In this document: one piece after another, positions 1 through 29,711 of the stretch
How positions within the stretch are numbered: position 1 is the stretch's first letter
How the letters are laid out: each line of letters begins with the position of its first letter
Virus record (IMG/VR): IMGVR_UViG_3300021365_000068
Location: 1-29,711 of that record
DNA from: a virus
Strand: one strand, 5' to 3'
DNA: 29,711 nt
Program-made: the position numbers and the translations under genes
The notes under the pieces: generated by a model
Databases searched by the model: none
Told to the model about the DNA's origin: nothing
What the model saw: only the letters and a program-made list of their open reading frames with translations

Positions 1-70
1 GCTCGTACCGCTACTCGTCAAAACTGTTCAAGAGCTAGAGGCTCGCATAACTCAACTAGAAAATCTTTAG
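1..70 (+). CDS. 3' end of an upstream gene with a coiled-coil C-terminus (partial)
   Basis: The frame starting at base 2 is open and ends at TAG 68-70, giving about 22 residues that finish LVKTVQELEARITQLENL. This Leu/Ile heptad pattern resembles the last helix of intramolecular-chaperone (peptidase S74-type) domains at the end of phage fibre and spike proteins. The rest of the gene is outside the window. Position just before the head-tail connector suggests a virion protein, possibly a head or neck fibre. The frame and stop are seen; the family is inferred from a very short tail. Confidence 0.5.
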   Translation, partial: LVPLLVKTVQELEARITQLENL

Positions 71-102
71 CAAGTATCTTGCAATGATTCCGAGGTAAAA
101 AT

Positions 103-327
103 ATGAAAGATGTTATGACTAAGCATCATAAAGATAAAATAATCGAACAACGGCAGCTTGTCAGAAAACCTGAGCTCGATAGGTTTGGCTATACGGCAAT
201 TGAAGAAAAACTGGGATGCACCAGCGTTGAGAGTTACGTCTCACACCCGGATTTTGCAACAGACCTCCCGCAATTTTCATCCAATCAAGGTCTTGTCGAT
301 GACACTGAGGCCGAAGAGATCAATTGA
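103..327 (+). CDS. small hypothetical protein in the head-tail region
   Basis: A 74-residue protein that I do not recognise. ATG 103 is preceded by a good ribosome binding site (CGAGGT, 7-8 bases upstream). The N-terminus is basic (KHHKDK) and the C-terminus acidic (DDTEAEE), with no membrane segment and no cysteines. It sits between the end of a fibre-like gene and the connector gene, all in the same direction, so it is probably co-transcribed with the structural operon. A head accessory or assembly role is possible but nothing in the sequence shows it. Confidence 0.55.
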   Translation: MKDVMTKHHKDKIIEQRQLVRKPELDRFGYTAIEEKLGCTSVESYVSHPDFATDLPQFSSNQGLVDDTEAEEIN

Positions 328-377
328 ATCTTGCAAGTATTGTTCGGTAGCTAAGGTAACCAACGAAAGGACAAACA

Positions 378-1280
378 ATGTCACAAGTTCAAATCAACAG
401 GTCGGGTGTCGTCGGACACGTCCCGGCAACCCTGCTCTCAGGAGCTATGTTCTACAACTCAGCCGACGCGAAGTTGTACATCGGAGACGTCACAAATGCT
501 CCGACATTAGTTAGTGACAACCCTCTCGTAATTGCGGCGCAGATCACAACCCTGCAACAGGAATCCCGTGGGACAACCGTATCAGCTACAGAGCCCACTG
601 ACGCGCTCGAAGGTGATTTGTGGTTTGACCTTGAAGCTCAACAGCTAAAGTTCTATACAACGGAATGGGTTCAAGCCAACGCGGTCCCAGTTGTTGTGTC
701 TGGATCGCCAGCGACTTTCCCGGTTACGACGGATGAGTTTTTCAAACATATTGTCTACACAACAGGGGATCAAGGTGAGCTCAACATGGCAATCACCATG
801 ATTGAAGCCGCAACAAATTTTGCTGAGCAATACACCGGACGAATGTTTATCACTCGGGCGATGACGCAGTTTTTTGATAGGTTTCCACAAACTAACGGTA
901 ATAAAAAGCAGCCACTTATTTTAGATGGTGGTGTCAGTCAATTTGTGACATCAATAACTTATATGGACAGCCATTTTGTGCCTGTCGTATTACCCTCTGA
1001 GAAATACAGAGTCCTCAAGCGCAATGGTCGAATCCACATTTACCCAGCAATGGGAACAGAGTGGCCTGTTGATGTTGCCAATGAGGTTGATGTCATCAAT
1101 GTGAGTCATATCGTGGGGACAGCCTCCCCAGCAGTTCCGGCCCCCATCAAAATGGCGATTTTACTTATTGCAGCCAGTCTTTGGGAGAACCGGGAGAACG
1201 AGATTGTCGGAAGTAATATCAAAGCCCTCAAGCCAGTGATCGCTGCAAAAGATCTCCTTCACCCATACAAGTTGAGGTGA
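378..1280 (+). CDS. head-tail connector (gp6-like) with an N-terminal fibre-like extension
   Basis: A 300-residue protein in two parts. Residues about 105-300 look like the HK97 gp6/lambda gpW-type connector family that forms a ring under the portal: an alpha-helical start ending in AEQYTGR, a central beta section with WP, and the typical closing helix AILLIAASLWENRE. Residues 1-95 do not belong to that family. They resemble short modules at the start of phage fibre proteins, with GAMFYNSADAKLYIGD and GDLWFDLEAQQLKFYT, where a tryptophan-rich beta motif precedes a linker. The usual connector is about 100-200 residues, so this one carries an extra domain. The start at 378 has AAAGGA seven bases upstream. 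The next gene starts 5 bases after the stop. Connector call is good; the nature of the extension is inferred. Confidence 0.8.
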   Translation: MSQVQINRSGVVGHVPATLLSGAMFYNSADAKLYIGDVTNAPTLVSDNPLVIAAQITTLQQESRGTTVSATEPTDALEGDLWFDLEAQQLKFYTTEWVQANAVPVVVSGSPATFPVTTDEFFKHIVYTTGDQGELNMAITMIEAATNFAEQYTGRMFITRAMTQFFDRFPQTNGNKKQPLILDGGVSQFVTSITYMDSHFVPVVLPSEKYRVLKRNGRIHIYPAMGTEWPVDVANEVDVINVSHIVGTASPAVPAPIKMAILLIAASLWENRENEIVGSNIKALKPVIAAKDLLHPYKLR

Positions 1281-1284
1281 TGAC

Positions 1285-1611
1285 ATGCGAGCTGGAAAAT
1301 TAAACAACAAGGCCGAAATATTTATCCCAAACGCATTACCCAACCACTTTGGTGAAATTGAGAGTGGTGCAACTTCTCTTGGAGTATTTGCGTGCAGCGC
1401 AACAACTAAGCCTCGCAGAGAATACTCCACAGGCGAAACGGTAGTATCTAAAACAGAGTTTGATTTGCGGTTTAGATATTACGCAGCACTAGCCGCCCTC
1501 CCGAGATCAGCCTTTTTAGTTTTGAATGGTATGACTCTTGAAATCACTGCGGTGGCCAACGTCCAACTAAACAACCGCGAGATACAAATGGTCTGTGAGG
1601 AGCGCACATGA
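1285..1611 (+). CDS. head-tail joining (head closure) protein
   Basis: At 108 residues this matches the size and pattern of the phage head-tail joining family (SPP1 gp16-like, PF05521). It begins MRAGKLNNKAEIF, the typical first strand after the short 'RAG.L...' start. A central R-rich strand (DLRFRYY) and a final segment LNNREIQMVCEER, which usually closes this fold, follow. In the virion such proteins form a ring between connector and tail and stop DNA leakage. It lies 5 bases after the connector stop and overlaps the next gene by ATGA-type coupling (ATG 1608, TGA 1609-1611), as expected for proteins made in matched amounts. Confidence 0.78.
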   Translation: MRAGKLNNKAEIFIPNALPNHFGEIESGATSLGVFACSATTKPRREYSTGETVVSKTEFDLRFRYYAALAALPRSAFLVLNGMTLEITAVANVQLNNREIQMVCEERT

Positions 1612-1991
1612 TTGATCCACACTTTCGTAATCACCTTCTAACTGATGTTGATATTATCGCGGCCGTAGGGAACAACATTTACGCTTTGCGCCTCCCACAG
1701 GGTACTACAACAACCTCTATTGTTTTTGAAATTAGCGGAGGCCACCGTGCGCCGCAGACTGGGTCAATGGAAACAGTAATCCGGCACGATATTACTTTGC
1801 TTGTTTACAGCCCAAGTTACGAAACACTGCGCGAGCTCAGTGGCCACATTGATCAGCTCTTAAATGGCATGCACGGCCCAATGGGCACTTTCAGTGTAAC
1901 CAGTGCCCAAATCACCTCAGCAATAAATACATATGAAGAAGAGCTCAAGCTCTATCGGAATATTATTAGTTTAACTATTTATACAAATTAA
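1608..1991 (+). CDS. tail terminator/tail completion protein (DUF3168-like)
   Basis: A 127-residue protein with the layout of the DUF3168/gp17-like tail terminator family: a short helix with the LLTDVDIIAAVGNNIYALRLPQG start, then a strand ending VFEISGG, a conserved arginine-rich beta strand (ETVIRHDITLLVYS), a helix (YETLRELSGHIDQLLNG) and a final strand (LYRNIISLTIYT). These proteins form a hexameric ring that caps the tail tube and docks it to the head. The start overlaps the joining-protein stop by four bases. Position directly before the major tail protein supports the call. Confidence 0.75.
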   Translation: MIDPHFRNHLLTDVDIIAAVGNNIYALRLPQGTTTTSIVFEISGGHRAPQTGSMETVIRHDITLLVYSPSYETLRELSGHIDQLLNGMHGPMGTFSVTSAQITSAINTYEEELKLYRNIISLTIYTN

Positions 1992-2002
1992 GGATTTAAA
2001 AT

Positions 2003-2440
2003 ATGGCTATTGCAACTCCATTCCACGGTCTAGCAACCGAGCTTCACATGCTGGCATTAACTTCAACTACTGCCGACAACACTACTAAGATTGCTGAAGT
2101 AGCTTCTATTGGTACCTTAGAGCTTTCTGCAAACATTATTGAGTACAACAAATTTGGCACAGACTACAAGCAAAAGCTGGTCGGCCAAAAAGACTCTGGA
2201 ACTCTTTCGCTCACACTTAACTGGGTCTGCGGTGACGCAAGTCACACCGAGCTAAAGTCTGTATTTGATAGTGGCGACAAGCAGGTTTTCGCAGTCAAGT
2301 GGGTATCAGGCAGCGAAGACGCTCAAGCAACGTTTTCAGGTTATGTCTCAGGCTATTCAATTGAGACACCTGTCGAAGACGTTGTAACTGCAAATGTTGA
2401 AATTGCCATTGATGGCGCTGTCGCATTTACGCTTGCTTAA
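2003..2440 (+). CDS. major tail protein (tail tube subunit)
   Basis: A 145-residue, beta-rich protein of the tail tube family. The sequence has the usual early loop, a middle section KLVGQKDSGTLSLTLNW typical of major tail proteins, and a closing section where strands such as ATFSGYVSGYSIETPVEDVV end in VEIAIDG. It should polymerise as hexameric rings around the tape measure. The ribosome binding site TAAGGA precedes ATG 2003. A strong terminator-like hairpin follows within 12 bases, a common arrangement that lets this abundant protein be made in excess over downstream tail genes. It is short compared with lambda gpV (246 aa), without an Ig-like C-terminal domain. Confidence 0.82.
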   Translation: MAIATPFHGLATELHMLALTSTTADNTTKIAEVASIGTLELSANIIEYNKFGTDYKQKLVGQKDSGTLSLTLNWVCGDASHTELKSVFDSGDKQVFAVKWVSGSEDAQATFSGYVSGYSIETPVEDVVTANVEIAIDGAVAFTLA

Positions 2441-2451
2441 GTAGTACCTCA

Positions 2452-2483
2452 GACGGCTCCCGCTTAGGGAGTCGTCTCTTATT
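2452..2483 (+). terminator. attenuating intrinsic terminator after the major tail gene
   Basis: Arms GACGGCTCCC (2452-2461) and GGGAGTCGTC (2467-2476) pair over 10 bp with one G-T wobble, loop GCTTA, followed by T-rich TCTTATTTTA. The next gene starts 24 bases after the hairpin with no new promoter that I can see, so partial read-through is expected, giving less chaperone and tape measure than tube protein. Confidence 0.8.
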
Positions 2484-2499
2484 TTATTTGGAGACAAAA

Positions 2500-2835
2500 A
2501 TGTTAGATAGAAAAAGTATTTTTAAAGCTGTAGACCTTGATATTAAAAAAGTACCAGTCCCTGAGTGGGGGGGTGACGTGTACGTGCGAGGCCTAACGGC
2601 TCGAGAGCGGGATCATTTTGAAATGTCAATTGGCGCAGCGGCCAACCTAGAAAACTTGCGAGCTCGACTTGTAGTGTTAACCCTATGTACAGACGACGGT
2701 GAGCGCTTATTTAAAGATAGCGATGCTATTGAATTAGGCAAAAAAAATGCACAGGTTATGAATCGCCTATTTGACGTTGCTCGACAAATGTCAGGAATGT
2801 CTGACCAGGATGTCGAGGAGCTCGAGGGAAACTAA
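2500..2835 (+). CDS. tail assembly chaperone, short form (lambda gpG-like)
   Basis: A 111-residue protein made by normal decoding. The start is taken at ATG 2500 because GGAG lies at 2490-2493, six bases upstream; an in-frame TTG at 2488 would overlap this ribosome binding site. The protein begins MLDRKSIFKAVD, has the beta motif VYVRGLTARERDHFE seen in tail chaperones of this group, and ends in an acidic, helix-rich tail (DQDVEELEGN). Family members coat the tape measure and recruit tube subunits during assembly but are absent from the virion. The last two sense codons form a slippery heptamer leading to the longer frameshifted product. Confidence 0.82.
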   Translation: MLDRKSIFKAVDLDIKKVPVPEWGGDVYVRGLTARERDHFEMSIGAAANLENLRARLVVLTLCTDDGERLFKDSDAIELGKKNAQVMNRLFDVARQMSGMSDQDVEELEGN

Positions 2836-3173
2836 GAAGAGATCCGATCCGCAGGTTTAAGTTCAGGCTTGCGGGTCACCTTGGTTGCACAGTACGAGAA
2901 TTAGAAAACCGTATAAGCAGCCTTGAGTTGGCCGAATGGATGGCGTATAGCACCCTGGAACCATTCGGGGAAAATCGCGCCGACTATCGGGCAGGTCTCA
3001 TTGCCTCGGCCGTTGCAAACAGCAGCGGGAACTACAAAAAAGCATTACTCCCTACAGACTTCATAGCAATTTATCAGCAGCCACGCGAGATCTCTATGAT
3101 CGATCGCCGCAAAAAGCAGCAGGCCGAAATGGCTATATTCAAATCATTAGCGGAGCAAAGCAATGGCCAATAA
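2500..3173 (+). CDS. tail assembly chaperone, -1 frameshift product (lambda gpGT-like)
   Basis: Ribosomes slipping -1 on GGGAAAC (2826-2832) would leave the short form just before its TAA (2833-2835) and continue from codon 2832-2834 to TAA 3171-3173, giving a 224-residue fusion. The extension is open without a start codon of its own near the junction and encodes IRRFKFRLAGHLGCTVREL followed by LAEWMAYSTLEPFGENRADY, which is the typical T-part (DUF4035-like) found fused in this way. In lambda the G:GT ratio is critical for tail assembly. The downstream half also has a possible internal TTG start at 2928, but this would remove the conserved first third of the domain, so I judge it unlikely. 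The end overlaps the next gene's ATG at 3163. Confidence 0.85.
2826..2832 (+). other. -1 ribosomal frameshift slippery heptamer GGGAAAC
   Basis: The zero frame reads GAG GGA AAC TAA. The heptamer has the canonical X XXY YYZ form (G GGA AAC), so both tRNAs can re-pair on GGG AAA. The corresponding lambda site is GGGAAAG. The -1 frame is exactly the one that carries the conserved T-domain. The stop codon immediately after the heptamer would increase the pause at the site. Confidence 0.88.
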
Positions 3174-3639
3174 AGACTATGTAAAAATAAAGGTTAGCGG
3201 ACTTAGCGAACTCAATGAAAAGCTACTAATGCTTGATCGTGACATCCGAGGTAAGGCGGCACGCCAGGCAGCAAAGCAAGCGCTTACGCCAAACTTCCAA
3301 GAAATCAAGCGGAATGCTCCGGAGTTGTCTGGAGGTCTTAAGGCGTCGGTGCGCTGGTCAAGTACCTCCGCGCCTGCCCGCCTTGAGAAGCTTGGCAAAA
3401 ATGCATTTATGGTCACATCAATCAATGTGGGCTACGGCAAAAGAAATCGCGAACGAGGTGGCTACCAAGCCCTACAAATAGAGTATGGACAAAATGATCG
3501 CGGTGTTAAGGCTCGCCCATTTATACGTCCGGCAATTCGCGGCAAAGAAAAACCCGTGTTTATGCGATTCCGCAGAACCCTACGCCAATCAATTGAAAAG
3601 TTTGCCAAGACACAGAGCAGGCGAAACAAAAGGAAATAA
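3163..3639 (+). CDS. HK97 gp10-like tail component
   Basis: A 158-residue basic protein of the HK97 gp10/minor tail Z-like family (PF04883). It begins with VKIKVSGLSELNEKLLMLD and a helix DIRGKAARQAAKQALTPN, both typical, then APELSGGLKASVRW, and later an EYG...ARPFIRPAIRG motif that is the family signature. The C-terminus is very rich in Lys and Arg. In other phages the gene usually lies before the tail terminator and tube genes; here it sits between the chaperones and the tape measure. ATG 3163 overlaps the end of the chaperone extension, so translation is probably coupled. Confidence 0.8.
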   Translation: MANKDYVKIKVSGLSELNEKLLMLDRDIRGKAARQAAKQALTPNFQEIKRNAPELSGGLKASVRWSSTSAPARLEKLGKNAFMVTSINVGYGKRNRERGGYQALQIEYGQNDRGVKARPFIRPAIRGKEKPVFMRFRRTLRQSIEKFAKTQSRRNKRK

Positions 3640-3641
3640 TT

Positions 3642-5726
3642 ATGTCTACATTAGCACGACTAAGTGTTGACTTGGTCGCGAACTCTGCTGGCTACAGAAA
3701 AGAGCTTGATAAAGCTGGTAAGGCGACAGCCCGATTTAAAAGAAGGGCAGCAAAGCAGTTTAAGGAAATTACAAAGGCGGTAGGCCTTATGGCGGGTGCT
3801 ATGGCACTTGCTGGTGGTGGCGCAATGATTGCGCTCGCTGACCAAATGCAAAATTTAAAAAACAGGATGTTTGCACTTACAAAAGACACCCGCAAAACAG
3901 CTATAGCAATGCGAGACATCGCGACTATTGCGAGAGTTACGCGCAGCGACATCGCAGCCACAGGTGATGTCTATACTAAAATGGCTATTGCAACCGCAGA
4001 TCTGGGCATTAACCAGGAAGAGCTGGCAAAAGCAACTGCAGCCGTTAACAACACATTCTTGTTGTCTGGTGCAAGCACTATGGAAGCTGCTAACTCCGCA
4101 AGGCAGTTGGCGCAGGGTTTAGCTGCCGGTAAATTAAACGGCGATGAGCTTCGTTCTGTTATGGAAAACAACGCCGTGTTAGCTGGCGAGTTGGCGAAAG
4201 GCTTCAACGTTACACGTGGTGAACTGAAGCAAATGGGTGCAGATGGTAAGCTCACAGCTGCTAAGATTATGCCTATTCTTATTGCAGCCTTTGATAGTAC
4301 GAGCAAATCCGTATCAACGATGGAACTTACAGTAAGCCAAGCAGCAATGACTGTAAAGAACAGCTTTACAGAAATGGCAGTTAGTGCTGATGAGTCTTTT
4401 GGTTTTACAAAAACGCTGGCAACTAGTCTCGACTTTTTGGGTAAAAACCTTGAAGTCTTTGCAACGCAGTTTATTTATACCATTGCAATACCGGCAATCG
4501 TAGCGCTTGGTATTGCCATTAAGTCACTGACAGTAATCATCATAGCTAACCCAATTGGTGCCGCCCTAACAGCGCTAGTAATTGTATTTGGCTACGTAGC
4601 GCGCAAAATCCATGAAAATTGGGGCGCAGTACAAAACTTCCTTTTAAAAAGTTTCACTGTAAGTATCCCCAACGCGATTGATCATATTGGCATTGCAGTG
4701 CAGAACCTACAGCTATTCATGGAAGAAGGTTTTAATATGATGCTGATTACAGTGTCAGACTTTGTCAATGACGCAATTGACCTATGGAACAAGGCTGCGG
4801 ATCGCTTTGACTTCCTGGACCGCATTGAGCCAATCACTCTTCAAGTTGATGTTGAAAAAACTAAAAGCAATATTGATCGACTTAAAGCCGCCATCCTGGA
4901 ACGCACTGCTGGCTTTAAGCCACTAGAAGATGCGCTGGGGATTACGTCTTCGGACTCAGGTCCGGGCAACCCGGTAAATCCAGATGGTTCGCCAGACTTT
5001 GGTGAAGCGGGCGTTGATCCGGCGGGCACAACGCCTTCAGGATTGAGCACTGAAAAAATGGCTGAAATGACGCTTGCCGCAGAAACTATGCGGGGTGCCT
5101 TTGAGGACATGGCCAAGCCTATTTCTAATGTGTTTACTAACATGATTAAAGGCGTCACTTCTTTAAAGGATGGCTTGAAAAGCATTGCATCATTAATCCT
5201 GGACAAGGTTATTGGCTCGTTTGTAGAAATGGGTGTGAACTGGGTCCTCCAGCAAACGCTTATGAAGGCTATGGAAGTCGCAGGCATTGCAACCAGTGTT
5301 GCTGCGTCGGTTGCTGCGGGTACGACTATGGCTGCAGCCTATGCACCTGCTGCTGCAATGGCATCGCTTGCGTCCTTTGGTGCAAACTCAGCACCTGCAT
5401 CAGCAGGGATCATCGCCACGACAGCAGTCGCAAAAGTTGCAGCACTGACCGGTCAGGCTCACGATGGTATAGATAGTGTGCCCCGGGAAGGGACCTACTT
5501 GCTTGATAAAGGCGAGCGGGTTGTTGACAGCAGGCTAAACGGTGATCTGAAGCAGTTCCTTGGCAACGCCAACCAGAGCCAGGTCACTAATAACCCAACC
5601 CTCAACTTCAATGTAAGCGGCTCAGATGCTGAGAACGTCGAAGCAATGCTGCGAAACAACCGTGGCCAGTTTGAGGGAATGATTAGGGAAATCTACAACG
5701 AATCGGCGCAAAACAGCCCGTTTTAG
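3642..5726 (+). CDS. tape measure protein
   Basis: A 694-residue tape measure that fixes tail length and is later ejected to help DNA pass the envelope. Residues 1-45 form the usual lead (LSVDLVANSAGYRKELDKAG), followed by a hydrophobic glycine-rich stretch at about 46-66 and the tape-measure N-domain with SARQLAQGLAAGKLNGDE and LRSVMENNAVLAGELAKGF at 156-190. Strongly hydrophobic segments lie at about 277-318, suggesting membrane insertion. The C-terminal region has GIDSVPREGTYLLDKGERVV (about 609-628), common near the end of these proteins. By the rule of about 0.15 nm per residue the tail would be near 104 nm. It is shorter than lambda gpH (853 aa). Confidence 0.92.
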   Translation: MSTLARLSVDLVANSAGYRKELDKAGKATARFKRRAAKQFKEITKAVGLMAGAMALAGGGAMIALADQMQNLKNRMFALTKDTRKTAIAMRDIATIARVTRSDIAATGDVYTKMAIATADLGINQEELAKATAAVNNTFLLSGASTMEAANSARQLAQGLAAGKLNGDELRSVMENNAVLAGELAKGFNVTRGELKQMGADGKLTAAKIMPILIAAFDSTSKSVSTMELTVSQAAMTVKNSFTEMAVSADESFGFTKTLATSLDFLGKNLEVFATQFIYTIAIPAIVALGIAIKSLTVIIIANPIGAALTALVIVFGYVARKIHENWGAVQNFLLKSFTVSIPNAIDHIGIAVQNLQLFMEEGFNMMLITVSDFVNDAIDLWNKAADRFDFLDRIEPITLQVDVEKTKSNIDRLKAAILERTAGFKPLEDALGITSSDSGPGNPVNPDGSPDFGEAGVDPAGTTPSGLSTEKMAEMTLAAETMRGAFEDMAKPISNVFTNMIKGVTSLKDGLKSIASLILDKVIGSFVEMGVNWVLQQTLMKAMEVAGIATSVAASVAAGTTMAAAYAPAAAMASLASFGANSAPASAGIIATTAVAKVAALTGQAHDGIDSVPREGTYLLDKGERVVDSRLNGDLKQFLGNANQSQVTNNPTLNFNVSGSDAENVEAMLRNNRGQFEGMIREIYNESAQNSPF

Positions 5727-5761
5727 GCCTCAAAAAGCCAAATAGCTCCACAGAGACCCCA

Positions 5762-5819
5762 TGTCACACAAAGCACCTGACCTATATAAACATCAGGGCA
5801 TAGGCTGCTGTGTGTGACA
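5762..5819 (+). repeat. large inverted repeat/nested hairpin after the tape measure gene
   Basis: TGTCACACA (5762-5770) pairs perfectly with TGTGTGACA (5811-5819), and the stem extends inward to 13 of 14 pairs. Inside it a second stem CCTGA (5776-5780) with TCAGG (5793-5797) closes a loop containing CTATATAAA. No clear T-tract follows directly, though TTTATTTTT lies 20 bases on. It occupies most of the 137-base gap before the next tail gene, the largest gap in the tail block. Confidence 0.65.
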
Positions 5820-5863
5820 CGGGCCAATCTGTGAGCCTTTATTTTTAAAAAAGGAGCATTTTA

Positions 5864-6331
5864 ATGCCAACACCGCTACTACCAGTCAGCCCCGAGCCTG
5901 CCTCCTTTAAAATTACATCAAAGGTAAACACTCTAAAGTCTGAGTCGTTGTCAGGCAAAATTCTTACTCGGAAAATCGGCGGCCAAAGATTCGAGGCTAC
6001 GCTGGTTTACCCGCCTATGACTCGCACAGAGTTCTCAACGATTCATGCTTTTCTTATGGAGCAAGCCGGGATGTCTGGCGTGTTCTTTATTAAAATACCA
6101 GTATTCGGAACATCTTCCACAGGCGTTGGCGAATACTACAACTACACCAACAGCACAAAACTGTATATGCGTAAAACAAACGGCGGGGACTACCCTTTAA
6201 AACTAGGTGGTGGTTCTGCTGTAACCAACAACGTATATATGCGCGTGAGTTTAAAAAGCGACATCCAGTCGATCGAATATAGCCGAGACGGTCTGGTCCG
6301 TTTTGAAATTGATGTGATGGAGAGACTCTGA
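5864..6331 (+). CDS. minor tail protein (distal tail, lambda gpM-like)
   Basis: A 155-residue beta-rich protein. It begins with a proline-rich lead (LLPVSPEPASFKI), followed by repeated strands such as KILTRKIGGQRFEATLVYPP and a long FLMEQAGMSGVFF section, then ends YSRDGLVRFEIDVMERL. Together with its place directly after the tape measure and before another tail-tip protein this fits the distal tail/minor tail protein class, which joins the tube to the tip complex. GGAG lies 8 bases before ATG 5864. TGA 6329-6331 overlaps the next ATG, so the two tail-tip genes are probably translationally coupled. The exact family is not certain. Confidence 0.65.
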   Translation: MPTPLLPVSPEPASFKITSKVNTLKSESLSGKILTRKIGGQRFEATLVYPPMTRTEFSTIHAFLMEQAGMSGVFFIKIPVFGTSSTGVGEYYNYTNSTKLYMRKTNGGDYPLKLGGGSAVTNNVYMRVSLKSDIQSIEYSRDGLVRFEIDVMERL

Positions 6332-6873
6332 TGCAGACTTTCTCGACAGCGTTTCTCAACGCGCTCAATTCCGATCATTTTGAATATGCCTATCTGGTGG
6401 ACTTGCCAGTGGGGCAGCGCTACACAAACCACGGCTCTGACCTTACCGTCGGTGGCGACACCTATCTCACAAATGGTCTGCTGGTGAAATTCGCAAACAT
6501 CGACCAAACCCAAGAGCTAAATCTTGCGACCTACACGCTCGAGCTCAGTAACGTCACAAACACACTGGCGAAGGCCTACGCTGCTGGAAGCTACCGGGGG
6601 CTGCCCGCTGTAATCAAGTTGGTGTTACTGATTGACGATGTGATTCAAGGTGATCCTATTATCCTATACAAGGGCAGCCTCGATAGCTTTAGTGTTCGAG
6701 AAAACGGTTCAAATTCAAATCTCACTGTAAAGCTGACAAGCCACTGGGCCAGTTTCAACCAAATGTCCGGGAGGTACAGCTCAAACAAATTACAGCAGGA
6801 CCTCCACCCGGGGGACGACTTTTTTAAATATGCCCACGACGAAATGAGCAACATCGCATGGGGTAAACGGTAA
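6331..6873 (+). CDS. tail-tip protein (DUF2163-like hub component)
   Basis: A 180-residue protein overlapping the previous gene by one base (A of TGA/ATG). The first 120 residues are beta-rich, with VGGDTYLTNGLLVKFANI and TYTLELSNVTNTL. The end resembles the tail of DUF2163/BR0599-type proteins, in which a section starting at GR and containing LHPGDDFFKYA finishes with a WG motif (IAWGKR here). Those proteins link the distal tail ring to the central fibre. It precedes the fibre gene by 10 bases. The cysteine-rich or metal-binding C-terminus of lambda gpL is absent. The family call is by motif memory and should be treated as likely, not proven. Confidence 0.62.
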   Translation: MQTFSTAFLNALNSDHFEYAYLVDLPVGQRYTNHGSDLTVGGDTYLTNGLLVKFANIDQTQELNLATYTLELSNVTNTLAKAYAAGSYRGLPAVIKLVLLIDDVIQGDPIILYKGSLDSFSVRENGSNSNLTVKLTSHWASFNQMSGRYSSNKLQQDLHPGDDFFKYAHDEMSNIAWGKR

Positions 6874-6883
6874 GGACTAAACA

Positions 6884-9800
6884 ATGGTTATTGGATGGGT
6901 TATTGCGGCAGTAGTAGCTGTCGTCGTCGGCGCAGCGCAGCTGATGAAAAACATGCAGCAAAAGATGAAGGACAAACAGGCTGGCATGATGCTCAGCAAA
7001 AGTGGTGGCTCTAACCCGATCAAAATGATTTACGGAAAGAGGCGAATTTCGACAGACAATGCTTGGAAAGCCGTGTCCAGATACGCAATGCCACAAACTA
7101 GCGGCTGGGACAGCGCCTACATATCGCCAAGAGAGAGCACCGCAAACACCAAAAATCACAGTGACTATTTGCACAGATTGGATGTGTGGTGTCAGGGCCC
7201 GGTGCACTCAATTGGCAACTATAAAATCGACAAGGACAAAACAGGGCACGCTCGGTTTTCAAATGGTAGTAAGGCATGGGCGAGAATTCTTACAAAGCAC
7301 GGGAACCCAAATCAAACGATGTTCTCGGCGCTTCGGTCCAATCATGGGGCTATCACTTCAAGCATGAAAGCGCAGGACCTTGCGTGGTCATGGTGTCGGT
7401 TTTATTACAAGCCTGATGACCCAGAGTTTCAAGGTGAGCCCAACATTACTGCTGAGATTCAGGGACTCAAGGTGTGGGACCCTCGCACGCACCTCAACAG
7501 CCCAACAGTTAAAGCATGGTCAGATAACCCGGCGCTGTGTCTGCTGGACTACTTACTGGCAGATTATGGTCGAGCGCTTTCAGTAAACGATGTTGATATA
7601 CCCAGTTTCATTGCTGCAGCCAACTCCTGCGACACTATGGTTGACCTACCAGACGAGCCGACCGCGCAAGAGTCGATAAGCTTTTACGACCCTGAGACAG
7701 GGACAATGATTTCTATTCCGGTCGGTGGGTTTTTCCCCGGATACCGAAATGGGCAGCCTGCAAACTCACGCAAGCGCTACACCACAAATATTGTCCTTGA
7801 GTCTGACAATTCAACCATCGACAACTGCCAAGAACTACTCAAAACAATGAAAGGCTCGCTGCCTTTTATTAATGGTAAATATCGGTTGATGATGGAAGAA
7901 GAGGGCACCTCTGTCATGTCTTTCAGCAATGACAACATCATCGGCGGTGTCAATCTAGGCTGGGCAGACAGATCCAAACGGTTAAACCGGGCGACAATAA
8001 AGTTCCCTAATGAAAACAAAGGCTACCAAGACGACACAGTTAGTTGGCCCGCAGCAGGCAGCGCACTTCATCAGGCCTATGTTTCTGCAGACAACGACGA
8101 CGAGTTGCACAGTGAATTTGAGTTGATTGGTGTCACTGACATGTATCAGGCACGAGACATGGCTGAATTTGCAGTGAGGGACTCACGCAGTCAGGAATAC
8201 ATAACTTTCAAAACGCAGCCACAGGCAATGGCGCTAGATGTTGGGGACGTCATAACGGTCTCAAATGACGCGCTAGATATTGTCAACAAACTCTATCGGG
8301 TCCGCGAGACCTCAATGAATGCAGACCTTACTGTCACGGTAAAGGGCCAAATCTATGATGCAACCATTTATCCCTGGAGCGTTGGGGATGAGGATGCGGA
8401 GGCTGCTGCGCTAAATATGACGCCTAGTCTATTTGATCAACCAGCTGCGATGGTAAATGTTGCTGCAACAACAGCTACGCGACTCAATGATGACGGTACA
8501 GCACACACCGATGCCACGGTGACATGGGATGAGCTGCCGACAGGCACCTCCGCTGTTGAATGTATTGAGGTTGGTTACAAGCTAAATGCTGAGAGCGTCT
8601 ACACATGGGCGATTCTGCCAGCCGATACGGAAAGCCATACCATCACGGGGCTTCAAGACGTGCAGCTGTACAACATTGCTGTGAGGTATCGGAATACAGT
8701 GGGTAAGTTCTCAGCCGTAGTTGTAGTGAATATTGGCACGCTAACAGCTGGGACTAATCTTGACGCAGCAGCTGTAGCCGCACAGGCCGCAGCGGACGCA
8801 GCAGCGCTTGAAGCAGCACAAGCTCTTACCGATGCCGCAGCTGCAGCTGCAGCTGTCGCCGCGCTCGACTTTTCCTCGTATCTCGAAGCCGATGATCTTC
8901 CGGATCTATCAGACTACATCACGACAGCTGAGGGAGCGGCGCTTCAGTCAGCCGCCGAAACCTATGCAGCCGGTCTAACAACAAACCTACAGACCGCTGC
9001 TCAAGTCACCGCAGCAATTGAAGCTGATGAGACTGTCATTGATGGGGCACGGATTACCACCGGGACCATTGATGCTGCACGGGTTTCAATCTCAGGGATC
9101 AACATCTCAGAGCTGAATAACGACAGCCTGTACGCTACTGGGACCGAGGTGTCGGATGCAGTTGAGGCAATTGACCTGTCGGACTATGTGGCAAACGCAG
9201 ATCTGGCAGGCTATGTGACAACGGCTCAGGGCGCTGCACTGCAGGCCGCTGCTGAATTATATGCCGATGGTCTCACGACAAACCTGCAAACAGCCGCGCA
9301 AGTATCTGCAGCAATTGAAGCCGACACGACTGTCATTGATGGGGCAAGGATTACCACTGGCACCATCGCCGCTGGTCGTATTAGCATTTCGGGGCTTAAC
9401 GCCTCTGACCTCAACAACGATGCGTTTGCGTCGCCGAGTGACATCCCGGATGTTTCAGACTTTGCTACTACTGCAGAGCTGACGGCTGCCCAAACAGCAG
9501 CTGAAACAGCGGCAGCGGCATACGCCGACCTACAAGTGTCAGGCCTTGCTACTACTGCAGAGCTGACGGCTGCCCAAACAGCAGCTGAAACAGCAGCAGC
9601 AGCATACGCCGATTTGTTATTTGCAAGTGCTCCAACAGACACTGACATCACAAACGCGGTCAATGCGGTAGAAACTGCACTGGAAGCCTACGCCGACGGC
9701 TTAGTGGAGGATCTAGCAACTGGGGCCGAACTTACAGCCGCTCAAGAAGCTATGGAAACCTACGCCGACGGATTAGTCACTGGACTACAAACTGCTGCGC

Positions 9801-10867
9801 AAGTATCTGCAGCAATTGCAGCCGACACGACTGTCATTGATGGCGCTCGGATTACGACTGGCACCATTAACGCGGCCCGAATAAGCCTCTCGGGTTTTAA
9901 CCTATCGGACCTCAATAACGACGGCTTTGCGTTGTCAACTGACATCCCAGACATTTCCAATCTGCAAACAGCCGCCCAAGTTACTGCAGCCATTCAGACT
10001 GATACAACATCAATCCAAGGGTCACGAATCGTTACAGGCAGCCTATCAGCCGGAACTATCTCAGGCGGGACGTTAGACTTTACAAATGTAAACGCTGACA
10101 ACCTGTATGTGAGTTCAATCAGTGGTGACATCAACACACTGGTGCCCTTTAAAAAACAAACAACTCAGACGATTCCATATCTCACAGCATCGACGAGTTT
10201 TACTATTTTTGAAGGAACTATTCCGGCATCCGGGAGCTCAGACATAAAGCGAAAGCCATATATTTCAGCGACAGGCTGGGGTGTCTTTGAAAACGACGAC
10301 GTTTATAAACTTGAGTTGTTTATGAAAGTAAACGACCCTTCGCCGTCAGCTACTTCACTTGGCATTATCTCGAGCCCAACGCTAAGTAGTGCGACTGGCT
10401 ATATGCCCGCAATGGGTTCGGTACAAGTACCCGGTCAGGTTTATGTCCAGTCCGGTACAGTGTTGCAGGATCAGTATTATAGCTATGTAAGAACGCTCGG
10501 GAGTGTGTGGTATTCCTTTTATAATAGTAGTACGAATAAAACAACCATAAGCTATGTCAGAGACCCAGTCTCAGGCACTGGTCCAATACTCTCGGCTGCG
10601 AATCGCTCACTTAAATCACCAGCGCCTGCAGCTAGTTATCAGCTAGTAAACGAGTTCTTTTTCCGGTCTCCATTTGATTATGACCCTTACCAGTTTGCCA
10701 TCAATGGTGCACTGTCTGACGCAACCGAGCACGCGGTTGATTGTCAGATAAAACTTCGGCTTTTTAATCAGGTTGGAAGTGGTGCAATACCCTACTCACA
10801 GCCCAACAAGAACTGGACAAATGATCGGATATATAACTTGTCCGGGATCATGATGTCTTTGAGGTAA
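6884..10867 (+). CDS. tail tip attachment protein/central fibre (gpJ-like), with FN3 and repeat region
   Basis: The largest gene here, 1327 residues. Residues 1-30 form a hydrophobic N-terminal helix (GWVIAAVVAVVVGAAQLM), followed by PIKMIYGKRRISTDNAW, the 'IP..YG.RRV' start typical of central fibre/host-specificity proteins. Residues about 30-510 form the conserved baseplate-hub-like region. Residues about 520-625 look like a fibronectin type III domain. Residues 625-1085 are an alanine-rich, probably trimeric coiled-coil shaft with at least four copies of a unit containing TVIDGARITTGTI. The last 240 residues are aromatic and glycine rich without recognisable repeats and are the likely receptor-binding tip. 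The start has AAGGAC nine bases upstream. Roles follow from the family; receptor specificity is not visible. Confidence 0.85.
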   Translation: MVIGWVIAAVVAVVVGAAQLMKNMQQKMKDKQAGMMLSKSGGSNPIKMIYGKRRISTDNAWKAVSRYAMPQTSGWDSAYISPRESTANTKNHSDYLHRLDVWCQGPVHSIGNYKIDKDKTGHARFSNGSKAWARILTKHGNPNQTMFSALRSNHGAITSSMKAQDLAWSWCRFYYKPDDPEFQGEPNITAEIQGLKVWDPRTHLNSPTVKAWSDNPALCLLDYLLADYGRALSVNDVDIPSFIAAANSCDTMVDLPDEPTAQESISFYDPETGTMISIPVGGFFPGYRNGQPANSRKRYTTNIVLESDNSTIDNCQELLKTMKGSLPFINGKYRLMMEEEGTSVMSFSNDNIIGGVNLGWADRSKRLNRATIKFPNENKGYQDDTVSWPAAGSALHQAYVSADNDDELHSEFELIGVTDMYQARDMAEFAVRDSRSQEYITFKTQPQAMALDVGDVITVSNDALDIVNKLYRVRETSMNADLTVTVKGQIYDATIYPWSVGDEDAEAAALNMTPSLFDQPAAMVNVAATTATRLNDDGTAHTDATVTWDELPTGTSAVECIEVGYKLNAESVYTWAILPADTESHTITGLQDVQLYNIAVRYRNTVGKFSAVVVVNIGTLTAGTNLDAAAVAAQAAADAAALEAAQALTDAAAAAAAVAALDFSSYLEADDLPDLSDYITTAEGAALQSAAETYAAGLTTNLQTAAQVTAAIEADETVIDGARITTGTIDAARVSISGINISELNNDSLYATGTEVSDAVEAIDLSDYVANADLAGYVTTAQGAALQAAAELYADGLTTNLQTAAQVSAAIEADTTVIDGARITTGTIAAGRISISGLNASDLNNDAFASPSDIPDVSDFATTAELTAAQTAAETAAAAYADLQVSGLATTAELTAAQTAAETAAAAYADLLFASAPTDTDITNAVNAVETALEAYADGLVEDLATGAELTAAQEAMETYADGLVTGLQTAAQVSAAIAADTTVIDGARITTGTINAARISLSGFNLSDLNNDGFALSTDIPDISNLQTAAQVTAAIQTDTTSIQGSRIVTGSLSAGTISGGTLDFTNVNADNLYVSSISGDINTLVPFKKQTTQTIPYLTASTSFTIFEGTIPASGSSDIKRKPYISATGWGVFENDDVYKLELFMKVNDPSPSATSLGIISSPTLSSATGYMPAMGSVQVPGQVYVQSGTVLQDQYYSYVRTLGSVWYSFYNSSTNKTTISYVRDPVSGTGPILSAANRSLKSPAPAASYQLVNEFFFRSPFDYDPYQFAINGALSDATEHAVDCQIKLRLFNQVGSGAIPYSQPNKNWTNDRIYNLSGIMMSLR
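9462..9629 (+). repeat. 84-bp tandem duplication inside the central fibre gene
   Basis: Two in-frame 84-bp units start at 9462 and 9546. The first 49 bases are identical (beginning TTGCTACTACTGCAG), after which they differ at a few sites and then diverge. Each encodes 28 residues including ELTAAQTAAETAAAAYADL. Such high DNA identity points to a recent duplication in the shaft, a way to lengthen the fibre. Confidence 0.85.
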
Positions 10868-10869
10868 TT

Positions 10870-11217
10870 ATGGAATTATTTGTAAAGTACGACCACGAGA
10901 CCGAACAGGTGACACTAGGCCCCCAGTCAGGAATGGCTGGGGAGCCCGGGTGGTTGCCTTATATCGATCATAACCCTGCTATAGAGCCTACCGATATGGA
11001 TGCAGACCGCTACATATCAGAGCTGGATGCTGTTGTTCGGGTTTCGGTCGGTACGCGGCCAGCGCCAACATATCAGCAAAACAGAGCAATGGCTTATCCA
11101 GACATTGGTGAGCAGCTTGACTTGCTTTTTCACGACATAACAACCGGGAACCTAACTACTGACGGCGGCTTGTATCAAGCGCTGCTTGCTGTAAAGCAAG
11201 AGTTTCCTAAGGACTAA
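10870..11217 (+). CDS. tail fibre-associated protein with YPDIGEQLDLLFHD motif
   Basis: A 115-residue acidic protein starting 3 bases after the central fibre stop. Its C-terminal half contains AYPDIGEQLDLLFHDI and ends with LLAVKQEFPKD. This 'YP.IG.QLD.L.HD....VK..FPK' signature is common in small proteins or domains found next to phage tail fibres, and its role there is not established; fibre assembly or fibre tip association is usually assumed. The N-terminal half (VKYDHETEQVTLGP) is beta-rich. It is the last tail gene before the lysis genes. Confidence 0.65.
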   Translation: MELFVKYDHETEQVTLGPQSGMAGEPGWLPYIDHNPAIEPTDMDADRYISELDAVVRVSVGTRPAPTYQQNRAMAYPDIGEQLDLLFHDITTGNLTTDGGLYQALLAVKQEFPKD

Positions 11218-11220
11218 CTT

Positions 11221-11637
11221 ATGAAGTCAAACGAACAAGCCCTGGATCTCCTACGCGTCCATGAAGGCTACCGACAATTCCCCTATGCAGATAGCTTAGG
11301 AATTCAAACAATTGGCTACGGGCGCAACCTGGAGTCACGTGGGATCTCTGAACCTGAAGCAGCAACGCTGCTTGCAAATGATATTACAGAAGCCGAAAGC
11401 CTACTAAAAAAATACTCGTACTATGAAGCCCTTAGCGACGAGCGCAAAGCTGTATTGATTGACATGATGGTCAATTTAGGTGCCACCAGGCTTGCTGCAT
11501 TTAAAAGAATGCACGCAGCTTTGCGCGATGGCGACTACAAACAGGCTTGCGTGGAAATGCTCGACAGTAAGTGGGCAGATCAGGTTGGCCAGCGGGCGCT
11601 TACGCTTGCTGATGTAATGTACAACAACAAAATTTAG
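11221..11637 (+). CDS. phage lysozyme (glycoside hydrolase family 24 endolysin)
   Basis: A 138-residue T4-type lysozyme that cuts the glycan strands of peptidoglycan at the end of infection. The catalytic triad spacing E-x8-D-x5-T is present as Glu15, Asp24 and Thr30 within HEGYRQFPYAD and TIGYGRN. The helical second lobe has DERKAVLIDMMVNLG and FKRMHAAL, both typical, and ends WADQVGQRALTLADVMYNN. There is no signal peptide or signal-anchor segment, so release to the periplasm should depend on a holin, which fits the membrane protein encoded 11 bases downstream. Start ATG 11221 follows AAGGAC. Confidence 0.93.
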   Translation: MKSNEQALDLLRVHEGYRQFPYADSLGIQTIGYGRNLESRGISEPEAATLLANDITEAESLLKKYSYYEALSDERKAVLIDMMVNLGATRLAAFKRMHAALRDGDYKQACVEMLDSKWADQVGQRALTLADVMYNNKI

Positions 11638-11648
11638 GAAAAATCTAT

Positions 11649-12014
11649 ATGTGGTCTTTAGCATTTAAAGCCCTAACGAAGCTAGGTACCAAGTGGCTTA
11701 ATAATCGCGAAAAGAAGAGCGATGCCAAGCTTACTAGAGATCTGGCAATTTTAGCCGGCGAAAGGTCTGCGGATGTAGCTAGTGCCAACGACATGTCCAC
11801 CTCACTCAAAGATGAGTTTTTGACAATTGTGTTAACTATTCCTTTAGGCGTCATATTTTATGCGGCTGTCTGGGGCGACCAAACCATGATTGCCCAGGTT
11901 GAGCTTGCCTTTGAGGTTATGAGTACGCTGCCAGACTGGTACCAATGGTGCTTTATGGGGTGTGTGGCGGCAACGTTTGGCCTTCGATCCGTTAAAGCTT
12001 TTGGCTCAAAATAG
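11649..12014 (+). CDS. putative holin
   Basis: A 121-residue membrane protein just after the lysozyme. The first 55 residues are charged (LNNREKKSDAKLTRD). Two hydrophobic segments follow at about 57-76 (LTIVLTIPLGVIFYAAVWG) and 99-113 (WYQWCFMGCVAATFG), and the protein ends with a short basic tail. Placement and topology fit a holin that forms lethal pores and releases the endolysin. It resembles holin families with an N-terminal cytoplasmic domain and C-terminal transmembrane helices. No separate spanin genes are evident next to it. Call rests mainly on context and hydropathy. Confidence 0.7.
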   Translation: MWSLAFKALTKLGTKWLNNREKKSDAKLTRDLAILAGERSADVASANDMSTSLKDEFLTIVLTIPLGVIFYAAVWGDQTMIAQVELAFEVMSTLPDWYQWCFMGCVAATFGLRSVKAFGSK

Positions 12015-12038
12015 CGCAACATTAAGTAGGAGGCTTCC

Positions 12039-12266
12039 ATGCCAAATCAGTACGCCAATCTACTTGAGAAAATAGAGAGGCAAAATAGTTACTCGTTAAA
12101 GGACAAATTAGAAGCCAGATACGAGTTGAATAGCGCGGCCGCAGCTATTACCAGTGGCATCAAAACTAGCCACAAATACCTCAAAATCATTATTGCGCTG
12201 CAACTTGCCAACCTTGGTTATCAAAACAGCGCATCATTAATAAATCTTATAAAAATCATTTTGTAG
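12039..12266 (+). CDS. small hypothetical protein at the end of the lysis cassette
   Basis: A 75-residue protein I do not recognise. ATG 12039 has a strong ribosome binding site (TAGGAGG, 8 bases upstream). The first half is charged and helical (NLLEKIERQNSYSLKDKLEA); the second has moderately hydrophobic segments (KYLKIIIALQLANLG and SASLINLIKIIL) that could be amphipathic or membrane-associated. It is the last gene before a strong terminator, so it closes the late operon. An antiholin or spanin-like function is conceivable, but there is no lipobox or signal sequence to support it. Confidence 0.6.
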   Translation: MPNQYANLLEKIERQNSYSLKDKLEARYELNSAAAAITSGIKTSHKYLKIIIALQLANLGYQNSASLINLIKIIL

Positions 12267-12271
12267 TTAAG

Positions 12272-12294
12272 CCCTCTTCGGAGGGTTTTTTTTT
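12272..12294 (+). terminator. intrinsic terminator closing the structural/lysis operon
   Basis: CCCTC (12272-12276), loop TTCG, GAGGG (12281-12285), followed by nine T residues. The UUCG tetraloop makes this a very stable hairpin. It separates the late operon from the regulator/integrase operon. Confidence 0.92.
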
Positions 12295-12306
12295 GCGTAC
12301 GGGCCT

Positions 12307-12336
12307 ATGTACAACAGCGACTCTATAACATAAAAT
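12307..12336 (+). promoter_or_regulatory. candidate sigma70-like promoter for the regulator-integrase operon
   Basis: ATGTAC (12307-12312), an 18-base spacer, then TAAAAT (12331-12336), about 30 bases before the regulator ATG. The same TGTAC/18-bp/AT-rich arrangement is seen at 13831, 17075 and 19495. An alternative -10, CTATAA, lies within the spacer. Confidence 0.5.
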
Positions 12337-12368
12337 TATAGAACATTTGAAAGAAGAGGAGATCTGTC

Positions 12369-12686
12369 ATGCACAAGCAAGGCAAAAGAAATGAGGAGTC
12401 GCTGGCTTTACGAAGTAACGCAGGCGTCTTTTTGAAAGCGCTGCGCACTCAGACGCAGCTGACACAACGGGATGTTGCTGAGGCTTTAGGCCTACGCTAT
12501 TACACAATGATCAGCCAGATTGAAAGTGGCGCAGCACGGGTTCCACCTGAGCAATATGCTGCTTACGCTAAAACTCTGGGTGTTGATCCGGCGCTGTTTG
12601 TTCGAAAGCTGACACAATATTATGACCCACACACGTACAGGGCACTGTTTGGCAACGAGCTGTTGTCTCTTAGTGACTTCACCTGA
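12369..12686 (+). CDS. XRE-family helix-turn-helix regulator
   Basis: A 105-residue DNA-binding protein. The helix-turn-helix lies at about 20-65: FLKALRTQTQLTQRDVAEAL, then YYTMISQIESGAARVPPEQY, the usual XRE signature. A short C-terminal region with YYDPHTYRALFGNE is typical of a widespread proteobacterial subgroup rather than of CI-type phage repressors, and there is no peptidase (autocleavage) domain. GAGGAG precedes ATG 12369. Its TGA overlaps the integrase ATG by one base (12686), so it probably controls or is coordinated with integration. The operator-like dyad at 13828 is a candidate target. Whether it is the lysogeny repressor is unknown. Confidence 0.85.
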   Translation: MHKQGKRNEESLALRSNAGVFLKALRTQTQLTQRDVAEALGLRYYTMISQIESGAARVPPEQYAAYAKTLGVDPALFVRKLTQYYDPHTYRALFGNELLSLSDFT

Positions 12687-13702
12687 TGCGCCTTTTTAGA
12701 CGCCCAGGAAGTCAGCAGTGGCAGTATGAGCTATCGACCCCTGATGGTAAAAAGCGCTATTCCGCCAGGACTACTGTTAAAAAAGAAGCACGACTTTTGG
12801 CTGCCTATAAACAACAGCAAGTTGATGACGCACGCAACTTTAACAAAGACCCGTGCATTACCTTAGGTGAGGCTTGCGATAGGTATGTAACAGAGCAGCG
12901 GCGCAAATCACTTGCCAGCCACAAGAACGCAATATGGAACGTCTCACACATTTGTGATGGCAGTCTGTGGGAGCGCAACACTCCCTTTGAAACTTTGTGC
13001 TCAAAAGAGCTAGCTAGACTGCAAAGCAGCAAAGCCCATTTGGCAAACACCTCAATCAACCATCTAACAACGGCCCTAGTCACTATGAAAAACAGGGCTG
13101 AGAGTTGGGGAGTGCAAGCACCAACGTTTAAGGTAAAGAAGCTAAAGACCACGCCTAAATTTCGGTATCTAAGGGAGGGCGAGGAGGCTAAGCTGCTTGG
13201 CGTTTGTAAGTCACAAGAACTAAAAGACCTTATTATTGTACTGGTGGACACTGGCATGCGCATAAGCGAGTGCGTCAGCTTAATGTGGAGTGACGTGGAC
13301 GACCAGGGCGCCCTTGTTTACCGTGGCAAAACTGGCAATCGCACTGTTCTGCCTTTAACGCCTCGAGTGCGCGAGCTGCTTGCCCGGCGGGCTAACAAAA
13401 GCCTTTATGTGTTTCCACATAACACAATACCCAATGCACATCGTACATGCGCCACCAAGGGCATACGCCAAGCTGCAAACCGGGCAGGCTTAAATGCCCC
13501 TGAAGTCACTAAAAAGTTTGGCACGCTGACAGCCCATAGTTTACGGGACACCTATGCCACTCGATTGGTCCTTGCTGGTTTAACGCTGTATCAAGTTCAA
13601 ATCATGCTAGGCCATGCATCCCCAATACAAACCCAAAAATATGCGCACTTGGCCACGGCTGACATTGGCGCCCAAGTTTTAAGCGCGCTTAACAGCACCT
13701 GA
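12686..13702 (+). CDS. tyrosine-family site-specific integrase
   Basis: A 338-residue tyrosine recombinase that should integrate and excise the phage. Residues 1-45 form an N-terminal arm-binding-like region, about 56-150 the core-binding (SAM-like) domain (ITLGEACDRYVTEQ), and 165-338 the catalytic domain. All catalytic residues are visible: Arg192 (TGMRISE), Lys215 (YRGKTGNR), His284 and Arg287 (AHSLRDTYAT), His310 (LGHAS) and nucleophile Tyr319 (QKYAH). Length and intact active site argue for a functional enzyme. It shares one base with the regulator gene before it and is followed by a tRNA-Asn gene about 450 bases downstream, the likely attachment site. Confidence 0.95.
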   Translation: MRLFRRPGSQQWQYELSTPDGKKRYSARTTVKKEARLLAAYKQQQVDDARNFNKDPCITLGEACDRYVTEQRRKSLASHKNAIWNVSHICDGSLWERNTPFETLCSKELARLQSSKAHLANTSINHLTTALVTMKNRAESWGVQAPTFKVKKLKTTPKFRYLREGEEAKLLGVCKSQELKDLIIVLVDTGMRISECVSLMWSDVDDQGALVYRGKTGNRTVLPLTPRVRELLARRANKSLYVFPHNTIPNAHRTCATKGIRQAANRAGLNAPEVTKKFGTLTAHSLRDTYATRLVLAGLTLYQVQIMLGHASPIQTQKYAHLATADIGAQVLSALNST

Positions 13703-13728
13703 ACGATTAACCTACATTATATGAAGAC
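13702..13728 (+). promoter_or_regulatory. putative phage RNA polymerase promoter, copy 1
   Basis: AACGATTAACCTAC followed by ATTATATG and AAGAC, starting on the integrase stop codon. It shares this layout with copies at 17705, 20268 and 20342. By analogy with T3 (ATTAACC... core) and SP6 (TATAGAAG) promoters, the start site would be the G at 13723. It reads toward the attachment region and polymerase gene but meets a terminator 10 bases later. Confidence 0.72.
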
Positions 13729-13732
13729 GTTG

Positions 13733-13755
13733 AAGCCGCTTAATTGCGGCTTTTT
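13733..13755 (+). terminator. intrinsic terminator after the integrase
   Basis: AAGCCGC (13733-13739), loop TTAATT, GCGGCTT (13746-13752), then T residues to 13755. The stem and loop are the same as in the terminator at 17736. Confidence 0.9.
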
Positions 13756-13827
13756 AATACCGTCAATTACCACTAATTTTACTTGCAGATAAATTTTATT
13801 CGCAATTAAATTTAATACTTAGTAAAA

Positions 13828-13860
13828 ACTGTGTACATACGTGTACAGTAAGTCTATTAT
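13828..13860 (+). promoter_or_regulatory. candidate promoter with operator-like dyad
   Basis: GTGTAC (13831-13836), an 18-base spacer and TATTAT (13855-13860) form a candidate promoter. The -35 lies inside an imperfect 22-bp dyad at 13828-13849, running from ACTGT to ACAGT, with 16 of 22 positions symmetric. A protein bound to the dyad would block the promoter. The spacing between CTGT and ACAG (12 bases) is not that of a LexA box. The XRE regulator is a possible ligand. Confidence 0.5.
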
Positions 13861-13897
13861 GTCCCCTTACACTATTACTCACTTATGATTAAGGGAC
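13861..13897. repeat. inverted repeat overlapping the ribosome binding site of a small ORF
   Basis: GTCCCCTTA (13861-13869) and TAAGGGAC (13890-13897) pair except for one bulged C. The right arm contains AAGGGA, the ribosome binding site for ATG 13903. If transcription starts far enough upstream, the hairpin could hide this site; with the start predicted near 13867 only part of the left arm would be in the RNA. Confidence 0.5.
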
Positions 13898-13902
13898 AAT
13901 TT

Positions 13903-13980
13903 ATGGAAAAGCAAAGTGGAGAGCAAGGATCAGACATGATCTGGTGGCTAACTGAACCAGAGGAACGTGGATATGTGTGA
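13903..13980 (+). CDS. possible leader-type peptide (25 aa)
   Basis: ATG 13903 follows AAGGGA at a good distance and encodes 25 residues, MEKQSGEQGSDMIWWLTEPE followed by ERGYV. It is the first reading frame after the candidate promoter at 13831 and overlaps the next small frame by 8 bases, which could couple their translation. I do not recognise it. It may be a leader peptide or chance. Confidence 0.3.
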   Translation: MEKQSGEQGSDMIWWLTEPEERGYV

Positions 13981-14146
13981 AGTGCTATCTATTGTTAAGA
14001 AGGCTTTGGCCACCAAGCTGCCAGAGGAGTTGACACTGCTGCAGCTATCGCAAGCCGAAGATGAGAAACTATGGGGAATACTAGAGGTGCGTGTCCCCGC
14101 TACTATTCACCATGGAGATTTTAGGAAAAACAAATGCACCCTTTAG
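13973..14146 (+). CDS. small hypothetical protein (57 aa) beside the tRNA
   Basis: A frame of 57 codons from ATG 13973 to TAG 14144-14146, with GAGGAACG about 7-13 bases upstream as a weak to fair ribosome binding site. The sequence is helix-prone (EVLSIVKKALATKLPEELTL and LSQAEDEKLWGILEV). Its position after the candidate regulated promoter, between integrase and tRNA, would suit a small regulatory or excisionase-like protein, but it has no visible helix-turn-helix and is not clearly basic. No homologue is recognised. Confidence 0.42.
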   Translation: MCEVLSIVKKALATKLPEELTLLQLSQAEDEKLWGILEVRVPATIHHGDFRKNKCTL

Positions 14147-14153
14147 AGCTAAG

Positions 14154-14229
14154 TGGCTCCGACACCTGGGCTCGAACCAGGGACCCACGGATTAACAGTC
14201 CGTTGCTCTACCAACTGAGCTATGTCGGA
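14154..14229 (-). tRNA. tRNA-Asn (anticodon GTT), complete, with encoded CCA
   Basis: On the minus strand the 76 bases fold as a full cloverleaf: acceptor TCCGACA with TGTCGGA, D-arm GCTC/GAGC, anticodon stem ACGGA/TCCGT around loop CTGTTAA (anticodon GTT), T-arm CCTGG/CCAGG around TTCGAGC, discriminator G and CCA. There is no mismatch in the stems. Phage attachment sites usually carry only the 3' part of a tRNA, so a complete gene is notable. Its 3' end faces the integrase, as expected for a tRNA used as integration target. It could also be a phage-borne tRNA used in translation. Confidence 0.95.
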
Positions 14230-14241
14230 ATTACTCAAAAA

Positions 14242-14259
14242 GGACACAAAGCGGACACA
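14242..14259 (+). repeat. candidate integrase arm-type sites, pair 1
   Basis: Two GGACACA motifs at 14242 and 14253, 11 bases apart (one helical turn). The composite repeat GGACACAAA, two variable bases, then GGACACA recurs 237 bases to the right. It lies 13 bases from the tRNA. Confidence 0.55.
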
Positions 14260-14562
14260 CATGCGCAACTTTGTATCTATCAACCTTTCTACAAAAAGCC
14301 TGAAACTCTTGCTATGCATACGTTTCAAGCCCCTCTAACTAAGACCACCTCTGAGACTCTAATGATTAACAGTTGTACGTCACTAAGTTACGCAATACTC
14401 AAAGTCACGCCATATAAGGCTTTCAGCCTTTCTCCGCGCGGTTCTCGCGCACCACCAAGCTAATACTAGACTTAAATCGGACACAAACTGGACACAGTTG
14501 GTGCGCTCTCGCGTGCCTGTAAGAACCGTTTTACCTATTAAAACCAACAAGCGAGGAATACC
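14260..14562. other. non-coding stretch between tRNA and RNA polymerase gene
   Basis: About 300 bases without a convincing gene. I see a weak terminator-like stem AAGGC/GCCTT (about 14416-14430), a GC stem GCGCG/CGCGC (14436-14450) and the second pair of GGACACA repeats. A host-type promoter for the polymerase gene should lie here: TAATAC at about 14461-14466 or the TTGTAC at about 14371 are possible elements, but neither forms a clear promoter. GCGAGGAA gives the ribosome binding site for the gene at 14563. Confidence 0.5.
14479..14496 (+). repeat. candidate integrase arm-type sites, pair 2
   Basis: GGACACA at 14479 and 14490, again 11 bases apart and in the same orientation as pair 1. The first 9 bases of both composites (GGACACAAA) are identical. 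Confidence 0.55.
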
Positions 14563-17031
14563 ATGAAGCAGCATAGCAATGAAGACCTAATAAAAGAAGT
14601 ACTCTGGGAAAACCACCAAATCGAAGAGGGGGTCCGACGGTACCGCGAGGCCCTGGCAGATAAATCTCCGAATGATACCAAGGGCGGGATGCGGCTAATA
14701 CAAAGCGCAACGCCCAACACGGTGACTGGCATCAAGGCCGCTTATAAGGACGTCGAGACAACTCTTATGAGTGGCAAGGCAGGCAACACACCAAACTGGT
14801 TATTTTTAATTGGTATGGTGAAGGCCGAACAGGCAGCCGTAATTGTAGTTTCACAGGCTATTAAGCACTCCACCTCACCTGATAATATGTTGACCCTTAC
14901 AACCTTGGCGAACAATGTTGGGGCAGCTTTGAGACAGCAGCTTATGTTTGAGAATTGGAAGAAAAACGAACGGGCTAAGGTTAAAGAGCACAATGCAACC
15001 TGTGAAGAGGGCGAGGAGTACGTCAAGTCATTTGCAGAGATACTAATCGAAAGGGCCAAGGGTAACGTAACACGGCCAAAGCTCGCTAGATGGCGCTCAA
15101 AGTTTGACACCTATACCAACATTGAGTGGGGAGCAGATCAGGTTGTGATCGGCATGAAGCTCATTGAGATCATGGTGGACTGCAATCCTGATGTCTTTAG
15201 CTACAAGATGGTAATGATCAAAGGCAAAAAGCAAAGGCTTTTGAACCTTACCGAAGCAGCCTGGGTCCAAGTGCAGTCGCTGAATGACGGGGCAGAGCTT
15301 AACACCCCGGCACTTCTCCCTACTCTTATACAGCCATTGGAATGGCACTACGAAGATGGGCAAGTTGTCGGTGGCTACCACCACATAAAGCAGCCCCTGT
15401 TTAGTCAACGAGTGTCAAAGCATACTGCTGACGATCCGAATGCCACCTCACAGCGGTTTTTAGACTCAATCACGGCGGTTCAAAATACAGCATGGGCAAT
15501 CAACCCCTATATGTGCATGGTGATCGACATGATTGTAGGCACTAAGCAGCCGCTCGGAGAGGTGCCCGTTGTATGCGCGTTGGAAGCTCCACACATGGCT
15601 GAAGCTGACTACAACGCAATGACGCCTGAAGCTCGAAAAGCTTATCACCAAGAGCGCTCTGCAATACTTGAAGAAATCGCTAGCCAGCGAGGTCGTCATG
15701 GCGCCTTTGCAAGAAAGCTAGTGATTGCCCGAAAGCTACTCCAGCATGACAAGTTCTACTTTCCACATTTTGCTGATTTTCGTGGGAGAATTTATCCAAT
15801 GCCTCAGGAGCTTACCCCCCAGGGTGATCAGGTGGCCAAGTCGCTGCTGTGCTTTGCTGAAGGTAGGGCTTTGGGTGAAGATGGTTTGTATTGGTTAAAG
15901 GTGCATGCAGCAAATACTTATGGCAAGGACAAGTTGAGTCTTGCAGAGCGTGTTGCATGGACTGAAGCTAACCTGGAAAACATGGCCGAAAGTAGTATTG
16001 ACCCGCTCACTCACACGTTTTGGTCTGAGGCCAATGAGCCCCTCATGTTTTTAGCTGCTGCAAAAGAGCTTACTGACGCCCATGAAGTAGCACAACCTTG
16101 CAACTATATTTCACGCATTCCTGTGGCAATGGATGGGACTTGTAACGGAATCCAACTATTAAGCCTTTTGGGCCGTGACAATGTAGGCGCAGAGAAAACA
16201 AACTGCCGGGCAATCGACCAACGCTTTGACCTTTATTCTGAGGTTGCCGCTAAGGTCCTTGAGATTTGTGCACGGGATCGTTTTACAAATTCAACAGCAG
16301 AAGAATGGTACGCACGTCTGCACAATGCACCTGGAAAAGCTCGCAAGGTCGTGAAGCGTGCCGTGATGACTACGCCCTATGGCGTGACGGCTCGTGGTAT
16401 TGCAAAGCAGCTGGTTGGAGACAAGCATTGCAACGACCTTGGTGATGTGTCGCGGCTAACAGCATCCGATTACATGAAGGATTGCATTTTAGAAGCGATG
16501 GCTGAAGTTAATGGCAAGGCTGTTGAAATCATGGGCTACATTCAGGACACCGCTGCGAAGCTATCAGAGCAGCAGCTGCCACTATCATGGTATACACCAA
16601 TGGGGCTTAAGGTTACTCAGGCCTACTACAAACAGGCTGACAAACGCATTCAAACTGTTTTTGGTACGGTCGTGCTTTGGGCTGAAGATAAGGCAATGGG
16701 CATGGACGCACAGAAGCAGTATCAGTCGTCAGCACCTAATGTCATTCATAGCTTTGATGCTGCAATGCTACAGATGACGGTTGAAAAGCTCGCCGCCCTG
16801 GGCCACACGGACTTTGCCATGATTCACGATAGCTATGGTATGCACGCCAGCGAAATAGGGCTCTTACACAGTGTGCTGCGACAGGTTGCTTTTGAGATCT
16901 TTAGCCATGACAACCTTGCAGAGTTTCACGCTTACGTGCAGGCCCAAACTGAGGTTCCACTTAGAAAACCACCGGCCCATGGTAAGTACGAGATGTCCGA
17001 GATTGTTGACGCCCCTTATTTTTTCTCATGA
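14563..17031 (+). CDS. single-subunit DNA-dependent RNA polymerase (T7-like)
   Basis: An 822-residue phage RNA polymerase (T7 enzyme 883 aa). Catalytic motifs are intact: DFRGRIYPMP at 405-414, Asp524 in VAMDGTCNGIQ (T7 Asp537), Arg594, Lys598 and Tyr606 in RKVVKRAVMTTPYG (T7 Arg627, Lys631, Tyr639), and His755-Asp756 in IHDSYG (T7 His811-Asp812). The chain ends with an aromatic foot, YFFS, like T7's FAFA. The N-terminal promoter-binding domain is more divergent. The enzyme should transcribe the replication genes from the four copies of the conserved element described separately. GCGAGGAA precedes ATG 14563. The gene is presumably read first by host RNA polymerase. In the rightward gene order it comes before the replication genes, as in T7. 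Confidence 0.97.
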   Translation: MKQHSNEDLIKEVLWENHQIEEGVRRYREALADKSPNDTKGGMRLIQSATPNTVTGIKAAYKDVETTLMSGKAGNTPNWLFLIGMVKAEQAAVIVVSQAIKHSTSPDNMLTLTTLANNVGAALRQQLMFENWKKNERAKVKEHNATCEEGEEYVKSFAEILIERAKGNVTRPKLARWRSKFDTYTNIEWGADQVVIGMKLIEIMVDCNPDVFSYKMVMIKGKKQRLLNLTEAAWVQVQSLNDGAELNTPALLPTLIQPLEWHYEDGQVVGGYHHIKQPLFSQRVSKHTADDPNATSQRFLDSITAVQNTAWAINPYMCMVIDMIVGTKQPLGEVPVVCALEAPHMAEADYNAMTPEARKAYHQERSAILEEIASQRGRHGAFARKLVIARKLLQHDKFYFPHFADFRGRIYPMPQELTPQGDQVAKSLLCFAEGRALGEDGLYWLKVHAANTYGKDKLSLAERVAWTEANLENMAESSIDPLTHTFWSEANEPLMFLAAAKELTDAHEVAQPCNYISRIPVAMDGTCNGIQLLSLLGRDNVGAEKTNCRAIDQRFDLYSEVAAKVLEICARDRFTNSTAEEWYARLHNAPGKARKVVKRAVMTTPYGVTARGIAKQLVGDKHCNDLGDVSRLTASDYMKDCILEAMAEVNGKAVEIMGYIQDTAAKLSEQQLPLSWYTPMGLKVTQAYYKQADKRIQTVFGTVVLWAEDKAMGMDAQKQYQSSAPNVIHSFDAAMLQMTVEKLAALGHTDFAMIHDSYGMHASEIGLLHSVLRQVAFEIFSHDNLAEFHAYVQAQTEVPLRKPPAHGKYEMSEIVDAPYFFS

Positions 17032-17074
17032 AGTACAGTAACTGTGAATTAAATAGTATATAGTTAGCATTTAA

Positions 17075-17104
17075 GTGTACGTGCGCCAGGGAAGGCGACA
17101 TAAT
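17075..17104 (+). promoter_or_regulatory. candidate sigma70-like promoter before a small gene
   Basis: GTGTAC (17075-17080), 18-base spacer, CATAAT (17099-17104). The same hexamers and spacing occur at 19495, and CGACATAAT is shared by both. A perfect palindrome ACAGT A ACTGT lies 30 bases upstream (17035-17045). Confidence 0.5.
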
Positions 17105-17139
17105 GTTTACATCAAATAACGAAACGAAAGGAAACAATC

Positions 17140-17337
17140 ATGAAAACATACATAGGCCGTTTTACCTCTAACTACGATAGCACTTTCGAAGTAACTGTAA
17201 TTAAGCGCACAGAGAAGACTGTAACCTTTATCCACCCGCACACTAAAGAAACTAAGAGAGCTAAGATTCACAATCACAATGGCGAGTTCTTTATGCCTTT
17301 TGGCAGCCACTCTATGTCACCTATTATTGAGCTTTAA
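17140..17337 (+). CDS. small hypothetical protein (65 aa)
   Basis: A basic 65-residue protein with a beta-strand pattern (YIGRFTSNYDSTFEVTVIKR and TVTFIHPHT) and several histidines; not recognised. The leader, ending AAAGGAAACAATC before ATG 17140, is nearly the same as that of the gene at 19564, and both follow the same type of candidate promoter. It is the first of the small accessory genes after the RNA polymerase and is followed by a terminator, so it is probably its own transcription unit. Such genes in T7-like phages often counter host functions, but nothing specific is visible. Confidence 0.6.
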   Translation: MKTYIGRFTSNYDSTFEVTVIKRTEKTVTFIHPHTKETKRAKIHNHNGEFFMPFGSHSMSPIIEL

Positions 17338-17375
17338 TTTAGCTGCCCCTTCGGGCCCCAAAAGTCTCCCCCCTT

Positions 17376-17396
17376 GCCCCTTAATTGGGGCTTTTT
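17376..17396 (+). terminator. intrinsic terminator
   Basis: GCCCC (17376-17380), loop TTAATT, GGGGC (17387-17391), TTTTT. A smaller hairpin GCCC/GGGC with loop CTTC lies just upstream (17344-17355) but lacks a T-tract. Confidence 0.85.
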
Positions 17397-17433
17397 GGTA
17401 GAAGTACAAAATAAACTATTAGAGGACTACTTT

Positions 17434-17706
17434 ATGCGCGATTTAACTAACGTAACTATCAACAGTCTGTACGAAGTACGCAGTAACCTTAAACTTGAGC
17501 TAAAAAGAGCTCGCAAAAGTTTACTTAATCGTGCCACATCGATGACTAACTGTGGCACTAGCATGCAAAATGGTCTTTCAATCGACACGCACGGCCGACT
17601 TCTTAATGATTTAAACGACACTTTGATTGAACTCCATCGTGAGTTTGTTGAGGTATCAAATGAAATCACCAAACGGTACCAAGTTAATGCCGATCTTTAT
17701 GGGTAA
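17434..17706 (+). CDS. small hypothetical coiled-coil protein (90 aa)
   Basis: A 90-residue protein, mostly helical with many charged residues: LYEVRSNLKLELKRARKSLL near the start and LNDTLIELHREFVEVSNEI near the end, heptad-like in parts. ATG 17434 is chosen because AGAGGA lies about 9 bases upstream; an earlier in-frame ATG at 17374 would start inside the terminator hairpin. No domain is recognised. Its stop codon is directly joined to the second putative phage promoter. Confidence 0.55.
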   Translation: MRDLTNVTINSLYEVRSNLKLELKRARKSLLNRATSMTNCGTSMQNGLSIDTHGRLLNDLNDTLIELHREFVEVSNEITKRYQVNADLYG

Positions 17707-17732
17707 CGATTAACCTACGTTATATGGAAGAC
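17705..17732 (+). promoter_or_regulatory. putative phage RNA polymerase promoter, copy 2
   Basis: AACGATTAACCTAC followed by GTTATATG and GAAGAC, starting on the stop codon of the preceding gene; predicted start at G 17726. As in copy 1, a terminator with the same stem-loop follows within 10 bases. Confidence 0.75.
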
Positions 17733-17735
17733 GCC

Positions 17736-17759
17736 AAAGCCGCTTAATTGCGGCTTTTT
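17736..17759 (+). terminator. intrinsic terminator directly after phage promoter copy 2
   Basis: AAAGCCGC (17736-17743), loop TTAATT, GCGGCTTT (17750-17757), T-run to 17759. Core stem and loop are identical to those at 13733. Confidence 0.9.
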
Positions 17760-17789
17760 GCTATTTGAAATATGACTGAGGAGTCAATT

Positions 17790-18308
17790 ATGAATATATT
17801 CGCTTTATCTGCAAACCCTATCGAAGCTGCAAAGCTGCAATGCGATAAACACGTTGTGAAAATGATCTTAGAAACAGCACAAATGCTGTCAACAGCTCAC
17901 CGTGAACTAGGCTCCAAAATATCTGAAGAGCTGCTTTATAAAAAAACACATGTGAACCATCCATCGGCCGTGTGGCTGCGGAAATCCTGGCCAAATTATC
18001 GTTGGGCTGTTGCTCACTTTGAAGCCTTATGTGACGAGTACACTTTTCGCTACAAAAAAGTGCACCTGTCCGACACTAAATTTCGCGAAGCGTTTCGCCG
18101 GCATGCCCCTACTAATCTTCCAGTTGATGCCGGGTTTTGTGTCCCTCCACAGTGTATGCCTGATGACTACAAAGTCGAATGTGAAAGCAGCCGAGACTGG
18201 GGTGCAACTATCGAAGCATATCGCCAATATTACGCAGCGGAAAAATCATCAATTGCTCGCTATACCAAAAGACCAACCCCATCCTTTATTAACCTGGAGT
18301 GCGATTAA
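17790..18308 (+). CDS. conserved phage protein of unknown function
   Basis: A 172-residue protein. ATG 17790 is preferred over 17772 because GAGGAG lies between them at normal distance. It belongs to a family I know from many phages of Gram-negative bacteria without an agreed function: it starts MNIFALSANPIEAAKLQCDK, continues HVVKMILETAQMLSTAHRE, then THVNHPSAVWLRKSW with NYRWAVAHFEALCDEY, and later QCMPDDYK and AYRQYYAAEK. Conserved Cys18, Asp19, Lys20, His21 and the HP..VW segment suggest an enzyme, but this is inference. It is mostly helical with no membrane segment. The stop overlaps the next ATG (TAATG). Confidence 0.8.
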   Translation: MNIFALSANPIEAAKLQCDKHVVKMILETAQMLSTAHRELGSKISEELLYKKTHVNHPSAVWLRKSWPNYRWAVAHFEALCDEYTFRYKKVHLSDTKFREAFRRHAPTNLPVDAGFCVPPQCMPDDYKVECESSRDWGATIEAYRQYYAAEKSSIARYTKRPTPSFINLECD

Positions 18309-18592
18309 TGCACGGACAAACTCATGGCGGCAAAGGTTCCGCTCAACGCACCACCAATCAAGCCCAATTTGAAGACAATTGGGACAAGATTTTTGGCAAG
18401 CAAACCACCCCAAATTACATTTACACTTGCAATAGTTGCAAAGCTGACCTTATGGAAGCGGACGTTTACTACGTAAAAGAAGTCGATAGCTATGATATTG
18501 GCGATCAGACTGTGTGGGAAGAGTCTCACTATCCTCATTGTGAGCTATGTGGCTCAGATAACTTAGAAGATTATGCAGCCGTGTGTAAATGA
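18308..18592 (+). CDS. small zinc-ribbon protein
   Basis: A 94-residue protein with two CxxC pairs, Cys41/Cys44 (CNSC) and Cys78/Cys81 (CELC), 33 residues apart, which should bind one zinc in a ribbon or rubredoxin-like knuckle. The N-terminal 30 residues, MHGQTHGGKGSAQRTTNQAQ then FEDNWDKIFG, are probably flexible and end in a short motif seen at the start of other small phage proteins. ATG 18308 overlaps the stop of the preceding gene in TAATG, with CTGGAG upstream. Nucleic-acid or protein binding is likely from the fold; the target is unknown. Confidence 0.72.
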   Translation: MHGQTHGGKGSAQRTTNQAQFEDNWDKIFGKQTTPNYIYTCNSCKADLMEADVYYVKEVDSYDIGDQTVWEESHYPHCELCGSDNLEDYAAVCK

Positions 18593-18647
18593 TTCAAGGC
18601 AAACACCTTGCCGCTATAAAACCACGCGCACACGGTGCGAAAAAAAA

Positions 18648-18680
18648 CCCCCTTAGATTGCTCTGAGGGGGTCTTTTTTT
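18648..18680. terminator. bidirectional intrinsic terminator between convergent genes
   Basis: CCCCCTTAGA (18648-18657) pairs with TCTGAGGGGG (18662-18671) around loop TTGC, with one wobble. A T-run follows on the plus strand and an A-run precedes it, so it works in both directions, as needed between the rightward zinc-ribbon gene and the leftward gene ending at 18692. Confidence 0.92.
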
Positions 18681-18691
18681 GCCTTTAAGAT

Positions 18692-19354
18692 TTACACAGG
18701 CTTACATAGGCTGCCATCCGCTCGTCGTCGTTGTTCAACTGTAAAGACTTTAATTACGTGATGACGTGAATTTGGCTTTGTCCAATCTTGTGGAACGCCA
18801 TTTTTAATAGTAAGGATATGACCACGAATACTTAACACAAAAGTGCCTTTAGAAAACATACGACAAACTTGAGAAATAGTGGGTCTTTTTTCAAGCAAGT
18901 AGTTTTTTGCTAGGGTTAGCTCATGACCACTTAGTCTGTAAGCAATTGCAATTTGAGTCATTGAAGCGCCTTTATTTACTTGACGACCGGATCTTTGTAA
19001 ATAGCTTTGAGCTTTAGTAAAAGGTACATTCATTGCAGTTGCCATTGAAATAACTGAACAACAACCTCTATCATTTTGATACGCACTTTCTTTTTTAATG
19101 TCTTCGTAAGTGATTTCGTTAACGGCTTTAGCGACTGGCTTTTTAGCAACTTTAATAGTTTTCTTAGTAATTCTTTCAAAAAACATTGGTGCAAGAGGTG
19201 CTGAGTACCTTGGATCAGTTGGCTTACGACCAGTGTTATAAATTTGAGTTGGAGACTGTCTATGGATCTTTGCGTATGCCGACATCATTTTGTAGTTCTC
19301 GAAAGAAACATATTCAAATTCGTTTTTAATATTTAAGAATCGTAAGTTGATCAT
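18692..19354 (-). CDS. papain-like/C39-like cysteine peptidase-fold protein (putative)
   Basis: A 220-residue protein, the only well-supported protein gene on the minus strand. ATG 19354 is chosen over 19405 because AAAGG precedes it, while the earlier ATG lies inside a candidate -10 box. The first 90 residues are basic (KKTIKVAKKPVAKAV). From 93 on, QNDRGCCSVISMATAMNVPF looks like the nucleophile helix of papain-like enzymes, with Cys98 or Cys99 and a preceding Gln93. GTFVLSIRGHILTIKNG gives a candidate His179, and Asp190 follows about 10 residues later, the usual order Cys-His-Asp. A peptidase, a transglutaminase-like enzyme or an inactive binding protein are all possible. It is AT-rich and isolated between terminator and divergent promoters, like an acquired accessory gene. 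Confidence 0.7.
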   Translation of the reverse strand: MINLRFLNIKNEFEYVSFENYKMMSAYAKIHRQSPTQIYNTGRKPTDPRYSAPLAPMFFERITKKTIKVAKKPVAKAVNEITYEDIKKESAYQNDRGCCSVISMATAMNVPFTKAQSYLQRSGRQVNKGASMTQIAIAYRLSGHELTLAKNYLLEKRPTISQVCRMFSKGTFVLSIRGHILTIKNGVPQDWTKPNSRHHVIKVFTVEQRRRADGSLCKPV

Positions 19355-19403
19355 TGTGGTTGCCTTTGTGGTTATATATAGTAACTTCTTAATTAATAGA
19401 TAC

Positions 19404-19433
19404 ATTATGTCGTGTTACTAGACCCTCGCGAAC
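19404..19433 (-). promoter_or_regulatory. weak candidate promoter for the minus-strand gene
   Basis: On the minus strand CGACATAATG (19403-19412) repeats the -10 context of the promoters at 17099 and 19519. At 18 bases upstream is GTTCGC, a poor -35. It diverges from the promoter at 19495. Confidence 0.35.
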
Positions 19434-19494
19434 CTTTTTAAGGCATTTTTAGGCAATTAAATGCAGAAAAAACAATGAGTTAGCTCGTTTTTTA

Positions 19495-19524
19495 GTGTAC
19501 GAAGGGGGTACTACTCGACATAAT
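19495..19524 (+). promoter_or_regulatory. candidate sigma70-like promoter, divergent from the peptidase-like gene
   Basis: GTGTAC (19495-19500), 18-base spacer, CATAAT (19519-19524), 40 bases before ATG 19564. Hexamers and spacing are the same as at 17075. Confidence 0.52.
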
Positions 19525-19563
19525 AGATGTATCAACTAAGCAACGAACCACAAGGAAACAATC

Positions 19564-19758
19564 ATGATTACACTTGACAATATGGATACTGAGTTAGAAA
19601 TGGCAATTGAAAACATAAACCAAAGCATTTGCATTATAGAAGCTGAGTTAAAAGAGTTAATGGAACCACACCCAAAGTACTGGAACACTCATGCAATGTT
19701 TGACTTACAAGAGCGGCTACACGAGCTCAACACTCAAAAGAAGGATTTGTGCTGGTAA
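19564..19758 (+). CDS. small hypothetical coiled-coil protein (64 aa)
   Basis: A 64-residue acidic protein, almost all helical: MDTELEMAIENINQSICIIE, AELKELMEPH, and FDLQERLHELNTQKKDL. It probably forms a helical hairpin around the PHPKYW turn. AAGGAAACAATC precedes ATG 19564. It is flanked by its own promoter-like element and a terminator, so it forms a one-gene cassette. Not recognised. Confidence 0.55.
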   Translation: MITLDNMDTELEMAIENINQSICIIEAELKELMEPHPKYWNTHAMFDLQERLHELNTQKKDLCW

Positions 19759-19783
19759 GTTACCCTCAAGTTCTCCCCCCTTT

Positions 19784-19806
19784 AAGCCGCTTCATTGCGG
19801 CTTTTT
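19784..19806 (+). terminator. intrinsic terminator
   Basis: AAGCCGC (19784-19790), loop TTCATT, GCGGCTT (19797-19803), TTT. It differs from the integrase terminator by one loop base. Confidence 0.88.
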
Positions 19807-19846
19807 GGTCAGAAAAATTCAGTAACTTAATCACGAGGAAAACATT

Positions 19847-20002
19847 ATGAAGATGATAGATGAAATTGCCAAAGCAATTGGTGTTAAAAAGACCCAAGCA
19901 TTGCTTGATCTTATATTGGATCTTGAATGGGAAGCTGATCGTATGAGCTCAAGCGGCCAAGAGACCTACGAAAAAGTGTTAAAAACGTTGGGAGTTGAAT
20001 AA
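19847..20002 (+). CDS. small hypothetical protein (51 aa)
   Basis: A 51-residue protein from ATG 19847 (CGAGGAAA upstream) to TAA 20000-20002. It is helical and acidic, with MKMIDEIAKAIGVKKTQALL and DLILDLEWEADRM. The pattern could suggest a small helical DNA-binding or adaptor domain but is too short to assign. It shares one base with the next gene (TAATG at 20000-20004), so the two are translated together. Confidence 0.55.
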   Translation: MKMIDEIAKAIGVKKTQALLDLILDLEWEADRMSSSGQETYEKVLKTLGVE

Positions 20003-20184
20003 TGATTAAAGTTTATTATGTGAAATACTCAAACACGACAATTGACTATATTGAAGCCCATACGATTACAGAGGCCAAAACTATGGCTGATGTTCGATGG
20101 AATCACTACGATGAAATTGTTTGTGAAGATAATGTTGAAAAAATCATAGTGAATGCCTTCGGAGTTAAACCACCCCCCTACTAA
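20002..20184 (+). CDS. small hypothetical protein (60 aa)
   Basis: A 60-residue protein coupled to the preceding gene. The layout is beta-helix-beta: KVYYVKYSNTTIDYIEAHTI, then TEAKTMADVRWN, then IVCEDNVEKIIVNAFGV. It resembles small phage proteins in which a strand pair packs on a helix with an 'A.T..EA' turn, but I cannot name a family. A terminator follows 20 bases later. Confidence 0.55.
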   Translation: MIKVYYVKYSNTTIDYIEAHTITEAKTMADVRWNHYDEIVCEDNVEKIIVNAFGVKPPPY

Positions 20185-20204
20185 CTAAATCTAGCTACAT
20201 CTAT

Positions 20205-20228
20205 AAGCCCCTTAATTGGGGCTTTTTT
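20205..20228 (+). terminator. intrinsic terminator
   Basis: AAGCCCC (20205-20211), loop TTAATT, GGGGCTT (20218-20224), T-run to 20228. Core stem and loop match those at 17376. Confidence 0.9.
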
Positions 20229-20267
20229 GTACCTGTAAGAAACCCACCGTCTTAGACAGAGGGATGT

Positions 20268-20294
20268 AACGATTAACCTACATTATATGAAAGA
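20268..20294 (+). promoter_or_regulatory. putative phage RNA polymerase promoter, copy 3
   Basis: AACGATTAACCTAC followed by ATTATATG and AAAGAC; predicted start G 20289. It is not followed by a terminator and reads toward the replication block. GGGATGTA (20261-20268) and TACATCCC (20302-20309) form an inverted repeat around it. Confidence 0.78.
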
Positions 20295-20341
20295 CCGTTC
20301 GTACATCCCGTCATACAAGCTAAGCATGACAAGGGACATGT

Positions 20342-20369
20342 AACGATAAAGCTACGTTATATGGAAGAC
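20342..20369 (+). promoter_or_regulatory. putative phage RNA polymerase promoter, copy 4
   Basis: AACGATAAAGCTAC followed by GTTATATG and GAAGAC; predicted start G 20363. It differs from the other copies mainly in the -10 to -14 region (ATAAAG instead of ATTAACC), which may make it weaker or differently timed. It lies 74 bases after copy 3, in tandem. Confidence 0.7.
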
Positions 20370-20433
20370 CCTTTCCGCATACACCTGACAGTAATCACAA
20401 CCAACCCCCAACCAATCCAATCAGGAGCAGTAT

Positions 20434-20604
20434 ATGTACGTCAACCACCGTGACCCTTATCTAGCCCTCGAGATGATTGATCTGAATGTCGATCGTCTGA
20501 CAGGTCTGACCTCTCTTAGCACTTATGTTGAATCACTCAACAAACCCAACACAGGATTTTATCTAGTTAGACCTGATGGCAGCGTTGAGTTCTTTAAGTC
20601 ATGA
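20434..20604 (+). CDS. small hypothetical protein (56 aa)
   Basis: A 56-residue protein from ATG 20434, with CAGGAG upstream, to TGA 20602-20604. The sequence has a helical first part (DPYLALEMIDLNVDRLTGL) and a strand-like end (NTGFYLVRPDGSVEFF). It is the first gene after the tandem phage promoters, so it should be strongly expressed in mid infection. Not recognised. Confidence 0.55.
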   Translation: MYVNHRDPYLALEMIDLNVDRLTGLTSLSTYVESLNKPNTGFYLVRPDGSVEFFKS

Positions 20605-20675
20605 GGGGCGAGGAAGACACCCACTGGCTAATACTCGCCCTGATTGTCTGGGCTCTGTATTGCTATTTGACCTAA
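20601..20675 (+). CDS. possible tiny membrane protein (24 aa)
   Basis: ATG 20601 overlaps the preceding TGA (ATGA) and encodes 24 residues: a charged start MRGEEDTH and one hydrophobic helix WLILALIVWALYCYLT. The coupling and the clean single-span shape make it plausible; the length makes it uncertain. Confidence 0.4.
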   Translation: MRGEEDTHWLILALIVWALYCYLT

Positions 20676-20720
20676 TCCAACTTTTAAAACCCCTAATGAC
20701 ATCCATGAGGAGAATTCTCA

Positions 20721-21323
20721 ATGTCCACTAAGAAATCATTATATGTAAATTTTACCAGCACAAGCGGAGTAGCTAATTACGCTTGGCTAAACAAACCTGA
20801 TGAAGGCTCTGAGTTTTCCGACGGTAAATATAAAGTCACTGTTGCTTGGATGAAGGATGATCCCTTTGTGAAGCAACTAAAAGCCGTAATTAAAGACGCG
20901 GCTGAGCGCGAGTTTGGCGATGCCTTGCCAGCTGGCTTTAATAACCCATTGAAAGATGGCGATGCTAACAACAAGGAACAGTTTGCCGGGAAAGTTTACG
21001 CGACGTTCAAGTCCACTCGTAAACCTGGCTGCGTTGACGCAAAGAACATGGCGCTGCCGGAGTCTGTTGTAATTATGTCTGGGGATGAGGTCCGAGTGGC
21101 CGCAGCTGCAAAGGCCTATAACGGCGCGCAGAAAGGCGTTTCGTTTTATTTGGATATGGTCAAGCTCATATCGAAAAATAATAGTGGTGGTGGTGGCTCA
21201 AGCGCTGCTTCATTATTTGGTGTTGATGAAGGCTTCAGTGCTGAAGGCATGGAAGATGACGCCCCGAGCGCTACCGCGCCCCCAGTCACTAAGGGCTCTG
21301 CCATTGACATCGACGACCTATGA
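20721..21323 (+). CDS. single-stranded DNA-binding protein (T7 gp2.5-like)
   Basis: A 200-residue protein of the T7 gp2.5/DUF2815 type (T7 gp2.5 is 232 aa). The N-terminal OB-fold part starts SLYVNFTSTSGVANYAWLNK and includes YKVTVAW and FAGKVYATFKSTRKPG. A low-complexity glycine/serine linker (NNSGGGGSS) leads to an acidic C-terminal tail ending AIDIDDL, the kind of tail that in gp2.5 contacts the polymerase and primase-helicase. It should coat ssDNA at the replication fork. GAGGAG precedes ATG 20721. Its TGA overlaps the ATG of the resolvase gene (ATGA), so the two are coupled. All expected partners are encoded downstream. Confidence 0.85.
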   Translation: MSTKKSLYVNFTSTSGVANYAWLNKPDEGSEFSDGKYKVTVAWMKDDPFVKQLKAVIKDAAEREFGDALPAGFNNPLKDGDANNKEQFAGKVYATFKSTRKPGCVDAKNMALPESVVIMSGDEVRVAAAAKAYNGAQKGVSFYLDMVKLISKNNSGGGGSSAASLFGVDEGFSAEGMEDDAPSATAPPVTKGSAIDIDDL

Positions 21324-21778
21324 CATCAGGCGTCCGGCTAATAGTAGCGGATGCGGTTGAGAAAATGAGAGAGCAGTCAGATGATGTTCGTCTGTTTGTT
21401 CTCCCAGTCACACCACGCCCCGCTTCAAGGCCCCGAGTCTCGAAGTGGGGAGTCTATTACGGAAAGCCCTACACAGAATTTCGTAATGCAAGCCAACCGT
21501 ATGCAAATGCCTACAACTCCTTCCCCCCGATTTATGGCCCAGTAGTAATCTTTATTGAGGTTGTCTGTGAAAAGCCTAAGACCGGGAAGCTGCTACACCC
21601 TCGCGGCGATGTTGACAACTATGCTAAGGGTCCCATGGACTGCATGACCAAATCAGGAAACTTTTGGCACGACGACGTTCAAGTTGTCTCCTGCCAATGC
21701 GTCAAACGCTACGCCGATCCCTTAGAAGATGAGCAACCTGCCATCAACTTATATTTCTACGAACTTCAGGAAACCTAA
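21320..21778 (+). CDS. RusA-family Holliday junction resolvase
   Basis: A 152-residue RusA-like endodeoxyribonuclease. After a 22-residue lead it shows PASRPRV, then GDVDNYAKGPMDCM with Asp97, Asp99 and Asp107 and Lys103, and later WHDDVQV with Asp118-Asp119. These acidic residues bind Mg2+ in the RusA active site. It cuts four-way and branched DNA before packaging, a role that T7 gives to the unrelated gp3 endonuclease I. ATG 21320 overlaps the SSB stop; an internal ATG at 21365 would give a length nearer E. coli RusA (120 aa) but lacks a good ribosome binding site. Confidence 0.85.
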   Translation: MTSGVRLIVADAVEKMREQSDDVRLFVLPVTPRPASRPRVSKWGVYYGKPYTEFRNASQPYANAYNSFPPIYGPVVIFIEVVCEKPKTGKLLHPRGDVDNYAKGPMDCMTKSGNFWHDDVQVVSCQCVKRYADPLEDEQPAINLYFYELQET

Positions 21779-21886
21779 TTGAAACACCGTTACCCGCGCG
21801 CTGCCAAAGCGAGCCGAGTAATTGCCACCCTGTTTGGGCTGGCTATTGCCTGTGCCTTTGTTGCAGCTGTTACCCCACTTACATAA
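21779..21886 (+). CDS. small single-span membrane protein (35 aa, TTG start)
   Basis: TTG 21779 follows the resolvase stop directly and has AGGAA at about 21769-21773, a good spacing. It encodes a basic N-terminus (KHRYPRAAKASR) and one hydrophobic segment VIATLFGLAIACAFVAAV, ending TPLT. The positive-inside pattern predicts an N-in inner-membrane peptide. Function unknown; tiny membrane proteins are common in phage early regions. Confidence 0.45.
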   Translation: MKHRYPRAAKASRVIATLFGLAIACAFVAAVTPLT

Positions 21887-21898
21887 GAGAACCACCCT

Positions 21899-22171
21899 AT
21901 GGCTATCACCCATCCCGCACCAAAAACAAGCCAAGACGAAATGCTTACCCGGCACCTCTTGGAAGTCGGTTCGATAACAGGCGTTGAGGCTCAAACGATC
22001 TACAAGACCCGAAGCATCACGTCGAACATTGTGCGCTTGCGTGCTCAAGGCCTTCGAATCATCACCGAGTTCAAAAAGGATTTGTCGGGCCAGCGCTACG
22101 CGCGCTACCACTGCCTGGACTCAAAAAATTGTGATCGCAAAATCAAAAAGGAGGCGCTTGAAAATGCGTAG
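21899..22171 (+). CDS. winged-helix domain protein (HTH_39-like)
   Basis: A 90-residue protein matching a helix-turn-helix/winged-helix domain that often stands alone in phages. MLTRHLLEVGSITGVEAQTI forms helices 1-2, RSITSNIVRLRAQGLRI the recognition helix, and the wing ends GQRYARYHCLD. The basic C-terminus (KKEALENA after NCDRKIKK) could add DNA contacts. In phages these proteins are thought to act in replication or transcription, but a target is not known. It overlaps the next gene by 8 bases. Confidence 0.78.
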   Translation: MAITHPAPKTSQDEMLTRHLLEVGSITGVEAQTIYKTRSITSNIVRLRAQGLRIITEFKKDLSGQRYARYHCLDSKNCDRKIKKEALENA

Positions 22172-22400
22172 CCTTCTTGTCTCTATCGCATCGCTACCCG
22201 CCAAGCTGCTGGGCTACGCATTGATTTTATGTGGATTTTGCTTTGCCACCCTAGGCGCTTTGTTGGCTAAAGCCGGCGCATGGATGGCGAGCGTCGAAAT
22301 CATGTCCATCACGCTTCCCGCCGATACCGAAGTTGACCTCACTGACGACGAGCTTCGTGACATTTGTAATAGGGCAGCAAAAACCCGTAAACCAGACTGA
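22164..22400 (+). CDS. small membrane protein (78 aa)
   Basis: ATG 22164 has GGAGG about 9 bases upstream and overlaps the end of the winged-helix gene. Residues about 9-45 hold one long or two short hydrophobic helices (AKLLGYALILCGFCFATLGA, then LLAKAGAWMA), followed by a soluble acidic tail (DTEVDLTDDELRDICNRAAK). Earlier starts in the same frame would run through the previous gene and are rejected. No family recognised; a membrane-anchored early protein. Confidence 0.55.
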   Translation: MRSLLVSIASLPAKLLGYALILCGFCFATLGALLAKAGAWMASVEIMSITLPADTEVDLTDDELRDICNRAAKTRKPD

Positions 22401-22410
22401 GGAGTCCATC

Positions 22411-23217
22411 ATGTACAAAAACGAAAGTGGCTACCAAGCCTTGATATTGGATGTCTTACAAAATGGCATCAACCGTCCTGACCGGACAGGCACAGGAACC
22501 ACTGCCGTTTTTGGTCGACAGATAGTCTTTGAAGATGTTGCCAATAACTTCCCATTGTTCACCAATCGTAAGATCTACACAAAGGGCGTCATTGGGGAGC
22601 TGTGCGCATTTGTCAGAGGCGCAACCTCGGTTGAAGAGCTCAAATCTTGGGGCTGCAACTACTGGGATGGCTTTGCTATTGAAGATGCTGACCCCGAGTA
22701 CGACCTTGGGCCCATTTATGGCGCGCAGTGGCGAGAGTTTAACGGCCAAGAGTGTGACCAGTTGCGCGGCGTAATTTCAAACCTAAAGTCTAACCCGTAC
22801 TCGCGCAGACATTTGGTATCCGCATGGAACCCTATCGAGCTTGACGACATGGCACTACCGCCATGCTTTCATGCGTTCCAGCTGTTTGTGTCTGATGGTG
22901 TCCTGGACATGATCTGCTTAATGAGATCAGTCGACATTTGTATCGGGCTGCCCAGTGACGTCTTCCTGCACGCAATGCTGCTTAAGCTCATCGCAGCTGA
23001 AGTCGGGCTCATCGCCGGGGACCTCACGTTCCAAACAGGGGACACGCACATTTACAACAACCACCTGGAGCAGGCTCTGGTTATTGCAGAGCGAGACCTG
23101 TGCCCGCCATGTAGCGTGACTATCGATCAAACAGCGACTGTACAAGTCGCCCCCGAGCATATCCACATAACCAACTACACCCATCAACCAGCCATAAAGT
23201 TAGGAATATCAATATGA
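22411..23217 (+). CDS. ThyA-family enzyme, possibly dCMP-specific (methylase/hydroxymethylase)
   Basis: A 268-residue thymidylate-synthase fold protein (E. coli ThyA 264 aa). Visible are RTGTGT (25-30), Arg132-Arg133 in SRRHLVSAWNP, catalytic Cys152 in LPPC, Arg172-Ser173, Asp175, and THIY with His213 and Tyr215. Two positions depart from ThyA: Asp183 (GLPSD) in place of Asn177, and Met171 in place of Gln165. T4 dCMP hydroxymethylase has Asp179 and MRS at these places, and Asp179 is known to select cytosine. The residue after the catalytic Cys is Phe, not His. So the substrate may be dCMP, giving 5-methyl- or 5-hydroxymethyl-dCMP. Plain dUMP methylation cannot be excluded. Start: GAGGAG before ATG 22411. 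Confidence 0.88.
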   Translation: MYKNESGYQALILDVLQNGINRPDRTGTGTTAVFGRQIVFEDVANNFPLFTNRKIYTKGVIGELCAFVRGATSVEELKSWGCNYWDGFAIEDADPEYDLGPIYGAQWREFNGQECDQLRGVISNLKSNPYSRRHLVSAWNPIELDDMALPPCFHAFQLFVSDGVLDMICLMRSVDICIGLPSDVFLHAMLLKLIAAEVGLIAGDLTFQTGDTHIYNNHLEQALVIAERDLCPPCSVTIDQTATVQVAPEHIHITNYTHQPAIKLGISI

Positions 23218-23414
23218 AACAGCAAATAGAAATGAGCCTTGCCGAGTTGGCTTGTGAGTCAAGTGACCTGCTTGAGGACTATCTCGATTTTTGTCAGCAC
23301 CTCAAAGATGAAGGCAATGACGAGGTTGTGCCTCTTGCGGAGTTTGCCCGGTGGCGCAACGCCGAGTTTGCCGAGCGTGACGAATGGACTAATCCGGAGC
23401 CACCAATTCATTAG
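23214..23414 (+). CDS. small acidic hypothetical protein (66 aa)
   Basis: A 66-residue, strongly acidic helical protein with LAELACESSDLLEDYLDFCQ, then VVPLAEFARWRNAEFAERDE and a proline-rich end (NPEPPIH). ATG 23214 overlaps the stop of the ThyA gene (ATGA), with TAGGA upstream, so it is translated after it and before the primase-helicase. A regulator or DNA mimic is conceivable from the charge, but there is no direct support. Not recognised. Confidence 0.58.
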   Translation: MKQQIEMSLAELACESSDLLEDYLDFCQHLKDEGNDEVVPLAEFARWRNAEFAERDEWTNPEPPIH

Positions 23415-23430
23415 ACCTGAGGAGGCCACA

Positions 23431-25086
23431 ATGGAACAAAAAGAAAGTGCATTTGTAGAGCATATCGACTGTGAAGCCTGTGGGTCTTCCGATGCGAATA
23501 GTCTCTATGATGACGGACACCAATACTGCTTTGCTTGCACCGCTTACAAGGGTCCTAGCCAAGACAGCCCAGAGCCTAAAGTTGCCCTAGTCACCGAGAC
23601 CTTCCCAGACCGGGGGTTTATACATGGCGAGTACTTAGATCTAGTAAAACGCCAAATCAAAGCTACCGTCTGCAAAACTATGGGCTACATGGTTGGCGTC
23701 TATCAGGGACAAAAGTGTCACATCGCCCCAATTCATGACGACAAGGGTCGACTGGTTGCCCAGAAGATCCGGCTCCCTGGGAAAGACTTCCGTGTCATTG
23801 GCGACTTGAAGCAGGGCGGACTGGTCTTCCAACATAAGTTCAAGAGTGGCGGCAAGCGTTTGGTTATTACCGAAGGCGAGCTTGATGCCTTGAGCTACGC
23901 AACGGTTGCACCTAGCTGGGAAGTGGTCTCACTACCTAACGGGGCTGCAGGCGCTGCTAAGGCCATTCGCAGGAACCTCGAGTTTGTTGATAGCTTCGAC
24001 GAGGTCTGCTTCATGTTTGATATGGATGAACCTGGGCAGGAAAGTGCACGAGAGTGCGCTGAGCTACTTTCACCCGGCAAAGCCAAAATTGTGCAGCTGA
24101 GCTTAAAAGATGCCAACGAGATGCTGGTAGCTGGGTTAATTAAAGAGCTCAAAAATAGCGTCTACAACGCCAAGTCCTATAGCCCTGAGGGAATCGTGCT
24201 GGGCAGCGACCTGACAATCGCTGAGCTCCAGGCCGTCACACCGAAAGGCTGCTGCATTCCATATCTACAGCTCAACAAGATGATCCGAGGATTGCGAAAG
24301 CGTGAGCTCGTTATGGTCTGTGCAGGTTCTGGTATTGGCAAGTCGTCATTCACCCGAGAACTGGGTTACCACCTTGCAACTGAGCACGGCCAGAAAGTTG
24401 GCTATGTGATGCTTGAAGAGTCTGTGTCTAAAACTGCGCAGGCAATGGTTGCCCTGGATAACAACGTGCCCCTGGGTGACTTGATGGAAGAGTCCAGCAT
24501 CCTGACCCAGGAACAGTGGGAAGCATCTTACTCAAAGGTCGTTGAGCCTGCTGCGTTCTATGACTCATTTGGCTCGTCAGAGGTCGACAAGCTGATTGGC
24601 AAAATGCGGTATCTGGCTGTCGGGCTCGAGTGCGACTTTATCGTTTTAGACCATGTGTCCATGGTGGTATCAGGTGGCACTGACGACGAGCGCAAAAGCC
24701 TAGACATGCTAATGACCAAGCTGCGGCAGATGGTTGAGAACACAGGCGCTGGTGTTATTGCAGTCAGCCACATTAAGCGAGGCGACAAAAATAAAAGCTA
24801 CAACGAAGGTGGCTCTATTTCCCTCACGGATTTGCGGGGGAGTGCAGCGTTAGAGCAGCTCAGCGATATCGTCATTGGTATCGAGCGAGACCAGCAAGCG
24901 GAAGACGACTCTGATGTCGCAAAACTCAGGCTATTGAAAAACCGCCCATTTGGGCAAGTCGGACCAGCAGGACATCTTAAATACAACGTTGAAACAGGGC
25001 GCATGAATCCTGTTGACCACGAACCAAACCAAACCCCAACCGAAGCTGCGAGCACTCTGCCGTGGGATTCAATTACAGACATTTAA
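23431..25086 (+). CDS. DNA primase-helicase (T7 gp4-like)
   Basis: A 551-residue fused primase and replicative helicase (T7 gp4 566 aa). The zinc-binding primase domain has Cys14, Cys17, Cys33 and Cys36. The Toprim core shows Glu148 in ITEGELDAL and Asp197/Asp199 in FDMDEPG. The RecA-like helicase carries Walker A CAGSGIGKSS with Lys304, Walker B FIVLDH, the sensor VSHIKRG and DLRGSAALEQLSDIVIGIER typical of gp4. It should unwind DNA as a ring and make primers for the polymerase encoded at 27536. The start at 23431 is taken for the very strong GAGGAGG; upstream in-frame starts lie within the preceding gene. All catalytic motifs are intact. Confidence 0.95.
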   Translation: MEQKESAFVEHIDCEACGSSDANSLYDDGHQYCFACTAYKGPSQDSPEPKVALVTETFPDRGFIHGEYLDLVKRQIKATVCKTMGYMVGVYQGQKCHIAPIHDDKGRLVAQKIRLPGKDFRVIGDLKQGGLVFQHKFKSGGKRLVITEGELDALSYATVAPSWEVVSLPNGAAGAAKAIRRNLEFVDSFDEVCFMFDMDEPGQESARECAELLSPGKAKIVQLSLKDANEMLVAGLIKELKNSVYNAKSYSPEGIVLGSDLTIAELQAVTPKGCCIPYLQLNKMIRGLRKRELVMVCAGSGIGKSSFTRELGYHLATEHGQKVGYVMLEESVSKTAQAMVALDNNVPLGDLMEESSILTQEQWEASYSKVVEPAAFYDSFGSSEVDKLIGKMRYLAVGLECDFIVLDHVSMVVSGGTDDERKSLDMLMTKLRQMVENTGAGVIAVSHIKRGDKNKSYNEGGSISLTDLRGSAALEQLSDIVIGIERDQQAEDDSDVAKLRLLKNRPFGQVGPAGHLKYNVETGRMNPVDHEPNQTPTEAASTLPWDSITDI

Positions 25087-25099
25087 GGAATAAAGAGAC

Positions 25100-26998
25100 A
25101 TGAGCGAGACGATGACTGAGTACCAAAAATATATAGCCCTAAGCCGATATGCCCGCTGGTTGCCTGAGGAAGCACGCCGGGAGACTTGGGAAGAAACCGT
25201 TGACCGCTACATGATCAACGTAGTTGCCAAAAAAGTTGATCCCGATACATACCAAGAAATAAGAACTAGCATACTTGAACTAAAGGTTATGCCCTCAATG
25301 CGTGCCCTGATGTCTGCAGGCCCCGCAATGGATCGCGATAACACCTGTGCCTATAACTGCAGCTATTTGCCTGTCGATGACCCAAAGTCATTTGATGAAG
25401 CAATGTTTATCCTGTTGTGTGGTACGGGGGTGGGCTTCTCTGTCGAGCGGCAGTATGTCTCAAAGCTGCCTGATGTGCCTGATGAGTTATTTCCCAGCAT
25501 GACCACGATTGTGGTACGTGATAGCAAAGAAGGCTGGGCAAAAGCCTTGCGCCAATTGATGTCGCTGTTGTGGTCTGGTGAAGTCCCAGTTTGGGATGTC
25601 TCCCGGGTACGCGCAGCAGGCACAAAGCTCAAAACCTTTGGTGGCCGTGCAAGCGGACCTGCACCCCTGGAAGAGCTATTTGCCTTTGTTTGTGAAACCT
25701 TCAAAGCAGCAGCAGGCGGTCGCCTGTCCTCGCTCCAGTGCCATGACATCATGTGCAAAATCGGTGAGGTGGTTGTAGCTGGTGGCGTTAGGCGTTCAGC
25801 CATGATTAGTCTGTCTAACCTGTCCGATGACCGCATGCGTCATGCTAAGTCTGGCAACTGGTACGACATGGAGCCGCAACGAGGGCTAGCAAACAACTCA
25901 GTGGCATACACCGAGAAGCCTGATGTTGAAACGTTCCTGCGTGAGTGGTCTGCCCTGGTTGAATCTAAGTCTGGCGAGCGTGGCATATTTTCACGCATAG
26001 CCTCACAGAAGCAGGCTGGTAAGAACGGCCGCAGGGACGCCTCACGCGACTTTGGCACCAATCCGTGCAGCGAAATCATTTTGCGCCCGTACCAGTTTTG
26101 CAACCTAACCGAGGTTGTGATCCGGGCTGATGACACTGAAGCATCGCTTGAGCAAAAGGTTCGAGTGGCGTCTATCCTGGGCACAATCCAATCAACCTAC
26201 ACCAAATTCCCATACTTAAGAAAGCTCTGGGAAAACAACACGTCAGAGGAAAGGCTGCTGGGTGTATCGATGACAGGCATCATGGACAACTATCAGGTTT
26301 CTACTGGACCTGATGCTGCCGGGATCCTGGAGCGCCTTAAACAGGTTGCTATTGATACTAATGAGCTCTGGGCCGAAAACCTAGGCGTCGAAGTCTCAAC
26401 AGCCATCACCGCTGTGAAGCCATCGGGCACAGTTTCCCAACTGGTCGATTCAGCATCCGGGATTCATACACGCCATTCTGAGTACTATATCAGGACTGTG
26501 CGCGGTGATAACAAGGATCCACTAACGCAGTTCCTCCAGGCTAAGGGCATACCAAGTGAGCCATGCGCGTACCGGGGCAACACAACAACGGTCTTTAGCT
26601 TCCCAACCAAAGCACCTGAGGGCGCAGTGACCCGTGATGACATCAACGCTATTCAGCAGCTAGAAATTTGGCTGATGTACCAGCGCCATTGGTGTGAGCA
26701 CAAGCCTTCGGTGACCATCACAGTCCGCAATGAGGAGTGGCTTGATGTTGGCGCTTGGGTTTATAAGCACTTTGATGAGGTCTCAGGTGTGTCATTCCTG
26801 CCGCATTCGGACCACACCTACAAGCAAGCTCCTTACCAAGAGATTACCGCAGAAGCATACGAAGCAGCATTTGCTGATATGCCTACGGCTATCGACTGGA
26901 CGGGGCTACAGGAGTTTGAAAAAGAAGATACAACAGTGAGCAGCCAGACCATGGCATGTAGCGGTGACAGCTGCGAGCTTGTTGACATCGGAGGTTAA
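25100..26998 (+). CDS. class II (adenosylcobalamin-dependent) ribonucleotide reductase
   Basis: A 632-residue monomeric, RTPR-like reductase that turns ribonucleotides into deoxyribonucleotides. NPCSEI supplies Cys323 (thiyl radical site) and Glu325, with Asn321; Cys87 (YNCSYLP) and Cys334 (YQFCNL) form the active-site disulfide pair. GTGVGFSVER and KPSGTVSQLVDSASGIH are typical of the family. The C-terminus ACSGDSCELVDIGG holds the mobile Cys pair used for re-reduction. No small radical subunit or glycyl-radical activase gene lies nearby, consistent with B12 use. Such enzymes are common in marine phages and work in oxic or anoxic cells. AAGGAA precedes ATG 25100. A terminator follows the gene. 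Confidence 0.92.
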   Translation: MSETMTEYQKYIALSRYARWLPEEARRETWEETVDRYMINVVAKKVDPDTYQEIRTSILELKVMPSMRALMSAGPAMDRDNTCAYNCSYLPVDDPKSFDEAMFILLCGTGVGFSVERQYVSKLPDVPDELFPSMTTIVVRDSKEGWAKALRQLMSLLWSGEVPVWDVSRVRAAGTKLKTFGGRASGPAPLEELFAFVCETFKAAAGGRLSSLQCHDIMCKIGEVVVAGGVRRSAMISLSNLSDDRMRHAKSGNWYDMEPQRGLANNSVAYTEKPDVETFLREWSALVESKSGERGIFSRIASQKQAGKNGRRDASRDFGTNPCSEIILRPYQFCNLTEVVIRADDTEASLEQKVRVASILGTIQSTYTKFPYLRKLWENNTSEERLLGVSMTGIMDNYQVSTGPDAAGILERLKQVAIDTNELWAENLGVEVSTAITAVKPSGTVSQLVDSASGIHTRHSEYYIRTVRGDNKDPLTQFLQAKGIPSEPCAYRGNTTTVFSFPTKAPEGAVTRDDINAIQQLEIWLMYQRHWCEHKPSVTITVRNEEWLDVGAWVYKHFDEVSGVSFLPHSDHTYKQAPYQEITAEAYEAAFADMPTAIDWTGLQEFEKEDTTVSSQTMACSGDSCELVDIGG

Positions 26999-27004
26999 AC
27001 CATC

Positions 27005-27027
27005 AGGGGTCGCAAGGCCCCTTTTTT
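27005..27027 (+). terminator. intrinsic terminator with GNRA loop between reductase and DHFR genes
   Basis: AGGGGTC (27005-27011), loop GCAA, GGCCCCT (27016-27022), one G-T pair, then T residues to 27027. As the downstream gene begins 15 bases later with no promoter visible, it probably attenuates rather than stops transcription. Confidence 0.85.
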
Positions 27028-27041
27028 ATTTGGAGACACTA

Positions 27042-27524
27042 ATGAAGCTATCAATAATTGCAGCTGTAAATGCTGACAATGTAATCGGTAAGCAGGGCGC
27101 GTTGCCCTGGCACATCCCAGAAGATCTGGAGTATTTCAAAGCAGTAACAATGGGCAAACCCATCCTGATGGGGCGCAAGACATTTGAATCTATTGGTCGG
27201 GTTCTCCCCGGGCGCATTCATATTGTACTGACCCGCAACCCTGACTGGAGCCATCCTGGTGTCCTGGTTGCTCGCAACATGCACCACGCGATAGCAATAG
27301 CGGAGGATGTCGCCGAGGTAATAGTCATTGGAGGCCAACAGGTCTACACCGATGCACTCCCGTACGTTGACAAGCTGTACCTCACTGAAGTGCAAACAAA
27401 GGTGACTGATGCAGATGCGTTTTTCCCAGCTTGGAACAAGAACAAGTGGCGTGCTACCAAAGTGACCATGCCTGCTAAACCTCAAAAAATACCATACCGC
27501 TTTATTGTTTACGAGAGACCTTAA
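27042..27524 (+). CDS. dihydrofolate reductase
   Basis: A 160-residue DHFR (E. coli FolA 159 aa) that restores tetrahydrofolate with NADPH. It shows IIAAVNADNVIGKQGALPWH, catalytic acid Asp28 in IPEDLEYF, the NADPH-binding MGRKTFESIGRVLPGR and IVIGGQQVYTDALP, and ends with RFIVYERP. All family motifs are intact. ATG 27042 has TGGAGA upstream. ThyA-type methylation oxidises the folate cofactor to dihydrofolate, so this gene supports a methylating activity of the ThyA homologue encoded 3.8 kb upstream; hydroxymethylation would not need it. Confidence 0.95.
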   Translation: MKLSIIAAVNADNVIGKQGALPWHIPEDLEYFKAVTMGKPILMGRKTFESIGRVLPGRIHIVLTRNPDWSHPGVLVARNMHHAIAIAEDVAEVIVIGGQQVYTDALPYVDKLYLTEVQTKVTDADAFFPAWNKNKWRATKVTMPAKPQKIPYRFIVYERP

Positions 27525-27535
27525 CGGAGGAGCTC

Positions 27536-29428
27536 ATGAAGACCCTGATTTTTGACTTAGAAACAGATGGTTTTGTCGATAGCATGACGACCATTTGGTC
27601 CTGTGGCATCGGCGATCCGGTGACGGGCGAAATACAAACCTATACTGATTATGATGATGACTACCCATCATTGCAAACAGGTATTGAGCGTCTGGTTGCA
27701 GCTGACAGAGTAGTCGCGCACAACCTCATTGGGTTTGACTATTGGGCCCTGCACAAACTTTATCCCAACACTCTAAGGTTTGAGCAGCTTTGGGATTCAA
27801 TCGTTGTAGCAGCCCTAATTGAGCCAGAACGACGCTCACATGCCATCAAAGCATACGGCCAAGAGTTTGGGGCTGAGAAGGGTGACTTTACGAACTTCAC
27901 CATGCAGCTGGAAGACGGAAAAACACGCGAGCAACAGTTCAAAGAAATGTTCCTGTATTGCGAGCGCGATGTGGAGATCAATATGAAGATCTACCACAAA
28001 TTGCAGGCGCAGATGAAGCATGACCTTGTGCACGAAAACATCGACTGGAGGCCCTCAATCGTCAATGAGCACCAAACGTGCTGGGCTCTTGCATTACAGC
28101 AGGCTCACGGGTTTAGGCTCGACCTGGATAAAGCACGCGAGCTTGAAAGCGTACTGACTGAGGAGGCAGTGCTGCTTGATCGTGATATGGGTGATACGTT
28201 CCCACCACAGTACATCCCAGATGGAGCCACATGGGACCATAACGAACATCGCTGGGCAAACATCAAGGTTGCTGACCCAAAGGTCCAGAACAAGTCACGT
28301 GGGATCACTAAAGGCGCTCCGTACACCAAAATAAAGTGCGAAGTGTTTAACGCTGGATCTAGGCTGCAAATTGTACGTCGATTGACCAGTAAGTACCCTG
28401 CTTGGAAACCTAGCAAGTTCACTCCGAGCGGGGTACCCCAGATCGATGAGTCGGTACTGGCCAATCTTCGAGTGCCTGAAGCTGAACCTTTAAAACGGCT
28501 GTTTCGGGTAGAGAAGCAGCTGTCGCAGTTGGCTGGTGGCAAGAACGCGTGGCTCAAGTTGGAGAAAGATGGGCGGGTGCACGGGCGGGTAAAGTCTGTG
28601 GGCTGCCGCACGCATCGCATGAGCCACTTTAATCCCAACATGGGCCAAGTGGATAAGAAAGACATCCGAATGCGTCAGGTGTGGGTGCCGGATCACGGGC
28701 ACAAACTTGTGGGCTGTGATGCCTCCGGGCTAGAGCTTCGAATGCTTGCGCACTATCTAGCTATATGGGATGGGGGCGAGTATGCCAAGGCTGTGATATC
28801 TGGTACGGCTTCTGAAGGTACGGATGCACACACTCGCACGCAAAAGCTAGCAGGCTTAAACAGTCGTGACTCTGCCAAAACCCTCATCTACGCGTTCTTG
28901 TATGGGGCTGGTGATGTAAAGCTCGCTGATGTGCATGCAACTGATGCTAAGAACGCGGGGCTCAAACCGATGGCAATCACGCGACCGAACGGCAAGAAGA
29001 TTCGGAACTCGCTGCTTAAAGGTATCACGGGCCTGGATAAGCTAATTGAGGTCTGCCAGGACCGCGACAAAAAGCAGAAGTGGCTGAAGGGCTTAGATGG
29101 CAGGAAGATCGCTACAAACGGCCAGCACTCAGCCCTCAACACGCTTTTGCAAGGTGCTGGTGCGGTTGTTATGAAAGAAGCAACAAACCAATTCCACTTT
29201 CACATACTTCCGAAGCTCGGCCTTGTCGATGAGCACTGGATGCCAATAGGTTGGAACTATTGCGCAACGGTCCACGATGAAGTTCAGCTGTCTGCAGCCC
29301 CTGAGATCGCTGAGGTGCTTGGTCAGGCCTACGCAGATGCCATCACGCAAGCCGGAGAATTCTTAAGCTTACGGTGCAAACTAGATGGCGAGTATGGTGT
29401 AGGAGACTCCTGGGCTGCCACACACTAA
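27536..29428 (+). CDS. family A DNA polymerase (T7 gp5-like) with 3'-5' exonuclease
   Basis: A 630-residue replicative polymerase (T7 gp5 704 aa). The exonuclease domain has FDLETDG with Asp7 and Glu9 (Exo I) and AHNLIGFDYW (Exo II). Polymerase motif A is GCDASGLELR with Asp395; motif B, RDSAKTLIYAFLYGAG, has Tyr452 where T7 has Tyr526 and E. coli Pol I has Phe762; motif C is VHDEVQ with His580-Asp581. Proofreading and synthesis should both be active. A thioredoxin-binding loop like that of T7 is not obvious, so the processivity factor is uncertain. CGGAGGAG precedes ATG 27536, 11 bases after the DHFR stop. The repeat array starts right after the stop. Confidence 0.97.
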   Translation: MKTLIFDLETDGFVDSMTTIWSCGIGDPVTGEIQTYTDYDDDYPSLQTGIERLVAADRVVAHNLIGFDYWALHKLYPNTLRFEQLWDSIVVAALIEPERRSHAIKAYGQEFGAEKGDFTNFTMQLEDGKTREQQFKEMFLYCERDVEINMKIYHKLQAQMKHDLVHENIDWRPSIVNEHQTCWALALQQAHGFRLDLDKARELESVLTEEAVLLDRDMGDTFPPQYIPDGATWDHNEHRWANIKVADPKVQNKSRGITKGAPYTKIKCEVFNAGSRLQIVRRLTSKYPAWKPSKFTPSGVPQIDESVLANLRVPEAEPLKRLFRVEKQLSQLAGGKNAWLKLEKDGRVHGRVKSVGCRTHRMSHFNPNMGQVDKKDIRMRQVWVPDHGHKLVGCDASGLELRMLAHYLAIWDGGEYAKAVISGTASEGTDAHTRTQKLAGLNSRDSAKTLIYAFLYGAGDVKLADVHATDAKNAGLKPMAITRPNGKKIRNSLLKGITGLDKLIEVCQDRDKKQKWLKGLDGRKIATNGQHSALNTLLQGAGAVVMKEATNQFHFHILPKLGLVDEHWMPIGWNYCATVHDEVQLSAAPEIAEVLGQAYADAITQAGEFLSLRCKLDGEYGVGDSWAATH

Positions 29429-29432
29429 ATTT

Positions 29433-29711
29433 GGAGCACCAGTCTAAAGTTAGATGTGACTGTCCCTAGAAAAAAGCAGCCGTCCAAAGTTGGATTTGGC
29501 CGTCCTTAGAAAAAAGCAGCCGTCCAAAGTTGGAGCACCAGTCCAAAGTTGGATTTGGCTGTCCCTAGAAAAAAGCAGCCGTCCAAAGTTGGAGCACCAG
29601 TCCAAAGTTGGATTTGGCTGTCCCTAGAAAAAAGCAGCCGTCCAAAGTTGGAGCACCAGTCCAAAGTTGGATTTGGCTGTCCCTAGAAAAAAGCAGCCGT
29701 CCAAAGTTGGA
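29433..29711 (+). repeat. 59-bp tandem repeat array, cut by the window end
   Basis: Full units begin GGAGCACCAGTCC at 29532, 29591 and 29650 and a fourth starts at 29709, each exactly 59 bases apart and identical as far as I can read. A diverged unit starts at 29433, and a 40-base partial unit lacking the first 19 bases lies at 29492-29531. Each full unit contains the dyad TCCAA AG TTGGA twice and a stem GGCTG/CAGCC around a loop with TAGAAAAAA. As 59 is not a multiple of three, it is not a coding repeat. No unique spacers are present. Confidence 0.93.

Follow-up and report, generated by a model that had tools for sequence, protein, structure and literature searches.

A thymidylate synthase-like enzyme predicted to methylate dCMP in an uncultivated phage and a clade of related phages

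We analyzed a 29,711-nucleotide stretch of viral DNA (IMG/VR record IMGVR_UViG_3300021365_000068, positions 1 to 29,711), hereafter the window, which contains a gene of the thymidylate synthase (TS) family within a block of genes for nucleotide metabolism and replication. The features of interest, including a partner gene found in two related assemblies (G001 and G002), are as follows.

22399..22404, + strand: GAGGAG ribosome-binding site of the TS gene, read from the sequence, 6 bases 5' of the ATG
22411..23217, + strand: TS-family enzyme, predicted dCMP methylase, 268 aa (PF00303, residue alignment, AlphaFold model)
22855..22857, + strand: Leu149 codon, 3 residues before the catalytic Cys; Leu as in ThyA, not Asp as in the T4 hydroxymethylase
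22864..22869, + strand: codons of catalytic Cys152 and Phe153 (E. coli Cys146 and His147 by alignment)
22921..22923, + strand: Met171 codon (E. coli Gln165 by alignment), alone not diagnostic
22957..22959, + strand: Asp183 codon (E. coli Asn177 by alignment), the dUMP/dCMP specificity switch described in PMC8670742
25100..26998, + strand: class II ribonucleotide reductase of the same gene block, for dNTP supply (phrog_367, E=2.7e-186)
26964..27524, + strand: dihydrofolate reductase (DHFR; Pfam DHFR_1, E=1.1e-55, match from residue 29)
27536..29428, + strand: family A DNA polymerase, the final gene of the block to lie complete within the window (Pfam DNA_pol_A, 6.4e-29)
G001 4952-5326, - strand, and G002 35066-35440, + strand: PRA-PH/MazG-like pyrophosphatase (PF01503, E=4.4e-15)

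The open reading frame at 22411-23217 is intact, with 268 codons translated and no internal stop. The match to Pfam Thymidylat_synt (PF00303, E=4.9e-74) spans residues 8-267, nearly the whole protein, and together with the catalytic Cys152 identifies it as a member of the TS superfamily. It shares 38% identity with E. coli ThyA, about 42-44% with bacterial ThyA proteins and 21% with T4 gp42. The AlphaFold model has a mean pLDDT of 93 and superimposes on the structure of E. coli ThyA with a Z-score of 36.6 and 1.3 Å over 259 residues. T4 dCMP hydroxymethylase was not among the 50 structural matches listed for the model, which is uninformative either way.

The window is contained in the 37-kb contig G001 with 99.99% identity, and the independent 42-kb relative G002 is 84% identical to the window DNA. 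The TS protein is 100% identical in the former assembly and 91% in G002, where its start and length are the same. Between the window and G002, the codons of the two unusual residues differ synonymously (GAC versus GAT for Asp183, TTT versus TTC for Phe153); neither residue is thus a sequencing slip, as both are found in two assemblies with differing codons. The dN/dS ratio between the two genes is about 0.11 with both residues retained, indicating that purifying selection acts on the gene. Dinucleotide ratios (observed/expected CpG 0.78-0.85, TpG 1.27-1.30) are uninformative on 5-methylcytosine in all sequence contexts.

Alignment to E. coli ThyA, whose numbering we use below for positions 147, 165 and 177, places Asp183 at Asn177, Met171 at Gln165 and Phe153 at His147. 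An earlier note on this DNA had made the first two assignments, and had added that T4 gp42 carries Asp and Met at the same two positions, which the alignment bears out. The spacing between the catalytic Cys and the switch residue is 31 in the window protein, ThyA and T4 gp42 alike, so that no gap can move Asp183 off position 177. Every other catalytic or phosphate-binding TS residue that we checked is kept, as is the C-terminal Ile: Arg25 (ThyA Arg21), Glu63 (Glu58), Trp85 (Trp80), Tyr103 (Tyr94), Arg132/133 (Arg126/127), Leu149 (Leu143), Arg172 (Arg166), Asp175 (Asp169), His213 (His207), Tyr215 (Tyr209) and Ile268 (Ile264), the last residue of the TS C-terminal tail NYTHQPAIKLGISI. The intact Cys152 and phosphate arginines had likewise been read correctly before. 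Compared with ThyA, the protein therefore shares the fold, the length, the folate-site and phosphate residues and the tail, but has Asp for Asn177, Phe for His147 and Met for Gln165. This trio is not chance background, since His147, Gln165 and Asn177 stand together in every one of the 80 best bacterial relatives. Phe147, already noted as unusual, is restricted to the window phage and G002 in the set examined. Met165, however, is also found in phage TSs of the Asn177 type (L013, L014 and L034 in the profile alignment, and more by tblastn). Met171 by itself is thus no pointer to dCMP and was dropped as a marker; the earlier note was right about its position and not about its diagnostic value.

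The replacement of Asn by Asp at position 177 turns TS from dUMP to dCMP and yields 5-methyl-dCMP, as reported for the engineered E. coli N177D and L. casei N229D enzymes (summarized in PMC8670742). In the same MetaGPA study, 177 and 147 were the two TS positions with the strongest association with modified-cytosine phage contigs (PMC8670742), and the window protein deviates from ThyA at both. Whereas the Asn177 of canonical dUMP enzymes is replaced by Asp183 in both assemblies, the TS scaffold is otherwise preserved, and the combination of Asp177 with Trp85, Leu149 and Ile268 is the one expected of a dCMP methylase. In comparison with the engineered enzymes, this one-residue switch of a TS scaffold is here natural, clade-wide and accompanied by recurrent partner genes. 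At the ribose site, the protein has Ser173 and Arg132, a Ser and Arg pair reported to favor dCMP over CMP, and not the Ala and Lys that replace them in MilA-type CMP hydroxymethylases.

A dCMP-using enzyme could alternatively be a hydroxymethylase, in which water quenches the exocyclic methylene to give, as in T4, 5-hydroxymethyl-dCMP that might be decorated further. The catalytic Cys, Asp177 and Met165 are common to T4 gp42 and the window protein, as is Asp177 to Xp15, and some Asp177 phage modules, that of Xp15 among them, carry a carbamoyltransferase gene like the one decorating 5-hydroxymethylcytosine (PMC8670742). Hydroxymethylases are, however, marked by an acidic residue three positions before the Cys, a Ser or Thr two before the active-site Tyr and the absence of the TS tail (PMC6400193). 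T4 gp42 has Asp145 and Ser94 and no C-terminal tail, and Xp15 shows both signature residues too, whereas the window protein has Leu149, Pro101 and the tail; likewise, T4 gp42 and Xp15 combine Asp three before the Cys with Thr147, where the window protein and its G002 counterpart have Leu and Phe147. Differing on all three points, the enzyme should methylate and not hydroxymethylate, if it uses dCMP. The phage also encodes DHFR, which fits a folate-oxidizing methylase and for which a hydroxymethylase has no need. Moreover, no glycosyltransferase or carbamoyltransferase was recognized among the scanned window ORFs or the scanned genes beyond. We therefore regard a hydroxymethylase as unlikely and, given dCMP as the substrate, a methyl group as the probable product, in agreement with the preference for a methylase expressed in the earlier note. 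Elsewhere in the comparison set, a single phage (L034; 8625-9683 and 15514-16221) encodes two TS-family enzymes, a canonical one with Asn177 and a T4-like one with Asp177 in which Glu stands three before the Cys; the latter is probably a hydroxymethylase.

Another group of phage enzymes with Asp177 is the Xp12 type, for which AXL1 stands in for Xp12 (MT664984) in our comparison. The DNA of Xp12 contains 5-methylcytosine in place of all cytosine (PMC7653180), and the DNA of its relatives AXL1 and DLP4 is cut by few or none of the restriction enzymes tried (PMC9206674, PMC6469090). Asp177 was present in the members checked of this lineage (AXL1, DLP4, Mallos and relatives of RDJL6, RcSimone and JWX), which also share with the window phage a MazG-like/PRA-PH pyrophosphatase partner and, in most, a nearby DHFR gene. 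In AXL1, where Asp177 was checked, and in DLP4, genes for the pyrophosphatase, the TS-family enzyme, dCMP deaminase and DHFR form one cluster. The enzymes themselves differ: Asn three before the Cys and Pro147 were aligned in AXL1, Mallos and relatives of RDJL6, Tedan, RcSimone and JWX, and the Xp12 type has Leu, Ile or Val at 165, another C-terminus and a separate clade (support 100/100). With Leu149 and Phe153, and outside that clade, the window protein does not belong to the Xp12 lineage, and is TS-like at these sites except 147 and 165.

Searches that used the relatives as queries recovered many phage proteins sharing a 'GLPS/A-D' motif. The 'GLPSD' clade includes the isolates Edwardsiella KF-1, Vibrio VPMS1 and Dickeya Amaethon, whose enzymes belong to the same Asp177 clade as the window protein and are all annotated as 'thymidylate synthase'. 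KF-1 shares with the window protein the 'GLPSD' motif and the Leu three before the Cys, but keeps His147 and Gln165 and is only about 34% identical. Across the clade, the Leu is found in nearly all members and position 147 is His, except for the Phe of the window phage and G002. In a tree built after removal of the trait columns, these two lie at the base of the Asp177 clade (support 99/90), which neighbors canonical TS (97/96) and stands apart from the Xp12-type enzymes (100/100). The tree is unrooted and gives no order for Asp and Asn, and the branches of the T4-type rows are too long for placement. One Asn-type row of the residue comparison, L052, comes from a Felix O1-like Salmonella phage and not from a Pamexvirus. 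Asp177 is kept across the clade except in L193 (6001-6789 of a 235-kb contig), which has Asn177 and whose record contains neither PF01503 nor a dCMP deaminase; it may be a natural reversion or the ancestral state. As one change separates Asp-type from canonical Asn-type rows bar L193, we do not claim that Asp177 arose independently in this clade.

The neighborhoods of these genes also differ by type. A homologue of the MazG-like/PRA-PH NTP pyrophosphatase lies near the TS gene at 50 of 54 clade loci versus 2 of 40 Asn-type (dUMP-type) phage loci, counts that represent related sequences and not independent events. These figures come from pairwise searches, because the PF01503 profile misses divergent pyrophosphatases such as that of KF-1; the profile itself matched 7/9 Asp-type records versus 0/31 Asn-type records, a set that includes L034 with its additional T4-like Asp enzyme. 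Among 30 further records, PF01503 was present in 23 and a dCMP deaminase in 25. In the clade loci, the pyrophosphatase gene is usually directly downstream, and the commonest arrangement is an overlap with the TS stop codon or a direct junction to it. PRA-PH (PF01503) and dCMP deaminase domains also co-occurred with TS in the MetaGPA study (PMC8670742). Such pairing suggests that a competing dNTP is actively removed. At one locus (L005), a small DUF1599 protein (nucleotide modification associated domain 1; 4095-4376) is encoded directly upstream of the Asp177 TS, which is followed by a pyrophosphatase and a deaminase.

The window phage is arranged differently from most of the clade. Its pyrophosphatase gene lies 8.7 kb downstream of the TS gene, beyond the window, whereas KF-1, VPMS1 and Amaethon have theirs directly downstream. 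The EExxE...ExxD motif is intact in G001 and G002, and the best isolate matches are mostly Xp12 relatives. The earlier note had seen no dCTPase or nucleotide kinase in the window and suggested a search beyond it: that search produced this PRA-PH protein, just outside the window, as a good candidate for the dCTPase. No kinase, dCMP deaminase or second TS was recognized in the window ORFs and the scanned genes beyond. The DHFR gene, whose true start may be downstream of the listed GTG, is close by, 4 kb downstream of the TS gene. Near the pyrophosphatase gene, G001 and G002 also encode a stand-alone PF18909 protein. In KF-1 (L203 13344-13952) and Amaethon (L205 9385-9984) the same domain is fused to dCMP deaminase, which suggests that it belongs to a cytosine-modification module.

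The remaining genes give a mixed picture of the phage. Window positions 12369-18308 hold temperate-type siphophage genes (repressor-like, integrase, tape measure and tail fibre), and with its integrase and repressor-like gene the phage appears to be temperate. It also carries T7-like replication genes and an 822-aa RNA polymerase of its own (phrog_414, 8e-174), a combination seldom seen. A tRNA-Asn(GTT) gene between integrase and RNA polymerase (14154-14229, - strand), present in G001 and G002 as well, is a possible attachment site. Tandem repeats of 59 bp follow the DNA polymerase gene (29427-29711), with more than five copies in G002; they are likely the reason why the contig breaks at the window end and are possibly origin or regulatory iterons. 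In G002, an 823-aa ORF with collagen-like Gly-X-Y repeats (491-2962) probably encodes a tail fibre.

The neighborhood also bears on the possibility that the enzyme is an ordinary dUMP-type TS which tolerates Asp183, with the pyrophosphatase merely feeding dUMP synthesis. Fold and identity are nearest to canonical TS (bacterial ThyA proteins; Z about 36), and a pyrophosphatase together with dCMP deaminase would suit the dTMP pathway. The closest solved relative of the window phage's pyrophosphatase is DR2231, a dUTP-hydrolysing enzyme, so that the phage protein need not act on dCTP. Nevertheless, Asp is kept across the clade at the very position of the published switch (PMC8670742), the pyrophosphatase accompanies Asp-type and hardly ever Asn-type phage TSs, and the Asn-bearing clade member L193 has neither partner gene. 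An ordinary dUMP enzyme is consequently quite improbable. The proposal of the earlier note that Asp183 determines dCMP specificity gains support from the clade-wide conservation of the residue and from the strong signal of the gene neighborhood, and dCMP is very probably the substrate of the window enzyme.

A plausible reaction would begin with attack of Cys152 on C6 of dCMP, while Asp183 would orient the cytosine and protonate N3. The carbon would come from methylene-tetrahydrofolate, and the folate would then transfer a hydride to complete the methyl group, giving 5-methyl-dCMP and dihydrofolate, the latter to be recycled by the phage DHFR. Kinases, presumably of the host, would then make 5-methyl-dCTP; the MazG-like pyrophosphatase may remove dCTP and supply dCMP; and the phage polymerase would build 5-methylcytosine into DNA, protecting it from restriction. 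We consider it fairly likely that the enzyme is a dCMP methylase feeding 5-methyl-dCTP, and hence 5-methylcytosine, into the phage DNA. Alternatively, 5-methyl-dCMP could be made for partial replacement of cytosine or for another use such as control of the dCMP pool, leaving mostly ordinary cytosine in the virion. A kinase and a deaminase were not found in the phage by our scan, and a temperate phage would also be copied within the host chromosome. The DNA of DLP4, a temperate Xp12 relative, nonetheless resisted all 36 restriction enzymes tried (PMC6469090), so lysogeny, which the window phage appears to share, is no obstacle; the pyrophosphatase partnership, too, speaks for removal of the competing dNTP, and we judge partial replacement or another use to be improbable to a slightly greater degree than a dUMP enzyme. 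An inactive or repurposed TS-like protein, to which the Phe at His147, unusual even within the clade, might point, is extremely unlikely in view of the fully kept catalytic residues, the low dN/dS ratio of about 0.11 and the confident TS fold.

These comparisons are best read as placing the window enzyme in a lineage of TS-like dCMP methylases that stands apart from those of Xp12 and T4 and whose members now carry the annotation thymidylate synthase. We lean, with some reserve, towards a third such lineage that gives many phages 5-methylcytosine genomes, spanning the window phage and G002, KF-1-like podoviruses (Edwardsiella, Vibrio, Dickeya and Pseudoalteromonas) and dozens of uncultivated phages. 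A published DNA-modification test for KF-1, VPMS1, Amaethon or PH1 was not found in the open literature, nor a measured activity or virion base composition for any clade member in the literature. Very few phages are known to replace cytosine fully with 5-methylcytosine, Xp12 being the measured case in the literature consulted. If this clade does likewise by a TS-like route, base-modified genomes would be commoner than annotation suggests, and the prediction concerns phages already isolated, namely KF-1, ETP-1, VPMS1 and Amaethon. If true, it would show the TS scaffold acting on dCMP in nature and could provide reagents for 5-methyl-dCMP. It also carries a warning that predictions of the chemistry of phage DNA, and of how sensitive it is to restriction of types II and IV, should rest on the single residue 177 and not on the TS annotation.
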